DNA of 64,000 bases. Source: Daejeonella sp. JGW-45. Its GTDB lineage: Bacteria > Bacteroidota > Bacteroidia > Sphingobacteriales > Sphingobacteriaceae. The notes below the pieces were generated by a model. That model saw only the letters and a program-made list of their open reading frames with translations. It ran no database searches and was not told where the DNA came from. Numbering within the stretch: the stretch's first letter is position 1; every line of letters starts with the position of its first letter. The stretch is taken from positions 62,001 to 126,000 of the forward strand of contig NZ_JARKNC010000002.1 in assembly GCF_029360805.1 (NCBI RefSeq), given 5' to 3'. Of this stretch, positions 1 to 64,000 are shown piece by piece. A program made the translations under genes and the position numbers.

Positions 1-144
1 TGGCCAGCTGGTCTTGCCCTCCATCAGGACTATAAAGGTTCCCCCTCCGGAGATGAGGAGCATGTCGAAACCGCGCAGGGCATCGACTGACAGAAGACGG
101 TTGGACTTGACAGCCCGCCCTTCAGATAGGTCTGTTTTACTCAT
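1..144 (-). CDS. NagX-like membrane acyltransferase, N-terminal fragment
   Basis: Only the first 48 codons lie in the window; the gene continues beyond base 1. It starts at an ATG at 144, 31 nt downstream of the stop of the beta-helix gene, so it is probably the next gene of the same operon. After a short polar N-terminus the motif RLLSVDALRGFDMLLISGGG begins a first membrane segment. This RxLSxDxLRGFxM signature is typical of heparan-alpha-glucosaminide N-acetyltransferase / DUF5009 membrane proteins (NagX-like), which handle amino sugars at the inner membrane in Bacteroidota. Substrate cannot be judged from this fragment. Confidence 0.72.
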   Translation of the reverse strand, partial: MSKTDLSEGRAVKSNRLLSVDALRGFDMLLISGGGTFIVLMEGKTSWP

Positions 145-175
145 AATGAATAGTATATCAGGTATGAATATACAA

Positions 176-2584
176 TTAAATTACAACCGGTTCTAATTCG
201 TGGTGTGCCTTCAGCATAGCAATAAAGGCCGGTGCGATCCTGACGCCCCTGGCCTTATAATGATTGAGAATATCGTTTCCTAAACGGGTGTTGATATGAT
301 TATAATAAACCGCTTTATTAAGCTGTAAAAAGCCGATCCTATCCAGGAGATCGGGCCGGGCCTTAGTGCCGACCCGCGGGGCCAGTACCAGGCAGTTTAT
401 AAAGCTGGTTCCCAGCTCCGCTGCCAGAAGGTAAAATGGCTTCCCAATGTCATTTACTAGTGCCTCAAACTTGCAATTGGTAAACGTAAGGGATCCCGGG
501 AGTGTTCCTGTTTCGGCACCGGTAAAACGTACCACCTTGCAATGGTCGACCGTGATCTCTGCGATACTGCCGCCGATATGCGCGGCAAAGCCGTTACAGC
601 GCGAAACTATGATCTCAGGGTACAGGGCGTGGTCGTCCTTATAAGCGGCGCCCTGTGCTTTTTTCAGCACCAGGTGCACATGCCCGGCAGACTGCGGGTC
701 GTCTTCGTTAAGTGATTCGAGCTGGATATCTTCAAGGATGATCTTGCAGTTCGACTTCACCTGTACGCCATCATATGAACCCGTCTTTGCAAGGAGGTAA
801 TTCTGCGGGTCTGGAATATTAAGAAGACGCATTCCCTGTTCCCGCCCTTCCACAACAATGTTCCGGAACTCCACGTGCGAAGGGAAAAACACGCGGCCGC
901 CATACGCTGCCTGAGAGAAGGTGGACATGCGCATTAACCAGGAAGTGCCCTTAGAATCGGGGACGGTGTTAAAATCGACCACCATATCCTCGATCTTTAC
1001 CGTAGGGCCATAGCCCACAGGATATTTATAGTCGATATCGTCTGCAGCCATGCTTAAGAGGTACGTTTCGCCACGGCCTGTAGGGGCGTGCCTGCAATTG
1101 CGTATACGGATATCCCCGTCCCACTTAGCGCCAAAATCACGGCGGAAGCTGATAAAGCTATTGCTGCGGCAGATTGTATTTTCAACGAACAGGTCGCCGC
1201 CGCCGGTCACAGTTATGCCATTGGTACCCACCTTTGAATCTTTGATATACAGGTTCCAGCAATAAAAATGAACGTCTATTCGGTTTAGCATGCATTGCTC
1301 TACCCTGAAATTCTTAAAAAGATTGGTACCGAATACACCCCAATGAACAGGGCTTCCCTCAGCTGTCACGTTACGGAAGGTCGCATTAAGCGCATAATTG
1401 CCACCGATGCCATAAGTTCCGTTCGGGACGTCTTTATCTGTACCCGGGCGGTCCTTCTCCCATGGGATAAGCGTTACATTTTCAAGCAGTACATCATACA
1501 CGTAGGAAAAGGAATAAAATCCGCTTCTGGGTGCCATGGCCACATCTGCCTTGCCTTTCTCCAGTCCCACCCACTGGTTCCTGATGACCGTCCGGCTCCG
1601 TGTAACCCTGAAGCCAATATTTACATAGCCTCCGCCCCCTGCATTTATACTTTCGCCGGAAAAATAAAAGGTGCCGCCCTCGATGATCAGGTAGCTATTG
1701 CTTCCGGGATATGCCATAATCTTTGTATAATCCTTAAAGCCCCATGCCAGATCGCCGAGGATACGACCGTGCTCCTCTACAAAGAAAAATTCCTCCCGTG
1801 CTTTCGTAGAACGCCCGCCGTAAACGGCACCGCTCCTTACCCCAATGCGGTCTTCATTATCAGTGACCACGATCAGGAAGTTTTTATAAGGAGCGAGTTC
1901 AGGAATGATAGTAACCCCCGGCTTCAATTGGTTAAGCAGGCTGGCTTTCGCAGCTCCGTCAAATTCCAGTGTAAGCGGCTCCTCGTGAGGCAGGACCAGA
2001 AAACGGTTCAGGGTCCGGGTATTGAATTTTTCATCGATGTGGAAGGCGGTATGACCCCATTGCACGCTGGTCAATATTTCAATGCCCACAGTTTCTTTGA
2101 TCCAGAAATCGCCGTGCTGGTTGATCACCGGTATATTCATCCGGTTGGCATAGGCGTGTGCGGCCTTCATCTGCACACCATCATCATTCTGGCCGTCGCC
2201 GACTGCTCCGAACATCTTATAATTTACACTGGATACGTTGAAGAGCCTGGCGCTGAGCCCGCCGCCCACTTCGATATGGCCGGTCTGCAGTTCAGGCTCC
2301 TGCTTTACGATCATGTATTCGGCGCCCCCGCCATCCCCGGGCGTATAATAACCCAGAACACGCGCCAGGGTGCCTTCCTTCAGGGAGCCGTCCTGTTTCA
2401 TCCCGGCGACGTTGTTATAGATCGTATACGAGGTCTTTTTTGGCGCAGCCGGCTCTTCCCGGGCAGCAAAAGCCGGGATTGAAGCCGCCGACATGGCGAG
2501 GCTTGCGAAGCTAAAGGCCTTGATGGCGTTTCTCCTGTTGAGGTTAAGGCTGTCGCCAGCTCCGGGATTTTGATCTTCGATCAT
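176..2584 (-). CDS. Tat-exported pectate-lyase-like beta-helix protein
   Basis: An 802-residue protein if started at the ATG at 2584; an ATG 16 codons upstream is possible, but the inner start places the twin-arginine motif (LNRRNAIKAF) nearer the N-terminus, followed by a hydrophobic stretch ending in an Ala-rich cleavage region. Around residues 120-150 the motif FGAVGDGQNDD is the classic opening of pectate-lyase-3 (right-handed beta-helix) domains, and the rest is rich in short beta-strand repeats with Asn/Val/Ile ladders. Such proteins bind or cleave polysaccharides outside the cytoplasm. No catalytic residues can be assigned. It lies third in a minus-strand cluster with an oxidoreductase, a cytochrome-c dehydrogenase and a LacI regulator, so polysaccharide or sugar-acid processing is the likely role (inference). 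Confidence 0.8.
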   Translation of the reverse strand: MIEDQNPGAGDSLNLNRRNAIKAFSFASLAMSAASIPAFAAREEPAAPKKTSYTIYNNVAGMKQDGSLKEGTLARVLGYYTPGDGGGAEYMIVKQEPELQTGHIEVGGGLSARLFNVSSVNYKMFGAVGDGQNDDGVQMKAAHAYANRMNIPVINQHGDFWIKETVGIEILTSVQWGHTAFHIDEKFNTRTLNRFLVLPHEEPLTLEFDGAAKASLLNQLKPGVTIIPELAPYKNFLIVVTDNEDRIGVRSGAVYGGRSTKAREEFFFVEEHGRILGDLAWGFKDYTKIMAYPGSNSYLIIEGGTFYFSGESINAGGGGYVNIGFRVTRSRTVIRNQWVGLEKGKADVAMAPRSGFYSFSYVYDVLLENVTLIPWEKDRPGTDKDVPNGTYGIGGNYALNATFRNVTAEGSPVHWGVFGTNLFKNFRVEQCMLNRIDVHFYCWNLYIKDSKVGTNGITVTGGGDLFVENTICRSNSFISFRRDFGAKWDGDIRIRNCRHAPTGRGETYLLSMAADDIDYKYPVGYGPTVKIEDMVVDFNTVPDSKGTSWLMRMSTFSQAAYGGRVFFPSHVEFRNIVVEGREQGMRLLNIPDPQNYLLAKTGSYDGVQVKSNCKIILEDIQLESLNEDDPQSAGHVHLVLKKAQGAAYKDDHALYPEIIVSRCNGFAAHIGGSIAEITVDHCKVVRFTGAETGTLPGSLTFTNCKFEALVNDIGKPFYLLAAELGTSFINCLVLAPRVGTKARPDLLDRIGFLQLNKAVYYNHINTRLGNDILNHYKARGVRIAPAFIAMLKAHHELEPVVI

Positions 2585-2676
2585 GATAATATTGTTAAAG
2601 CCTGTTTCAAAAAAGCCCTTACACAAATACAAGCCGGGTCAGGAGCCTTCCCTAAACTACGGCAGGCACTGCCGTT

Positions 2677-4980
2677 TTAATTGCCCAGTTCCGACGCGGT
2701 AAAGGGAGTTTTGCGGTCAGCGAATTTCTTCCTGATGGCCATCACTTCCTCCCTGCTGATCTTTTCAGCGTCATTGCTCCATGATTTGCGAAGAAAGCTC
2801 GACAGCTGTGCGATATCCTCATCCACAATATCCTTATTGCTCCCGATGCCGGGCATATCACCATTAATTTCCGGCGCCTGGTACAATTTACCGTTCACTG
2901 TTACCGGCCCGGTCAGTCCGTGAAGAATAATCGCGATCAGCCTCGTTTTATCGCCCGTAACCCATTCCGACTTATTCAGTGGCGGGGCCAGTGAACGAAC
3001 GCCATTTCCGTCAGCTCCATGACAAGGCTGGCAGGTAGTACGGAACAGGTTAGCACCTCTTGGGAACTGCTTGCGCAGCAGGTTTGCATCCGCATTGGCA
3101 GCATTACTCTTTATATCGTCTATAACCTTCCTGACCTGCTTATAGACCGGAAGATTGGTGTTGTGCTTAAGAGCTATAGCCTGATCTAAGAACAGCGATT
3201 CGCGGCCCTTTAGATTGCTGATCACAGCGTCGGCAACAAATTGATTTGATGGGTATTTGTCAGCCAATCCAAGGAGGATATTGCTTGCTGCGGCCTGGTC
3301 AAAGGCCTGAATGGTACGCACCTGGAATGCGACATACGGCGCGGTCAGCGTGTCGGCCTGCTTCGCCATTTTCTGTAAAACCGGAAGGTATTGCATGTAG
3401 GTATTTGAATTGACCACAGACGGGAAAGTACTCAGCGCCTGCGCCTTGATATTCCAGTCACTATGGTCCAGCATCGCCAGAACTTCCTCTGCGCGGAGCA
3501 GTCCCAGCCCCTCAAGGGTCCACAATGCATGAATGCTTGCCAGGCTTCCTGCAGAGTCTTTAACAATTGCCCGCAGCTGGGCAGCTGTATTTGTATGCTT
3601 GCCATCGATCAGCATCTGCTGCGCTTTATCACGCATCCAGCCGTTGGGGCTGCTGAGTAAGCCAACCAGCTTTTGCGGATCAGAAGGAATTGCCGTTTGC
3701 CGCGACGAGGCCCCTTTTGGAACGATCTTATAAATGCGGCCGCAGTTCACAAATTCCTCCAGGTTGCGCTTTTTGATCTCGCCCTTTAAATAATCGGTAA
3801 GAAAAGACTTATGCTGAATGATACCACGATACATATCCAGTATGTAAAGAGCGCCGTCAGGACCATTATAAAGGCTCACCGGGCGGAAGCGCTCATCCAT
3901 ACTCACCAGGAATTCCCTGCCTTCATAAGCCTGCTGACCTGATGTATAAAAGCCATTAGTTTTCAGCACATTGCGCTTAATCAGATTAGCTGCCGGTTCA
4001 GCAACAAAAACGTTGTTATAGTAGCTTTTCCCAAAGAGGTCGCTGCGGTACAGGGCCGGACCGCAGGCAGCGGTAAAGCTAGCGAGCTTCTTATTCGCGT
4101 CCAGCACATTATCCTTGTACCCGCGGTTCACACCCGGCGTGGGCCTGCCCGGGTAAACCCGGTTATCAGAAATGATCCTTTCATTAAAGCCCCTCACACG
4201 CTGCATATTGGCGTTGAAAGCACCGAGGCCCGGCAGAAAGTAGTCGCCAAGCAGGTTCTGCGAGTTATTATTGTAGAACAGCCTCCCCTGGTCGTCCTGC
4301 GTGATACCCCACTGCCCCCGTAAATGCGTGCGCTCCGTGATCCACTTATCGCCAGCCTTGCGGTAGCGCTTTTCAGAACCTCCGCTGTAGATCCAGTTGT
4401 CCATCGCACGGAACAAGCCATTGGCCTGGGCTTCTACATTGCCTCCCTCAGTATAAGCTTCGTCAATAAGCACCTTCTTACCCGGCTTATCGTTATTGAT
4501 CTCGATATACCATAAGCGCGGCGGCTCTGCCACCAGGATACCGTTCTCTATCAGGCAAATAGCCCGCGGTAATACCAGAGAGTCCAGAAATACCTTCCCG
4601 CGTTCGACCTTCCCATCCATATTCCTGTCTTCCAGGATGACAATCTTGCCGTTCCGGTCGTTTTCTTCGGTACCGTCGATATTGGTCATGTAGCCATCCA
4701 TCTCCACAACCCACATCCTGCCCCTGTTATCGAAATTCATTGCAACCGGGGTGCTGACCTGCGGCTCCGATGCAACCAACTTTACCTCGAAGCCATCCTC
4801 AACAATCATTTTGTTCAATGATTCCTGCGGGGAAACAAGCGGCGCTATGTCAAAATTCTCGTTTGCAGGATCTGGTTTAACATAAGCCTGATCCGCCACG
4901 GAACCCTTGCGGGGACGACAGCTGATCAGCAGACATGCAGATAATAATAAGAAGGAAAAAACTCTATTCATTTTGTGCAA
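2677..4980 (-). CDS. Lipoprotein PVC-type dehydrogenase with HEAT-like repeats and C-terminal cytochrome c
   Basis: 767 residues. The N-terminus has two possible lipoboxes (LSAC at residues 13-16, LISC at 18-21), so it is a predicted periplasm-facing lipoprotein. Residues about 50-420 resemble the 'putative membrane-bound dehydrogenase' beta-propeller domain (opening IVEDGFEVKLVASEP, then FDNRGRMWVVEMDGY). Residues about 430-620 are helical, HEAT-like. The C-terminus is a monohaem cytochrome c with CQPCH at 650-654 and a candidate Met ligand in the GDMPGIG segment. The family occurs in Planctomycetes, Verrucomicrobia and Bacteroidota, commonly next to Gfo/Idh/MocA oxidoreductases as here. Probable role: periplasmic oxidation of a sugar-like substrate with electrons passed to the haem. 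Substrate unknown. Confidence 0.85.
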   Translation of the reverse strand: MHKMNRVFSFLLLSACLLISCRPRKGSVADQAYVKPDPANENFDIAPLVSPQESLNKMIVEDGFEVKLVASEPQVSTPVAMNFDNRGRMWVVEMDGYMTNIDGTEENDRNGKIVILEDRNMDGKVERGKVFLDSLVLPRAICLIENGILVAEPPRLWYIEINNDKPGKKVLIDEAYTEGGNVEAQANGLFRAMDNWIYSGGSEKRYRKAGDKWITERTHLRGQWGITQDDQGRLFYNNNSQNLLGDYFLPGLGAFNANMQRVRGFNERIISDNRVYPGRPTPGVNRGYKDNVLDANKKLASFTAACGPALYRSDLFGKSYYNNVFVAEPAANLIKRNVLKTNGFYTSGQQAYEGREFLVSMDERFRPVSLYNGPDGALYILDMYRGIIQHKSFLTDYLKGEIKKRNLEEFVNCGRIYKIVPKGASSRQTAIPSDPQKLVGLLSSPNGWMRDKAQQMLIDGKHTNTAAQLRAIVKDSAGSLASIHALWTLEGLGLLRAEEVLAMLDHSDWNIKAQALSTFPSVVNSNTYMQYLPVLQKMAKQADTLTAPYVAFQVRTIQAFDQAAASNILLGLADKYPSNQFVADAVISNLKGRESLFLDQAIALKHNTNLPVYKQVRKVIDDIKSNAANADANLLRKQFPRGANLFRTTCQPCHGADGNGVRSLAPPLNKSEWVTGDKTRLIAIILHGLTGPVTVNGKLYQAPEINGDMPGIGSNKDIVDEDIAQLSSFLRKSWSNDAEKISREEVMAIRKKFADRKTPFTASELGN

Positions 4981-5029
4981 GATATCAGCACTGGCTGATG
5001 ATTTATTTAGTGAATTGATTATTAAGACC

Positions 5030-6421
5030 CTAAACTTTGAGCTCCCAGCCTGGCTGGTACTCCCGGGTCCATAATTTCATTGCCTTCTTATCATTAAGGA
5101 TACGGCCATTTTCAGGATTGATATTCAGCACACGGCCTGAACGCAGCGCTATATTTCCCAACTGCATCAACAGGGTACTCTTATGTCCCTCAGCTATCTC
5201 TGAGTTTAGCTTTGCCCCGGTACGGATGCCGTCAAAGAAATTGCGGATGTGTATGGCATCCAGCTTTTGCGAGGGTGTCGACAGGCTGCGGACATCGTTC
5301 TCAACCGCTTCGCCTTTTACATGGCGCAGTAATTTCCCGGTGATATCAAATACTTTATACGAGGTACTGTCGCCGATAAGTACAGAGCCTTTTTCACCGT
5401 GGAACATCACCCCCGCGCCTGCCCCTTCTATTGGCTGGCGGTTGGCACTCCGTCCTTCCCAGCTGATCATCGTATTATTGCCGAATTCCATATTCATGAT
5501 CTGTGTGTCCGGGGTTTCCCAATCGTCGGTAAAGTGATACCGCCCGCCGGAAGAACTTACCCTGACGGGGAAATCAACTCCCAGACCCCAGCGGGCCAGG
5601 TCCACTGTATGCGTTCCGTTATTAGGGCCCTCACCGGTGCCCCAGTTCCACATCCAATGCCAGTTATAGTGAATCAGGTTATCCTTATAAGGGCGGCGAG
5701 GTGCAGGTCCCTGCCATAACTCATAGTCGAGCCATGAAGGCACCTCTACAATCTTACCCACTCCTATCGGAGCGCGGTTATTTGTATACCAGGCTTTGGC
5801 CATGTAAGGTTTGCCTATAACACCATTTCTAATTTCTGCTATGGCACCTACAGAATTGGGCCAGGAGCGTCGCTGGTTTCCCATCTGGATCAGCTTATTG
5901 TATTTCCGGGAAGCCTCAACCACCATTTCCCCTTCCCGCGGACTGTGGCTAGCCGGCTTTTCCAGGTAGACATGCTTTCCGGCCTGAACTCCCAAGATAG
6001 CCGCTGTTGCATGCCAGTGATCCGGCGCGGCAACCATCAGGATATCCAGGTCCTTATCTTCGAGAGCCTTACGGAAGTCGGGCGCTTCTTTTGGCGCTTT
6101 GCTCTGTATTTTTCCTACCTCCGCCGTAAACTTGTCCGCGGCCCGCTTATCAACCTCACAGGTATATAATACTTCACAATCAGGCTGGTTGGCAAAATTC
6201 GTTCCCACGGCAAAGCCGCGGGCATTAACACCCATACAAGCTACCGTGAGCCGCTCGTTCGAGCCTATAATGCGTGAATAGCTTTTAGCGCTGAATCCTG
6301 GCAGAATACCGCCCGGCTGATCTTTAGTTAATCCTAAAAGCTCTACAGGCCCGAGCAAACTAACACCGGCACCGGCGAGGGCCGCAGATCTTATAAAGTC
6401 TCTTCTTTTATACTTTTCCAT
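5030..6421 (-). CDS. Tat-exported Gfo/Idh/MocA family oxidoreductase
   Basis: 463 residues. The N-terminus carries a twin-arginine signal (KRRDFIRSAAL) with a short hydrophobic core. A Rossmann segment follows (LTVACMGVNARGFA), then the EKPASHSPREGE motif in which the Lys of EKP is the usual catalytic residue in this NAD(P)-dependent family. The C-terminal half is the alpha/beta substrate domain with Trp-rich WHWMWNWGTGEGPNNG. Secreted members of this family in Bacteroidota act on sugars or cyclitols in the periplasm. It is the first structural gene after the lacI-type regulator, 49 nt upstream of the cytochrome dehydrogenase gene, and has its own candidate promoter at 6492-6516. Confidence 0.9.
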   Translation of the reverse strand: MEKYKRRDFIRSAALAGAGVSLLGPVELLGLTKDQPGGILPGFSAKSYSRIIGSNERLTVACMGVNARGFAVGTNFANQPDCEVLYTCEVDKRAADKFTAEVGKIQSKAPKEAPDFRKALEDKDLDILMVAAPDHWHATAAILGVQAGKHVYLEKPASHSPREGEMVVEASRKYNKLIQMGNQRRSWPNSVGAIAEIRNGVIGKPYMAKAWYTNNRAPIGVGKIVEVPSWLDYELWQGPAPRRPYKDNLIHYNWHWMWNWGTGEGPNNGTHTVDLARWGLGVDFPVRVSSSGGRYHFTDDWETPDTQIMNMEFGNNTMISWEGRSANRQPIEGAGAGVMFHGEKGSVLIGDSTSYKVFDITGKLLRHVKGEAVENDVRSLSTPSQKLDAIHIRNFFDGIRTGAKLNSEIAEGHKSTLLMQLGNIALRSGRVLNINPENGRILNDKKAMKLWTREYQPGWELKV

Positions 6422-6491
6422 GAACCTCGTTTATATTATTTAGCAATTATGACGGTTGCGCACCCGAAACTATGTAAAATATTCACGTATC

Positions 6492-6516
6492 CAAATTTAC
6501 GCGGTTATAAAACGCG
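6492..6516 (-). promoter_or_regulatory. Candidate promoter/operator of the oxidoreductase cluster
   Basis: Reading the minus strand, TAAATTTG at 6499-6492 matches the Bacteroidota -7 box TAnnTTTG. Immediately upstream, in the -7/-33 spacer (6500-6516), two CGCG blocks flank a TTTATAA core, a near-palindrome of LacI-operator size. No TTG is seen at the expected -33 position. Binding by the adjacent LacI-type regulator is inference. Confidence 0.4.
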
Positions 6517-6553
6517 CAGGTACAGGAAATTGTGACAAAGCCGGGGCGCGCTG

Positions 6554-7609
6554 TTAATTCTTATAGAACTTATAGTTCTCCCTGGTGATAATATCGATGG
6601 GCATAAACTGGATCTTTTCCGGCTGGGCGAAATTAACCAGGGTTTGATACAGCTGCATAATTCCTTTATAGGCTCCCTCCTGCGGTTTTTGACAGATCAG
6701 GAAATGTATAATATCCATTTCCAAATATTTAATATTCTGCTCCAGCAGATCATAACCGATCAGCATGACATTCTCTATCCCTGCCTCTTTAAAGTAGCGC
6801 GCAACAAATGAAACCCGGGAATTAGTCACGAAAACAACCCGGATATTTTCCTTCAGTACCCCGGAAAGCATTTTCCTGATCGAGGGATAGTCAGTTTTTG
6901 TCATATCCCTCTTTATTATGTTATTGGTCTTTTTATTATCTTTTAAATATGCACGGAATCCATCCTCTTTCCTGAGTAAGTGATGATGATTGCTCATTTC
7001 CCGCGAAATATTGAGGATCAGTATATCATCCCCGGGGCGAACGAGAAAACTAATCAGATGTGCGGCCAGATAACCGCTCTGGAACAGATCCGGGCCTATA
7101 TATGACAGGCTTTGATTATCGGGAATATCTGAGTTGATGAAAACGTAAGGGATATTCAGGCTGTCGCATGCTTTTACAAATGTGACCGATTCCTGGATGA
7201 ACGAGGGCGCGAGCAATACCCCATTATAATTACCCTTCAGTATCCGGTCAGCGCTTAGCACGAAGGATTGGGTGTCACTAAGATCAAAAAAGAACTTGTC
7301 GAGTTTAATTCCATACTTGGCTATAGTCTGTTCTGCTTCCTGGATGCCGTTCAAAGGCGCGGCCCAAAAGCTCGTTTCATCAGAGACCCTGGGAATGAGG
7401 GACGCGAAACGCATCGGTTTTAATGTTGCCAGCCTGCGGGCGTATATGTTAGGCTGGTAATTAACCTCCTTCAATATTTCCAGGATCTTCTCCCGGGTTT
7501 TTTTTGCTACACCCGTTCTGTTATGAATCACACGATCGACCGTAGCCATAGAAACATTAGCCTTGATGGCTACTTCCTTGATTCCAAATATCTGGGTATT
7601 CGCGTCCAT
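6554..7609 (-). CDS. LacI-family transcriptional regulator
   Basis: 351 residues. An N-terminal helix-turn-helix (residues about 9-32, IKEVAIKANVSMATVDRVIH) is followed by the hinge region NYQPNIYARRLA, both typical of LacI/PurR proteins. The remainder is a periplasmic-binding-protein-like effector domain (Peripla_BP_4 type) with motifs such as GYDLLEQN near residue 270. It is the promoter-proximal gene of the minus-strand cluster, with 132 nt to the next gene. It probably represses the oxidoreductase/dehydrogenase/beta-helix genes and responds to a sugar or derivative; the ligand is unknown. Confidence 0.92.
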   Translation of the reverse strand: MDANTQIFGIKEVAIKANVSMATVDRVIHNRTGVAKKTREKILEILKEVNYQPNIYARRLATLKPMRFASLIPRVSDETSFWAAPLNGIQEAEQTIAKYGIKLDKFFFDLSDTQSFVLSADRILKGNYNGVLLAPSFIQESVTFVKACDSLNIPYVFINSDIPDNQSLSYIGPDLFQSGYLAAHLISFLVRPGDDILILNISREMSNHHHLLRKEDGFRAYLKDNKKTNNIIKRDMTKTDYPSIRKMLSGVLKENIRVVFVTNSRVSFVARYFKEAGIENVMLIGYDLLEQNIKYLEMDIIHFLICQKPQEGAYKGIMQLYQTLVNFAQPEKIQFMPIDIITRENYKFYKN

Positions 7610-7619
7610 ACTGATCAGT

Positions 7620-7631
7620 TTGCGATTGCAA
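7620..7631 (-). promoter_or_regulatory. Candidate autoregulatory operator of the lacI-type gene
   Basis: TTGC-GATT-GCAA is an inverted repeat ten bases upstream of the regulator's start codon. LacI proteins often bind such short palindromes and autoregulate. Only one copy is seen, and it differs from the CGCG element at 6500-6516, so this is weak. Confidence 0.25.
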
Positions 7632-7683
7632 TATAATTAATCTGTTAAAATTATTTCAGGTTTCGAATGGCTGGAGTGGCCGA

Positions 7684-7716
7684 ATAAAAAAGGGCCGAAT
7701 ACAAGTATTCGACCCT
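7684..7716 (-). terminator. Orphan intrinsic terminator / dispersed palindrome
   Basis: On the minus strand a 12-bp stem (AGGGTCGAATAC with GTATTCGGCCCT, one G-U pair) is followed directly by six T. It would end minus-strand transcripts about 75 nt upstream of the lacI-type gene, yet no minus-strand gene lies upstream of it. Its shape also resembles REP-like dispersed palindromes. Confidence 0.6.
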
Positions 7717-7728
7717 ACATCTACCTAT

Positions 7729-7754
7729 GAAAAACATGCCCTTGGAGGGCATGT
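7729..7754 (-). terminator. Second orphan hairpin with T-run
   Basis: ACATGCCC and GGGCATGT form an 8-bp stem with a 5-nt loop at 7734-7754. On the minus strand it is followed by TTTTT. It lies 18 nt upstream of the first orphan terminator, giving two in tandem with no gene before them between 7755 and 7937. Confidence 0.5.
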
Positions 7755-7937
7755 ATATATATTCAAACGATATGCCAGAGCAAAAAACTTGCAAATAGTT
7801 ATGGATTTGGCCTTATGTTAGCAATAGAATTCCCGATTTGTGGATTAAATACCCCAATGAGAGTTAAAATTTCTACAGCTGGTTAAATCTTATAAAACAA
7901 CCTATCCTGCTAATGGTTATCATTGAAATATTTTACT

Positions 7938-8462
7938 ATGGAAAACGCAGAAGACCACCTTAAGAACCTGGATGGTGCTGAGGCTAAAGCAAAGCTTAAA
8001 GAACTAGTGGAAAGGGCCGAGAATTGTTTTTTCTGCTCGGGTATAAAAACAGGATTGCCATTTTCAACACGGCCAATGTCTGAACAGCTGGTTGACGATA
8101 ACGGAGGCATCTGGTTCCTGAGCCGCAAGGACAGCGCGAAGAACGCAGAAATAGCGCAGGATCCTCTCGTGCAGCTCCTGTTCCAGGCCGATAAACACTC
8201 CGGGTTCGTCAGCATTTACGGGATTGCGCAGATCATTGACGATCAGCAAAAAATAGACGAGCTGTGGCAGCCTATGTTCAAAGTCTGGTTCGAAAAAGGC
8301 AAGAATGACCCGATGATCAGCCTGATAAAGGTAGACCCTACGCAAGGCTATTACTGGGATACCAAGCATGGGAAAGCTGTCGCATTTCTTAAAATAGCGG
8401 CCTCGTTAATCACTGGGAAGGCAATGGATGACAGTATTGAGGGAAAACTAAGTATCAGCTGA
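7938..8462 (+). CDS. Pyridoxamine 5'-phosphate oxidase-like general stress protein
   Basis: 174 residues from the ATG at 7938; a TTG five codons upstream is in frame but less likely. The fold signature is that of general-stress-protein-26-like flavin/pyridoxal-binding split barrels: PFSTRPMSEQLVDDNGGIWFLSRKDSAKNAEIAQDP, with the Arg of TRPM and the WFLS strand in the usual places (quoted here as separate motifs of one segment near residues 42-78). These small proteins bind FMN or F420-like cofactors and are stress-associated. It is monocistronic, with a strong terminator directly after the stop. The physiological substrate is unknown. Confidence 0.85.
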   Translation: MENAEDHLKNLDGAEAKAKLKELVERAENCFFCSGIKTGLPFSTRPMSEQLVDDNGGIWFLSRKDSAKNAEIAQDPLVQLLFQADKHSGFVSIYGIAQIIDDQQKIDELWQPMFKVWFEKGKNDPMISLIKVDPTQGYYWDTKHGKAVAFLKIAASLITGKAMDDSIEGKLSIS

Positions 8463-8472
8463 GCGCTAAACG

Positions 8473-8499
8473 AAAAGAGGCTGTCTCAGCCTCTTTTTT
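8473..8499 (+). terminator. Intrinsic terminator
   Basis: GAGGCTG and CAGCCTC form a 7-bp stem with loop TCT, extended by A/T pairing and ended by TTTTTT. It lies 10 nt after the stop of the stress-protein gene. Confidence 0.9.
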
Positions 8500-8617
8500 A
8501 TTTCTAAGGAAGAAACTACCGCGCAGCTCCAGTTGCGAACGAAGTGCTTCACCAACGGTTTGGGCACTCTGTGGCAACTTTCTTAACCTGTTTCCAATGC
8601 CCTGGCTATGTGACTGC

Positions 8618-9010
8618 TCACAGATGTTTTCCGGCCTTAACAATCTTTGAAATTCCCGCTAAAGAATATGCTCCTATTGCCATCACGATATCCCGTACAG
8701 CAACATCCAGGTATCTTCCTGAAGCGATTAATGTTAATGCTATGAGAACCAGCCAGACAGATACAAGATAGGCTCCTTTTTCAACATTAATTAATACTAA
8801 TAAACCAGCGGCGATCTCAATTACTCCAACAATCATCATAAACGTTGCTGCACTAAATGGCAACATCCCCGCGACCGCAGGATTCAGGTAATCAGACCAG
8901 TTTGTCAGTAAATTTGTAAATTTATCTGCCCCGGCTACAATCGGAACCAGGCCGTATGTAAACTTTAAGATTGTTTGGATCTGACTTAATCCTGTTGACG
9001 TTTTTTCCAT
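8618..9010 (-). CDS. DoxX-like four-helix membrane protein
   Basis: 130 residues with four hydrophobic segments (about residues 14-30, 48-73, 78-96, 102-122). The N-terminal segment contains VPIVAGADKFTNLLTNW, which resembles the 'GxxKFxnll.W..yl' start of DoxX/DoxD-like proteins in Bacteroidota. The role of these small membrane proteins is poorly defined (redox or stress links are reported for DoxX relatives). It is divergently transcribed from an ECF sigma factor 134 nt away, which suggests it may be a target of that sigma factor (inference). Confidence 0.62.
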   Translation of the reverse strand: MEKTSTGLSQIQTILKFTYGLVPIVAGADKFTNLLTNWSDYLNPAVAGMLPFSAATFMMIVGVIEIAAGLLVLINVEKGAYLVSVWLVLIALTLIASGRYLDVAVRDIVMAIGAYSLAGISKIVKAGKHL

Positions 9011-9144
9011 AATTGTATATTTTTTTGATTAAGTATACATCTTAGAGAGAGCCTGATAAAAAAGGGTTACAATATTTATTCCAGTATTATCTGTAACCTT
9101 TTATAAGCGAGACTACTCCATTATGTATGATCTTATAACAGACT
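9011..9144. promoter_or_regulatory. Divergent promoter region with inverted repeats
   Basis: Separates the DoxX-like gene and the ECF sigma gene. It contains GGTTACA (9065-9071) and TGTAACC (9092-9098) as inverted arms 20 nt apart, flanked by A and T runs, and a smaller TGTATA/TATACA pair at 9014-9039. These may be protein-binding sites or a hairpin. No clear TAnnTTTG box is seen on either strand, which would fit control by an alternative sigma factor. Confidence 0.35.
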
Positions 9145-9792
9145 ATGACATCAAAAACCACAACTGATATCAGATTGAGCGACGAGGAGATCGTTGAACG
9201 CATTATCCATGGAGAGACCGTATTATATGAACTCTTAATGCGGAAATATAATCTCCGAATGTACAGAATCAGTATGTCGATCATCAATGATGACATGGAA
9301 GCAGAGGACATAATGCAAACTGCTTACCTGAATGCTTATCTGCAATTACAAAAATTTCAAAACAGGTCGAGTTTCGGAACCTGGCTAACGCGTATAGTTA
9401 TTAATGAGAGCCTGCTGCATAAGAAAGAGAAAATAAAGATAGAGCAACTGGTCTCAAACAAGGATGAAGACATTACACATGACGAAACGCCATTAAAAGA
9501 TCTTATGAATAAAGAATTGAAAGCCATACTTGAGAAAGCAGTTTCTGAACTTCCCGAAAAGTATAGAATGGTATTTGTTATGCGGGAAATTCAGGAAATG
9601 AGCACCAGGGAAACAATGGAAGTCCTTGACTTGGGCGAATCCAATGTAAAAGTCCGTCTTAACCGCGCCAAAGAAATACTGCGTGAAGAATTAAGCAGCT
9701 ATTACAGATCAAATCAACTTATGGAATTTAACCTTATCCGCTGTGATAGAGTCGTAAATTTTGTGATGAACAGAATCAACTACTCCGGATGA
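9145..9792 (+). CDS. ECF-type RNA polymerase sigma factor
   Basis: 215 residues. Region 2 is visible around residues 25-90 (YELLMRKYNLRMYRI, then DDMEAEDIMQTAYLNAY and FGTWLTRIVINE). Region 4 spans about 130-180, with LPEKYRMVFVMREIQEMSTRE followed by the helix-turn-helix ending VKVRLNRAKEILREEL. A C-terminal tail of about 30 residues (LMEFNLIRCDRVV) is characteristic of one Bacteroidota ECF subgroup. No anti-sigma gene is adjacent, so control of its activity is not evident; the divergent DoxX-like gene is the only close neighbour. Confidence 0.93.
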   Translation: MTSKTTTDIRLSDEEIVERIIHGETVLYELLMRKYNLRMYRISMSIINDDMEAEDIMQTAYLNAYLQLQKFQNRSSFGTWLTRIVINESLLHKKEKIKIEQLVSNKDEDITHDETPLKDLMNKELKAILEKAVSELPEKYRMVFVMREIQEMSTRETMEVLDLGESNVKVRLNRAKEILREELSSYYRSNQLMEFNLIRCDRVVNFVMNRINYSG

Positions 9793-10042
9793 CCGGGATT
9801 GGGCGTTATCGGAGTGCCTGATCCTCACCTGCAGTTGGGACGACCCTTGGCACTGCGAAACTCAAGATGAGGAAAGACGTACGACACGGGTGATGATCTT
9901 TCAAACCTGTTCTAATACGCACAGTGACTGTTCGAATCTGAACACACGCACTCAGCAATCTAACGTAAGTATCTAAAAATCTGTATATTGAAGAATCGGC
10001 ATAGATTTTATTTCCTATGTCCTTATATCTAATTTACACAGG
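9793..10042. promoter_or_regulatory. Upstream region of the ABC permease with CTGTTC repeats
   Basis: 250 nt without a gene. Two CTGTTC hexamers at 9907-9912 and 9928-9933 are spaced exactly 21 nt (two helical turns), and the second is part of a perfect inverted repeat TGTTC-N6-GAACA at 9929-9944. The arrangement suggests an activator site about 100-140 nt upstream of the permease start. No TAnnTTTG box is evident. Confidence 0.4.
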
Positions 10043-12445
10043 ATGGTAAAGAGCTACTTTAAGATTGCGTGGCGGAACCTTTCGAAAAACCGTCAATTTA
10101 CGATGTTAAATGTATTAGGTCTGGCTACGGGCTTAGCATGTACACTATTAATCTATTTGTGGGTAGTTAGTGAGCTGCGTATTGATAAATTCAACACCAA
10201 TGATGCACAGCTTTTCCAGGTGCTACAAAATATTCCACAGGGAGATGGCACGTTTACAACGATCGATGCTACGCCGGCATTACTGTCATCGGCGCTGGCA
10301 GAAAAAATGCCGGAGGTTGAGTCCGCTGCTTCAGTTATCCCCTCCTCATGGTTCTCCAGTAAAGGCATTATTTCTGTTGGAAACAAGCAGGTAAAGGCAA
10401 GTGAGCAATACGCAACGCGAAACTTCTTCACGATATTCTCCTATGATCTGATAGCGGGAAATAAGGAGTATGTGCTTGATGATAAATCGTCAGCTGTTAT
10501 CTCTGACGAGACTGCGATTAAATTATTTCAGACCACTCAGAATGTCGTCGGAAAAACCATAACATGGAACCATAAAGATTCAGGTACCGATTTTAACGGC
10601 ATCTACACCATATCAGGGATTTTCAAAAGACCTGTGAATTCTACAGCTCAATTTGATATTATTTTACCCTACCAGGCATTTATTGATAAACGCCCTAATG
10701 TCTTAAACTGGGGTAACAGTGATCCAAGCACGTATATAGTATTGAAACACGGCGTCGACGAAAAAGTATTTGGACAAAAGATCCGCGATTTCAACAAAGA
10801 AACTAACAGAACTCTTTATAAGGGTAAAAACATCGAATGGATCGGAACATTACAGCTTCAACGTTTCTCAGACAGATACCTATATAATCATTTTGAAAAT
10901 GGAGTACAGGCGGGAGGCAGAATAGAATATGTAAAGTTATTCTCCATCATTGCCTTTTTTATACTGATCATTGCCTGTATTAACTTCATGAACTTATCAA
11001 CGGCGAAAGCTTCAGGACGATTCAAAGATGTAGGAATAAGAAAATGTATTGGTGCGAGCAGAATAAGTCTCGTCATCCATTACCTGTCTGAGTCAATACT
11101 CACTACTTTCTTGTCGCTGATATTGGCATTTTTTATCGTACTTATATCTTTGGGGCCGTTCAATACCCTTACCGGCAAACATCTTGAATTTAATTTCGGT
11201 GCTGGTCTTATTTTCCCTGTTTTGGGGATCACTCTCCTTACTGCACTGATAGCGGGAAGTTATCCAGCCTTATACCTTTCAGGATTTAAGCCTGTCGTAG
11301 TACTAAAAGGAAAGCTTCATACTTCTGTTGCCCAAGTATTTATCCGTAGGGGTTTGGTCATATTTCAATTTGTTCTGTCAGCAGTGTTTATCGTCTCAGT
11401 TCTGGTCGTGCATCAGCAGATAAAGTTCGTGCAAACGACGAACCTGGGTTATAACAAAGACAATATCATTTCAATCAAAAAAGAAGGCAATCTGAATAAA
11501 GGCTTACAAACCTTCTTAGATGAAGTAAAAAAGATGCCCGGAGTGGTAGATGCGTCAAGCTTTGCACACAATCTTACGGGCGATCACGGCAGCTACTCCC
11601 TTGATTGGACGGGAAAGCAAGCAGATCAGGGAATTGAATTTGTAAATCTTGAAGTGGATTACGGTTTAATGGAAATGCTTGACCTTGAAATGAAAGAGGG
11701 CCGGGTATTTTCGGATGAGTATGGTTCTGATGCATCCAAAGTAATTTTAAATGAGTCTGCAATTGCTGCTATGGGCCTTAAAGATCCGGTGGGTCAAACT
11801 GTGAGCATTATGGGCGATAAGAAACAGATCATTGGAGTAGTGAAGGATTTTCATTTCGAGTCGCTTTATGAAAAGATAAAACCCTGTCTTCTGCAATATT
11901 ATCCGAATGGTAATAACATCTTAATCAAGCTTGAGTCTCGTGCCCAAAAGGAGGCTTTGTTAAACATTGAGGCATTTTACAGGAGTTATAATTCCGGGCT
12001 TCCCTTTGAATATTCTTTCCTTGATGATGATTACCGTAAAATCTATGCTTCCGAGGAGCGTATTTCAACTTTATCGCGATATTTTGCGGGGATTGCGATT
12101 GTTATTTCATGCCTGGGCTTATTTGGCCTGGCTGCCTTTACGGCGCAAAGACGACAGAAGGAAATTGGCATACGCAAAATTACCGGCGCCTCGGTGAGTA
12201 ATATTGCCATCATGCTGTCAACAGATTTTCTCAAAGTAATTGTGATCGCCTTGCTGGTAGCCACACCCCTAGCCTGGTGGGCTATTAACCAATGGCTTCA
12301 ACGTTTTGCTTTTCGTGTCGATATAGGGCCTGGCATATTTCTTATCGCATCAGGTTCAATCATTCTAATCACGATAGTTACGATAAGTGTGCAAACAATA
12401 CGAGCTTCGATTACTAACCCCGTGAAAAGTCTGAGGACGGAATAG
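10043..12445 (+). CDS. FtsX/MacB-like ABC transporter permease
   Basis: 800 residues. The N-terminus SYFKIAWRNLSKNRQFTMLN followed by a membrane helix (about 21-43) is the hallmark of Bacteroidota 'MacB-like' permeases. A large extracytoplasmic MacB_PCD-type domain follows, then an FtsX block (about 285-400, with FMNLSTAKASGRFKDVGIRK), another membrane helix with a second periplasmic domain (about 425-660), and a C-terminal FtsX block containing RRQKEIGIRKITGAS. The family exports lipoproteins, peptides or toxic compounds in a tripartite system. No ATPase or membrane-fusion gene lies beside it, so the ATPase must be encoded elsewhere. Its position after the ECF sigma gene may be coincidental. 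Confidence 0.93.
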   Translation: MVKSYFKIAWRNLSKNRQFTMLNVLGLATGLACTLLIYLWVVSELRIDKFNTNDAQLFQVLQNIPQGDGTFTTIDATPALLSSALAEKMPEVESAASVIPSSWFSSKGIISVGNKQVKASEQYATRNFFTIFSYDLIAGNKEYVLDDKSSAVISDETAIKLFQTTQNVVGKTITWNHKDSGTDFNGIYTISGIFKRPVNSTAQFDIILPYQAFIDKRPNVLNWGNSDPSTYIVLKHGVDEKVFGQKIRDFNKETNRTLYKGKNIEWIGTLQLQRFSDRYLYNHFENGVQAGGRIEYVKLFSIIAFFILIIACINFMNLSTAKASGRFKDVGIRKCIGASRISLVIHYLSESILTTFLSLILAFFIVLISLGPFNTLTGKHLEFNFGAGLIFPVLGITLLTALIAGSYPALYLSGFKPVVVLKGKLHTSVAQVFIRRGLVIFQFVLSAVFIVSVLVVHQQIKFVQTTNLGYNKDNIISIKKEGNLNKGLQTFLDEVKKMPGVVDASSFAHNLTGDHGSYSLDWTGKQADQGIEFVNLEVDYGLMEMLDLEMKEGRVFSDEYGSDASKVILNESAIAAMGLKDPVGQTVSIMGDKKQIIGVVKDFHFESLYEKIKPCLLQYYPNGNNILIKLESRAQKEALLNIEAFYRSYNSGLPFEYSFLDDDYRKIYASEERISTLSRYFAGIAIVISCLGLFGLAAFTAQRRQKEIGIRKITGASVSNIAIMLSTDFLKVIVIALLVATPLAWWAINQWLQRFAFRVDIGPGIFLIASGSIILITIVTISVQTIRASITNPVKSLRTE

Positions 12446-12543
12446 TGAACGACCGCCTGATTGAATTTGCCGACTTTGGAAGATCGCATTTCACTATACA
12501 GCAAAGGTCTAACAATGGGCAGAGAGGAAAACAAATGGTACTT

Positions 12544-13443
12544 TCAGGAAACCGATTTTTTGAACTCCGACGGAGAAACGCCTGTGTATTTCTTAAAATA
12601 CTTAACAAAATAAGAAGCATCGTCAAATCCCAAACGATACCCGACCTGATTGATGTTGAGATCGGAATACAGTAACAAACGTTGTGCCTCCAATATAATC
12701 CGCTCTTGTATCATTTGCGAGGGCGTTTTGTTCAGTTGCTGTTGCGTGAGATCTGACAAACTTCTGGAAGATATATGGAGTAAGCGGGCATATTCGGTTA
12801 TACTGTAACCTTTTTTGTAGTTCTCATCTATGAGGTTTATAAACTTGACAAGCTGCATTCTTTTTTCATCCAATAACGGGGAAAGGTGGTTGGCAGATTT
12901 TTCAAATTCATTCCTTCTTCGTTCTATCTGGATAAGAAATGATTTCAGGTAGTTTCTTAATATCAGTTCTTTACCAAAGTTTTCCCTATTCTCCAACTCC
13001 TGTCTTACCTGCGAGATATATTCATCCAAAATATCGTCAATACCAGTACCTATACAGCAAGAGGGTTGTTGATAGGGATTATTAAATAAATTACAATTGA
13101 GGAAAAATTCTACCGGGGTTTGGTCCTGGACCAAAAACAGTTCGTTGAAATGAAGGAGAACGCCTTTATAATCGGTGTTCCCGTCAAAATAGTGTACCTG
13201 ATTGGGAGCCACAAAAAAAATCGCGTTATCAAAAACATCATAGGTCTTGAAATCAACTGAATGTTTCCCCGTTCCTTTTTTAAACCATATCACTTGATAG
13301 AAGCTGTGTATGTGTGGTTTGACAGCCTGACACTGGTTAGTTTTCAGGTATTCGTTCAAATCATGAAGGGCAAATTGTGGTCTGTCGGGCTTGTGTCTGT
13401 TGAGATGATATTCGTTGATTATATTTGTTTTTTCCTTAACCAT
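12544..13443 (-). CDS. AraC-family transcriptional regulator
   Basis: 299 residues from the ATG at 13443; the longer frame begins with a TTG eight codons upstream. The N-terminal half is a cupin-like sensor domain (HIHSFYQVIWFKKGTGKHSV). The C-terminal 100 residues hold two helix-turn-helix motifs: ITEYARLLHISSRSLSDLTQQ and the AraC signature INQVGYRLGFDDASYFVKYFKK, followed by GVSPSEFKKS. It is divergent from a flavin amine oxidase with 180 nt between the starts, the usual arrangement for a regulator and its target. Confidence 0.93.
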   Translation of the reverse strand: MVKEKTNIINEYHLNRHKPDRPQFALHDLNEYLKTNQCQAVKPHIHSFYQVIWFKKGTGKHSVDFKTYDVFDNAIFFVAPNQVHYFDGNTDYKGVLLHFNELFLVQDQTPVEFFLNCNLFNNPYQQPSCCIGTGIDDILDEYISQVRQELENRENFGKELILRNYLKSFLIQIERRRNEFEKSANHLSPLLDEKRMQLVKFINLIDENYKKGYSITEYARLLHISSRSLSDLTQQQLNKTPSQMIQERIILEAQRLLLYSDLNINQVGYRLGFDDASYFVKYFKKYTGVSPSEFKKSVS

Positions 13444-13623
13444 ATTCACTACCAGAAACGTTGGCAATCGGCTAATTTACGAAAATTAGTAGTGTTGGAT
13501 CATAGCTTTGGCTTCTGTGCCGCTTGTTTTGCGTATAAGTACCATAATCATTCCGATTTGTCCACTAAAAAGAAAATGGTAAAGGGGAAATTCGCAGAAT
13601 AAAAAACAAGACATTAATAACAG
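13444..13623. promoter_or_regulatory. Divergent promoter region, AraC regulator / amine oxidase
   Basis: 180 nt between two divergent starts. I see no TAnnTTTG match on either strand and no clear palindrome, so the actual promoters cannot be placed. Confidence 0.3.
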
Positions 13624-14679
13624 ATGAGGGATAACCAACGTATCATTATTATAGGCGGTGGATTAAGCGGATTGACTTCCGCTTATTTGCTGTCCAAAAG
13701 AAATATTCATGCTACCATCCTGGAGGCCTCGCCAAGATTGGGTGGACGAATACAGACCATAAAAGGAACTTTGCAGACACCTTTGGAATTGGGCGCAACC
13801 TGGTTCTCGGATATGCACCCGAATTTGCTGGCTCTGATTGACGAATTGGAATTGAAGAAGTACCCGCAGTTTTCCAAAGGCACATCGTTATTTCAGACCA
13901 AGTCGTTTGAACCGCCGCAAAAATTCTTTGTTCCCGAAGCTGAAAAACCCTCTTACCGGTTGGCGGGCGGAACGCAAATGCTGATAGATACACTGGCGGA
14001 AAAGTTACCCAAAGAAACTATTCTACTGAACACCAAAATTACGGCGATAAACGAAACCGCAGACGGGCTCTCAATAAAAACCGATGCAGGGGGAACGAAG
14101 GAAGCGGATAAGGTCATCATCTGCATACCCCCGCAATTAGCATCAAACAATATTACATTCTCACCTGAATTACCAGATTCGTTCACGGCCCTTTTACCCG
14201 CTGTACAAACATGGATGGCTGGCTCTTTAAAGTTTACATTGGAATATGACAGACCTTTTTGGCGAAACGAAGGCTATTCGGGAATGCTGTTCAGCCACGC
14301 CGGTATCATCACTGAAATGTATGATCATACCAACTTTGAAGAAAATAAGTTTGGCCTTACAGGTTTCCTTAATGCTGGCGCGGCCGCTTACACGCCGGAC
14401 GTAAGAAAGGAATTAGTACTTAGTCAATTAGAAGAACTACTGGGTACACAGGCATTAAACCCCGCCGCCTATTTTGATAAGGTTTGGACAGACGAATTTG
14501 TCTTGTCGGGCAATCAGATTATCCAACGACCGCACCAAAATAACGGACATCCGCTGTTGCAGAAAAGTTATATGGACGGCAAACTATTTTTTGCTGCAAC
14601 GGAAACCGCTGACGAGCATTCAGGCTATATGGAGGGCGCGATTATCGCCGCTCAATCCATCGCAGATAAGCTAGCATAG
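13624..14679 (+). CDS. FAD-dependent amine oxidase
   Basis: 351 residues. The N-terminal dinucleotide-binding motif RIIIIGGGLSGLTSAYLL with the downstream acidic residue in ILEASPRLGGRIQT is the flavin monoamine oxidase signature. The C-terminus has the second FAD contact, FFAATETADEHSGYMEGAI, matching the usual 'GE.t...hsGymdGAv' pattern. The central substrate domain is shorter than in eukaryotic MAO. It oxidises an unidentified amine or amino acid. It is probably controlled by the divergent AraC-family gene. Confidence 0.9.
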   Translation: MRDNQRIIIIGGGLSGLTSAYLLSKRNIHATILEASPRLGGRIQTIKGTLQTPLELGATWFSDMHPNLLALIDELELKKYPQFSKGTSLFQTKSFEPPQKFFVPEAEKPSYRLAGGTQMLIDTLAEKLPKETILLNTKITAINETADGLSIKTDAGGTKEADKVIICIPPQLASNNITFSPELPDSFTALLPAVQTWMAGSLKFTLEYDRPFWRNEGYSGMLFSHAGIITEMYDHTNFEENKFGLTGFLNAGAAAYTPDVRKELVLSQLEELLGTQALNPAAYFDKVWTDEFVLSGNQIIQRPHQNNGHPLLQKSYMDGKLFFAATETADEHSGYMEGAIIAAQSIADKLA

Positions 14680-14831
14680 ATAATTTTAGCCTCTCTATAC
14701 CATTAGCTGGCTCGAACCAATAGGCGGCTTCTACTCCCACTAATCAATGCTTTAAAAATCAGTTAAAATAAAAAGGTCCCAGTTGAATTAAGAAAGTCCA
14801 GCAAGTATTTCAAAATAATGAATACAGCTCC

Positions 14832-15959
14832 CTACTTAATTTTTTCGAGTTCATCGTAAGCCTCATTTTCCTCGCTGTCATAGCTCTGAATAGACATCCT
14901 GTAAGATTTTAATGCTTCCTGTTTATTGCCGGCTAGCAATTGAGCCTTAGCTAATAGGTTGTAATGTCGATAAAATCTGCCTCTGGCTTTTATATTAAAC
15001 TTTAAAATCTTAATCGCGTCCCGGTAACGTTTCATGTCAAGTAATCTTTGGCCTGTTTCAAAGAGGCCGTTTCTATTAGCGCTTCGCAAGTTATAGATAT
15101 AGTAGTTGTCAGGGTTCTTAGTCAGCGACTTATATTGCAGTATGGCCCTTGCCGCACCATGTTCCATAGTTGTGTTAAAAATCAGTTCTCCATAGTCTTT
15201 CTTTGGCCTATTCAGCGCAGGTTTCTTATCCAGCACATCTTTTAAATACTCTGTAGAGATCGCTACTGCAACCTCGCCCACATCAATTGTTGTTCCGCTT
15301 GAGATAATTCCGATCAGATAACCATTCGCATCGATCACCGGAGAGCCACTGGAGCCAGGTTTCTGATGTCCCATGTTGTGGCGAATCAGGATATCCATTC
15401 CCAACTTGCGGTAAACGGTGCCATTATATACCGTAGACGCGCTGTCTTCATAAGCATTCGACAGAATATATACTTTTTCACCTGGTTTGACTGGCGTGTA
15501 GCGAGGTTTTAATGGGTAGAGCTTTGGTGAGCTTTTTTTCAGGCTAAAGATAAGCCAGTCGCGTTCCAGAATTGTAGAGGTGTTGCCTTCCAATCGTTCA
15601 GCAGTATCCTCATTTAAAAGCTTGTCGACCAGGGCGGAATCAGTGTGATTTCCCTTAGGAGTCATCACCCACCGATTAAGTTCGGCATTTACCTCGGTGC
15701 CGTTAACCTTCTTGTTTTTAGCTATCCATAAAATGTGCTTGGCTGTGGCTGCAAGTGTATCTTTTCCGTTTTCTATCAAAAAGCCGGTGCCGGCATACTT
15801 AAACGAAGGGTCGACATAGCGGTCACCATTTTTATATAAAACCTGGTTAATTAATGCTATCGGCGGCCAATCAGAAAGCGGTTTATTTATCCAGGGCTCT
15901 TTTACCTGGGCAAAAGTAATTAATGGGCACAGAAATAATAATGAAAGAGATTTATGCAT
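14832..15959 (-). CDS. Secreted trypsin-like serine protease with TPR-like C-terminus
   Basis: 375 residues with a signal peptide (MHKSLSLLFLCPLITFAQ). The chymotrypsin-fold triad can be placed: His75 in ATAKHILW, Asp134 in ERDWLIF, and Ser204 in PGSSGSPVID, followed by the GIISSGT strand. The last about 100 residues are helical and TPR-like (YRDAIKILKFN, then LLAGNKQEALKSYRMSIQ). It therefore looks like a periplasmic or exported protease with a protein-binding tail. It is isolated, facing the amine oxidase gene across a 152-nt gap. Substrate unknown. Confidence 0.83.
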   Translation of the reverse strand: MHKSLSLLFLCPLITFAQVKEPWINKPLSDWPPIALINQVLYKNGDRYVDPSFKYAGTGFLIENGKDTLAATAKHILWIAKNKKVNGTEVNAELNRWVMTPKGNHTDSALVDKLLNEDTAERLEGNTSTILERDWLIFSLKKSSPKLYPLKPRYTPVKPGEKVYILSNAYEDSASTVYNGTVYRKLGMDILIRHNMGHQKPGSSGSPVIDANGYLIGIISSGTTIDVGEVAVAISTEYLKDVLDKKPALNRPKKDYGELIFNTTMEHGAARAILQYKSLTKNPDNYYIYNLRSANRNGLFETGQRLLDMKRYRDAIKILKFNIKARGRFYRHYNLLAKAQLLAGNKQEALKSYRMSIQSYDSEENEAYDELEKIK

Positions 15960-16163
15960 ATATACGGGGTATATGAATGAATAACTTATGACGAAGTTAG
16001 CACGTTATACTTCCGAAAACCGGTGATCAGTTGTAAATAAATGTAAAATGAAATGTAAAATCTACAATATGCCCGTTAAAAGGGGCGGATTAGCAGCGGG
16101 AAGCACATCAGGAGTAATTCTTACGAGTGCCGACTTCATTTGAAGACGCTTGAACTTCCAAAT

Positions 16164-16192
16164 AAAAAAAAAGCAGCTCATCTCTGAGCTGC
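16164..16192 (-). terminator. Intrinsic terminator of tRNA-His
   Basis: On the minus strand GCAGCTCA and TGAGCTGC form an 8-bp stem with a 4-nt loop (16173-16192), followed by nine T. It lies 15 nt downstream of the tRNA 3' end. Confidence 0.93.
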
Positions 16193-16207
16193 TCTTATCA
16201 TTAACGG

Positions 16208-16282
16208 GGTGGCTGATGGGGCTCGAACCCACGACCCTCGGCACCACAAACCAATACTCTAACCAACTGAGCTACAGCCACC
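16208..16282 (-). tRNA. tRNA-His (anticodon GTG)
   Basis: A 75-nt cloverleaf on the minus strand. The anticodon loop TTGTGGT places GTG at 16247-16245. The D arm contains AGCTCAGTTGGT and the T arm GGGTTCGAGCCC. The acceptor stem has eight pairs, with an extra G(-1) opposite C73, the identity feature of histidine tRNA. CCA is not encoded. It has a full consensus promoter upstream and its own terminator, so it is transcribed as a single gene. Confidence 0.97.
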
Positions 16283-16296
16283 GTTTTTTGTGTATG

Positions 16297-16326
16297 CAAA
16301 AGTAAGAATTTAAGGATACTCTGCAA
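16297..16326 (-). promoter_or_regulatory. Promoter of tRNA-His
   Basis: On the minus strand TTG (16326-16324), a 19-nt spacer and TACTTTTG (16304-16297) match the Bacteroidota sigma-A consensus TTG-N19-TAnnTTTG. The box is 14 nt upstream of the tRNA 5' end. Confidence 0.85.
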
Positions 16327-16445
16327 ATTTTTTTCACGTTACCAATCGATAATTTCTGATCCTTTTAAAAAATACAGAATCCGCCGTCCCGCCCTGCATT
16401 GCTTAAAACAAAATCAGTATTATTGCCACTTATTACGACCAGGGA

Positions 16446-16913
16446 ATGATTGAACTTTATACTGATGGTGCTTCAAGCGGTAACCCCGGACCCGGCGGTT
16501 ACGGGGTAATCCTCCGTTCGGGGCAGCATTATAAAGAAATTTCAGAGGGTTTCCGCAAAACAACCAATAACCGCATGGAGCTCCTGGCGGTGATAAAGGG
16601 CCTGGAAAGCATTAAGAAGCCGGGCCAGGAGGTGATGATCTATTGCGATTCCAAATATGTGATTGATTCTGTAGAAAAGAAATGGGTCTTCGGCTGGTTA
16701 AAAACCGGGTTCAAAGGAAAGAAAAATAAAGACCTCTGGCTGCGCTTTCTTGACGTTTATAAATTACATAAAGTAAAGTTCACCTGGATACGCGGCCATA
16801 ACGGTCATCCGGAAAATGAGCGATGTGATGAACTTGCCGTGCTGGCCGGGAAACAGAAGGAACTATTGGTTGATAAGGTCTTCGAGACGGAAGAATTGAA
16901 ATTGGGAATTTAA
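16446..16913 (+). CDS. rnhA: Ribonuclease HI
   Basis: 155 residues, normal length for bacterial RNase HI. It removes RNA from RNA-DNA hybrids in the cytoplasm. The start YTDGASSGNPGPGGYG holds the first catalytic Asp (D7); E45 in NNRMELLAV and D68 in IYCDSKYV follow, and the last acidic residue lies in the GHNGHPENERCDELA segment. The 3' end is followed at once by degenerate heptamers and an 84-bp tandem repeat, facing fbp. Confidence 0.97.
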   Translation: MIELYTDGASSGNPGPGGYGVILRSGQHYKEISEGFRKTTNNRMELLAVIKGLESIKKPGQEVMIYCDSKYVIDSVEKKWVFGWLKTGFKGKKNKDLWLRFLDVYKLHKVKFTWIRGHNGHPENERCDELAVLAGKQKELLVDKVFETEELKLGI

Positions 16914-16950
16914 GCAGGAAATCAGGAGCAAAGAGTAAGGAGTAAGGATG
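16914..16950. repeat. Heptad-like arm after rnhA
   Basis: Starts directly after the rnhA stop codon. It contains two AGTAAGG units and related purine-rich heptamers. It is loosely the reverse complement of the ACCTCAT array at 17199-17240, with the 84-bp tandem repeat between them. Confidence 0.55.
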
Positions 16951-16970
16951 GACCGGCCTCGAATTCGATC

Positions 16971-17187
16971 CTGCTCCGGGGAGGAGATCCCCGATCAAGT
17001 CGGGGAAGAGCAGCTCCTACTTCATTACGATAATGACACAGTTAATCGAGTACTACCTGCTCTGGAGGAAATCCCCAGTCAAGTCGGGGAAGAGCCGCTC
17101 CTACTTCAGTACGATAATGACACAGTTAATCGAGCACTATCTGCTCTGGAGGAAATCCCCAGTCAAGTCGGGGAAGAGCCGCTCCTA
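16971..17187. repeat. 84-bp tandem repeat, about 2.6 copies
   Basis: Copies begin at 16971, 17057 and 17141; the shared core TCAAGTCGGGGAAGAG recurs at 16995, 17079 and 17163, exactly 84 nt apart. Each copy contains a hairpin (CCCCGA or CCCCAG, loop TCAAG or similar, then TCGGGG) nested within AGGAG/CTCCT arms. The first copy has a 2-nt insertion near its start. An open frame runs through it only because 84 is divisible by three. Confidence 0.92.
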
Positions 17188-17198
17188 ACTCATTTCCG

Positions 17199-17240
17199 AC
17201 CTCATACCTCATACCTCATACCTCATACTTCATACCTCAG
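17199..17240. repeat. ACCTCAT heptamer array covering the fbp stop codon
   Basis: Six heptamers in strict phase: four ACCTCAT, one ACTTCAT and one ACCTCAG. The last unit contains the TGA stop of fbp (17237-17239, minus strand). Confidence 0.9.
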
Positions 17241-18307
17241 TCAATCCCACCAATAACCCCCATTTGCTCCAGTTTCTTTTCAGCTTTCTCATCGGGGGTT
17301 AGCGCAGAATATTGCCGCATGAACTCTTCAGCTTTTAGCACCATATTCTCGGACCCTATAAAGATGGCAGAGCGCTGATGCAATGAACTGACTTCCTTTT
17401 CGCATATCCTGTTATAACCGTCTGTGGCCCGTCCGCCCGCCTGCTCTATGATAAAGGCCATGGGATTGCATTCGTACACAAGACGGAGCTTCCCGTTTGG
17501 CGCCCCCGACGTTGTCGGATAAATAAATATACCACCCTTGATCATGTTACGGTGAACATCAGCCACCATCGAGCCGATATAGCGGGAAGTGTAAGGCCGG
17601 GAGGTCTGCTGATCCTCAACCTGGCAATACTTCAGATATTTCTTAACACCGTCAGGAAAATGCACATAGTTGCCCTCGTTCAGGGAATAAATGGTGCCAT
17701 CCTTTGGTATGGTCATGTTGGGATGCGACAGGCAGAACTCTCCTATGGATGGATCTAACGTGAACCCATTCACCCCCTTTCCGGTGGTATAGACGAGCAT
17801 GGTAGAAGATCCGTAGATCACGTACCCCGCGGCTACCTGTTCGGTACCGTTTTGAAGAACATCTTCCAGCGTAGCCTTCCCGTCTGTAGACTTCCGGCGG
17901 TAAATGGAAAAGATCGTACCCACTGCCACATTTACATCTATATTGGATGAGCCGTCGAGCGGATCGATCGCAACGATATACTTAGCATTTTTAGAGACCT
18001 CGGCGTCGATAGGAACAAAGTCATCATTTTCCTCGGAAGCTACAATACAGCATTCTCCCCCGCTTGTCAGAGCCGAGATGAACTGCTCATTGGCAAACAC
18101 ATCCAGCTTTTTCTGGTTTTCACCCTGAATATTAACCGTGCCTACATCACCCAGGATATCCATCAGACCAGCTTTATTCACCTCGCGGTTCACAATCTTT
18201 GCGGCGATACCGATATCTCTGAGCAATCTTGACAGCTCCCCTTTTGCGTAAGGAAAATCACTCTGTTTTTCTATTATAAATTGGCCTAAGGTTAGAAGTC
18301 CCTGCAT
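17237..18307 (-). CDS. fbp: Class I fructose-1,6-bisphosphatase
   Basis: 356 residues. It hydrolyses fructose 1,6-bisphosphate to fructose 6-phosphate in gluconeogenesis. Visible motifs: KLDVFANE, then SEEND in the metal/lid region, the signature [14 protein letters not shown] (residues about 112-125) binding metal and phosphate, and the C-terminal [16 protein letters not shown] with GNIDG-like sugar-binding context. Length and order are those of class I enzymes, not of the large class III enzyme found in gut Bacteroides. Start ATG at 18307. It lies 21 nt downstream of the phosphodiesterase gene on the same strand, so co-transcription is likely. The stop codon sits inside a heptamer array. 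Confidence 0.96.
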
Positions 18308-18328
18308 ATACTTAGTGTACTTATTACA

Positions 18329-18823
18329 TTATATCTTCGCTAATTCGATGACGTCTAAGTTATGTATTTTTTCGTCAGAAATGCAAAATCGAAGCAATGT
18401 ACGGACTTTATGCCAACCGTATTTCCCGGCTGCGCCAGGATTTAAGTGTAAACAAGCAATATTTTTGTCGTACATAACCTTTAAGATATGGGAGTGCCCG
18501 CAAATAAATAAACCGGGCGGATCCTGATGGATCTCCTTCCTGATCTTCAGATCATATTTCCCGGGATAACCACCGATATGCGTCATCCATACTTTAACTT
18601 CTTCGCACCTGAATTTCAGGTGTTGGGGGTAGACTCTCCTGATATCCTGCCCGTCGATATTTCCATACACACCTTTAAACGGTTTAAAGCCGGCAAGTGC
18701 ATCAGCCACCCTGATGTCGCCAAAGTCGCCTGCATGCCAGATCTCATCACAGCTTTCAAAATGTTTAAATACAGCATCGTCAAGGTAACCATGAGTATCT
18801 GAGATCAAACCAATTTTGGTCAT
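18329..18823 (-). CDS. YfcE/MJ0936-type metallophosphoesterase
   Basis: 164 residues, normal for this compact family. The metal-binding motifs are all present: SDTHG (residues 8-12), HAGDFGD, VYGNIDG, MTHIGGYPG and CGHSH. These Mn-dependent phosphodiesterases cleave small phosphodiesters in vitro; the natural substrate is usually unknown. It sits 6 nt downstream of the methyltransferase gene and 21 nt upstream of fbp on the same strand, forming a short operon. Confidence 0.93.
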   Translation of the reverse strand: MTKIGLISDTHGYLDDAVFKHFESCDEIWHAGDFGDIRVADALAGFKPFKGVYGNIDGQDIRRVYPQHLKFRCEEVKVWMTHIGGYPGKYDLKIRKEIHQDPPGLFICGHSHILKVMYDKNIACLHLNPGAAGKYGWHKVRTLLRFCISDEKIHNLDVIELAKI

Positions 18824-18829
18824 ACCGAA

Positions 18830-19546
18830 TTAGAATATGGTCAGATAATCCTTTAACAAGCTGCGATATTCCCCGCTGTAGTTATTCTGGCTTTCATAAA
18901 TAACGAATTTCTCGTCGATAGTTTCACCAGGCTCCGGACTTATAACCAAAATACAGCGGTAAGGTTTTGATTCAGGGAATGAATGAATGAAGATGTTCTT
19001 ACTTACCTGCAGTTTCGTTTCTAACAGGAGCCGCTTTACCAGGTCGGCCGTATCCAATGGCAGGATCAGATACAGTTGCCCCCCTGTTTTTAAATGGCCG
19101 GATGCGCCCGAAATAAGACTGGAGAAAAAATCCTCGTTAGTATGCCTGGCCAATAGCTTCGATGGTTCCGCAGACTTCAGCGAATTAATAAAATACGGAG
19201 GATTCGAAACGATAAGGTCATACTTTTTATCAGCATTGGCCGACAAATGATCTTCAAAAGACGACTGTATGAGCTTCACCCGGTTTGAAAAGGGAGAATT
19301 GCTAATGTTTAAAGCAGCGGTTAAACCGGCACCTTCGTCTATCTCAACGGCATCAATGCGCGCGGCAGGGCTTCGCTGAGCAAGCATCAGTGCTATTACT
19401 CCAGTGCCCGTACCTATTTCAAGAATATCCAGGGCATTGCGCGTATCGGCCATCGCACCAAGTAATGCAGCATCGGTATTGACCTTCATTCCGCAATTGG
19501 TCTGATCAATGCTAAACTGCTTGAATTGAAATACCTTGCTCATCAA
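18830..19546 (-). CDS. tRNA1(Val) A37 N6-methyltransferase (YfiC/TrmN6 family)
   Basis: 238 residues. The N-terminus FKQFSIDQTNCGMKVNTDAALLGAMA matches the YfiC opening (here described as motifs at residues 8-33). The SAM-binding motif is LEIGTGTGVIALMLAQ (42-57), and the catalytic NPPYF motif is at 115-119, which marks methylation of an exocyclic amino group. The known substrate of the family is adenine 37 of tRNA-Val. First gene of a minus-strand set with the phosphoesterase and fbp. Confidence 0.9.
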   Translation of the reverse strand: MMSKVFQFKQFSIDQTNCGMKVNTDAALLGAMADTRNALDILEIGTGTGVIALMLAQRSPAARIDAVEIDEGAGLTAALNISNSPFSNRVKLIQSSFEDHLSANADKKYDLIVSNPPYFINSLKSAEPSKLLARHTNEDFFSSLISGASGHLKTGGQLYLILPLDTADLVKRLLLETKLQVSKNIFIHSFPESKPYRCILVISPEPGETIDEKFVIYESQNNYSGEYRSLLKDYLTIF

Positions 19547-19627
19547 ATTTCTGAAAGTTCAACCGGCAAGCTGCCAGACAATTCCCTAATACTTAGCCGA
19601 CTTAAGCAGGACTTGCAGCAGGCGGCT

Positions 19628-21850
19628 TTAGTCGCCGAGGATATTATGCAATACGTTGTTGTATACTGACTGCGATCCGTTCACTTGTCCGAAGCTTGCC
19701 TGATCGACAAAAAGTTCTCCGGAGCTGACAGTTCCAAGAAGGCTGAATTCAGTCTCTGATGTCGCTAAAAGCTCGATAAACTCTTCCTGCTTCTCAGCTT
19801 TCACAGACACAACAACCCGGCCCTGCGCCTCTCCGAAAAGGAATGCGTCTTTGCGAAGGCTTGAATCAGTTTCGATATCGAAACCGAGGTTATTAGGCAT
19901 CGATGACTCCAGCAAAGCGATATAGAGCCCGCCGTCAGACACATCATGAGCAGACTCAATCAGCTTTTGTCTGATAAGCTGTTTGATAACCTGGTGCATC
20001 GCATATTCCTTGTCCAGGTCGAAATGCGGCGCCGGACAGGCGGTTATATTATGGAACGAGGCAAGATATTGTGAAGAAGCGATATCGTTCACGCTCTCTC
20101 CTATCAGATAGATAAGATCGCCGGCTTGTTTAAAGTCGGAAGTCATAAACGTATCCAGGTTATCAAGCACTCCCAGCATGCCTATTGTTGGTGTAGGAAA
20201 TACTGGTCCTTCGTCTGACGACTGGTTATAAAAACTCACGTTACCGCCGGTTACCGGGGTTTCGAATTTTGTACAGGCTGCGCCCATTCCTTTTATGGCA
20301 CCCACAAACTGCCAGTAAACTTCCGGAACGTATGGATTTCCAAAATTCAGGCAATTGGTAATTGCTACCGGCTCGCCTCCGGCGCAGGTAATGTTACGCG
20401 CCGCCTCAGCTACTGCAATTGCGCAGCCTTTTTCCGGATCTGCATACACATAGCGCGAATTACAGTCTACAGTTAACGCTATAGCCTTATCAGTGCCCTT
20501 AACACTTACTACGGCAGCATCGCTTGGCCTGTTTGTCGTCATAGTAGCCGTACCAACCATTGAATCGTACTGATCGGTAACCCATCGTTTCGAAGCTATA
20601 TTAGGATGAGCAACCAGGTGTTCGGCAACAGCTTTAAGATCTGAAGGTTCTTTAACATCGTCAATATTGAATTTAAGGTTCTCCTGGAAATATGCGGGTT
20701 CCTTAAATTCCCTTTTGTACACCGGTGCACCACCTCCAAGAACAAGGTCGTCAGCCGGTACGTCAGCTACAAGTTCGCCGTTCATAAAGTATTGGAGACG
20801 TTTGGTGTCAGTCACCTCGCCGATGATCACACAATTCAGGTCCCAGCGGTCGAATACTGCCTCCACATCTTTTTCCCTTCCCTTTTCAACAACGATAAGC
20901 ATCCGCTCCTGTGATTCTGACAACAAGATCTCGAAAGGCTTCATGTTCTCCTGGCGCATCGGCACCAGGTCAAGATCTATTCTCATCCCATGCTCGCCCT
21001 TGGCCGACATTTCAGAATTGGAGCAAATAATGCCCGCAGCTCCCATGTCCTGCATACCTACTACTGCGCCTGTTTTGATCACATCCAGGGTTGCTTCCAG
21101 GAGAAGTTTTTCCTGAAAAGGATCTCCAACCTGAACGGCCGGCAGGTCATTTATTGAATCTTCAGTTATATTCTTAGAAGCAAATGCTGCACCGTGGATT
21201 CCATCTTTACCTGTTGAAGACCCTACGATATATACCGGGTTACCCACTCCGTATGAGGTTGCGGATACGGTTTCGCCTGGTTTAACGATCCCGGCCGACA
21301 TCGCATTAACCAGGGGATTTACATTATAGCACTCGTCAAAGAACAATTCGCCGCCAACCGTCGGGATACCAAAGGCATTTCCGTAATCGCCAATGCCTTT
21401 AACAACACCTTTAATTAGCCATTTGGTACGGTCCTGCTCCGGATCACCGAAACGCAGGGAATTAAGCTGGGCAATGGGACGTGCTCCCATAGTAAATATA
21501 TCACGGTTAATGCCCCCAACCCCTGTTGCAGCACCTTGATAAGGTTCCAATGCCGAAGGGTGATTATGGGACTCTATTTTGAATACACAGGCAATATTAT
21601 CACCGAGGTCGACCATACCTGCGTTCTCTTCACCCGCTTTTGCCAGCATGCGCGGACCATCTTTAGGCAGTGTTTTAAGCCACGTAATTGAATTCTTATA
21701 TGAGCAATGCTCGCTCCACATCACTGAGAAAATAGAGAGTTCAGTAAAATTCGGCGTGCGCCCTAAAATTTCTTTTATTCTGTCAAACTCGTCAGGAAGA
21801 AGGCCAAGATCTTTTGCGGTTTCTAAGGTAGTTAATTGCTGATTTTCCAA
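19628..21850 (-). CDS. purL: Phosphoribosylformylglycinamidine synthase II
   Basis: 740 residues, the small PurL type that needs separate PurS and PurQ. It converts FGAR to FGAM in purine synthesis. The opening has [11 protein letters not shown] (catalytic and ATP-binding His), then [21 protein letters not shown], and a later second AIRS-like half with DVSDGGL. No ATG occurs before residue 44, and a TGA lies in frame 27 nt upstream, so the start is the TTG at 21850. A TACTTTTG -7 box lies 25 nt upstream. It is divergent from glutamine synthetase, whose product is its nitrogen donor, and purM lies 3 kb away. Confidence 0.96.
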
Positions 21851-21875
21851 AGTATCGGTTTTTTGTTGGGAAGGT

Positions 21876-21883
21876 CAAAAGTA
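21876..21883 (-). promoter_or_regulatory. -7 box of purL
   Basis: TACTTTTG on the minus strand matches TAnnTTTG, 25 nt upstream of the purL TTG codon. No TTG is found at the -33 position. Confidence 0.6.
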
Positions 21884-21899
21884 GGAAAAAGGAAGGAAA

Positions 21900-22054
21900 G
21901 TTATACGTTTTACGTTGTACGTTTTACGTTGGGGCACGGAAAGTCAAACGTGGTTAAGTTCTGAGCCCTGAGTTTTGGTGAGCAGCCTCGTTTTAAATCT
22001 CCCGTTATTGCTAAGCTTAGCAAACGTAAAACGTTACAACCTATAACTTACAGC
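21900..22054. repeat. Paired heptad arms between purL and glutamine synthetase
   Basis: Left arm 21900-21934 has five heptamers of GTTATAC/GTTTTAC type. Right arm 22026-22054 has the inverted form (GTAAAAC, CTATAAC, TTACAGC, with one 8-nt unit). Between them near 21962-21980 are further CTGAGCC/CTGAGTT heptamers. The region lies between two divergent genes. The rest of the 325-nt gap is AT-rich with no recognised gene. Confidence 0.85.
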
Positions 22055-22175
22055 TAGAAAATTATGTTTTTTTAACCAAAAAAGTTAAAACTTAACGAAA
22101 ATTTCAATAATTAGCTTTCATTTTCACAGCAAAACACTATTTTTATCGAAAATTTAATTAAAACTGAGCAAAACG

Positions 22176-24350
22176 ATGTCATCTTTAAGATTTCAAGCAC
22201 TAAATGCAGTTCTTTCCAGAACAACTCCTGAAGTAAAGTGTCCTTCAGGCAAACCGTCTGATTATTTTAATGTAAACGTCTTTAATCTAAAGAAGATGAA
22301 AGACAGCTTATCGAAAGAAGCGTTCAATAGCATTGAGCACTCTATCGAATCTGGCACACCCATAGACAGGGCCATCTCAGAACAGGTTGCTACAGCTATG
22401 AAGTCATGGGCTATGTCTAAAGGAGCTTCGCATTATACGCATTGGTTTCAGCCCCTTACAGGATCGACTGCCGAGAAACACGATTCGTTTTTTGAGCCAG
22501 GATCTGACGGCCAAGGTTTAGATAAATTTTCCGGTGAGGCTTTATCTCAGCAAGAGCCGGATGCATCAAGTTTTCCTAATGGAGGTATCCGCAGTACATT
22601 CGAGGCTCGTGGTTATACAGCCTGGGATCCGTCATCTCCTGCTTTCATTATGGGAAGTACCTTATGTATCCCAACAGTTTTCGTTTCTTATACAGGCGAA
22701 GCACTCGATTTTAAAGCTCCTTTATTAAAGGCCTTAAGCGTGATGGACAAGGCAGCAGTTGGTGTTGCACAGTACTTCGACAAAGCTATTGAGAAAGTAA
22801 ATGCATCCTTAGGTATTGAGCAAGAGTATTTCCTTGTTGATCTGGCCTTATTTAATGCCCGTCCGGATCTTTACCTGACAGGCAGAACCTTATTTGGTCA
22901 CATGTCTGCTAAAAACCAGCAGCTGGATGATCATTACTTCGGTTCTATTCCTGACCGTGTTCTTGCTTATATGCAGGAGCTTGAGATCGAATCTATCAAA
23001 TTGGGCATTCCTTTAAAAACCCGTCATAATGAAGTTGCACCATCTCAATTTGAGTGTGCTCCTATCTATGAAGAAATAAACCTTGCGATCGACCACAATT
23101 CATTGTTAATGGATCTGATGGATAAAGTTGCGCGCCGTCATAACTTTAAAGTGCTATTGCATGAGAAGCCGTATGCAGGCATCAATGGATCGGGTAAGCA
23201 TAATAACTGGTCATTAATTACTAATACAGGTAAAAACCTTCTTGCACCGGGTAAAACTCCAAAAAACAACCTGATGTTCCTTACGTTTTTTGTAAATACC
23301 ATCAGGGCAGTTTATGAGTATTCAGACCTGCTGAGGGCATCAATTGCGTCTGTCAATAATGATCACCGGCTCGGCGCTAACGAAGCTCCGCCGGCAATTA
23401 TTTCCATGTTCCTGGGAAGCCAGCTGAACGACCTGTTAGATGAGATCGAAAGTTCAAGAGTAACTTCGAAGATGAAGCAGGAACCGGCATTATGGACCAG
23501 CATTCCAAAAGTTCCTCAGATCCTTTTAGATAATACCGACCGTAACCGTACGTCGCCCCTTGCCTTCACCGGCAACAAATTCGAGCTCCGCGCTGTTGGA
23601 TCGTCAGCAAACTCTGCCAATCCAATGACCGTTTTGAATCTTATCGTTGCTGATCAGTTGAACAAGTTCAAAACTGAGGTGGATAAGCTTATCAAAAAAG
23701 GCGATAAAAAAGATGTTGCTTTAATGACGGTTATCAAACGCTATATTAAGGAATCTAAAGCCATCAGGTTTGAAGGAAACGGATATAGTGATGAGTGGGC
23801 ACAGGAAGCAGAAAAGAGAGGATTGAGCAATATCAAAACTACTCCGAAAGCTTTAGACGTTCTGCTGGATCCTAAAACTGATAAATTATTTGAAGAAACA
23901 GGTGTATTCACTAAACGTGAGTCACATGCACGCCACGAGATCTTGCTTGAAAGCTATTTCAAGAAACTTCAGATCGAAGCAAGGGTTATGGGTGAGCTGG
24001 TTGATAACGTGATCATCCCGACCGCTATCAGATATCAGACCTCTCTTATCGAGAACGTAAAAGGTCTAAAAGATATCGGCCTCAGCGCAGACACTTACGA
24101 AGCACAGATGGGTATTATCAAGAAGATATCTGAGCACGTTAACTTTATTAAAACCAACAATAGAAAGATGATCGATGAGCGTAAGAAAGCCAACAACATC
24201 GAAGATGTCAGGGATAAGGCTATCGCTTACGATGAAAACGTAAAATCTTATTTCGACCCTATCCGTTACCACGTTGACAAACTGGAGCAATTGGTAGATG
24301 ATGCTAAATGGCCGTTACCGAAGTTCAGAGAGCTGTTGTTTATTAAATAG
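22176..24350 (+). CDS. glnN: Glutamine synthetase type III
   Basis: 724 residues, the expected size for GSIII and much longer than GSI. It makes glutamine from glutamate, ammonia and ATP in the cytoplasm. The N-terminus (RFQALNAVLSRTTPEV) and the block THWFQPLTGSTAEKHDSF are GSIII signatures. The ATP/metal site appears as GIEQEYFLVD, and KTRHNEVAPSQFECAP then GSGKHNNWS hold substrate contacts. The C-terminal GSIII extension has helical EARVMGELVDNVIIPTA. Monocistronic, with a terminator just after the stop. GSIII is the typical form in Bacteroidota. Confidence 0.96.
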   Translation: MSSLRFQALNAVLSRTTPEVKCPSGKPSDYFNVNVFNLKKMKDSLSKEAFNSIEHSIESGTPIDRAISEQVATAMKSWAMSKGASHYTHWFQPLTGSTAEKHDSFFEPGSDGQGLDKFSGEALSQQEPDASSFPNGGIRSTFEARGYTAWDPSSPAFIMGSTLCIPTVFVSYTGEALDFKAPLLKALSVMDKAAVGVAQYFDKAIEKVNASLGIEQEYFLVDLALFNARPDLYLTGRTLFGHMSAKNQQLDDHYFGSIPDRVLAYMQELEIESIKLGIPLKTRHNEVAPSQFECAPIYEEINLAIDHNSLLMDLMDKVARRHNFKVLLHEKPYAGINGSGKHNNWSLITNTGKNLLAPGKTPKNNLMFLTFFVNTIRAVYEYSDLLRASIASVNNDHRLGANEAPPAIISMFLGSQLNDLLDEIESSRVTSKMKQEPALWTSIPKVPQILLDNTDRNRTSPLAFTGNKFELRAVGSSANSANPMTVLNLIVADQLNKFKTEVDKLIKKGDKKDVALMTVIKRYIKESKAIRFEGNGYSDEWAQEAEKRGLSNIKTTPKALDVLLDPKTDKLFEETGVFTKRESHARHEILLESYFKKLQIEARVMGELVDNVIIPTAIRYQTSLIENVKGLKDIGLSADTYEAQMGIIKKISEHVNFIKTNNRKMIDERKKANNIEDVRDKAIAYDENVKSYFDPIRYHVDKLEQLVDDAKWPLPKFRELLFIK

Positions 24351-24352
24351 TA

Positions 24353-24373
24353 TCAAGAGTCAAGAATCAAGAC
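24353..24373. repeat. TCAAGAG heptamer triplet
   Basis: Three consecutive heptamers (TCAAGAG, TCAAGAA, TCAAGAC) begin two bases after the glutamine synthetase stop and end just before its terminator. Confidence 0.75.
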
Positions 24374-24375
24374 AG

Positions 24376-24401
24376 GCCCCGCTTCAAAGCGGGGCTTTTT
24401 T
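24376..24401 (+). terminator. Intrinsic terminator of glutamine synthetase
   Basis: GCCCCGCT and AGCGGGGC form a GC-rich stem around a TCAA loop, followed by TTTTTT. Confidence 0.95.
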
Positions 24402-24567
24402 GTTGGCTAACTATGTTTCCAGCCTGTGTTAAGTATATACTTATCAGAGATAAAAATTTATTCTATTTTCTAAAACGATAAAATTTGATTACTTTCGTTT
24501 AACGAAACTCAGGAAGAGTCCTCTTCCTCATTTTACCAAAAAATCAATCTTAATTTTCCAGGCACGG

Positions 24568-24743
24568 GCTTCGAGACTCGGGGCAGAATCGTTCGTATCT
24601 GGTTCTATAAGGATCAGCGAAAGATCCGGGAAAGATCCGGGACACATTCGATGATTTCCCGAAGCCTTCCCGGAACTGTCTCGGAACTTTCCCGGAACTG
24701 TGTCGAACCAAATACGAAGGAATCTCCTAGCGTTCCCGAAGCA
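24568..24743. repeat. 176-nt quasi-palindrome with 11-nt units
   Basis: In the 527-nt gap between glutamine synthetase and purM. Left-arm TTCGTATCTGGTTC (24592-24605) pairs with GAACCAAATACGAA (24705-24718) with one mismatch around a centre near 24655. Inside, the left arm repeats the 11-mer AAGATCCGGGA and the right arm repeats a TTCCCGGAACT-like unit, and pairing continues outward to CTTCG/CGAAG ends. The remainder of the gap is AT-rich with no gene. Confidence 0.85.
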
Positions 24744-24914
24744 TTGGTAAAGAAGCTAAAGTTAAAATAAGGGATGGATTAAAACCAACAAATGATTGCT
24801 GGATAAATTAACTTAAAGTTAATTGACTGCGGGATGATTCACCCGGGAAATGAAATTGAAGATAGAAATTTTTATGCAATTTTCCAAATTCAGTGACAAC
24901 TAACAACATTTCAC

Positions 24915-24922
24915 TAATTTTG
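24915..24922 (+). promoter_or_regulatory. -7 box of purM
   Basis: TAATTTTG matches TAnnTTTG and ends six nucleotides before the purM ATG, so transcription would begin at or next to the start codon (leaderless mRNA). Confidence 0.6.
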
Positions 24923-24928
24923 CACCCG

Positions 24929-26110
24929 ATGTCCAATCTCAAATACAACCAGCGCGGCGTTTCTGCTGATAAAGAAGATGTGCACAATGCCATCAAGAAC
25001 ATAGACAAAGGAATTTTCCCAAAGGCTTTTTGCAAGATCATACCTGACATATTGGGTAAGGATGATGCGTATTGCAATATTATGCATGCAGATGGCGCGG
25101 GCACAAAGTCCTCACTGGCTTATGTGTATTGGAAAGAGACCGGAGATATTTCTGTATGGAGAGGAATAGCACAGGATGCTATTATCATGAACCTGGACGA
25201 TCTTCTTTGCGTTGGGGCCACGGATAACATTTTATTGTCGTCTACGATTGGCCGTAACAAGAACCTTATCCCGGGGGAAGTTATTGCCGAGATCATTAAT
25301 GGAACCGAAGATATTTTAAAAGACCTTAGAGAGCTCGGCATCGGTATTTATTCTACGGGCGGTGAGACTGCTGATGTCGGTGACATTGTAAGAACGATCA
25401 TCGTAGATTCTACTGTGACCTGCCGGATGGAGCGCTCGGAGATCATTTCGAACGATAAGATCCAGCCGGGTGACGTGATAGTCGGATTATCTTCATACGG
25501 GCAGGCAAGCTATGAAAACGAATACAACGGTGGTATGGGTTCGAACGGGCTTACTTCTGCCCGGCATGATGTTTTCCATAAATATGTTGCCGAAAAATAT
25601 CCTGAGAGCTATGACCCTGCGGTACCTTATGAACTAATATTTGCTGGCGGCAAAAAGCTGACAGACGAAATAAGCATACGCGGAGCAGGTGCCGTTACAG
25701 CGGGAAAACTGGTCTTGTCTCCTACCCGCACCTACGCGCCGGTTGTAAAGAAGATACTGGATAAATACCGTTCAGAAATACACGGAATGGTTCATTGCAG
25801 CGGCGGTGCGCAGACAAAGATCCTGCACTTCATCGATAACCTTCATATTATTAAAGACAATCTCCTGCCTGTCCCGGAACTCTTTAAGCTGATCCATGAC
25901 CAATCCGGCACGGACTGGAAGGAAATGTATAAAGTATTTAATATGGGGCACCGGATGGAATTCTATGTTCCTGAGAAGATTGCGCAATATATTATTGATA
26001 CCTCACAGGATTTCAACGTAGAAGCGCAGATTGTAGGAAGAGTTGAGAAAGCAGAGAAGAAACAGGTGACGATAAGATCGGAGTACGGGGAGTTTGTTTA
26101 TCAGTTTTAG
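24929..26110 (+). CDS. purM: Phosphoribosylformylglycinamidine cyclo-ligase (AIR synthase)
   Basis: 393 residues from ATG 24929; a GTG 12 codons upstream would place the start above the -7 box and is rejected. It converts FGAM to AIR in purine synthesis. The N-terminal YNQRGVSADKEDVHNAIKNI, then MHADGAGTKSSLAY (substrate/ATP site) and GIYSTGGETADVGD match the long Bacteroidota PurM form, which is about 45 residues longer than the E. coli enzyme. It lies on the opposite strand to purL with glutamine synthetase between them. Convergent with the S46 peptidase. Confidence 0.93.
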   Translation: MSNLKYNQRGVSADKEDVHNAIKNIDKGIFPKAFCKIIPDILGKDDAYCNIMHADGAGTKSSLAYVYWKETGDISVWRGIAQDAIIMNLDDLLCVGATDNILLSSTIGRNKNLIPGEVIAEIINGTEDILKDLRELGIGIYSTGGETADVGDIVRTIIVDSTVTCRMERSEIISNDKIQPGDVIVGLSSYGQASYENEYNGGMGSNGLTSARHDVFHKYVAEKYPESYDPAVPYELIFAGGKKLTDEISIRGAGAVTAGKLVLSPTRTYAPVVKKILDKYRSEIHGMVHCSGGAQTKILHFIDNLHIIKDNLLPVPELFKLIHDQSGTDWKEMYKVFNMGHRMEFYVPEKIAQYIIDTSQDFNVEAQIVGRVEKAEKKQVTIRSEYGEFVYQF

Positions 26111-26191
26111 TAATTAGTGTTCAGTAACCAGTGTTCAGTTCCCGGTCTGGAAAGACTAGGCGTCTGATTACTGGTCACTGGTCAAGATCAC
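26111..26191. repeat. Paired heptad arms between purM and S46 peptidase
   Basis: Left arm begins directly after the purM stop: TAATTAG, TGTTCAG, TAACCAG and TGTTCAG in phase (26111-26138). Right arm at 26164-26191 has CTGATTA, two CTGGTCA and a final unit that contains the TGA stop of the peptidase (26188-26190). The arms are imperfect reverse complements. Confidence 0.85.
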
Positions 26192-28398
26192 TTCTTCTTC
26201 ATAATCAGCTTATCCTTAGGTACCGGTAATTTGTTCCTTCTGATATCCAATTCGTTGATGATATTTTTAGCGCCGCCAAGAACATCGATACACCAAAGTA
26301 CGAACCTTGCATCTACAGAAATAGTTCGTTTATACTGCTTATCGAACGCAATATCGCCGCTCATTGCTTCCCAGTTACCGTCAAATGCCAAACCTATCAG
26401 TTCGCCATCGCCGTTCAATACAGGCGATCCGGAGTTTCCGCCGGTAATATCGTTATTGCTGATAAAACCAACGATAAGGGTACCATTTTCGCCGTACTCC
26501 CTGAAATCGCGTTTCGCGTAAGCGTCAAGAAGCGATTGAGGTAGGTCAAATTCATCATCACCCGGCTGGTATTTGGCGATCATGCCATCGATGGTAGTAG
26601 TCACATTGTAGGTAATGCCGTCTTTGGGGCTATAGTTCTGTACCTGGCCATAGCTGATCCGCATGGTGGAATTGGCATCAGGATAGATCAGTGCGCCTTT
26701 ATTTTTCTCAAGCAAGGCTTTGAGGTACAGGTTATCGAGGCGTGTTTTTGTTGCCTGGAAATCGCTGAGCACAGTGCCGAAGTTATTTTTTACATAATCT
26801 GCCGGCACCAGGTTGACTGCATACTTGTAGCCCGGATCTTTTTCCAGCGCTTCCAGGGAAGGATTATTCAGGAATGCCCTCAGCTTAACGGGGTCAATCA
26901 GGTTGCTGTTCTTCCATAAGTAATCTGCATAATTCTCGAAAGTTGCCTGCGGTGAACCTTTCCAGTAATCTTCCACGATCAGGGTAATGAACTTAGGATG
27001 CTGAGATTTAGGCACGTCCGTATAAAAACCGGTCAGCACCTGTGCAAAGATCTTCTTATCTGCGCTCTCGAGATAAGTCTTTTCGTAGTTACTGACCATA
27101 TTATTCAGATTCGTACTTACCTGTTTAATATAGGCGGCATCGTCCTTGCGGGAATTCATAGCGTTGATCAGTGCGCCGAACTGGGAAGCATTCCTGACCC
27201 ACGGAGAGGCTAATAAACCTTCGTTGACGTAAGTATAGTGCACCGCGTAAGGATCATACGCATCATAAGCTGTCTTATATTGCGACATCAGGTTAGCGAT
27301 CTCCGGATTGGAAGCGGCCCATGCTGTAAAAGCAGCTTCTTCCTTTTGTTTACTTTCATAGATCTTCAGCCGCTTTAACTGTTCCGTCTGTCCGATATAG
27401 TATTTCCAGTAATTAGCAATGCTTGCATACTGGGAAGACATCTTAAGACGCACATCAACGTTTTTGTCCATCTCTTCTTTCCATGCTTTCAGGCGGATGT
27501 CGCGAAGCTTTACAATCGTAGGGTTCGACCGTTCTGTAGCAGTCTGAACACCATAGGATGTCAGGTAGCGGTCGGTACGGCCCGGAAAACCATAAACCAT
27601 TGCAAAGTCGCCGTTCTTTACCCCCTTGATAGAAACAGGAAGAGATTTTTTGGGTGTATAGGGTTTATTGCTTGCAGAATATGCAGCCGCTTTGTTGTTA
27701 GCGTCAGCGTATACACGGAAAACCGAAAAATCACCGGTATGACGCGGCCACTCCCAGTTATCTGTATCGCCGCCGAATTTTCCTATCGACTGCGGCGGGA
27801 TACCCACGAGGCGGATATCATTGAAGCGTTCATAAACGAAGAGTAAAAACTGGTTTGCTTTGTACACATCACGCACATCAGCTTCCATTGTAGTCCCTGC
27901 CGTGACATCGGCTGATATCTGCTTGCTTATTTCAGCGATCTTTGCTGCCCTGCCCTTTTCGTCGACACCAGCAAGGGCGGCCATCACTTTCGGGGTTACA
28001 TCTTCCATACGTACCAGGAAACGAACAAATAAGCCGGAAATAGGCTTTTCCTCCTGGTAAGACTTCGCGTAAAATCCATTGTCCAGGATGTTATTCTCAG
28101 GAGTTGAATTAGAGGCGGCGGCATCGTATCCGCAATGATGGTTAGTAAAGATCAGGCCGTTCTTTGAAACGATCTCGCCGGTACAAAAGCCTCCAAAGGA
28201 AACTATGGCGTCTTTTATACTTGCTTTATTAACGCTATAGAGGTCTTCAGGCGTTAACTTAAATCCCTGCTTTTTCATCTGCTCATAATTCTTACCTATG
28301 AGCATGGGCAGCCACATTCCTTCATCGGCTTTTGCCAGGTTAGTTAAACCCATAGCAAATACCAACAGCAATGCTACCGCGTATTTTAATCTGTTCAT
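26188..28398 (-). CDS. S46 family dipeptidyl-peptidase, DPP7-like
   Basis: 736 residues with a signal peptide (ending TNLAKADEG). S46 enzymes are periplasmic chymotrypsin-fold dipeptidyl-peptidases of Bacteroidota and Xanthomonads that release N-terminal dipeptides. The catalytic His lies in IFTNHHCGYDAA (residues 84-95) and Ser656 in TGGNSGSPVLN. Eighteen residues after the Ser is a glycine (FDGNWEA); DPP11 has Arg at this place to bind acidic P1 residues, so this enzyme is more likely DPP7-like with broad hydrophobic P1 preference (family knowledge applied by position). No type IX C-terminal domain is seen. It likely degrades peptides imported by TonB receptors. Confidence 0.93.
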   Translation of the reverse strand: MNRLKYAVALLLVFAMGLTNLAKADEGMWLPMLIGKNYEQMKKQGFKLTPEDLYSVNKASIKDAIVSFGGFCTGEIVSKNGLIFTNHHCGYDAAASNSTPENNILDNGFYAKSYQEEKPISGLFVRFLVRMEDVTPKVMAALAGVDEKGRAAKIAEISKQISADVTAGTTMEADVRDVYKANQFLLFVYERFNDIRLVGIPPQSIGKFGGDTDNWEWPRHTGDFSVFRVYADANNKAAAYSASNKPYTPKKSLPVSIKGVKNGDFAMVYGFPGRTDRYLTSYGVQTATERSNPTIVKLRDIRLKAWKEEMDKNVDVRLKMSSQYASIANYWKYYIGQTEQLKRLKIYESKQKEEAAFTAWAASNPEIANLMSQYKTAYDAYDPYAVHYTYVNEGLLASPWVRNASQFGALINAMNSRKDDAAYIKQVSTNLNNMVSNYEKTYLESADKKIFAQVLTGFYTDVPKSQHPKFITLIVEDYWKGSPQATFENYADYLWKNSNLIDPVKLRAFLNNPSLEALEKDPGYKYAVNLVPADYVKNNFGTVLSDFQATKTRLDNLYLKALLEKNKGALIYPDANSTMRISYGQVQNYSPKDGITYNVTTTIDGMIAKYQPGDDEFDLPQSLLDAYAKRDFREYGENGTLIVGFISNNDITGGNSGSPVLNGDGELIGLAFDGNWEAMSGDIAFDKQYKRTISVDARFVLWCIDVLGGAKNIINELDIRRNKLPVPKDKLIMKKK

Positions 28399-28424
28399 AA
28401 AATTGATTTATTAATTGGTTGCCG

Positions 28425-28432
28425 CAAATATA
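28425..28432 (-). promoter_or_regulatory. -7 box of S46 peptidase
   Basis: TATATTTG on the minus strand matches TAnnTTTG, 26 nt upstream of the ATG. No TTG at the ideal -33 spacing. Confidence 0.6.
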
Positions 28433-28481
28433 AGCGACAGGAGAGCTAAATGTTTCACAATGAGGCTAAAATTTTGGATAC

Positions 28482-28506
28482 AAAAAAACCCACCTTGCGG
28501 GTGGGT
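28482..28506 (-). terminator. Intrinsic terminator of the TonB-dependent receptor
   Basis: ACCCACC and GGTGGGT form a 7-bp stem (28488-28506). On the minus strand it is followed by a run of seven T. It lies 27 nt after the receptor stop codon. Confidence 0.92.
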
Positions 28507-28533
28507 CTTTTTGTAAAATTGATCCAGGCTTCT

Positions 28534-31500
28534 TTATTGGAAACTATAACGGAAACCGAACTGCATGTAATAGGTCGACAAAAAGCTTTGAGTAGTTCCA
28601 AAAGAACTATCTACAAGTTTATTATCAAACACGTTCATCTGGAATGTAGGGCGTACTCCTGTCGGAGTTAAAGCTGACACGTTTGTAGGGATCAGGATAC
28701 CGGCAGATTTGGTAAAATTAACATTACCCCATGCGCTGTTTAAAAGATTTCCGAAATTCAGGATGTCAAGAGTGAACTGAACGGAATTCTTTGTCTTTCC
28801 AAAATCTTTGAATATTTCCTGTGCGATACGAACATCTACCTGACTTCTCCATGGCTGTATACCGGCATTACGCTCAGCATACTTACCTTTATTTTTCCTC
28901 AGGTAATCATCCTGTTCGATGTAAGCAAAGAACGCGTCACTTTGCTGCTGTGCAGTATATGCAGGTGTCGCACCTGAAGCATTACGGGCAACAAAAGTAA
29001 TCTCGCTGGGATCTTTAGGAATGTAGATCAGGTCATTAGGCTGGCCGTCGCGGTTAAAGTCAGTTGAATAGGTGTAAGAGAATCTGCCCTGGTGCGCTGC
29101 TTCAAAGAATAGCGAAATGTTTGTAGCGAAATTCTTAACATATTCTTTTCTCAAGGAGACACTTCCAATCACACGGTGAGGAAGACTGTTTAACCCTGGT
29201 GCCAATCCAGGATCATTTCCTGTGTTGGAGTTATTGTTTAATGACCAGGTATTAAGAAGTTGATCTCCCTGTCCGTCGTAAAGCTTACGGTCTTCACTTC
29301 TGGTGTACGATGCCGTTGCATAAAGGCCGCGACCAAAGTTCTTGCTAAGCGTTGCTGTGATGAACCATGAGTGGCCTTCATCAGCATTGCTAAGATATAT
29401 CGGGTTAAATGCACCGGTTGCAGTAGCGCTTGGCTGTCCTGTAGAAGTAAGCTTGTTAATGTACCTATCGACGTTTGCATTTGGATAGATCGGGCGGTGA
29501 TCCGGGTAGCCGGCAATATTCAGGGCCGTAGGAGCTACAAGGTTAACGTGAATACCCTTAGCAATATTCAATTCCCTGTTGTAAAGTCCTTCAAGCGTTC
29601 CGGTAATACCCCACGGCAATGTCGCGTCTACCGCTAAACTGCTTTTCCATGTTTTCGGGAATCTGAAACTAGGATCCATTGCACTCAAAGTAGCTGGTAT
29701 GGACGTTCCGGCTGATGGCGGCGTTGCCGGAAGGTACTGCCTGATGTTCGGGCTGAACACGCCAGGAGTATTTGCAGTTCCGTTATAAGCCTGCGTAAAC
29801 TGGATCAGACCAGCATCCCCAGATTGGGCAACGATCCATACAAAAGGAACCTTTGTGGTGAAAATACCGGTACCACCTCTGAATTGTAAAGAACGGTCTC
29901 CCTTAACATCATAGTTGAAACCAAAGCGTGGCGACCAAAGAATACGTTGGTCAGGTAATACTCCCGTGTCGTATTTTACACCATTTGCGAAAGTAAGCGG
30001 AGCTACCAAAGGATGAGTCTTAATTTCAGGAACATCCGGGTAAGTGGTCAGTTCTGCACGCAGTCCGGCAGTTAATTTTAACTTTTCACCCACGTTAAAG
30101 GCATCCTGAAGGTAAGCGGAATATTGCTGGTACTTAAACGTTGGGAACGCCTGTGCATAACCCGGAGATAGTGAATATGTTATTGCATAATCGTTTGGTT
30201 TTGCTCCGTTTACGAAATCAGCCCATGAATTGTAGCGATATGCACCAGTTCCGAAACGCTGGAATCCGTTCTGTGTAGTGCTGAAATCTGCCTGCGCTCC
30301 TAAAGTAAGTTCGTGAGCACCAAGGTTGAGCGTTAAGTTATCGGTGATTGAAGTTGTTTTTACATCCCTAAGGTTGCCGTAGGTAAAAGGCTCATAACCA
30401 AAGGTTGTAAACGCCATACCATCCTTCATGATATCAACTAAAGGGAATACCTCACTATCAGAGCTTCTTGGGTCGTTCTGATGAGTAAAACTGGCCCTTA
30501 AACTGTTTGACACTTTAGAGCCAAAAGAAGAAGTCAATTCACTTGCCAGGGAATATTGGTTGGCATCCTGGTAATAAGTTGAATTACTGAAACCCAAATG
30601 CTGAATAGATCCGCGGCCGCCGTTGTTCGGGAACGTCCAGCCGGTACCGGTTGTTGAAGTACTGGTTGGGTTGGATGATTTACTTTCCACCTGGTTATAA
30701 CGGATGTTAAAACGGTGATTATTGTTAATGTTCCAGTCCAAACGGGCCAGGAACTTATAATTGTTTGCTTTATTACTATATCCCTGGTAAACACCCGGAT
30801 TGTAACCGTAAGTATTAATTAAATAATTCCGGATGGCGTCGAGCTCGCCTGCGGTAGGTCTTGCAACGTTAGTATTCGTACCTCCGAAAGGTGTTGATGC
30901 TGTTGCTGCGACACGTGTGGAACCCGGGGTAACCTGATCCTGACGTTCAACATTGGCGAAGAAGAAAACCTTGTTCTTGATGATCGGACCACCAAAACTG
31001 GCGCCCACCTGTCTTACGTCGATCGAGCCCAGAGTTATCCTGTTGCCATCAACTTTATCTCCCTGGTAGCCTTCATTTCTGAAGTTAAGGAAGGCACCAC
31101 CGAAGAAATCATTTCTACCCGAACGGGTTACTGCATTGATCGATGCACCTGTAAAGCCAGATAATCTCACATCAAAAGGGGCAACACTGATAGCAATCTC
31201 CTCGATAGCGTCCAGTGAAATTGGAGAACCGCCCGCCGGAAGGTTACCGCCGATACCAAACTGGTTATTAAAGTCTGAACCATCTACCGTAAAGTTATTC
31301 TGACGATAGTTACCACCACCTATTGAAGGACCATTCGAATTGGTTGAAGATGCCTGAGGGGTAAATTTAGTCAGGTCATTCAATCCCCTGGAAATAGTTG
31401 GCACTGATGCGATCTGTGCCCTTCCAAGGTTAGTTGTAGCGCCAGTTCTATCTGCATTTAACACAGAATTCGGATCAGAAGCTGTGATCACTACTTCCTG

Positions 31501-31839
31501 CAGTTCCCTGCCGGAGGCAGTCATAGTAACATTAAGCTGATAAGGCTCTCCCAGTTTTAACATCAGACCGCTGAAAGATTCTGTTTTGTAACCTACGTAC
31601 GTGATATCGACTGTATAAGGTCCACCAACACGCATATTGGGAATATTAAACCTGCCATCCGCGCCCGTAGAAGAACCGTAAACAGTTCCTGTAGGGAGGT
31701 GCGTAGCTTTAACGGTTGCTCCTATAAGTGTTTCCTGTGAATCACGAATAGTACCCGTTAAACTACTCGTTGTTACCTGTGCATCTGCGCTTAACGCACC
31801 AAGCAATACAACAAGTGTAAAGAGTAAAAACTTCTTCAT
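28534..31839 (-). CDS. Oar-like TonB-dependent outer-membrane receptor
   Basis: 1101 residues. A signal peptide (MKKFLLFTLVVLLGALSADAQ) is followed by a CarboxypepD-regulatory-like domain (residues about 25-110, GTIRDSQETLIGATVKATH). The plug domain contains FTVDGSDFNNQFGIGG and ISVAPFDVRLSGFTGASINAV, characteristic of Oar-type receptors rather than SusC. The remainder is a beta-barrel rich in aromatic strands ending FGFRYSFQ, with the C-terminal aromatic residue needed for outer-membrane insertion. It imports an unknown substrate, possibly protein-derived given the neighbouring S46 peptidase. No SusD partner is present. It has its own promoter and terminator. Confidence 0.95.
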   Translation of the reverse strand: MKKFLLFTLVVLLGALSADAQVTTSSLTGTIRDSQETLIGATVKATHLPTGTVYGSSTGADGRFNIPNMRVGGPYTVDITYVGYKTESFSGLMLKLGEPYQLNVTMTASGRELQEVVITASDPNSVLNADRTGATTNLGRAQIASVPTISRGLNDLTKFTPQASSTNSNGPSIGGGNYRQNNFTVDGSDFNNQFGIGGNLPAGGSPISLDAIEEIAISVAPFDVRLSGFTGASINAVTRSGRNDFFGGAFLNFRNEGYQGDKVDGNRITLGSIDVRQVGASFGGPIIKNKVFFFANVERQDQVTPGSTRVAATASTPFGGTNTNVARPTAGELDAIRNYLINTYGYNPGVYQGYSNKANNYKFLARLDWNINNNHRFNIRYNQVESKSSNPTSTSTTGTGWTFPNNGGRGSIQHLGFSNSTYYQDANQYSLASELTSSFGSKVSNSLRASFTHQNDPRSSDSEVFPLVDIMKDGMAFTTFGYEPFTYGNLRDVKTTSITDNLTLNLGAHELTLGAQADFSTTQNGFQRFGTGAYRYNSWADFVNGAKPNDYAITYSLSPGYAQAFPTFKYQQYSAYLQDAFNVGEKLKLTAGLRAELTTYPDVPEIKTHPLVAPLTFANGVKYDTGVLPDQRILWSPRFGFNYDVKGDRSLQFRGGTGIFTTKVPFVWIVAQSGDAGLIQFTQAYNGTANTPGVFSPNIRQYLPATPPSAGTSIPATLSAMDPSFRFPKTWKSSLAVDATLPWGITGTLEGLYNRELNIAKGIHVNLVAPTALNIAGYPDHRPIYPNANVDRYINKLTSTGQPSATATGAFNPIYLSNADEGHSWFITATLSKNFGRGLYATASYTRSEDRKLYDGQGDQLLNTWSLNNNSNTGNDPGLAPGLNSLPHRVIGSVSLRKEYVKNFATNISLFFEAAHQGRFSYTYSTDFNRDGQPNDLIYIPKDPSEITFVARNASGATPAYTAQQQSDAFFAYIEQDDYLRKNKGKYAERNAGIQPWRSQVDVRIAQEIFKDFGKTKNSVQFTLDILNFGNLLNSAWGNVNFTKSAGILIPTNVSALTPTGVRPTFQMNVFDNKLVDSSFGTTQSFLSTYYMQFGFRYSFQ

Positions 31840-31888
31840 AAATTTTCCTTTAATGTGAGATTGTTTTAATTGGTTATTGAAATCGCCG

Positions 31889-31896
31889 CAAAGATA
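31889..31896 (-). promoter_or_regulatory. -7 box of the TonB-dependent receptor
   Basis: TATCTTTG on the minus strand matches TAnnTTTG, giving a leader of roughly 45 nt before the ATG at 31839. Confidence 0.6.
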
Positions 31897-32001
31897 ATGA
31901 GCATTTTCTGTTCTGTAACATTTTCAATGTTAAGATAATATTAAATATGCTGATTTACACATTCCTATAATAATGGGTGCTGTAATTTTTTTCCACATTT
32001 T

Positions 32002-32137
32002 GGGTTATGGGCTGTGGGTTGTGAGCTGTGAGCTTCTTGAAAATGACTATACTTCAGCATTAGTAATGATGCAGCGAAAAAGCCCATGACTCATTGCTCA
32101 TTGCTCGTTGCTCATAGCTCATTTCCAATTGCCCATA
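32002..32137. repeat. Paired heptad arms between TonB receptor and lpd
   Basis: Left arm 32002-32036 has five heptamers (GGGTTAT, GGGCTGT, then GAGCTGT type). Right arm 32082-32137 has eight in phase, mostly GCTCATT-like, beginning GCCCATG and ending GCCCATA. Read in reverse complement, the right arm gives TATGGGC and ATGAGC units like the left arm. It lies between divergent starts and its last units carry the -33 TTG of the lpd promoter. The rest of the 354-nt gap holds the receptor promoter and AT-rich sequence. Confidence 0.9.
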
Positions 32138-32159
32138 TAAAACAAATTATCTAAGTTTG
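32129..32159 (+). promoter_or_regulatory. Promoter of lpd
   Basis: TTG (32129-32131), 20-nt spacer and TAAGTTTG (32152-32159), a good match to the Bacteroidota consensus, 34 nt upstream of the lpd ATG. The TTG lies across the junction of the last two heptamers of the repeat array. Confidence 0.8.
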
Positions 32160-32193
32160 CCATGGATTTGTCTATACATCACAAATAAGAAAT

Positions 32194-33582
32194 ATGAACT
32201 ACGACATTATAATCATAGGAAGCGGCCCGGGGGGGTATGTAGCTGCGATTCGCGCATCACAATTGGGACTAAAAGTTGCAATAGTTGAACGTGAATCTCT
32301 TGGGGGTATTTGCCTGAACTGGGGTTGTATTCCAACAAAGGCTTTGCTAAAAAGTGCCAATGTTTTTGAATACATCACACACGCCGCTGATTATGGCATT
32401 AAAGTTCAGGGGTCGGAAGCTGACTTCGAATCTATTATTAAAAGAAGTCGTGGTGTAGCTGACGGAATGAGTAAAGGTGTTCAGTTTCTGATGAAGAAGA
32501 ACAAGATCGAAGTGATCATGGGAACCGGCAAGATTAAAAAAGGCAACAAGGTTGAGGTTAAAGGCGCTGACGGAAAAGCAGCCGAGTACACAGCAAAGCA
32601 TATTATTCTGGCTACGGGAGGGCGTTCAAGGGAATTGCCGAACTTAAAGCAAGATGGTAAAAAAGTTATCGGGTACCGCCAGGCGATGTCTCTGCCTGAG
32701 CAGCCCAAGAGTATGGTCGTTGTTGGATCCGGAGCGATTGGAGTCGAGTTCGCCTATTTCTACAATGCCATAGGTACTAAGGTAACAATCGTTGAATATC
32801 TGGACAATATTGTTCCGGTTGAAGACGAAGATGTATCAAAACAGTTGCTTCGCAGTCTTAAAAAAGCCGGTATCAGTATTATGACGGGTGCCAATGTGGA
32901 GTCCGTTGATTCTTCGGGCAAAACATGCAAAGTGCAGGTTAAGTCGGCCGCCGGAACAGAAATGATTGAATGTGATATCGTACTTTCTGCAGTTGGCGTT
33001 ACCCCGAACATTGAAAATATAGGTCTTGAAGAAGTGGGCGTAAAAGTTGATAAAGGCCGCGTGACCGTCGACGATTTTTATAAAACAAATATCGATGGGG
33101 TGTATGCAATCGGGGATATTGTGAAAGGCCAGGCCCTGGCACACGTAGCCTCTGCAGAAGGGATCATCTGTGTGGAGAAAATTGCCGGACACCACCCTGA
33201 GCCGCTAAACTATAATAATATCCCCGGATGTACTTATTGCTCACCGGAGATCGCCTCAGTAGGATATACTGAGAAAGCGGCGAAAGAAGCCGGATATGAA
33301 GTCAAGGTGGGTAAATTCCCATTCTCAGCTTCAGGAAAGGCCAGTGCAGCCGGCGCCAAGGATGGCTTTGTAAAGGTGATCTTTGATGCCAAATACGGAG
33401 AATTCCTCGGAGCGCATATGATCGGCGCCAACGTTACCGAGATGATCGCCGAAGTTGTCGTAGCGCGTAAGCTGGAAACGACAGGTATGGACATTGTTAA
33501 AACGGTTCACCCTCACCCTACTATGAGCGAAGCTATCATGGAAGCAGCCGCTGATGCTTATGGGGAGGTAATTCATTTATAA
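32194..33582 (+). CDS. lpdA: Dihydrolipoyl dehydrogenase
   Basis: 462 residues. It is the E3 flavoprotein of 2-oxo-acid dehydrogenase complexes, reoxidising dihydrolipoyl groups with NAD+. The N-terminal FAD motif is IIIGSGPGGYVAAIRA. The redox-active disulfide is Cys40/Cys45 in GGICLNWGCIPTKA, the NAD motif is VVGSGAIGVEFA, the second FAD contact is VYAIGDIVKG, and the active-site His/Glu pair is His441/Glu446 in HPTMSEA. E1/E2 genes are not adjacent, which is common for a shared E3. It has a consensus promoter. Confidence 0.97.
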   Translation: MNYDIIIIGSGPGGYVAAIRASQLGLKVAIVERESLGGICLNWGCIPTKALLKSANVFEYITHAADYGIKVQGSEADFESIIKRSRGVADGMSKGVQFLMKKNKIEVIMGTGKIKKGNKVEVKGADGKAAEYTAKHIILATGGRSRELPNLKQDGKKVIGYRQAMSLPEQPKSMVVVGSGAIGVEFAYFYNAIGTKVTIVEYLDNIVPVEDEDVSKQLLRSLKKAGISIMTGANVESVDSSGKTCKVQVKSAAGTEMIECDIVLSAVGVTPNIENIGLEEVGVKVDKGRVTVDDFYKTNIDGVYAIGDIVKGQALAHVASAEGIICVEKIAGHHPEPLNYNNIPGCTYCSPEIASVGYTEKAAKEAGYEVKVGKFPFSASGKASAAGAKDGFVKVIFDAKYGEFLGAHMIGANVTEMIAEVVVARKLETTGMDIVKTVHPHPTMSEAIMEAAADAYGEVIHL

Positions 33583-33584
33583 AT

Positions 33585-33671
33585 AACTGAAAGCTGAAAA
33601 CTGGAAACTGAAATATTAGACGCCTACCCTTCAGTTTTCAGCTTTCAGTTTTCAGTTTTCAACTCTCAACT
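33585..33671. repeat. Perfectly phased heptad hairpin between lpd and SMR gene
   Basis: Left arm 33585-33612 has four heptamers of AACTGAA/AGCTGAA type starting two bases after the lpd stop. Right arm 33630-33671 has six (TTCAGTT/TTCAGCT, then TTCAACT and CTCAACT). Units 33585-33605 can pair with 33630-33650 over 21 bp with one G-T pair and a 24-nt loop. The right arm ends three bases before the next ATG. Confidence 0.92.
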
Positions 33672-33674
33672 CCT

Positions 33675-34004
33675 ATGCCCTGGATCTATCTCATAATCGG
33701 CGGACTTTTCGAAGTAGCCTTTACCAGTTGTCTGGGTAAAGCAAAGAATGCTTCCGGCACGGAGTTCTGGCTGTGGATATTGGGGTTCCTGATAAGTGTT
33801 TCGGTAAGCATGTACATGCTTTTTCTTGCGTCCAAGACATTGCCTATGGGAACCTCTTATGCTGTATGGGCAGGTATTGGTGCAGTAGGCTCTGTCGTTG
33901 CCGGGATAATTCTTTTTAAAGAGCCGACGGATTTCTGGAGAATGTTCTTTCTTTTTCTGTTGATATCATCAATTATTGGACTTAAGGTTTCGACCAAGCA
34001 CTGA
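33675..34004 (+). CDS. SMR-family small multidrug/guanidinium exporter (SugE/Gdx-like)
   Basis: 109 residues with four membrane helices. The essential membrane Glu of the family is Glu13 in IIGGLFEVAFTSC, and the conserved GTSYAVWAGIGAVGSVV loop-helix follows in helix 3, then KEP before helix 4. SMR proteins are proton-coupled dimeric exporters of quaternary ammonium compounds or guanidinium. It is followed after a single base by a metallo-hydrolase ATG, so the two are translationally coupled. Substrate class (Gdx versus Qac) is not settled. Confidence 0.9.
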   Translation: MPWIYLIIGGLFEVAFTSCLGKAKNASGTEFWLWILGFLISVSVSMYMLFLASKTLPMGTSYAVWAGIGAVGSVVAGIILFKEPTDFWRMFFLFLLISSIIGLKVSTKH

Positions 34005-34005
34005 T

Positions 34006-34848
34006 ATGGAACTATATACTATAAATGCCGGATACTTCAAATTGGATGGCGGTGCGATGTTTGGCGTTGTTCCTAAATCTATCTGGCAAAAAACCAATCC
34101 TGCAGATGAAAATAATCTGTGCACCTGGGCGATGCGCTGTCTTCTTATTAAGGATGGCGAGCGCCTGATACTTGTGGACAACGGCATCGGTGAAAAGCAG
34201 GATGAGAAGTTTCTCAAGCACTACTATCTGCACGGTGATGATACTTTAGAGAAGTCTCTGGCCAGCCACGGTTTTACAAAGAACGACATCACTGACGTTT
34301 TTCTAACGCATCTGCATTTTGACCATTGCGGAGGATCTATTGAGAGAGATGCTGATGGAAACTTGTCCCCTGCCTTCAAAAATGCCACCTTCTGGAGCAA
34401 CCGTGCACACTGGGAGTGGGCTATATTACCTAACGCAAGGGAGAAAGCGTCTTTCCTGAAAGAAAATATACTCCCGATCCAGGAGAGCGGGCAATTGAAA
34501 TTCGTCGATAATGAGGACGGCGTTACATTCACAGATAATATTTCTATCCGGTTTGCCTACGGCCACACCGACGCTATGATGTTACCGCAGATCAGCTACA
34601 AGGGCCGAACCGTCTTGTACATGGCCGATTTGTTGCCCTCGGTAGGTCATATCCCCCTGCCCTACGTAATGGCCTATGATATGTTCCCGATGAAAACGCT
34701 GGATGAAAAGAAAAAGTTCCTGGAAGAAGCGGTAAAAAACGACTATATTCTGTACCTGGAGCATGACCCGGTAAACGAATGCTGCACACTTCAGGACACA
34801 GAAAAAGGCATCCGGGTTAAGGATACCTTCAGGTTGGGGGATATTTGA
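34006..34848 (+). CDS. Metallo-beta-lactamase-fold hydrolase
   Basis: 280 residues from the ATG at 34006, which lies one base after the SMR stop; a longer in-frame start would overlap the SMR gene. The metal motif HLHFDHCGG gives His102, His104, Asp106 and His107, and a later GHTDAMM and EHDP provide further ligands. The organisation resembles N-acyl homoserine lactonase-like and related MBL hydrolases; the real substrate is unknown. Coupling to an exporter suggests that it acts on a compound whose product or analogue is exported (inference). Confidence 0.88.
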   Translation: MELYTINAGYFKLDGGAMFGVVPKSIWQKTNPADENNLCTWAMRCLLIKDGERLILVDNGIGEKQDEKFLKHYYLHGDDTLEKSLASHGFTKNDITDVFLTHLHFDHCGGSIERDADGNLSPAFKNATFWSNRAHWEWAILPNAREKASFLKENILPIQESGQLKFVDNEDGVTFTDNISIRFAYGHTDAMMLPQISYKGRTVLYMADLLPSVGHIPLPYVMAYDMFPMKTLDEKKKFLEEAVKNDYILYLEHDPVNECCTLQDTEKGIRVKDTFRLGDI

Positions 34849-34983
34849 GTTGTACGTTATACGTTTTACGTTATAAGTCTGGGCGGTCAGCGTATGGCTT
34901 ATAGATATTTGGTAACCTGGCAAGTTTCCTAATACCCTATACCTAACACCTAACACCTAATACCTAATACCTAACACCTCATA
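34849..34983. repeat. Two unlike heptad arms between MBL hydrolase and aldo/keto reductase
   Basis: Left arm 34849-34876 begins directly after the hydrolase stop with four heptamers of the GTTGTAC/GTTATAC family and then GTCTGGG. Right arm 34928-34983 has eight CCTAACA/CCTAATA heptamers; its last unit contains the reductase stop codon (34979-34981, minus strand). Unlike other loci, the two arms are not reverse complements. Confidence 0.9.
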
Positions 34984-35962
34984 CCGCCACTGCCTCCGGC
35001 TTCGTTCCCGTGATCCGGTCAATTTCCTGCATAAGCTCATCGCTTAACAGCGGAACAATATCCAAGGACGTTAACGTTTCTTTTAACTGATGCGTTTTCG
35101 ATGCACCGAGAATAACGGTACTTACGTTCGGATTCTTTAAACACCAGGCTATAGCAAGTTTTGGCAGGCTTGTACCGAGCTTATCGGCCAGCATCTTGAG
35201 CTGCCTGATTTTGTTCAGATTCTCCTCTTTAAGCCAGCGGTCTCTTAGCCATCCCAGGCTTTCCATTTTAAACCTGGTATCAGTTGGGTCAGCGTCCAGA
35301 TATTTCCCCGAAAGCATACCTGACGCCAGGGGGCTCCAAATGGTAGTACCCATCCCGAAATTCCGGAAGAGAGTCAGGAAATCTCTCTCGAGCTTATCTC
35401 TCCATAGCATGCTGTACTGGGGCTGCTCCATTACCGGTGCAATAAGATGATTCTTTTCAGCAAAATAATGTGCTTCCATAATCTCTGCGGCACTCCATTC
35501 GGAAGTACCCCAATAAAGGGCTTTACCCTGCATGATGATCTGATGCATCGCCCAAACGGTTTCCTCGATAGGCGTCTCGGGATCTGCCCGATGACAGAAA
35601 AGCAGATCGAGATGATCCAGCTGCAACCGTTTAAGAGCATTGTCCGTTCCTTCGAACAGATGTTTTTTGGAAAGGCCGATCATGTTCGGTTTCTTTTCTT
35701 CTGCACCAAAATAGATCTTGCTTGAAACAATATAGGAACTGCGATCCCAGTTTTTCTTCTTTAAAATATTTCCCATCACAATTTCCGACTTGCCTCCGGC
35801 GTAACCCTCGGCATTGTCGAAGAAATTCACCCCGCTGTCATAAGCAAGGTCCATAAGTTCTTCTGCGATCTTATCCTCTATCTGATTACCGAATGTAAGC
35901 CAGCTGCCAAGAGAAAGCGCGCTTACCTTTAAACCGGATCTACCTAAACGTCTGTATTCCAT
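34979..35962 (-). CDS. Aldo/keto reductase (Kv-beta/YghZ-like)
   Basis: 327 residues. NADPH-dependent reductase of carbonyl compounds with a TIM barrel. Visible: RRLGRSGLKVSALSLGSW, the catalytic Asp/Tyr in NFFDNAEGYAGGKSE, the Lys in IVSSKIYF, the His in LLFCHRAD, and the C-terminal cofactor loop VILGASKTHQLKE. The length and the GxSGLKVS start place it with AKR6/AKR14 (voltage-channel beta/YghZ). Monocistronic. Its stop codon lies in a heptamer array. Confidence 0.93.
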   Translation of the reverse strand: MEYRRLGRSGLKVSALSLGSWLTFGNQIEDKIAEELMDLAYDSGVNFFDNAEGYAGGKSEIVMGNILKKKNWDRSSYIVSSKIYFGAEEKKPNMIGLSKKHLFEGTDNALKRLQLDHLDLLFCHRADPETPIEETVWAMHQIIMQGKALYWGTSEWSAAEIMEAHYFAEKNHLIAPVMEQPQYSMLWRDKLERDFLTLFRNFGMGTTIWSPLASGMLSGKYLDADPTDTRFKMESLGWLRDRWLKEENLNKIRQLKMLADKLGTSLPKLAIAWCLKNPNVSTVILGASKTHQLKETLTSLDIVPLLSDELMQEIDRITGTKPEAVAV

Positions 35963-36101
35963 AGTTTTGCAAATTGAATCGTGTATTGTTCTGATTTCTT
36001 AAAATTAGTGTTTGTATTCTGAATAAATAATAGTTCCTCATCTTCATTCAAAAACTTTACACAGGTCTGTATATTTTTATAAATTAAGCCCTTTAATCAA
36101 A

Positions 36102-36120
36102 TGCCTGTCTGCGGAAGGCA
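36102..36120. repeat. Short palindrome upstream of smc
   Basis: TGCCT and AGGCA flank a 9-nt loop, 12 nt before the smc start codon. It resembles dispersed palindromes of Bacteroidota and could affect ribosome access. The 170-nt gap otherwise is AT-rich, with a TATATTTT near-match to a -7 box at about 36071. Confidence 0.4.
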
Positions 36121-36132
36121 GAAACCAGCAAC

Positions 36133-39100
36133 ATGCAGCTTACCCAACTGGAAATCAAAGGCTTTAAAAGCTTTGGCGACAAGATCACCATCAACTTTCA
36201 CGATGGTGTGACCGCTATTGTCGGGCCCAATGGTTGCGGGAAATCAAATGTTGTTGATGCGATCCGGTGGGTGCTTGGCGAACAGAGTACGAGGATGCTT
36301 CGCTCGGAAAAAATGGAGAACATTATTTTCAACGGAACCAGGACGCGCAAGCCCTCCAACCTGGCTGAAGTTTCCCTGACCTTTGATAACACCCGGAATA
36401 TACTCCCCACCGACTTTTCGAAAGTAACGGTCACACGAAAACTATACCGCTCCGGTGATAGTGAATATCGGCTAAACGATGTGCAATGCAGGTTAAAGGA
36501 TATTACCGATCTTTTCCTTGATACTGGAATCGGCTCCGACTCCTATTCTATTATCGAATTGAAGATGATAGATGAGATCATCGCAAATAAAGACAATTCG
36601 CGAAGGGCCCTGTTTGAAGAAGCTTCGGGTATTTCTAAATATAAGCTGAGAAAAAAGCAGACCTTCAGCAAACTCAAAGAAACTGAGGCCGACCTGAGCC
36701 GGGTGGATGACCTTTTGTTTGAGATTGAAAAAAACCTCAAAACACTGGAGAACCAGGCGAAAAAGGCCGAACGTTATTACCGGCTTAAAGAACAATATAA
36801 GAACCTTAGTATTGCTTTAGCCTCCTTCCGGATAGCCGGGTTCAGTGAGTCGTTAACCAGGCTGGAAGATCAGGAACAGCAGCAGTTGGTGGATAGCAGC
36901 GGGATCAGCACCGCGATAAGCAATTTAGAAGCACTGCTTCAGCAGCAGAAACTGGACAGCCTTAACCTGGAAAAGAACCTGTCTGTACAGCAGAAAGCCA
37001 CTAATGAGTTTGTTGCAAAGATCAGGGCGTATGAAAGTGATAAAAAACTAAAGAACGAGCAACTCCGGTTTCTCGAAGAAAAGAAGAAAAGGCTTAGCGA
37101 TGAGCTTGAAAAAGACAAAAATCAACTTAATCATATTTTCTATAATCAGAAGCGATTGAACGAGGAGCTGGTTCAGGAATCTGAAACACTGGAAATAGTC
37201 CGGGCTTCAGTAAAAAATCAGCATGCAGATCTTGAAACCTTAAGAGCTGCGCAACTGAAATCCAGGGCAGATCTGGATATACTGAACCGTGAGAACAGCG
37301 AGTTACAAAACCAGCTTTATAAACTTGAGAAAGATATCGCCATCCTGAATATCCAGAAGGAAGCCCTTCACCAAGAAAGCAGCCGTAATGTAGCTGATAC
37401 CCAATCGAAAGAAACTGAGCTGAACGAATTCAATAAGGTAATTGCCGAATTGCAGGTTAATCTGGAGGCCAAGCAAAAGGATCTTAATACAGGCAAAGAG
37501 CGAGAGGAAGAACTTCAAAGGCAGATAAGCACTATAAATGAACAGCTTATTGAGGAAAAAGAGCTCCTAAACCAGGAAAGCAGGAAACTGGATTCAAAGC
37601 AAAATGAATACAACCTGACGAAGTCTATGGTTGACAACCTGGAAGGATTTCCTGAATCTATCCGTTTCCTGAGGAAGAACGCTGGCTGGGCTAAACAGGC
37701 TCCTCTTTTTTCCGACATTCTTTTCTGCAAAGAAGAATACAGGATCGCTGTTGAAAATTACCTGGAACCTGTTATGAACCACTATGTTGTGGAAAACCAT
37801 ACCGAGGCAGTGCAGGCGATAAAACTATTGAGTGAAGCGTCGCGTGGCCGGGCAAACTTCTTCATCCTGGACGCTCTTAAAGATAGTAAACCAAAACCTG
37901 CGCCAGCAGTGATTGATAAGGACCTTATCCCGGCACTGGACGTTATTGATACGGACGCAAAATATCGTCCACTCTGCCAGATACTGCTACAAAACGTGTT
38001 TTTAGTGCAGTCTTCTGAAGAAGACGAATTAAAAAAAGACCTGCCAGCAGAACAAATAGTCTTACTGGGAAAATCCGGCATGTTCTCCAAAACGCGGACA
38101 GGTATGTCTGGCGGCTCTGTCGGACTGTTTGAAGGCAAACGTATTGGCCGGGCTAAGAATATCGAGAAATTAGCGAAAGAGATCAGTTCGGGGCAGAATA
38201 CGATCTCGAAGCTGAAAGCAGCCATTGATGAACATAGTGTAAGGCTGGAAAGTCTTAAGGCTTCTTCGCAAAATGATCACATCCAGCAAGTCCAGTTTGA
38301 GATAAACCGGCTAAACAATGAGCTTACTTCCGTTAAAACAAAACAGGAACAATACCTCGCCTTTATAGAGAACAGTCAGAACCGGAAACAGGATATCGAG
38401 GCCAGGATTGCCGGTATAACAGACGAGCTTCTGGCTGCAGAACCCCGGATCGTTGAACTTAAGGCAAGCAAGGAGGCCAGGCAGGTACAGCTTGTATCCG
38501 ATCAGCAAAATTACAACGGGCTGGCCGACCAGGTAAACAGTATGTCGGCTGCCTATAACCAGGAAAACATCAAGTTTCATCAGCAGCAAAATAAAGTTGC
38601 CGGCATTGAGAAAGACCTCGAATATCGTGAAAGCCAGCAAAACAGCCTGGAAACAAGAATCAATGCTAACAGCGCGGAACTTGAGACTGCTCAGATCGGT
38701 ATCATGGAAGCGCTCCTGCATTCAGACCATTCAGATGATGATCTGATCGCCATGTACGCACAAAAAGAAGAGTTTGAACTGGCGGTGCAGGAAGCCGAGC
38801 AAACCTACTACGCTTCAAGGGGAGCAATCACCGAGTCGGAAAGCAATATTGCCACATTAAGAAAAAATAAGGAGCAAGCTGATCTCATAGGCAGCGAGAT
38901 CAAGGATCAAAAAACTAATATCAAGCTGGAGTTAAATGCATTGAAGGAACGTTTGTCGGTGGAGTTCTCCGTCGACATTTCCACCTTGCTTGATGAGGAA
39001 AATACTAATCAGTACCAAACCGAAAGTGAGCAGGACACGCGGGAAAAAACCGAGCGTATCAAACGCCAGCTTGATGACTTCGGCGCCATTAATCCTATGG

Positions 39101-39684
39101 CAATGGAAGCCTATAAGGAAATGGACGAGCGTTATACTTTTATTCAACAGCAGAAAAAAGACCTCGCAGAAGCCAAATCATCCCTTTTGCAAACAATTAA
39201 GGAGATCGATGATACAGCAAAGGAAAAGTTCATGGAAGCTTTTGTCAAGGTCAGGGAGCATTTTATAGAAGTGTTCAGGTCCTTGTTTAACCAGGAAGAC
39301 AGCTGCGACCTTGTTTTAGTTGACCCGTCCAACCCACTTGAATCAGATATTGATATTCTGGCCCGGCCTAAAGGTAAACGGCCGCTTTCTATCAATCAGT
39401 TGTCCGGGGGTGAGAAAACACTTACTGCCACGGCAATTCTTTTCTCGCTGTATCTTTTAAAACCAGCGCCATTCTGTATTTTCGATGAGGTTGATGCACC
39501 ACTGGACGACACTAACATCGACAAGTTCAATAACATCATTCGGGAATTTTCGGGGCAATCCCAGTTCATCATCGTATCTCATAATAAACGGACGATTGCC
39601 AGTACGGATATCATATATGGCGTGACCATGGCAGAACAAGGTGTTTCGAGAGTGGTAGCGGTTGATATACGGGAAGTTGCGTAG
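36133..39684 (+). CDS. smc: Chromosome segregation protein SMC
   Basis: 1183 residues, normal length. It forms the ATPase ring that compacts and segregates chromosomes. The Walker A motif GPNGCGKSN is at 31-39. Two long coiled coils (about 170-500 and 670-1010) flank a hinge (about 515-650). The C-terminal head has the ABC signature QLSGGEKTLTATA and Walker B FCIFDEVDAPLDDTN. Bacterial SMC works with ScpA/ScpB, which are not in this window. The stop is followed by heptamers and then rnpB. Confidence 0.98.
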   Translation: MQLTQLEIKGFKSFGDKITINFHDGVTAIVGPNGCGKSNVVDAIRWVLGEQSTRMLRSEKMENIIFNGTRTRKPSNLAEVSLTFDNTRNILPTDFSKVTVTRKLYRSGDSEYRLNDVQCRLKDITDLFLDTGIGSDSYSIIELKMIDEIIANKDNSRRALFEEASGISKYKLRKKQTFSKLKETEADLSRVDDLLFEIEKNLKTLENQAKKAERYYRLKEQYKNLSIALASFRIAGFSESLTRLEDQEQQQLVDSSGISTAISNLEALLQQQKLDSLNLEKNLSVQQKATNEFVAKIRAYESDKKLKNEQLRFLEEKKKRLSDELEKDKNQLNHIFYNQKRLNEELVQESETLEIVRASVKNQHADLETLRAAQLKSRADLDILNRENSELQNQLYKLEKDIAILNIQKEALHQESSRNVADTQSKETELNEFNKVIAELQVNLEAKQKDLNTGKEREEELQRQISTINEQLIEEKELLNQESRKLDSKQNEYNLTKSMVDNLEGFPESIRFLRKNAGWAKQAPLFSDILFCKEEYRIAVENYLEPVMNHYVVENHTEAVQAIKLLSEASRGRANFFILDALKDSKPKPAPAVIDKDLIPALDVIDTDAKYRPLCQILLQNVFLVQSSEEDELKKDLPAEQIVLLGKSGMFSKTRTGMSGGSVGLFEGKRIGRAKNIEKLAKEISSGQNTISKLKAAIDEHSVRLESLKASSQNDHIQQVQFEINRLNNELTSVKTKQEQYLAFIENSQNRKQDIEARIAGITDELLAAEPRIVELKASKEARQVQLVSDQQNYNGLADQVNSMSAAYNQENIKFHQQQNKVAGIEKDLEYRESQQNSLETRINANSAELETAQIGIMEALLHSDHSDDDLIAMYAQKEEFELAVQEAEQTYYASRGAITESESNIATLRKNKEQADLIGSEIKDQKTNIKLELNALKERLSVEFSVDISTLLDEENTNQYQTESEQDTREKTERIKRQLDDFGAINPMAMEAYKEMDERYTFIQQQKKDLAEAKSSLLQTIKEIDDTAKEKFMEAFVKVREHFIEVFRSLFNQEDSCDLVLVDPSNPLESDIDILARPKGKRPLSINQLSGGEKTLTATAILFSLYLLKPAPFCIFDEVDAPLDDTNIDKFNNIIREFSGQSQFIIVSHNKRTIASTDIIYGVTMAEQGVSRVVAVDIREVA

Positions 39685-39685
39685 C

Positions 39686-39804
39686 GGAGGTGTGAGGTGT
39701 GAAGTGTGAGGGAATAGGGATTAGGGAATAGGGATTTCCGACATCGATAGGTACAGGTGTCTGCCACGTTCAGACCTCCGATTTCAGACTTCAGACCTCA
39801 AATA
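39686..39804. repeat. Paired heptad arms between smc and rnpB
   Basis: Left arm 39686-39734 has seven heptamers that drift from GGAGGTG/TGAGGTG to ATAGGGA/TTAGGGA, starting one base after the smc stop. Right arm 39770-39804 has five (TCAGACC/TCAGACT type), ending six bases before the rnpB -7 box. In reverse complement the right arm reads GGTCTGA, close to the GGTGTGA phase of the left arm. Confidence 0.9.
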
Positions 39805-39810
39805 ATTCCG

Positions 39811-39818
39811 TATCTTTG
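39811..39818 (+). promoter_or_regulatory. -7 box of rnpB
   Basis: TATCTTTG matches TAnnTTTG and lies directly upstream of the P1 helix of RNase P RNA. No TTG at -33; that position is occupied by heptamers. Confidence 0.75.
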
Positions 39819-39820
39819 CA

Positions 39821-40213
39821 GAGCAAGCTGTTCTATCGCTGTCCGCCATGAGCGGAGAGAGGAAAGTCCGGGCAACACAGGGCATCCTGCTTCCTAACGG
39901 GAAGGTCCCGCGTCATGCGGGAACGGAAAGTGCTACAGAAAACAAACTTCCTCCAACCCTTAGGTTGGTGGTAAAGGTGAAAACGTGAGGTAAGAGCTCA
40001 CGGTCTTCCCGGGCGACCGGGATTACGGTAAACCCCAGGAGTTGAAAGACCAAATAGGTTCCGGAAGCGAAGCGGCCCGCTTACTTTTCCCGTACGTACG
40101 GGATTCTCCGGAATGGGTAGGTCGTTAGATCACGTGAGCAATTGCGTGGCCAGATAAATGATAGAAGTCCCGCTAATGCGGGAATACAGAACCCGGCTTA
40201 CAGGCTTGCTTTT
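39821..40213 (+). ncRNA. rnpB: RNase P RNA, class A
   Basis: Catalytic RNA that matures tRNA 5' ends. The universal 5' signature GAGGAAAGTCCGGGC is at about 39856-39870 and the 3' signature ACAGAACCCGGCTTA ends near 40200. GGTAAGAGCTCAC, ACGGTAAACCCC and AAATAGG are further conserved core segments in the expected order. P1 closes by pairing AGCAAGC (39822-39828) with GCTTGCT (40204-40210). About 393 nt, type A length. Three of its stems are TCCCG...CGGGA palindromes. A strong terminator follows. Confidence 0.96.
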
Positions 40214-40226
40214 AAAAAAGAATCAG

Positions 40227-40253
40227 ACCCCGGATTAAATCCGGGGTTTTTTT
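40227..40253 (+). terminator. Intrinsic terminator of rnpB
   Basis: ACCCCGGAT and ATCCGGGGT form a 9-bp stem with a 3-nt loop, followed by a T-run. Confidence 0.95.
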
Positions 40254-40330
40254 CAAACATTTACATATGTTCAAACAATCGTTATATTCGCGGGTTATGT
40301 TCGCAGAATAAACGAGGATCAAAACACCCT

Positions 40331-41710
40331 ATGGCTAAAATTTTGATAATTGATGATGAGAAGGCAATCCGCAATACTTTACGGGAGATTCTCGAATACG
40401 AAGAATACCAGGTAGAAGATGTTGATAACGGACCTGATGCTCTTGACCTAATTAAAAAGAATGAATACGATCTGATCCTCTGCGATATTAAAATGAATAA
40501 AATGGATGGTATGGAGGTCCTTACTGAGGGACTTACAATACAGCCAGATCTTCCGTTTATCATGATTTCGGGACACGGAACCGTTGAAACTGCCGTGGAA
40601 GCAAGCAAGAAAGGTGCATTCGATTTTATTTCCAAACCACCGGATCTCAACCGTTTGCTTATTACCGTCAGAAATGCGCTGGAACGCAAGAACCTCGTTA
40701 CTGAGACCAAGGTATTAAAACGCAAAGCAAGTAAAGTTCGCGAGATGCTGGGTAATTCGGCAGCGATAGACCGCATTAAAGATACGATCGAACGGGTAGC
40801 TCCTACAGATGCCAGGGTATTGATTACCGGCGCCAATGGCAGCGGCAAGGAACTGGTAGCCAGGTGGCTTCATGAGAAATCCAACCGTGCGAACTCCCCC
40901 CTTATTGAAGTTAATTGTGCTGCCATTCCCTCAGAGTTGATTGAGAGTGAATTATTTGGTCATGAAAAGGGTTCTTTTACATCGGCTATAAAACAGCGGA
41001 TAGGGAAGTTTGAGCAGGCCAGCGGGGGTACTCTATTTTTAGATGAGATAGGCGATATGAGCCTGTCGGCTCAGGCAAAAGTGCTGCGTGCTCTTCAGGA
41101 GAATAAGGTAACTCGTGTTGGTGGGGAAAAAGAGATCGATGTTGATGTGAGGGTGATCGCTGCTACTAATAAGGATCTTTTGAAAGAGATAGAGGCCGGT
41201 AATTTCAGGATGGACCTTTACCATCGCCTGAGTGTGATTCTGATCCATGTACCTCATCTTACAGAACGTAAAGACGATATACCCCTTATTGCTCAGAATT
41301 TCTGTGACGAGATCTGCCAGGACTATGGCATGCCGGTCAAAAAGATCAACGACGCAGCAATGGAAGCGCTTCAGGCAATGCCCTGGACAGGTAACATACG
41401 TGAACTCCGCAATATGATAGAGCGGCTGATTATTCTGAGCGATAAAGTCATCACTGACAAGGATGTAAAAACGTTTGCAAATCCTTCCTCTGCAGCTCCG
41501 GTAACGGAAAACGGATCCGCACCCGCTACGACAAATTTTGATCAGTTCACCAATTTCCAGGAATACAAAGACTTCGCCGAACGGGATTATATTAAGTATA
41601 AGCTTGAGAAGAATAACTGGAATGTCTCAAAAACGGCAGATGATATTGATATCCAGAGAAGTCATTTGTATAGTAAAATTGAGAAGTACGGGTTGAAGCG
41701 AGCGGAATAG
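40331..41710 (+). CDS. NtrC-type sigma-54-dependent response regulator
   Basis: 459 residues starting at the ATG at 40331 (MAKILIIDDE); a longer open frame runs back through rnpB and is rejected. The receiver domain has the phospho-acceptor Asp52 in LILCDIKMNKMDG, with Thr and Lys (SKPP) in place. The AAA+ domain has Walker A GANGSGKE (167-174), Walker B LFLDEIGD (235-242) and an L1 loop GSFTSA (214-219) in place of the canonical GAFTGA that contacts sigma-54. The C-terminal Fis-type helix-turn-helix spans about 425-455. The cognate histidine kinase is not adjacent. Confidence 0.94.
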   Translation: MAKILIIDDEKAIRNTLREILEYEEYQVEDVDNGPDALDLIKKNEYDLILCDIKMNKMDGMEVLTEGLTIQPDLPFIMISGHGTVETAVEASKKGAFDFISKPPDLNRLLITVRNALERKNLVTETKVLKRKASKVREMLGNSAAIDRIKDTIERVAPTDARVLITGANGSGKELVARWLHEKSNRANSPLIEVNCAAIPSELIESELFGHEKGSFTSAIKQRIGKFEQASGGTLFLDEIGDMSLSAQAKVLRALQENKVTRVGGEKEIDVDVRVIAATNKDLLKEIEAGNFRMDLYHRLSVILIHVPHLTERKDDIPLIAQNFCDEICQDYGMPVKKINDAAMEALQAMPWTGNIRELRNMIERLIILSDKVITDKDVKTFANPSSAAPVTENGSAPATTNFDQFTNFQEYKDFAERDYIKYKLEKNNWNVSKTADDIDIQRSHLYSKIEKYGLKRAE

Positions 41711-41711
41711 A

Positions 41712-41890
41712 GTTGTACGTTATAAGTTATACGTTGTACGTGCAAAACGGACATATGCAACTTATAACGTATCACGTAAAACTTACAACGTAGGGTACGT
41801 ATGCAAACTTATAACGTACAACGTATAACTTACAACGTTTAGGTACATATGCAAACTTACAACGTATCACGTATAACTTACAACGTTTTA
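41712..41890. repeat. Large heptad array with a 46-48-nt higher-order repeat
   Basis: From one base after the regulator stop to within the end of pntB. Left part 41712-41746: GTTGTAC/GTTATAA heptamers. From 41755 the inverted family (ACAACGT, ATAACGT, ATAACTT) appears in three blocks, each opening with ATGCAA at 41755, 41801 and 41849. The last block supplies the pntB stop codon and the codons before it. Confidence 0.92.
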
Positions 41891-43287
41891 ATCTCAGCAA
41901 CCAATTGCTGCAGCACTGATTTCGCGTCGCCGAACAACATGGATGATTTTGGCTGGAAGAAGAGCTCGTTTTCAATTCCGGCGTAACCGGGATTCATGCT
42001 TCTTTTATTGATTATCACTAACTTAGCCAGTTCCACATCAAGTACAGGCATCCCATAGATAGGTGATGAAGCATCTGTTTTGGCTGCAGGATTTACTACG
42101 TCATTAGCTCCCAGGATTAATACCACATCCGTGGAAGGAAATTCCTCATTGGCCTGTTCCATTTCAAGCAGGCTCCCATAATCTACATCGGCTTCTGCAA
42201 GAAGAACGTTCATATGGCCGGGCATGCGGCCTGCTACCGGGTGAATGGCATAGGTCACTTCTACTCCCTTGTCCGTCAATAACTTTTCAAGCTCGTGACA
42301 GACATGCTGCGCCTGGGCTACTGCCAGTCCGTAGCCCGGGACTATAATAACTTTTTTAGCATAGCTCATCACTACGGCAGAGTCGCTGATGGAAATTTCC
42401 TTGTATGAGCCCTGGTCTTTATTTCCTGCAGAACCTGAAACCCCGCCGCCAAAGGAACCGATCAATACGTTGCTAAGCGGCCTGTTCATAGCTTTGCACA
42501 TTAGAATGGTGAGGATTGTTCCTGCGGAGCCCACCAGGATACCTCCTGTTAACATGACCGGATTATTATATAAGAAGCCGCCAAAAGCAGCGGCTACTCC
42601 CGTGAACGAATTTAACAGGGAGATTACAACCGGCATATCGGCGCCCCCTATCGGAAGGACAAAAAACAATCCATAAACGACTGACAATGCAAGCACCAGG
42701 TAGAAGAGATTTGCCGCTGCAGCATCTCCCGAAATAATTAAATACCCGGATAGTACGATAATAGCTCCGAAAATGATCAGATTAACAATATGCTGACCTT
42801 TAAATGAAAAATCTTTGATGCTCCCGTTCAACTTGCCCCAGGCTATCATACTGCCGGCAAATGAAATCGTTCCTATAATCAAACCCGCGAAAATTATAAG
42901 GAGTGTGCCTCCACCGGCAGCCTGCCCCACCCTCGTTTGATGCATGAGATGTTCAAACTCTACCACCGAAATAAGAGCTGCACAGGCTCCGCCCATTCCG
43001 TTGAAAAGACTTACCATCTCTGGCATGGCAGTCATTTTAACTTTCTTTGCAGCTAATGTCCCCAACAGCGTGCCGATCAGCAAAGCTGCAAATATCCAGG
43101 TGTAATTTCCCAAACGCAAGCCTTGCTCTTCGTATAAGAATATGGTTCCGAGAATAGCTATTGTCATGCCGCCGGCAGCAATCAGGTTTCCCCTGCGGGC
43201 AGTTTCCGGGTGACTTAACATTTTCAAACCGATGATAAACGTTACTGAGCCGATGAGATAACAGAGAGTGAGGATATTCAATTCCAT
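41878..43287 (-). CDS. pntB: NAD(P) transhydrogenase subunit beta
   Basis: 469 residues. An N-terminal membrane domain of about eight helices is followed from about residue 290 by the NADP-binding domain III, with the motif IVPGYGLAVAQAQH, AIHPVAGRMPGHMNVLLAEA and LGANDVVNPAA. It couples hydride transfer between NADH and NADP+ to proton movement at the inner membrane. Third gene of the pntAa-pntAb-pntB operon. The last residues (KTL) and the stop codon are encoded by the bordering repeat array, so the C-terminus has been set by the repeat. Confidence 0.96.
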   Translation of the reverse strand: MELNILTLCYLIGSVTFIIGLKMLSHPETARRGNLIAAGGMTIAILGTIFLYEEQGLRLGNYTWIFAALLIGTLLGTLAAKKVKMTAMPEMVSLFNGMGGACAALISVVEFEHLMHQTRVGQAAGGGTLLIIFAGLIIGTISFAGSMIAWGKLNGSIKDFSFKGQHIVNLIIFGAIIVLSGYLIISGDAAAANLFYLVLALSVVYGLFFVLPIGGADMPVVISLLNSFTGVAAAFGGFLYNNPVMLTGGILVGSAGTILTILMCKAMNRPLSNVLIGSFGGGVSGSAGNKDQGSYKEISISDSAVVMSYAKKVIIVPGYGLAVAQAQHVCHELEKLLTDKGVEVTYAIHPVAGRMPGHMNVLLAEADVDYGSLLEMEQANEEFPSTDVVLILGANDVVNPAAKTDASSPIYGMPVLDVELAKLVIINKRSMNPGYAGIENELFFQPKSSMLFGDAKSVLQQLVAEIKTL

Positions 43288-43323
43288 AGAGGGCCGGTAT
43301 ATATTATTTTCTGCTTCAAATAA

Positions 43324-43632
43324 CTATTTCTTCTTTTTGAACATCTCCAGCATGCGATCTGTAACGACAAAGCCTCCCACCACATTCAGTGTTCCTAATA
43401 AGACTGCAAGAAAACCCAGGATCAGCGCAGCGTAATTGCCTTCTTCGGCTTTTCCCATAACAATTATTGCTCCTATTATTACTACCCCGTGAATAGCATT
43501 TGCACCACTCATCAGCGGCGTATGAAGTACACTTGGAACTCTGCCGATAACTTCAATTCCCAAAAAAACACTGAGTATAACAATATATATTATTTGCTGA
43601 TGAAGCGTGATCCAGTCTAATGCAATTTCCAT
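43324..43632 (-). CDS. pntAb: NAD(P) transhydrogenase subunit alpha, membrane part
   Basis: 102 residues with three membrane segments. It corresponds to the membrane domain that in E. coli is the C-terminal part of PntA; here it is a separate polypeptide as in many bacteria. Conserved RVPSVLHTPLMSGANAIHG is the family signature. It lies 12 nt downstream of pntAa and 36 nt upstream of pntB on the same strand. Confidence 0.95.
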   Translation of the reverse strand: MEIALDWITLHQQIIYIVILSVFLGIEVIGRVPSVLHTPLMSGANAIHGVVIIGAIIVMGKAEEGNYAALILGFLAVLLGTLNVVGGFVVTDRMLEMFKKKK

Positions 43633-43644
43633 ATTTGTTGTTTT

Positions 43645-44781
43645 TTAGTTGTCAGACATTCGTAACTCCCCCCTAACTCTTTCATTGCAAACCTCCCCGT
43701 TGTAGGTAATACAGGTGCCCTTAACCAGGTCGTCCTCAAAGTTGAGGTTTAACTGTCCTTCCGGTCCAATGATCAGTTGGAGGAAGTTTAAGATGTTCTT
43801 GCCGTATAACTTACTTGCATCTGCAGGCATCGTGCCCGGAAGATTAGAATTTCCGATGATCGTAACGTTCTTGTAAACCACAGTTTCCCCATCCTTGGTC
43901 TGCGAGGTATTTCCACCGGTAGCAGAAGCAAGATCAATGATCAGGGAACCTGCTTTCATTGAATCTAAAACACTGTCAGGCAAAAGTACAGGAGCCTTTC
44001 TACCCGGGATCTGCGCCGTAGTAATAATTACATCGGCCTTAGCAGCAACTTCAGCAATGCGCTGTTGTTGTTTTAGCTTGTACTCTTCCGTTTGTTCCAC
44101 CGCATAGCCTCCGGCTCCGGGTGCATCTTGTGCGCCCTCGACTTCAATAAACTTAGCCCCCAAACTCATAACTTCTTCTTTTACAGCAGGACGGGTATCA
44201 AAAACTTCCACCACCGCCCCCAGCCGCCTGGCTGTTGCTATCGCCTGCAGGCCCGCTACACCGGCGCCCAGTATCATAACCTTGGCAGGAGGAATACTTC
44301 CCGCTGCTGTCATAAACATTGGAAAGTATTTTGGAAGTTGCATGGCGGCAAGCAAGACCGCTTTATACCCAGCTATATTAGCTTGTGAGCTAAGGACATC
44401 CATACTCTGTGCCCGGGTAGTCCTTGGAAGCATGTCCATGCTAAAGGTTGTCAAACCTTTCGTTGCCCATTGATTAATTAAATTCGGCTGTGCTAAAGGA
44501 TTATACAAACCCATAATAACAGCCGTGCTTTTTGCAGATGCTAAATCGGTTTCAGCGATCGCATGGATGGAAAGTAAAATGTCTGATCTTCTTAAAATCT
44601 CTTCCCGTGAACTTATTTCTGCTCCCGCTTGTTCGTATAAAGAATCCGGAGCAAATGCCTGTAATCCAGCATTGGTTTCCAAAAATACATCTATATTATG
44701 CTTCCCTAGCAATGCAATATGCTCCGGAAGCAGAGAAACCCGCGTCTCAATCGAAGGTTCGCGCAATATACCGACTGTCAT
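43645..44781 (-). CDS. pntAa: NAD(P) transhydrogenase subunit alpha, NAD-binding part
   Basis: 378 residues, the soluble domain I that binds NAD(H). It is related to alanine dehydrogenase. Motifs: GILREPSIETRVSLLPEHI at the start, the QSMDVLSSQANIAGYKAV signature, the Rossmann motif VMILGAGVAGLQAIATARRLGA, and ATGGN in the C-terminal half. First gene of the operon. The divergent lepA gene is 241 nt away across a paired heptad array. Confidence 0.96.
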   Translation of the reverse strand: MTVGILREPSIETRVSLLPEHIALLGKHNIDVFLETNAGLQAFAPDSLYEQAGAEISSREEILRRSDILLSIHAIAETDLASAKSTAVIMGLYNPLAQPNLINQWATKGLTTFSMDMLPRTTRAQSMDVLSSQANIAGYKAVLLAAMQLPKYFPMFMTAAGSIPPAKVMILGAGVAGLQAIATARRLGAVVEVFDTRPAVKEEVMSLGAKFIEVEGAQDAPGAGGYAVEQTEEYKLKQQQRIAEVAAKADVIITTAQIPGRKAPVLLPDSVLDSMKAGSLIIDLASATGGNTSQTKDGETVVYKNVTIIGNSNLPGTMPADASKLYGKNILNFLQLIIGPEGQLNLNFEDDLVKGTCITYNGEVCNERVRGELRMSDN

Positions 44782-44875
44782 GAATTGTGTAGCTGCTTGA
44801 TGGTTATTTCCTAAAATAGCTAAAAGAATGCTTTGGTTTGCAGCGCATCAAAAAAAATACATTAGGAAGTAATAA

Positions 44876-45011
44876 GTTATACGTTTTACGTTGTAAGTCT
44901 GGGGCAGATAGGAAGGCTTCTTGTTTGAGGAAGTCCCGTTCTAAAAAAAAATTCTGTTCACTAGCTAAAAGTTCTAACGTACAACGTATAACTTACAACG
45001 TAAAACGTATC
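44876..45011. repeat. Paired heptad arms between pntAa and lepA
   Basis: Left arm 44876-44903: GTTATAC, GTTTTAC, GTTGTAA, then GTCTGGG. Right arm 44979-45011: GTACAAC, GTATAAC, TTACAAC, GTAAAAC and a partial unit GTATC. The last partial unit merges into the lepA -7 box. The GTCTGGG end recurs in the array at 34849. Confidence 0.9.
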
Positions 45012-45015
45012 TTTG
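45008..45015 (+). promoter_or_regulatory. -7 box of lepA
   Basis: TATCTTTG matches TAnnTTTG and ends seven nucleotides before the lepA ATG, predicting a leaderless or nearly leaderless mRNA. Its first bases belong to the last heptamer of the array. Confidence 0.7.
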
Positions 45016-45022
45016 CGCCTCG

Positions 45023-46810
45023 ATGAAGCACATACGTAATTTTTGCATAATAGCACATATTGATCACGGTAAAAGCACTTTAGCTGACCGTCTTCTTGAG
45101 TATACCAATACCATAACCCAGCGCGAATCACAGGCCCAGTTACTGGACGATATGGACCTTGAACGTGAGCGTGGTATCACCATAAAAAGCCATGCCATTC
45201 AAATGGATTACATCCTGGATGGGCAAGCTTACGTATTAAACCTGATCGATACCCCGGGACACGTTGATTTTTCTTATGAAGTTTCACGATCCATTGCCGC
45301 CTGCGAGGGTGCGCTATTGATTGTTGATGCATCACAGGGAATCCAAGCGCAGACTATCTCTAATCTTTATCTCGCCCTGGAGCATGATCTTGAGATCATT
45401 CCGATATTAAACAAAATGGATCTTCCGGGTGCTATGCCCGAAGAAGTTAAGGACCAGATCATCGAGCTGATAGGCTGCAAGCGTGAGGAGATTATCCCCG
45501 CTTCCGGCAAAACCGGAATGGGTGTAAATGATATATTAAAAGCTATAGTTGAAAGGGTGCCTGCGCCTAAGGGAAATCCTGATGGAGAGTTGCAGGCGCT
45601 TATTTTCGATTCTGTTTTTAATTCGTTCCGCGGCATAGTAGCCTATTTCAAAGTACTAAATGGTGAGATCCGCAAGGGTGACAAAGTTAAGTTTGTTGCT
45701 ACCGACAAGGATTATATAGCTGAAGAAGTTGGTACGCTAAAACTTACTCAGAAGCCAAAAGATGTGATCAAAACGGGCGACGTGGGTTATATTATTTCAG
45801 GCATTAAAGAAGCCCGCGAGGTTAAGGTCGGCGATACGATAACGCACAAAGAAAAGCCAAGCAAGGAGCCTATCAAGGGATTTGAAGAGGTGAAGCCAAT
45901 GGTTTTTGCCGGGATCTACCCGGTAGATACGGATGAATACGAAGAGTTGCGTGAGAGTATGCACAAACTTCAGCTCAACGATGCATCGATCGTGTTTGAA
46001 CCTGAATCTTCGGCTGCCTTAGGGTTTGGCTTTCGCTGCGGTTTCCTGGGAATGCTTCACATGGAAATTATCCAGGAGCGGCTGGAGCGTGAATTCGACA
46101 TGACGGTTATCACAACTGTTCCAAACGTTTCATACAAAGCATTTACTTCGAAGGGCATTGAGATCGATGTTCACAATCCTTCAGACCTGCCGGATCCAAG
46201 TAAACTCGATCATGTTGAAGAACCATACATCAAGGCAAACATAATTACCAAGTCGGAGTTTGTCGGTCCGATCATGTCGCTGTGTATACAAAAGCGTGGT
46301 ACGATCATCAACCAGTCTTACTTGACCTCCGATCGTGTAGAGCTTATCTTCGAGATGCCAATGGGTGAGATTGTATTTGATTTTTATGATCGTTTGAAAA
46401 CAATCTCTAAAGGTTATGCATCCTTCGACTATCACCAGATAGGATACCGGCAGTCAGACCTGGTCAGACTTGACATTCTGCTGAACTCCGAACCGGTAGA
46501 TGCCTTGTCATCCTTAATTCATCGCACCAATTCATATACTTTCGGCAAGAAAATTTGCGAAAAACTGAGAGAGCTTATCCCGCGTCAGCAATTTGAAATT
46601 ATTATACAAGCATCTATCGGGGCGAAGATCATTGCCAGGGAAACAGTAAAGGCTTTGCGAAAAGATGTTACGGCAAAATGTTACGGCGGTGATATTTCCA
46701 GAAAACGTAAGCTCCTGGAAAAACAAAAGAAAGGTAAAAAGCGCATGCGCCAGGTGGGCAACGTGGAAATACCACAAACAGCCTTCATGGCAGTACTAAA
46801 GCTTGATTAA
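45023..46810 (+). CDS. lepA: Elongation factor 4 (LepA)
   Basis: 595 residues, full length. A ribosome-binding translational GTPase linked to initiation and elongation under stress. G motifs: [14 protein letters not shown] (G1), RGITIKSHA (G2), DTPGHVDF (G3), NKMDLPGA (G4) and SGKTG near G5. The C-terminal LepA-specific domain ends [15 protein letters not shown] and AFMAVL. folD follows 83 nt downstream on the same strand. Confidence 0.98.
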
Positions 46811-46893
46811 ACCACTATTATTTATTTCGCGAAATGCGAATATACGGTGTTCAAAACTCAATAAATGTTAATAACGTACGATTTAAGACAATA

Positions 46894-47772
46894 ATGCAAC
46901 TACTTGACGGAAAATTCGTTTCGGAAAAATTAAAATTAGAGATCGCAGAAGAAGCAGCTCTGGTCCTTAAAGACACAGGACGTAAACCTCATTTGGTTGC
47001 CATATTGGTTGGGCATGACGGTGGTTCTGAAACCTATGTTGCCAGCAAAATAAAGAATTGTGAAAAGGTGGGCTTCAATTCTACCCTTTACCGTTTCGAA
47101 GATAACATTACCGAAGATGAGCTGCTGGCAAAGATCGAAGAAATAAACGGCGATCCTGATACGGACGGTATTCTTGTTCAACTTCCTTTACCAAAACATA
47201 TCTCGGCTGATAAGGTAACCGAACGCATCTCTCCGGAAAAAGACGTAGATGGTTTTCACCCGGTGAACCTGGGCCGCATGCAACGGAACCTTCCTTCCTT
47301 TTTGCCAGCTACACCTTACGGAATACTATTGATGCTCAACGAATACGGTATTGATACGGCGGGCAAGCATTGTGTTGTGGTAGGAAGAAGTAATATTGTG
47401 GGTTCTCCAATGAGCATCCTGATGGCACGTAACGCAAGACCAGGTAACTGTACAGTCACAGTTTGTCACAGCAAAACTCCTGACATAAAAAAATTCACGC
47501 TTGACGCCGACATACTTATAGTTGCAATTGGTAAAAAGAACTTCATCACTTCGGACATGGTTAAAGAAGGTGTGATTGTTATTGATGTTGGCATGAACCG
47601 TGAAACTTCAACCTCAACTAAGTCAGGTTACAAACTATACGGCGATGTCGACTTTGAGGGAGTTGCTCCGAAATCATCCTGGATCACGCCGGTTCCGGGC
47701 GGCGTGGGATTAATGACCATTGTGGGGCTGCTAAAAAATACTCTGGCTTCAGCAAAAAAGGAGATCTATTAA
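46894..47772 (+). CDS. folD: Bifunctional methylene-THF dehydrogenase / methenyl-THF cyclohydrolase
   Basis: 292 residues from the ATG at 46894 ([14 protein letters not shown]), the normal FolD opening; a start 20 codons upstream lacks support. It interconverts methylene-, methenyl- and formyl-tetrahydrofolate for purine and methionine synthesis. Catalytic Lys lies in [15 protein letters not shown], followed by [27 protein letters not shown] and the NADP site GRSNIVGSP. The C-terminus [11 protein letters not shown] is diagnostic (as [12 protein letters not shown] in other species). Confidence 0.97.
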
Positions 47773-48105
47773 TTATCCCCAAAACTGCCACCAGCTTTTT
47801 TTCAGTCCTACGTAAATTCCATCGCCGCGGGCTTCGACTGGATAATGATTCAGGTAGTTACCCTGCCCTGCTTTACCCCTTCCCGTTTCCAGATTAAATT
47901 CATGGCGATGATATGGACAGATGATATTTCCATTGCTGCACCAGCCCTGGCTCAGCTCAGCACCAGCATGCGGACATTTATTCTGAACGACAAATAAGCG
48001 ATCGCCGGTTTTTACTGCACATAGTTTCTTCCCCGAGACATTGATCTTTTTTATAAAGTCTTCGCCATCCAGAACCTCTGCAGGAAATATTTTAATCCAA
48101 ATCAT
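47773..48105 (-). CDS. Rieske [2Fe-2S] ferredoxin-like protein
   Basis: 110 residues from the ATG at 48105. A longer start at 48174 would cover the divergent queE promoter and adds a tail with no Rieske homology. The cluster ligands are Cys44/His46 in CPHAG and Cys63/His66 in CPYHRHEF. Such small soluble Rieske proteins resemble NirD or biphenyl-type ferredoxins and carry electrons to an unidentified partner. Its stop abuts the folD stop tail to tail. Confidence 0.88.
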   Translation of the reverse strand: MIWIKIFPAEVLDGEDFIKKINVSGKKLCAVKTGDRLFVVQNKCPHAGAELSQGWCSNGNIICPYHRHEFNLETGRGKAGQGNYLNHYPVEARGDGIYVGLKKSWWQFWG

Positions 48106-48163
48106 TTTTCTGTCACCGGGATGTCGCAATACTGATAAATAGCAAACGATAGGCGAAACTAAG

Positions 48164-48171
48164 TATATTTG
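48164..48171 (+). promoter_or_regulatory. -7 box of queE
   Basis: TATATTTG matches TAnnTTTG, 15 nt upstream of the queE ATG. Confidence 0.6.
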
Positions 48172-48186
48172 CATTCAAATTAAAAA

Positions 48187-48810
48187 ATGGCACATCAAAT
48201 CCCACCCGACGGCACCCTGTTACCTTTAATGGAAGAATTTTATACCATCCAGGGAGAGGGATTCCATTCAGGTAAAGCAGCATACTTCATTCGCCTCGGC
48301 GGATGTGATGTGGGATGTCACTGGTGCGACGTTAAAGAAAGCTGGGATGCCGAATTGCATCCTCTTACCAGCGCAGACCAGATCGTCCGGAATGCCGAAC
48401 AATTTCCGGGCAAAGCAGTCGTGGTGACTGGCGGTGAACCTCTGATCTACAACCTGGATTACCTCACTGGCGAACTTCAAAAAAGAGGAATTAAAACGTT
48501 TATAGAAACTTCGGGTGCTTATCCGCTTTCAGGTTCTTGGGATTGGATTTGCCTCTCTCCCAAGAAGTTCAAGTCGCCGAGGCCAGAGATCAGCCCGGTT
48601 GCAGGTGAGTTGAAAGTGATAGTTTTTAACAAAAGTGATTTTGCATGGGCCGAGGAACACGCCCGTCATGTTTCGGAAACCTGTAAACTCTATCTTCAGC
48701 CTGAGTGGTCAAAATCGGCTGAGATGACTCCTTTAATAATCGAATATGTGATGCAGAATCCCAAGTGGGAGATATCCCTGCAAACGCATAAATATTTGAA
48801 CATCCCCTAG
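48187..48810 (+). CDS. queE: 7-carboxy-7-deazaguanine synthase
   Basis: 207 residues. A radical-SAM enzyme that converts carboxytetrahydropterin to 7-carboxy-7-deazaguanine on the way to queuosine. The cluster motif is Cys40/Cys44/Cys47 in GGCDVGCHWCD, preceded by the substrate loop FYTIQGEGFHSGKAAYFIRL. GGEP (VVTGGEPLIYN) binds SAM. Other queuosine genes are not in the window. Confidence 0.95.
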   Translation: MAHQIPPDGTLLPLMEEFYTIQGEGFHSGKAAYFIRLGGCDVGCHWCDVKESWDAELHPLTSADQIVRNAEQFPGKAVVVTGGEPLIYNLDYLTGELQKRGIKTFIETSGAYPLSGSWDWICLSPKKFKSPRPEISPVAGELKVIVFNKSDFAWAEEHARHVSETCKLYLQPEWSKSAEMTPLIIEYVMQNPKWEISLQTHKYLNIP

Positions 48811-48978
48811 AAATCGCGATAAATTCCTTTAAGGGCCGGAACAAAACGAGTCTTCTGCTTGTCTGCGGGGCATACTCCTGCATTGAATCAGCCGTTAATG
48901 TTCAAAACAACATTCTATTATGGCCAAACTTTTCAATTCATTGAGGGATATTTTCTAACTTCACGTTCCGGCCGATCT

Positions 48979-50874
48979 ATGTATAGACTACTTCTTATAT
49001 TTTTTTGCCTGCTGCCTGCAGCGGGTTTCGGACAGAAAATAACGTCTTCAACAAACAGGCTTGCGCAGAAGCATTACGAGCAAGCCAATCAGGCTATTGG
49101 CGGTAAAACCTACAACAAAGCTATTACTGAATTAACTAAGGCAATCGCTGAGGATGATCGCTTTGTGGCGGCTTATCAGCAGTTAGCCGATATTTACCGC
49201 CGGCTTAATGACTATCCTAAAGCCCTGGTCAACTATAAAAAAGTTCTTGAGATTGACCCTGAGTTTTACAATCTCACCTATTTTGGTATTGCTGAAAGTG
49301 AATTAAACACTGGTGATTATACAAATGCCTTAATCCACTTCAAGAAATATGCATCGTTTCCGGGGCTTAGTGATGAAAGCAAGATACGCACAGCAAAATA
49401 TATTGCAGACTGTGTCTTTAGTATTGAAGCCGTAAAAAAGCCGGTCAGCTTTAAGCCTATAAGCCTGGGAAGCGGAATAAACTCTAACCAGGACGAATAT
49501 TTACCGGTAGTTACCGCTGATGAGGAAACGGTCATATTTACAAGAAAAGTAAACCAAAACGAAGATTTTTACACGAGTGTTAAGAATCAGGATAAATGGC
49601 TTGCAGCTAAATCCTTAAGCGCAAATATCAATACATTTGAATTCAATGAAGGTGCCCAGTGCATTTCTCCGGATGGAAATTATCTCTTTTTTACGGGATG
49701 CAATCGTCCGGATGGTTTAGGAAGATGTGATATCTATATCTCGAAATGGGAAGGTTCGGAATGGAGCAAACCCTTTAATTTAGGAGCCCCCATAAATACG
49801 CCGGGATGGGAGTCTCAGCCCTCCATCAGCGCAGATGGCCGCACGCTCTATTTTGTCAGTACGCGCAACGGCGGCAGAGGGGGTTACGATATCTGGAAAT
49901 CCGATCTGGGAACAGAGGGTTGGAACACACCTGTAAACCTCGGACCACAGATAAATACTGCATATGATGAACAATCTCCCTTCATTCACCCGGACGATGA
50001 AACACTTTACTTTTCGTCGAATGGTTGGCCCGGCCTGGGTAATAAAGATCTTTTTATAACCCGCAGGAAAGAAGGAACAGGCTGGGAAAAACCTCGGAAT
50101 TTAGGCTATCCGATTAACACCTTCAGAGAGGAAAGCGGACTAAGCCTGAACAGCAGCGGCAGCCTTGCTTTCTTTGCATCTGATAAAGAGGGTGGCTCCG
50201 GAGGATTTGATGTCTATTCGTTCGAGATGCCTGACAACCTGAGGCCAAATGCAGTGACCTATGTTAAGGGAATGGTCTATGATAAGAGCACTAAGAAACC
50301 TCTTGAAGCAAAAATTCAAATAATTAATCTACGGAGTGGAAACTTTGCATTTGATGATGTCACTGATCCCGTAGAGGGGGAATTTCTTGCAACCATGGCC
50401 CCGGGAAACTCTTTTGCCCTGAACGTCTCAAAACCCGGTTACCTTTTCTATTCGCAAAACTTCACTCCCAACCTTCAGCAGGCAGTAAAACCTTATATGA
50501 TAGAGGTTCCCCTTCAGAAGATTGAGGTGGGCGGTTTGGTAATACTGAACAATATATTCTTTGACACCAATAGTTTTGAGCTTCTGCCTGAGTCAACGAC
50601 TGAGCTTGGCCAGCTGATCTCATTTCTAAAGGAGAACCCGTCTGTATCTATTGAAATTGCAGGGCACACGGACAATGTCGGTGATGATAAGTCAAACTTA
50701 ACACTTTCGGAAAATCGGGCGAGGACAGTTTATAACTATCTAACATCAAAACAGATATCTCCGACAAAACTTAGCTTTAAAGGCTATGGAGAAAGTATGC
50801 CGGTAACGGATAACAGCACTGAAGAAAAGAGGCAAAATAACCGGCGGACGGAATTTAAAATTATGAAAAAGTAA
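48979..50874 (+). CDS. PorE-like OmpA-family protein (TPR, beta-propeller, CRD, OmpA C-domain)
   Basis: 631 residues from the ATG at 48979, which opens a clear signal peptide (YRLLLIFFCLLPAAGFGQ); the longer frame begins at a TTG. Domains in order: TPRs (about 25-130), a PD40/WD40-like propeller (about 145-420, with repeated SPDGNYLFF-, SADGRTLYF- and HPDDETLYF-type blades), a carboxypeptidase-regulatory-like domain (about 430-520) and an OmpA-like peptidoglycan-binding domain with GHTDNVGDD and LSENRARTV. This order matches PorE of the type IX secretion system, but paralogues are numerous in Bacteroidota, and PorE is a lipoprotein whereas no lipobox is seen here. Confidence 0.85.
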   Translation: MYRLLLIFFCLLPAAGFGQKITSSTNRLAQKHYEQANQAIGGKTYNKAITELTKAIAEDDRFVAAYQQLADIYRRLNDYPKALVNYKKVLEIDPEFYNLTYFGIAESELNTGDYTNALIHFKKYASFPGLSDESKIRTAKYIADCVFSIEAVKKPVSFKPISLGSGINSNQDEYLPVVTADEETVIFTRKVNQNEDFYTSVKNQDKWLAAKSLSANINTFEFNEGAQCISPDGNYLFFTGCNRPDGLGRCDIYISKWEGSEWSKPFNLGAPINTPGWESQPSISADGRTLYFVSTRNGGRGGYDIWKSDLGTEGWNTPVNLGPQINTAYDEQSPFIHPDDETLYFSSNGWPGLGNKDLFITRRKEGTGWEKPRNLGYPINTFREESGLSLNSSGSLAFFASDKEGGSGGFDVYSFEMPDNLRPNAVTYVKGMVYDKSTKKPLEAKIQIINLRSGNFAFDDVTDPVEGEFLATMAPGNSFALNVSKPGYLFYSQNFTPNLQQAVKPYMIEVPLQKIEVGGLVILNNIFFDTNSFELLPESTTELGQLISFLKENPSVSIEIAGHTDNVGDDKSNLTLSENRARTVYNYLTSKQISPTKLSFKGYGESMPVTDNSTEEKRQNNRRTEFKIMKK

Positions 50875-50918
50875 ACGTGCCATGCAGGAATGTTATATTC
50901 GGTTCAACAAATAGTATT

Positions 50919-51878
50919 ATGAAGGTCGTATTAATAGCCGCCCTGGTGTTGCTATGTGGATTAAATGGTCTGGCGCAATATCCTGCCGCGTCCATTTCTA
51001 ATGGTTTAATAGAGGCAGACCTTTATTTACCTGACGCAACACATGGGTTTTATCGCGCAACAAGATTTGATTGGGCCGGCATTGTTTCGAGTTTAAGATA
51101 CAAGAATCATGAGTTTTTCGGTCAATGGTATGATAAGCATGACCCGATGATACATGACGCTGTCCAGGGACCTGTGGAAGCATTCGATCCAATAGGATAT
51201 GATACTGCCAAACCGGGAGAAACCTTTCTTAAGATCGGTGTTGGTATACTTCGTAAACCGAACACGAATCCCTATCGCTTTTCCAGCCAATTCGATATTG
51301 TTAATGGGGGGAGATGGAAAGTTAAAAGGAAAAAAGACAGAATAGAGTTTACTCACAAGCTGAATGACGCCAGTGGTTTCAGTTATATCTATAGAAAAAC
51401 TCTCAGACTGTCTAAGAATAAGCCGGAACTGCTTTTAGAACACAGTCTGAAAAATACCGGCAAAAAAGCAATTGCTACTAATACATTTAATCACAATTTC
51501 TTTATGATCGATAAGCAAACAACAGGGCCGGATCTTACAGTTACGCTGCCGTTTGAAATCACCAACCAGTCGGCGGGGAAAAACCTGATTATTTTTGAAA
51601 AAAATCAACTAAAGTATTTAAGGGAGTTAAATAAGGGCGAAAGCACAATGGAATACCCGAAGGGTTTTACCGGCGACAGAATAGAGGATTATAACTTCAC
51701 CGTAGCCAATTCCAAAACCGGAGCGGGTGTGAGGATAACGGCCGACCAGCCATTGTCTGCCTTTATGTATTGGTCTGTGCCAACTACTCTTAGTCCCGAA
51801 CCTTTTATTAAAGTGAATGCTAATCCGGGAGAAAAATTCAACTGGAACATCAAATACGAATTTAAAAGTAAAAAGTAA
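50919..51878 (+). CDS. Secreted protein of unknown function, mutarotase-like fold suspected
   Basis: 319 residues from the ATG at 50919, which opens a signal peptide (MKVVLIAALVLLCGLNGLAQ). I do not recognise a characterised family. The body is all-beta with features reminiscent of galactose-mutarotase/aldose-epimerase-like folds: FYRATRFDWAGIVSSLRYK near the start, LLLEHSLKNTGKKAI and FNHNFFMID in the middle. No catalytic residues can be assigned. It lies 44 nt after the PorE-like gene and 4 nt before a Tat-exported TIM-barrel sugar isomerase, so a periplasmic sugar-related role is plausible. Confidence 0.6.
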   Translation: MKVVLIAALVLLCGLNGLAQYPAASISNGLIEADLYLPDATHGFYRATRFDWAGIVSSLRYKNHEFFGQWYDKHDPMIHDAVQGPVEAFDPIGYDTAKPGETFLKIGVGILRKPNTNPYRFSSQFDIVNGGRWKVKRKKDRIEFTHKLNDASGFSYIYRKTLRLSKNKPELLLEHSLKNTGKKAIATNTFNHNFFMIDKQTTGPDLTVTLPFEITNQSAGKNLIIFEKNQLKYLRELNKGESTMEYPKGFTGDRIEDYNFTVANSKTGAGVRITADQPLSAFMYWSVPTTLSPEPFIKVNANPGEKFNWNIKYEFKSKK

Positions 51879-51882
51879 ACAA

Positions 51883-52785
51883 ATGGCGAATAGAAGATCA
51901 TTTTTAAAAACTTCAGGAGTGATGGCTCTGGGCAGTATGCTGCCCGGCTGGGCTCTGGCTAATTCAATGACTTCCAGGGCGAACTACCCTTCCCCCGGCC
52001 TGCAGGTATACACATTATCGGCTCTTCTTAACGCCCCCGGAGCAGATATATACGCGGTTTTAAAGCAAATTGCCGGCATTGGAATTAAAGAATTGGAAAC
52101 TGCGACTGGCGGTAATGGTCTATACTATGGTCATAAACCAAAAGTGTTTGCGAAAATGGTAAATGATGCAGGCTTGAAATGGATTGGAAACCACATTGGC
52201 GGGCTTCCGCGTACTCCGTCTGCGGCATCATCAGCAGCCCGACCAAGAAACCTGAGAGATAACGTCCGGGAAATTGTTGATGATGCAGCTGAAGGAGGCT
52301 GTAAATGGGTGGTATGTTCCAGTTCATCCATTTCCACGCTGGATGAGATCAAACGTACCACTGAAATATTTGTAGTTGCCGGCGATCTGGCTGCAAAGAA
52401 CGATATGAAGTTCGCCTATCATAACCACCAATCGGAATTTCACAAGATAGAAGGTGTAAGCGCGTTTGATTACGTGTTGACCAACACCGACAAGAAGAAG
52501 GTCTTTATGGAACTTGATCTGGCCTGGGCCACTGCCGCCGGCCAGGACCCTGCCGCTTTATTTAAAAAGTATCCAAACAGATTCCCATTATGGCATGTAA
52601 AAGATCTGGATAAAACTACAGGCAGGCCGTGCCCGGTTGGAACGGGAAAAGTCGACTTTAAGCACATTTTTGCAAACTCGAAGCTGTCGGGTGTTGAGCA
52701 TACCTTCATTGAGCAAGATGGTGCAAAAACAATAGATGATCCGGCTTCCAGTGTCAGGTGGCTGAAAAGCAATATCTATATCTAA
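51883..52785 (+). CDS. Tat-exported sugar phosphate isomerase/epimerase-like TIM barrel
   Basis: 300 residues from the ATG at 51883; the longer frame overlaps the previous gene and lacks the signal. A twin-arginine motif (NRRSFLKTSG) precedes a hydrophobic stretch. The TIM-barrel (xylose-isomerase-like/AP-endonuclease-2) domain shows LQVYTLSALL, WIGNHIGG, KFAYHNHQSEF, MELDLAWAT and PLWHVKDLDK with metal-binding Glu/His/Asp in usual places. In Bacteroidota such secreted epimerases accompany Gfo/Idh/MocA enzymes. Third gene of the operon beginning with the PorE-like protein. Confidence 0.88.
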   Translation: MANRRSFLKTSGVMALGSMLPGWALANSMTSRANYPSPGLQVYTLSALLNAPGADIYAVLKQIAGIGIKELETATGGNGLYYGHKPKVFAKMVNDAGLKWIGNHIGGLPRTPSAASSAARPRNLRDNVREIVDDAAEGGCKWVVCSSSSISTLDEIKRTTEIFVVAGDLAAKNDMKFAYHNHQSEFHKIEGVSAFDYVLTNTDKKKVFMELDLAWATAAGQDPAALFKKYPNRFPLWHVKDLDKTTGRPCPVGTGKVDFKHIFANSKLSGVEHTFIEQDGAKTIDDPASSVRWLKSNIYI

Positions 52786-52833
52786 GGAGTTAGGGCTATG
52801 CTCCTGGCCGCTTCCGGCATTGTTAAGAACGAC

Positions 52834-53649
52834 TTATAAAATTGCTTCCCGTACCCGGATGAGCTTTGTCATTAGTCCTTCAAGCAAGTCCAAATTAAGC
52901 ATATTTGCGCCGTCGGATTTCGCGTTTGCCGGATCGGGATGCGTTTCGAAGAAAAGGCCGTCTGCGCCTACAGCGATAGCAGCCTTTGCAATTGTCTCGA
53001 TGAGCGCCGGCTTCCCCCCTGTTACCCCGCTTGCCTGGTTGGGCTGCTGCAATGAGTGCGTGCAATCCATGACCACAGGAACTCCAAAAGCACGCATTTC
53101 AGGGATTCCGCGATAGTCTACGATAATATCCTGGTATCCGAAAGTATTTCCGCGATCAGTAAGGATAACGTTTGGGTTTCCGGATTCGGTTATTTTATCA
53201 ACCGCCCACTTCATGGAACCCGCAGAAAGAAACTGACCCTTCTTAATATTGACAACCTTCCCCGTTTTTGCAGCTGCTATAAGCAGATCAGTCTGCCGGC
53301 ATAAAAAGGCCGGTATTTGAAGCACATCGACAAATTCGGCCGCCATTGCCGCTTCATCACTCTCGTGGATATCAGTCACACATGGAATATCAAATTCCCG
53401 GCTTACTTTAGCCAATATCTTCAAAGCCTTTTCATCACCAATTCCGGTAAAAGAATCGAGTCTCGAACGATTAGCTTTTCGATAAGATCCTTTAAAAATA
53501 AGTGGGATCTGGAGTTTGTCGGCAATTGCTACTACTCTTTCTGCAATTCGAAGAACGATCTCTTCACCTTCAACTACACATGGCCCAGCCATCAGGAAGA
53601 AATTACTCGATTGAGAATGTCTGATCCGGGGAATATTATTAATCATCAA
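52834..53649 (-). CDS. kdsA: 3-deoxy-8-phosphooctulonate synthase
   Basis: 271 residues. It condenses arabinose 5-phosphate with PEP to form Kdo 8-phosphate for lipid A core synthesis. Motifs: MAGPCVVEGEE, FKGSYRKANRSR, TDIHESDEA, QIPAFLCRQTDLL, and DCTHSLQQPN. The metal-ligand Cys of metal-dependent forms is absent; the residue after AGP is Cys but lies in the normal AGPC motif, so the class is not decided. Its ATG overlaps the recQ stop by four bases, making a two-gene operon. The enzyme supplying its substrate, kdsD, is divergent from recQ. Confidence 0.96.
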   Translation of the reverse strand: MMINNIPRIRHSQSSNFFLMAGPCVVEGEEIVLRIAERVVAIADKLQIPLIFKGSYRKANRSRLDSFTGIGDEKALKILAKVSREFDIPCVTDIHESDEAAMAAEFVDVLQIPAFLCRQTDLLIAAAKTGKVVNIKKGQFLSAGSMKWAVDKITESGNPNVILTDRGNTFGYQDIIVDYRGIPEMRAFGVPVVMDCTHSLQQPNQASGVTGGKPALIETIAKAAIAVGADGLFFETHPDPANAKSDGANMLNLDLLEGLMTKLIRVREAIL

Positions 53650-55832
53650 TTTCCTAGTTCCGATAAAAATTTAATTCGCATTAATTGCACCTCTTCACGG
53701 GTATAATCATCATCTCCCAGCTCAGCCAGCGCATTGTCAATAGAATCGACCTCCGATCCCCTGAAATAATCAAACACCTCATCCTGGCGGTCTTCTTCAA
53801 TTAATTCATCAATGTAATAATTCAGATTCAACTTAGTTCCCGAATTGACGATTGTTTCAAGCTCCTTGAGTATGTCATCATAAGATATACCCTTTGCCGA
53901 AGCGATATCTTCAAGAGCTATCTGCCGGTCAATATTCTGAATTATAGAAACTTTCAGTGCCGATTTATTGGCGGCACTTTTAATAACCAAATCTACCGGC
54001 CGGTCAATATCATTTTCATCGACGTATTTTTTAATCATGTCAATGAATGGCTGGCCAAACTTCATCGCTTTGCCTGAGCCTACACCCTGAATTTGCTTGA
54101 GTTCATCGACAGACACCGGATAATGGGTACACATCTCTTCTAAAGACGGATCCTGGAAGATGACAAACGGAGGCAGGTTCTTTTGCTTAGCGATCTTCTT
54201 TCTCAGGTCTTTCAGCATTTGAAGCAGCACCGCGTCCAGGGCTCCTCCCTGATGTTGCGCCTCTTCCACCTCGTCTTCGGCATCAGCCATTAAATAATTC
54301 AGGATAAACTTTAATGAATGAGGATTATCAATAAACGCCTTTCCGGATTTTGTCAGCTTTAAAAGCCCATAATTATCGATATCTTTCTGAACAAAGTTAT
54401 TTAGCACAGCCTGACGCAACAAGGACTTCCACAGTATTTCTCCCTGATCTTTTCCCGAACCAAATAAAGGATGCTTATCATGCTCGTATGACGATATCTG
54501 GGAATTCTCCATGCCCATCATAAAGTTGATAATATATTGGTCATCAAACTTCTCACCGAAGTCCTTTATTAAGGTTAGTACCTTTCGCAACGGAGCTTCT
54601 GCATCAAAATATTTTTTTGCATGGCGGCAATTATCGCACATATTATTACAGCCGGTTTCATTGAAATTCTCACCAAAATAATGGAGGATCTGTTTACGGC
54701 GGCATACGGAAGATTCGGCATAGTCAATAACTTCCTTTAATATCTGGGTTCCGATTTCCCGTTCAGAAACGGGCTTATCTTTCATGAATTTGGTAAGCTT
54801 GTCTATATCCTTTTGCGAATAGAAAGCTACGCAGATCCCCTCGCCTCCATCCCTGCCCGAACGGCCGGTCTCCTGGTAATATCCCTCCATACTTTTTGGA
54901 ATATCATGGTGGATCACATATCGAACATCCGGCTTATCTATTCCCATCCCAAAAGCAATAGTAGCCACTATGACATCTACATCCTCCATCAGGAAAGCAT
55001 CCTGAGTTTCTGCTCTGGTTTTGGGATCAAGACCTGCGTGGTAAGGCAAAGCTTTTATACCATTCAGTTTTAGAGACTCGGCAACTTCCTCCACTTTTTT
55101 GCGGCTGAGACAGTAAACAATCCCGGATTTACCTGAATTCATCTTGGCATACCGGACGATTTCCTTAATAACGTCGCGTTTCGCCCGCACTTCATAAAAA
55201 AGGTTGGGTCTGTTAAACGAAGATTTAAAAAGTGAAGCACCTGTCATTTGAAGGTTCTTCTGAATATCCTGCTGAACCTTCGGCGTAGCCGTAGCGGTCA
55301 GAGCGATGATAGGGATATTATCGCCGATATTATCAATAACCTGCCTTATTTTTCGGTATTCCGGTCTGAAATCATGGCCCCATTCCGAAATACAGTGAGC
55401 TTCATCGACAGCTACGAATGATATTGCTATCCCTCTTAAAAAATCTATGTTCTCTATTTTAGTAAGAGACTCAGGGGCTACATACAATAATTTTGTCGCT
55501 CCGCTGGTAACGTCTTCCTTAACGCGGGTGATCTCCGACTTGTTTAACGATGAATTCAGAAAGTGAGCAATACTGTCAGTTCCGCCAAAAGCTCTGAGCT
55601 GATCGACCTGATTTTTCATCAAAGCTATCAAAGGTGAGATGACGATAGCTGTGCCGTCGCTCATTAATGCAGGCAGCTGGTAACAAATAGACTTGCCACC
55701 GCCTGTAGGCATAATAACGAATGTATCTTTTTTCTGAAGTATGCTGGTTATAATCGCTTCCTGGTCGCCCTTAAAGTTATCAAACCCAAAAAAGTTTTGG
55801 AGATTGTCGAATAACGATTTGTTTATTTCCAT
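53646..55832 (-). CDS. recQ: ATP-dependent DNA helicase RecQ
   Basis: 728 residues. A 3'-5' helicase of recombination and repair. Motifs: MPTGGGKSICYQLPA (Walker A), FVAVDEAHCISEWGHDFRP (DEAH box), IALTATATP, and the C-terminal RecQ zinc-binding domain with Cys residues in SSVCRRKQILHYFGE and CNNMCDNCRH. A winged-helix domain and an HRDC domain (about 530-610) follow. The last about 110 residues are a further helical extension. It is the first gene of a pair with kdsA. Confidence 0.97.
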   Translation of the reverse strand: MEINKSLFDNLQNFFGFDNFKGDQEAIITSILQKKDTFVIMPTGGGKSICYQLPALMSDGTAIVISPLIALMKNQVDQLRAFGGTDSIAHFLNSSLNKSEITRVKEDVTSGATKLLYVAPESLTKIENIDFLRGIAISFVAVDEAHCISEWGHDFRPEYRKIRQVIDNIGDNIPIIALTATATPKVQQDIQKNLQMTGASLFKSSFNRPNLFYEVRAKRDVIKEIVRYAKMNSGKSGIVYCLSRKKVEEVAESLKLNGIKALPYHAGLDPKTRAETQDAFLMEDVDVIVATIAFGMGIDKPDVRYVIHHDIPKSMEGYYQETGRSGRDGGEGICVAFYSQKDIDKLTKFMKDKPVSEREIGTQILKEVIDYAESSVCRRKQILHYFGENFNETGCNNMCDNCRHAKKYFDAEAPLRKVLTLIKDFGEKFDDQYIINFMMGMENSQISSYEHDKHPLFGSGKDQGEILWKSLLRQAVLNNFVQKDIDNYGLLKLTKSGKAFIDNPHSLKFILNYLMADAEDEVEEAQHQGGALDAVLLQMLKDLRKKIAKQKNLPPFVIFQDPSLEEMCTHYPVSVDELKQIQGVGSGKAMKFGQPFIDMIKKYVDENDIDRPVDLVIKSAANKSALKVSIIQNIDRQIALEDIASAKGISYDDILKELETIVNSGTKLNLNYYIDELIEEDRQDEVFDYFRGSEVDSIDNALAELGDDDYTREEVQLMRIKFLSELGN

Positions 55833-55882
55833 TGCTTAGCTGGAAAAATTAAAAATGGGTCATAATAATATTCAAAATAACA

Positions 55883-55890
55883 TAAATTTG
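55883..55890 (+). promoter_or_regulatory. -7 box of kdsD
   Basis: TAAATTTG matches TAnnTTTG, 34 nt upstream of the TTG start of kdsD, in the 92-nt gap shared with divergent recQ. Confidence 0.6.
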
Positions 55891-55924
55891 CCATAAATTA
55901 TCTTTTTCGTTAAAAAATAATCTA

Positions 55925-56890
55925 TTGAAAAATTCCCGGGAAATAATAGAAATAGCCAAAAAAACTCTGCAAATAGAAGCAGATGGTATTACCCGTATTT
56001 CTACACAACTAAACGACGATTTTCCCGAGATAGTACAACAAATCTTATACCTAAATGCCCGGGTTATTGTAACCGGCATCGGAAAAAGCGCAATTATAGC
56101 ACAAAAGATTGTTGCAACGTTTAATTCCACCGGAACGCCCGCAATTTTCATGCACGCAGCAGACGCGATACACGGCGACCTTGGCATGATACAACAAGAT
56201 GATTTGATTATCTGCATTTCAAAAAGCGGGAATACTCCTGAGATTAAAGTACTCGTACCCCTACTGAAACAGTCTGATAATAAACTTGTTGCGATGGTCG
56301 GGGATACAGATTCTTTTCTCGCGCGGCAAGCGGACTGGGTACTTGACACATCGGTTGATATTGAGGCATGCCCTAATAATCTGGCTCCCACAACTAGTAC
56401 GACTGCCCAATTGGCGATGGGTGACGCATTGGCAGTCTGCCTGTTAGAATGCCGGGAATTCACTTCAGCAGATTTCGCAAGATATCATCCGGGAGGTGCT
56501 TTAGGTAAGCGTCTGTATCTAAAGGTAGGTGATCTGGCCGCATTGAACGAAAAACCGGAAGTTTCTTCAGACACTACCGTAAAAGAGGTTATTGTTGAAA
56601 TAACAAAAAACAGATTAGGTGCGGTTGCTGTTGTGGATGATAGGCAGCTGAGTGGCATCATTACTGATGGCGATATCAGAAGAATGCTTGAAAAATATGA
56701 TCGCATTGACAGCCTTCGGGCAAAAGATATAATGAGCACATCTCCAAAGTATATAGATAAAGATGAACTGGCAGTAAATGCGCTTGAGGTCTTAAGAACA
56801 AATAATATAACCCAGATACTTGTTGGTTCCAAAACCAAATTTGAAGGATTTATTCATCTGCACGATCTGTTGAAAGAAGGTATCATTTAA
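55925..56890 (+). CDS. kdsD: Arabinose-5-phosphate isomerase (KpsF/GutQ family)
   Basis: 321 residues. It isomerises ribulose 5-phosphate to arabinose 5-phosphate, the KdsA substrate. The SIS domain has VIVTGIGKSAIIAQKI, AADAIHGDLGM and CISKSGNTPEI. Two CBS domains follow (about 205-320). The start is a TTG (55925): no ATG occurs in frame before the SIS domain, and homologues begin at the same distance. Divergent from recQ-kdsA and co-directional with manC, 106 nt downstream. Confidence 0.95.
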   Translation: MKNSREIIEIAKKTLQIEADGITRISTQLNDDFPEIVQQILYLNARVIVTGIGKSAIIAQKIVATFNSTGTPAIFMHAADAIHGDLGMIQQDDLIICISKSGNTPEIKVLVPLLKQSDNKLVAMVGDTDSFLARQADWVLDTSVDIEACPNNLAPTTSTTAQLAMGDALAVCLLECREFTSADFARYHPGGALGKRLYLKVGDLAALNEKPEVSSDTTVKEVIVEITKNRLGAVAVVDDRQLSGIITDGDIRRMLEKYDRIDSLRAKDIMSTSPKYIDKDELAVNALEVLRTNNITQILVGSKTKFEGFIHLHDLLKEGII

Positions 56891-56906
56891 AAACATTAAC
56901 AATCTT

Positions 56907-56970
56907 ATGAAACCTGCACGGGCTCGCCGCTCACAAAAAAAACATAAATATAAGTTCGTGCAAGTTTCAT
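56907..56970 (+). other. Long-stem inverted repeat between kdsD and manC
   Basis: ATGAAACCTGCACG (56907-56920) and CGTGCAAGTTTCAT (56957-56970) pair over 14 bases with one mismatch and enclose a 36-nt loop. No T-run follows, so it is not a standard terminator. It may be an RNA processing or regulatory stem between two sugar-metabolism genes. Confidence 0.7.
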
Positions 56971-56996
56971 AGCCGCCAAAAAACAATTATATTCTA

Positions 56997-58079
56997 ATGA
57001 AAAACAACTACGCCTTAATTATGGCAGGTGGAATTGGCAGCAGATTTTGGCCTATAAGCCGCACTGCGCATCCAAAACAATTTATAGATATTCTGGGTAC
57101 TGGAAAAACCCTTATTCAGCAAACCTACGATCGCTTTCTTAAAATCTTACCGGCAGAAAATATCTTTATACTGACAAACGAGATCTATTGTGACCTTGTA
57201 TTGCAACAAATCCCCTCGATGGACAAGAGCAGGATACTTTGTGAACCAGTTATGAGGAATACGGCTCCATGTATAGCTTATGGCTGCCATAAAATCGAAA
57301 AGTTAAATCCTGAGGCTGCTATAGTCGTTGCACCTTCGGACCATTTGATCCTTGACACAGAAGAATTCGTAAAAAGCATTCGCAAGTCATTGGAAACAGC
57401 CTCTGAAAACGACTGCCTGATAACACTGGGGATAAAACCTTCACGTCCGGATACTGGTTATGGTTATATCCAGTATAACACAAAAAAGATAGATGAGGAT
57501 TTTTTTAAAGTAAAAACCTTTACAGAAAAACCAAATGTTGACTTAGCCCGGACGTTTATACAGAGCGGGGATTTTTTATGGAATGCCGGAATTTTCGTTT
57601 GGTCTGTTAAAAACATCCTTAATTCATTTAAAAAATATTTGCCCGAGATAAACGATATCTTCAACGAGGGCGCTCAGCTGTATAACACCGATAAAGAGAC
57701 AGAGTTCATACAGGCGGCATTTACCCAGTGCACGAATATCTCGATCGACTACGGCATCCTGGAAAAAGCCGATAATGTCTATGTCTTGCCTTCAGAATTC
57801 GGTTGGTCGGATCTGGGCACATGGGCGTCGGTATACGAATTGTCGGATAAGGATTATGTTGGCAATGCTGTTATTCCATCAGAGCGCGTAATAATGTACG
57901 ATTCATCCAATTGTATGGTGAATGTACCAGAAGGAAAACTGGTGGTGCTACAAGGTTTACACGATTTTATTGTGGTGGAAGACAATAATACTTTGTTGAT
58001 CTGTCCGCGCGATCAGGAACAGGCGGTTAAACAGATCGTCACAGATATCAAGCAACGTTTCGGAGCGGACTTTATTTAG
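56997..58079 (+). CDS. manC: Mannose-1-phosphate guanylyltransferase
   Basis: 360 residues. It makes GDP-mannose from mannose 1-phosphate and GTP. The nucleotidyltransferase signature MAGGIGSRFWPISRTAHPKQF (residues 9-29, described as one motif) is nearly complete, followed by FILTNEIY, EPVMRNTAPCIAY, PSDHLI and FTEKP. The isomerase (PMI) domain of bifunctional ManC/AlgA is absent. GDP-mannose feeds surface polysaccharide and O-antigen synthesis, consistent with the neighbouring Kdo genes. It overlaps rlmB tail to tail by eight bases. Confidence 0.95.
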   Translation: MKNNYALIMAGGIGSRFWPISRTAHPKQFIDILGTGKTLIQQTYDRFLKILPAENIFILTNEIYCDLVLQQIPSMDKSRILCEPVMRNTAPCIAYGCHKIEKLNPEAAIVVAPSDHLILDTEEFVKSIRKSLETASENDCLITLGIKPSRPDTGYGYIQYNTKKIDEDFFKVKTFTEKPNVDLARTFIQSGDFLWNAGIFVWSVKNILNSFKKYLPEINDIFNEGAQLYNTDKETEFIQAAFTQCTNISIDYGILEKADNVYVLPSEFGWSDLGTWASVYELSDKDYVGNAVIPSERVIMYDSSNCMVNVPEGKLVVLQGLHDFIVVEDNNTLLICPRDQEQAVKQIVTDIKQRFGADFI

Positions 58080-58857
58080 CACTCATTTTCTGTCTCACAG
58101 CTTCATATAATAATACTCCGGCCGAAACAGATACGTTGAGTGATTCAATCTCACCGAACATTGGGATCTTAGCCAGGTGGTCTGAAATACGTATCAGATC
58201 GGTAGAAATTCCGGTATCTTCTGAACCCATTATTACCGCGGTCGGAACGGTATAATCAGGCTGGTAGATGTATTCAGTAGTTTTTTCGGTACACGCTACC
58301 AGCTGCAAACCTGATTCCTGAAGGAACCTGGCTGTTTTGACGAGGCTCTCGTGCCGGCATACCGGAACCTTATAGAGCGCACCTGCAGAAGTTTTGATTG
58401 CGTCCGGATTGATCTGCGCAGATCCTTTGGCAGGTACGATAATGGCATGCACCCCCGCGCACTCAGCGCTGCGTGCGATAGCGCCAAAATTCCTGACGTC
58501 GGTAATGCCATCCAGCATCAAAACAAGTGGCACTTCTCCCCTTTCGTAAATAGCCGGAATTACATTCTCGATCTTCTCGTAAGTGATTGGTGAGATAAAG
58601 GCTACCGCGCCCTGGTGGTTCTTGGGCGTAAGCCTGTTTAATTTCTCAATTGGTACAAGTTGAAACACGATGTCATTTTCCTTCAGCATGCTCCGCAATT
58701 CCAGCATAATTCCGCCAGTTAATCCTCTCTGAAGAAAGAGACTTTCTATTTCCTTTCCGCTTCTGATCGCCTCAATGACTGCACGGATACCAAAGACCAT
58801 TTGATTAGACTCATGAGAAGACGGATCCCGTCTCCGGTTGAAAGAGTTAGTGTTCAT
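58072..58857 (-). CDS. rlmB: 23S rRNA guanosine-2251 2'-O-methyltransferase (TrmH family)
   Basis: 261 residues. SPOUT methyltransferase with an N-terminal L30e-like substrate domain (MVFGIRAVIEAIRSG) and C-terminal knot motifs: LDGITDVRNFGAIARSAECAG, VIMGSEDTGIS and LNVSVSAGVLLYEAVRQ. It modifies the peptidyl-transferase P loop of 23S rRNA. A near-match -7 box (TACCTTGG) lies upstream; the 3' end overlaps manC. Confidence 0.95.
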   Translation of the reverse strand: MNTNSFNRRRDPSSHESNQMVFGIRAVIEAIRSGKEIESLFLQRGLTGGIMLELRSMLKENDIVFQLVPIEKLNRLTPKNHQGAVAFISPITYEKIENVIPAIYERGEVPLVLMLDGITDVRNFGAIARSAECAGVHAIIVPAKGSAQINPDAIKTSAGALYKVPVCRHESLVKTARFLQESGLQLVACTEKTTEYIYQPDYTVPTAVIMGSEDTGISTDLIRISDHLAKIPMFGEIESLNVSVSAGVLLYEAVRQKMSAK

Positions 58858-59113
58858 TTATACTTTTTTTTGATGGCACCAAGGTAGATATAATTTCTAT
58901 TTCGGCATTAGAGCGAACAAATTAAGCAAACCCTTTTTTGACTTATTAACATCCGAAAAAGTTATAAACATATTGAATCTGATATTTCAAAAAGCAAACG
59001 CGCTTGAATATCCATACTTTCCTAACAGTCAATGTTAACAGGAACACGTTTGAATCAGGTGGCGGCTAATAGTGTGTTTTGCTAAAAATATACGTTGTGA
59101 AAAACTAAAAACT
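58858..59113. other. Intergenic region between rlmB and dnaB, no gene seen
   Basis: The full gap is 288 nt, between divergent rlmB and dnaB. It is AT-rich with scattered TGTTAACA- and TTATAAACA-like sequences but no clear DnaA box cluster, hairpin or reading frame with support. The dnaB promoter occupies its right end. Confidence 0.4.
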
Positions 59114-59140
59114 TTGACGATCCTTTTTTGCATATTTTTG
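59114..59140 (+). promoter_or_regulatory. Promoter of dnaB
   Basis: TTG (59114-59116), 16-nt spacer and TATTTTTG (59133-59140). The -7 box ends five bases before the ATG, so the transcript would be leaderless. Confidence 0.6.
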
Positions 59141-59145
59141 TTGTC

Positions 59146-60705
59146 ATGAGTTTAGATAACGAACAGGATTTTAGCAGAGGGAACAAAAACACACTGCAGG
59201 GCGACCGGAGAAACAGGCTAAGTACCATAGTCAGCGGCCTGGGAAAGTTACCGCCGCAGGCCCTGGATCTGGAAGAAGCAGTACTGGGAGCATTAATGCT
59301 CGAGAAAGATGCTCTTTCGGCTGTCATCGATATCTTGAAACCTGATGTTTTTTACAAAGACAGTCACCAGAAGATATTCGAAGCAATACAGTTTCTGTTT
59401 CAAAAGTCCTCACCTATCGATATTCTTACCGTTACGGCTCAACTGCGCCAACAGGGTGATCTTGAAATGATCGGTGGCGCTTACTACATCACCGAACTCA
59501 CGAATCGTGTAGCTTCTGCAGCAAATATCGAATATCATGCAAGGATCATTTCGCAAAAGTTTATTCAGCGTGAGCTTATCCGGATCTCGACTGAGATCAT
59601 AAGTAACGCATATGAGGATACGACGGATATTTTCGATCTTCTGGACCACGCTGAGAAAAACCTCTTCGACATAGCTCAAAATAATCTGCGCCGAGATTCG
59701 AGAAAAATGGACGATATCATACGTGAATCGCTGGAAAATTTGGAGAAGATAAAAGATAAAGTTGACGGACTGACGGGGGTCGCTTCAGGCTTTACGGCGC
59801 TGGATAGGATGACTTCCGGATGGCAGCCCTCAGATCTGGTAATCATTGCGGCGAGACCGGCGATGGGTAAAACAGCCTTTGTTTTAAGTTGTGCGAGGAA
59901 CGCCGCGGTTCAATTCGGGAAACCCGTTGTGTTCTTCTCTCTCGAAATGTCGTCGGTGCAACTGGTTAATCGTCTGATTTCCGGTGAAACTGAAATCGAA
60001 CAGGAAAAGATCCGTAAGGGCCATCTGGCAGAATGGGAATGGCAACAGCTCCATTCGAAAATAGGTAAGCTTACCGAGGCCCCTCTGTTCATCGATGACA
60101 CGCCCGCGCTCAATATTTTTGAATTCCGGGCAAAATGCAGACGTCTGAAAGCTCAGTACGATATTCAGATGATCATCATTGACTACCTGCAGCTGATGCA
60201 CGGAAAAAGTGATGGCAAAGGTGGAAACCGTGAACAGGAGATAGGTAGTATTTCAAGAGCTTTGAAATCTGTCGCCAAAGAACTTAATGTCCCTGTTCTG
60301 GCCCTTTCGCAACTAAGTCGTGCCGTGGAAAACAGGCCCGGAGGCAGTAAGAAGCCCATGCTTTCGGATCTACGGGAATCGGGATCTATTGAGCAGGACG
60401 CTGACATGGTCCTTTTTCTATATCGCCCCGAGTATTATGGTTTGACCGAAGACGAACAAGGGCGCTCGACCGTTGGTATCGGTGAGGTCATCGTAGCAAA
60501 ACACCGTAATGGCGAGACCGGAACAGTGCCACTTCGCTTCGTCGGAAAGTTTGTGAAATTTTTAGATCTCGAAGAAGATTTCTCTGTTTCTTCCAATCCG
60601 AATCCTTTTGCAGGAATAGCGCCTTCCCAGGATTTCGAAAAGCCTAATAATTTTATCATCCGCCCATCCAGGATGGATGACCTGGATGATGAGCCGCCAT
60701 TCTAA
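59146..60705 (+). CDS. dnaB: Replicative DNA helicase DnaB
   Basis: 519 residues from the ATG at 59146; an in-frame start six codons earlier lies inside the -7 box and is rejected. The hexameric fork helicase. N-terminal helical domain (about 30-135, LPPQALDLEEAVLGALMLE), linker, then the RecA-like ATPase with Walker A ARPAMGKTAF, FFSLEMS, Walker B MIIIDYLQLM and ALSQLSRAVE with GSIEQDADMVLFLYRPEYY. No intein or fusion seen. C-terminal tail with acidic DDLDDEPPF resembles those that bind partner proteins. Confidence 0.97.
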   Translation: MSLDNEQDFSRGNKNTLQGDRRNRLSTIVSGLGKLPPQALDLEEAVLGALMLEKDALSAVIDILKPDVFYKDSHQKIFEAIQFLFQKSSPIDILTVTAQLRQQGDLEMIGGAYYITELTNRVASAANIEYHARIISQKFIQRELIRISTEIISNAYEDTTDIFDLLDHAEKNLFDIAQNNLRRDSRKMDDIIRESLENLEKIKDKVDGLTGVASGFTALDRMTSGWQPSDLVIIAARPAMGKTAFVLSCARNAAVQFGKPVVFFSLEMSSVQLVNRLISGETEIEQEKIRKGHLAEWEWQQLHSKIGKLTEAPLFIDDTPALNIFEFRAKCRRLKAQYDIQMIIIDYLQLMHGKSDGKGGNREQEIGSISRALKSVAKELNVPVLALSQLSRAVENRPGGSKKPMLSDLRESGSIEQDADMVLFLYRPEYYGLTEDEQGRSTVGIGEVIVAKHRNGETGTVPLRFVGKFVKFLDLEEDFSVSSNPNPFAGIAPSQDFEKPNNFIIRPSRMDDLDDEPPF

Positions 60706-60728
60706 TAAGGCTAGTGCCACTTCAGCAG

Positions 60729-61931
60729 TTATAAGAAAAGGCCCAGCAGGATACCTGCGAGGATCAGGAATGGTGTTCTGACCCTGGTAAATAATAGCAA
60801 CAGGAAGGTAATAACGACTATACCTACTGTCATCAGGCTTATCCCGAAAGGTTGTAGCAGTAAGAGGAATGCTGCCCCCATAAATCCTACTGATACGGCA
60901 TTTATTCCCGACAGAGAGTTTTTAATCCTGGTAATCTTTCTCAGATCGTTCCAGAAGGGGACAATAAAAAGAATAAGTATCAAACCAGGCAAATTTATCC
61001 CCAGAACAGCGATCAGGCCGCCTGCAACCTGTCCGTAAAAATCGTAGCCCGCATTTTTTAATGTCATTCCGCCTACAAAGGAAGTAAACGCAAAGGTTGG
61101 GCCTGGAAGTGCCTGCTGCAAGGCATAGCCAGACAAAAACTGGTCAGAGGTCAGGTAATCCTTCATACCGACAAACTCTGTATACATGAACGGGACTAAT
61201 ACCTGCCCGCCGCCGAAGATCATTATGCCATTGCGATAAAAGTTCTCGAACAAACGTATAGGCAAGCTAAACGGCGAAGTCCGGTTAATTAAAGCACCAA
61301 GTCCTGCAAAAAAGAGCAGTACACCAATAAAATATGCAATTTTCCTGGGATTGATCTTCGCAAACAGCTTACTTCTGATCTCCGTTTCTTCTAGTGGTGT
61401 GTCTATTGCCGACGAGATTATACCCGCAATAAGTATTATGATCGGAAAGGCGTATGCGTTTCTGAGAATAAGAGTGGCGATAAGTGAGGCGCCGGCAAGC
61501 CAGAATGCTGTTTGAGTTTTAAGAATTGAACGGCCAATCTTAAAAGCAGCATAGCCCACTATACCCACTGCAACGGGCTGTATGAACTCAAGCACCCGGG
61601 CAAACTTCTCCTTTTGGCCAAGCATCGTATAACTAAGCACTGCAACTGTCATAATGGTAGCTGAAGGGATTATCCAGATTAAAAACGCTGTAATCGCAAT
61701 AGGTAATCCCCCTACCTTGTAAGCAATTCCAACCAGTGTCTGAGTGGACGAGGGACCTGGCAAGACCTGTGTCAGCGCATTGAGCTCCAGCAGTTCGCTT
61801 TCAGAAATGTACTGCCGCTTATGAACAAAGTTCTTCAGCATCATTCCCAAGTGCGCAGTAGCGCCACCGAATGCTGTGAAGGTAAACCATACCACATCAC
61901 TTAAAAATAACAGGTGGCGTTTACTGGGCAT
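60729..61931 (-). CDS. chrA: Chromate-transporter-family (CHR) membrane protein
   Basis: 400 residues with about ten to twelve hydrophobic segments in two homologous halves. Each half has the CHR motifs: FTAFGGATAHLGMM with LTQVLPGPSSTQT in the first, and FGGGQVLVPFM with LQQALPGPTFAF in the second. This is the long-chain, two-domain form. Family members export chromate, but many homologues have unproven substrates, so the name is family-level. It starts 3 nt after the TPR gene on the same strand. Confidence 0.9.
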   Translation of the reverse strand: MPSKRHLLFLSDVVWFTFTAFGGATAHLGMMLKNFVHKRQYISESELLELNALTQVLPGPSSTQTLVGIAYKVGGLPIAITAFLIWIIPSATIMTVAVLSYTMLGQKEKFARVLEFIQPVAVGIVGYAAFKIGRSILKTQTAFWLAGASLIATLILRNAYAFPIIILIAGIISSAIDTPLEETEIRSKLFAKINPRKIAYFIGVLLFFAGLGALINRTSPFSLPIRLFENFYRNGIMIFGGGQVLVPFMYTEFVGMKDYLTSDQFLSGYALQQALPGPTFAFTSFVGGMTLKNAGYDFYGQVAGGLIAVLGINLPGLILILFIVPFWNDLRKITRIKNSLSGINAVSVGFMGAAFLLLLQPFGISLMTVGIVVITFLLLLFTRVRTPFLILAGILLGLFL

Positions 61932-61934
61932 GAC

Positions 61935-62270
61935 TTAATCGTCTTCGTAATCTAAGCCCATGATCGAATTATAAACACCCTGCAATTCTGAGAAAGCGTG
62001 CATATCCCTTGCACCCCGGGCGATCTCCATTCCTTTCTTATAGGTAGATATAGCGTCGGCTTTACGGTCTATTTGTTCGTAAAGCTTTCCTGCATGATAG
62101 TATGTGCCTACGTAATCCGGATGATTATTCAGAAGATCTTCATAATAGATTATGGCTTTCTCCCACTCATTTGAGTTCAGATATTCCGTTGCTATCGCAT
62201 ATTTCAAAAATGGATCATTAGGTTCATTTTGCAGGAAATTCAGAAGCTTTTCTAATCGTATATGGTGCAT
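61935..62270 (-). CDS. Small tetratricopeptide-repeat protein
   Basis: 111 residues with about three TPR units (FLKYAIATEYLNSNEWEKAI, YVGTYYHAGKLYEQIDRKAD, and a third partial one) and no signal peptide, so it is cytoplasmic. It ends three bases before the chrA start, implying co-expression. Its start is 45 nt from divergent etfB. A protein-binding role is likely; partner unknown. Confidence 0.85.
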   Translation of the reverse strand: MHHIRLEKLLNFLQNEPNDPFLKYAIATEYLNSNEWEKAIIYYEDLLNNHPDYVGTYYHAGKLYEQIDRKADAISTYKKGMEIARGARDMHAFSELQGVYNSIMGLDYEDD

Positions 62271-62290
62271 TTTATTTTAGCTTTTTTGAG

Positions 62291-62298
62291 TAGATTTG
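62291..62298 (+). promoter_or_regulatory. -7 box of etfBA
   Basis: TAGATTTG matches TAnnTTTG, 16 nt upstream of the etfB ATG. Confidence 0.6.
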
Positions 62299-62314
62299 TA
62301 AAAACCGAATCTAT

Positions 62315-63052
62315 ATGAAGATATTAGTTTGTGTCAGCAACGTACCGGATACAACAACAAAAATAACTTTTAGCAGTGATAATACCCAATTCAACACAGC
62401 AGGGGTTCAATATATACTGAACCCGTATGATGAGATCGCTTTAGCCCGTGCCATCGAGCTATCCGAAGGCGGTAAAAGCACAGTCACTGTTATTCATGTA
62501 GGCGAATCATCTTCTGAGCCGACGATAAGAAAAGCGCTGGCCATTGGTGCAGATGATGCGGTACGTATAAATGCATTTCCGCGCGATGCCTATTTTGTGT
62601 CTTTCCAAATCGCAGAATATGCTAAGTCAAATGGGTTTGATCTGATCTTAACCGGCAGAGAGTCGATAGACTATAATGGCTCGCAGGTTGCTGCCATGAT
62701 CGGTGAGTTTCTTGACATTCCATCCATTTCCATTATTAAAAAACTAAACACCGATGGAAATAGTTCATCCATAGAGCGTGAGATAGAAGGCGGAAAGGAA
62801 ATGATAAAAGTTGATTTTCCCTTTATTGCAAGCTGCGCCGAAGGTGTTGCTGAACCAAAGATTCCTAATATGCGAGGTATTATGTCGGCAAGAACTAAGC
62901 CCCTGCAGGTTTTAGAAGCAAAGGAAATAGAAAAGCTGGTTTCATTTAAATCTTACTCCACTCCTGCCCCCCGCGGTTCTGTAAAGATGTTAACACCGGA
63001 TGAAACAGAAAAGCTTGTTGAATTATTACATACAGAAGCAAAAGTCATTTAA
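62315..63052 (+). CDS. etfB: Electron transfer flavoprotein subunit beta
   Basis: 245 residues. With EtfA it carries electrons from acyl-CoA and other dehydrogenases to the quinone pool. Opening MKILVCVSNVPDTTTKI, then YILNPYDEIALARAIEL, VIHVGESSSEPTIRKALAIGADDAVRI (AMP-site strand) and GRESIDYNGSQVAAMIGEFL are standard. C-terminal EPKIPNMRGIMSARTKPL is the family signature. etfA starts 37 nt downstream. Confidence 0.97.
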   Translation: MKILVCVSNVPDTTTKITFSSDNTQFNTAGVQYILNPYDEIALARAIELSEGGKSTVTVIHVGESSSEPTIRKALAIGADDAVRINAFPRDAYFVSFQIAEYAKSNGFDLILTGRESIDYNGSQVAAMIGEFLDIPSISIIKKLNTDGNSSSIEREIEGGKEMIKVDFPFIASCAEGVAEPKIPNMRGIMSARTKPLQVLEAKEIEKLVSFKSYSTPAPRGSVKMLTPDETEKLVELLHTEAKVI

Positions 63053-63089
63053 TACAATATTAATTTCCCTCAGGGGGTAAAAAGCGAAT

Positions 63090-64000
63090 ATGTCAGTTCT
63101 AGTATATGTAGAGAATGCGGAAGGCAAGTTTAAGAAATCTACGTTTGAAGTAGTTTCTTATGCCAAAGCTATTGCAGATCTTTTAAGCACGGATCTTATT
63201 GCAGTATCAATCGGAACCGTAGCACAGGACGAATTAAATGTCCTGGGAAAATACGGGGCATCAAGAATACTTAATATAAGCGACGACAGACTGAAAACAT
63301 TTGTTAACCAGGCCTATGCAACGGTGATTTCTGAAGCCGCGGAAAAAGAAGGGGCAGATGTTGTCGTATTGGCGAATTCATTTAGCGGCAAAGGACTCGC
63401 TCCGCGAATTGCAGTTAAATTAAAGGCCGGGCTTGCGGATTCGGCCATCGGGCTGCCTAACTTGGAAAACAACAGTTTCACCGTCCGGAAAACAGCATTT
63501 TCAGGCAAAGCCTTTGCGCTTGTTGAGCTTAGTTCAGCAAAAAAAGTGATTGCATTAAATCCCAACTCTCACCAGCTCAAAGAAATCGCGGCTGAAGGAA
63601 AAATTGAAGCATACCAGCCAGAAATAAAGGAAAGCGACTTGCGCATCAAAGTGACCGATGTTGTACGTGCTACCGATAAAATCGCTCTTCCGGATGCCGA
63701 GCTGGTTGTGTCGGCCGGCCGGGGATTAAAAGGCCCTGAGAATTGGAAGATCATAGAAGATCTGGCGGAAGCGCTCGGAGCGGCCACTGCTTGCTCAAAG
63801 CCTGTGTCAGACGCTGGGTGGCGTCCGCATGAAGAACATGTTGGCCAGACCGGGATTGCCGTAAGCCCTAATCTATATATTGCTGTTGGAATTTCAGGCG
63901 CTATACAACACCTTGCTGGCGTCAGCTCATCTAAAACTATCGTGGTAATTAATAAGGATCCGGAAGCACCATTCTTCAAAGTTGCAGATTATGGCATAGT
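63090..64000 (+). CDS. etfA: Electron transfer flavoprotein subunit alpha, truncated by window end
   Basis: Starts at the ATG at 63090 (MSVLVYVENAEGKFKKSTFE) and stays open to base 64000, giving 303 codons; the true C-terminus lies outside. The FAD-binding domain is visible in the last third: LVVSAGRGLKGPENW, VGQTGIAVSPNLYIAVGISGAIQH, and VVINKDPEAPFFKVADYGI. It pairs with EtfB. FAD is held mainly by this subunit. Confidence 0.95.
   Translation, partial: MSVLVYVENAEGKFKKSTFEVVSYAKAIADLLSTDLIAVSIGTVAQDELNVLGKYGASRILNISDDRLKTFVNQAYATVISEAAEKEGADVVVLANSFSGKGLAPRIAVKLKAGLADSAIGLPNLENNSFTVRKTAFSGKAFALVELSSAKKVIALNPNSHQLKEIAAEGKIEAYQPEIKESDLRIKVTDVVRATDKIALPDAELVVSAGRGLKGPENWKIIEDLAEALGAATACSKPVSDAGWRPHEEHVGQTGIAVSPNLYIAVGISGAIQHLAGVSSSKTIVVINKDPEAPFFKVADYGI

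Follow-up and report, generated by a model that had tools for sequence, protein, structure and literature searches.

Sections of Rehm et al. 2015 (PMC4692102) describe heptamer repeats of the quadruplex-forming GGGNATC and GGGGA(C/T)T types from Xanthomonas and Nostoc, with the G-rich strand being sense within 50 bp after stop codons or antisense within 50 bp before start codons. According to the same sections, the repeats lie closer to the 5′ ORF whatever the orientation of that ORF, form inverted pairs (70 and 75 cases), show a preference for four units, are rare between divergent genes and occupy the same intergenic regions in related species, where the repeats themselves have varied; the functional role of the GGGNATC repeats is described there as still to be elucidated. 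In passages of MacGregor 2015 (PMC4679880), TAACTGA direct repeats are reported from Beggiatoaceae, Cyanobacteria and five Bacteroidetes, with one dominant unit positioned within several nucleotides of start codons. Among the open-licence PMC papers listed by our searches, we found no account of such arrays in Sphingobacteriaceae.

The window analysed here is a 64 000 bp stretch (G000:C3:62001-126000) of the 4.10-Mb genome of Daejeonella sp. JGW-45 (G000). Arrays were detected by scoring period-p matches in an 800 kb sample of G000, with TRF also run, and genes were taken from our own ORF and hexamer script (622 genes) rather than from an annotation. The added samples were 400 kb of G018 (1.2 Mb when pooled with G000), the sister of G000 and the closest array-bearing genome by the proteins of the lepA, rnpB and lpd regions; 396 kb of a further congener, G014, tested only after the polarity rule given below had been fixed; and G001. 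The polarity of each arm was called by G minus C, 'G-type' denoting the strand with G>C. Period 7 returned 68 intergenic arrays in the 800 kb of G000, compared with 0-1 for each of periods 5, 6, 8, 9 and 10 and 12 for period 11; three shuffles returned no period-7 arrays. The period-7 arrays are far above chance. Those of the window, with the elements that they flank, are as follows.

17199-17239, minus strand: ACCTCAT arm entering the 3′ end of a minus-strand gene (TRF and detector)
21900-21930, plus strand: GTTTTAC-type arm in a divergent region (TRF and detector)
31998-32034, plus strand: left arm at lpd, GGGCTGT/GAGCTGT units (period-7 detector)
32090-32122, minus strand: right arm at lpd, CTCATTG on the plus strand (TRF and detector)
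32129-32159, plus strand: putative lpd promoter, TTG at 32129-32131, N20, then TAAGTTTG at 32152-32159
33587-33672, unstranded: inverted arm pair from 4 nt past the lpd stop to 2 nt before the next ORF (-35.5 kcal/mol)
34849-34985, unstranded: convergent region, GTTRTAC arm directly past one stop and rc(TAGGTRT) arm at the other
39687-39734, plus strand: left arm at rnpB, GAGGTGT then AGGGAAT units, 2 nt past the smc stop codon (detector and TRF)
39777-39800, minus strand: right arm at rnpB, TTCAGAC units on the plus strand
39811-39818, plus strand: -7 box of rnpB, TATCTTTG
39820-40216, plus strand: rnpB, RNase P RNA class A (Rfam RF00010, 264.2 bits)
41712-41888, unstranded: convergent region, GTTRTAC left arm and several inverted arms (TRF and detector)
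44867-44898, plus strand (G>C strand): left, G-type arm at lepA, GTTRTAC family (period-7 detector)
44976-45009, minus strand: right, inverted arm at lepA, AACGTAC on the plus strand (TRF and period-7 detector)
45008-45015, plus strand: -7 box of lepA, TATCTTTG
45023-46810, plus strand: lepA, translation elongation factor 4 (NCBIfam TIGR01393, 992.6 bits)

The identities of smc and lpd were also confirmed by NCBIfam. An earlier note on this DNA had described only the right arms at lepA, rnpB and lpd, the partner arms (44867-44898, 39687-39734 and 31998-32034) being missing from it, and had placed these arms against or within the promoter. At lepA, the units AACGTAC AACGTAT AACTTAC AACGTAA AACGTAT continue into the box, and the array does supply its first bases (TAT), as had been claimed; however, the last unit (AACGTAT, 45004-45010; TRF end 45009) is complete and not the partial heptamer that had been proposed. 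At rnpB, the box is indeed identical to that of lepA, but 39800 is the final base of the last clear heptamer, leaving a gap of 10 nt to the box rather than the six bases given previously. The -33-like TTG of lpd is in heptamers, as described, but these are decayed units (CTCATTT CCAATTG) beyond the array edge, which is put at 32122 by the detector and at 32123 by the period-7 row of TRF, while its period-21 row extends to 32137. The TT at the lpd -33 position is retained in array-bearing genomes.

The -7 boxes themselves look real on sequence grounds. All three fit TAnnTTTG, the -7 element of the Bacteroidota sigma-A promoter as set out in parts of PMC9723704 and PMC7366714, and the arrays are no part of the promoter so defined. 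For lepA, rnpB and lpd alike, the box is found at the same place in 19/19 same-genus genomes, where a relaxed match was permitted (e.g. TATATTTA in G007) and the set of 19 varies slightly by gene. The arrays at these sites vary: those of G018 are built from a different heptamer family at all three, arrays are also present at rnpB in G012 and in G021 (a genome from outside the genus), and the other genomes compared have no array at the three sites, apart from one weak stretch of AT-rich sequence at lepA in G010. The boxes are thus kept with or without arrays, so a promoter role needs no array.

The idea that the arrays are promoter parts, occupying the -33 region and setting promoter strength, draws on some real observations: the array touching the box at lepA and coming near it at rnpB, a further box lying 5 nt from an array at G000:C3:314532-314664, and a conserved upstream TTTg, present 12 nt before the lepA box in most array-free congeners, which the array has displaced in G000. 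Because it stands in place of this TTTg, the array fills promoter spacer DNA at lepA, and to that extent the earlier proposal that arrays fill the -33 place holds, but it does not extend to a rule. In 18 upstream regions a TAnnTTTG box shares its intergenic region with an array, and in four of them box and array overlap or lie no more than 8 nt apart (3.7 expected; 2/12 in G000 with 2.7 expected, 2/6 in G018 with 1.0 expected), a count from which rnpB is absent because the gene caller sees ORFs only. Contact at this chance level means that arrays abutting -7 boxes, as the note had generalised, is not a rule of the arrays. TATCTTTG itself occurs four times in the window, which is no enrichment over the 3.06 expected, and only two of the four lie at arrays. 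Array edges within 40 nt of a start number 15/75 (21.1 expected; G000 and G018), and divergent regions are poor in arrays (see below). With boxes conserved in the absence of arrays and no excess of arrays at boxes or starts, we consider a contribution of the arrays to promoter strength very unlikely. For work on Bacteroidota promoters, this means that such arrays should not be taken for -33 elements.

The placement of the arrays points elsewhere. When 106 arrays of G000 and G018 were placed against gene ends, with random placement in the same region as the expectation, 39/137 array edges lay within 3 nt of a stop codon (5.0 expected), as opposed to 2/75 within 3 nt of a start codon (2.3 expected). 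Arrays mostly sit right behind stop codons, and promoter contact is a side effect. Of the intergenic regions of 60 bp or more in the same two genomes, 27/86 convergent, 38/333 tandem and 9/143 divergent ones hold arrays. In G014, 11/44 arrays lie within 10 nt of a stop (3.2 expected), and arrays crowd starts too (8/38 within 10 nt, 2.1 expected).

Polarity follows the gene edge. Past a stop codon, the sense strand of the arm is the G-type one in 44/48 cases in G000 and G018 and in 11/11 in G014, where the arms before starts are C-type in 9/11 with two ties. Expressed as a single rule for arrays within 60 nt of a gene edge, the strand pointing outward from the closest such edge is G-type in 102/111 (G000 45/48, G018 27/33, G001 8/8, G014 22/22; ties set aside), including 29/29 where that edge is a start. 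For other genera the figure is 17/23, from 77 of 80 named loci (three congener records omitted) in which arrays are few and weak. Where an intergenic region holds both polarities, the G-type arm comes first and the arms face each other in 31/31 regions of G000, G018 and G001, covering all four gene orientations, and in 5/5 of G014.

Several of these pairs are predicted to fold well. Five of the six stretches of the window that we folded were far better than their shuffles: the arms at lepA (20-bp stem, -44.4 kcal/mol, z -5.98), rnpB (-46.6 kcal/mol, z -4.67) and lpd (-46.7 kcal/mol, z -4.92), and the stretches 33583-33674 (z -8.69) and 41712-41780 (z -3.33). The sixth, 34849-34985, folds worse than its own shuffles (z +1.64), failing to pair because its arms belong to different families. 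Across 82 intergenic regions, a complementary partner (score of at least 12) was present on the expected side in 42 and on the opposite side in two. Pairing is nonetheless loose: in 9/31 facing pairs the longest arms fall short of a score of 12, with little pairing between them, and permuting the heptamers of one arm gave p<0.05 at 0/31 loci, so the unit order is not mirrored and base pairing is not finely maintained. By the same result, templated copying of one arm from the other was rejected; the two are separate arrays, although they usually come from the same family.

A stem-loop past a gene is also the form of an intrinsic (Rho-independent) terminator, but the heptamer arms differ in being about 20-80 nt long, in their large loops and in always having the G-type arm first; terminator-like hairpins here are C-first in 53 cases, G-first in 39 and equal in 14. 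With a crude detector, and hence a weak test, intrinsic terminators did not differ significantly between sites with and without arrays, giving no clear signal that arrays replace them.

Beneath the variety of units lies a common pattern. We oriented by G minus C and phased 157 arrays (from G000, G018, G001, 20 further 20-kb stretches and nine named loci), which yielded the skeleton nAGtTrT with 3.57 bits, compared with a mean of 2.24 and a maximum of 2.32 bits in 20 column-shuffled controls. The commonest units, AAGTTAT, ACGTTAT, CAGTAAT and AAACTGA, are without GGG. The presence of stop codons in all frames was considered as the cause of the skeleton and rejected, as 87/157 units have this property compared with 52 % of permuted ones, which is no excess. 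Searching 121 Sphingobacteriaceae genomes with the skeleton pattern AGNTNTNAGNTNTNAGNTNT returned 0 to 211 matches per genome. Matches far exceed those of the reversed control in G000 (184 vs 4), G001 (183 vs 0), G012 (169 vs 6) and G140 (193 vs 9), many genomes are near zero, and in a few the control equals the pattern (e.g. G019, 74 vs 68). Array density is patchy even inside the genus, and the scarcity or lack of arrays in many congeners argues against an essential function.

Turnover is visible at short range. Comparing 52 orthologous intergenic regions that reach 60 bp in G000, G018 or both, we find an array in both genomes in ten, in G000 alone in four, in G018 alone in three and in neither in 35; against the more distant G001, 7/28 regions carry one in G000 alone and no region carries one in both genomes. 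Between G000 and G018, the two arms at lepA have switched family together, as have those at lpd, as judged by eye. In G002 and G008, which are about 93 % identical over the lepA region, a shared array keeps its family while its units differ.

These arrays therefore share with the Rehm repeats, as described in the sections cited above, a 7-nt intergenic tandem unit, an outward G-rich polarity, a position nearer the 5′ ORF, inverted pairs, under-representation in divergent regions and recurrence at the same intergenic sites of related genomes with altered repeats. Unlike those G-quadruplex formers, most units here lack GGG and belong to many families built on nAGtTrT, under which GGGAATC is not special (19 % of heptamers score as high). 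In the case of the MacGregor repeats, TAACTGA, which on the other strand reads CAGTTAT, falls in the top 0.43 % of heptamers under the skeleton, a comparison that was chosen after seeing the data and with a skeleton set that already held a few CAGTTAT arrays. CAGTTAT arrays occur in the congener G001, this being one of many units in the set. Forward TAACTGA before starts, the arrangement given in those passages, has the polarity found here, whereas our arrays differ in having many units and in lying mainly at stop codons in G000 and G018, with G014 crowding starts. The Sphingobacteriaceae arrays are a variant of the Rehm/MacGregor kind without quadruplex units. That mostly non-quadruplex heptamers obey the placement and polarity rule of quadruplex repeats suggests a cause independent of quadruplexes, which is testable in cultivable Sphingobacteriaceae.

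The placement, polarity and facing pairs, the capacity for hairpins and the independence from the promoter box are shown by these data, and the arrays are very probably gene-edge rather than promoter elements. A full element consists of a pair of heptamer tandem arrays in an intergenic region, most often from the same family and directed towards each other, with the nAGtTrT strand pointing outward from the gene edge (sense past a stop, antisense before a start). Such arrays probably grow, shrink and switch family through 7-nt slippage, and the conserved boxes suggest that selection may halt the outer edge, at the stop codon or, at lepA and rnpB, at the -7 box. Where the intergenic region is transcribed, same-family arms could pair into a long hairpin in which the G-type arm leads. 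A role as a hairpin or in read-through is plausible, although that the hairpin carries functional weight is a tentative proposition, which we put at somewhat below even. The likeliest effect, if there is one, would be on mRNA 3′ ends and read-through rather than on promoter recognition. Taken as a whole, gene-edge elements with facing arms, acting if at all on 3′ ends and read-through, are the explanation that we favour, with modest rather than strong confidence.

The arrays might instead be neutral slippage repeats without function that fill unselected intergenic DNA up to selected boundaries, their polarity reflecting a mutational strand bias. The patchy density of the skeleton over the 121 genomes, the difference in family between the sisters at 3/3 loci, the independence of heptamer order between arms and the lack of excess of all-frame-stop units are each consistent with this. 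Strand bias alone, however, fails to explain 36/36 facing pairs in all four orientations and leaves the same-family arms unexplained, and we regard this account as unlikely, if worth keeping in mind. Facing ends are likewise what would be expected of a REP- or MITE-like mobile palindrome that carries heptamers at its ends and is mobilised by a transposase, and two inner words, ACTAGACGCT (in four array neighbourhoods, shuffled maximum two) and CTAGACGCT (intergenic in 8/8 cases in 1.2 Mb), fit such an origin. Yet no common core was seen between the arms, only scattered shared words, and the Y1 transposase PF01797, the one family searched, was not found in the array-rich G002, G018 and G095, making this origin highly improbable. 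The same searches, which covered 20 chosen genomes, did not find reverse transcriptase (PF00078, RVT_1) in the array-rich G001, G002, G012, G118 and G140 or Ku (PF02735) in the array-rich G001 and G002, so that their absence from several array-rich genomes argues against three obvious makers of the repeats, reverse transcription and Ku end-joining included.

With the outward strand G-type in 102/111 arrays, the inward strand is C-type, and transcripts entering a gene from outside would carry a C-rich, G-poor strand with a C every 7 nt, as might a Rho-loading (rut-like) barrier. Rho prefers YC steps, however, and the commonest families (e.g. the AYAACGT strand) have AC steps instead; same-family arms would moreover bury the site inside a hairpin. 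We give a barrier of this type very little credence. The facing polarity, the same-family but unordered arms and the promoter contact would all be accounted for if the pairs were head-to-head joins within one widespread bacterial phenomenon of polarised nAGtTrT heptamer arrays, a phenomenon that would take in the Sphingobacteriaceae arrays, the TAACTGA repeats and possibly the GGGNATC repeats. Broken intergenic ends would each be extended 3′-ward by repeat-making synthesis and then fused, in a manner reminiscent of telomere fusions, and intergenic DNA would thereby be trimmed as far as the stop codon or -7 box. As a joint proposal, this is a long shot.

Besides the facing arms, some shared sequence and coding features were observed around the arrays. 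The 3′ end of 40/1593 genes touches an array in the G000, G018, G001 and G014 samples; in 28 of these 40, the array enters the ORF, and the heptamers encode the last codons, often including the stop. An inner word, GTCTGGGCGG, follows several GTTRTAC arms (e.g. window 34877-34886 and G000:C3:394498-394507) and has 18 exact copies genome-wide, compared with four for the reversed pattern. An 84-bp unit repeated 2.5 times at window 16980-17187 contains CCCCAGTCAAGTCGGGGAAGAG; CTCTTCCCCGACTTGA words related to CCCCAGTCAAGTCGGGGAAGAG recur adjoining heptamer arrays elsewhere, with nine of ten CTTCCCCGAC places in 1.2 Mb being intergenic, in the manner of a REP-type palindrome.

Finally, period-11 direct repeats of the TTCCCGGAACTGTC type lie upstream of a gene both at window 24609-24705 and in the orthologous stretch of G018 (C10:935012-935056). 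They are not flush with stop codons and form a set separate from the heptamers. Unlike the fast-changing heptamers, they are similar in sequence between G000 and its sister G018, and their spacing of once per helical turn suggests a candidate regulator site.
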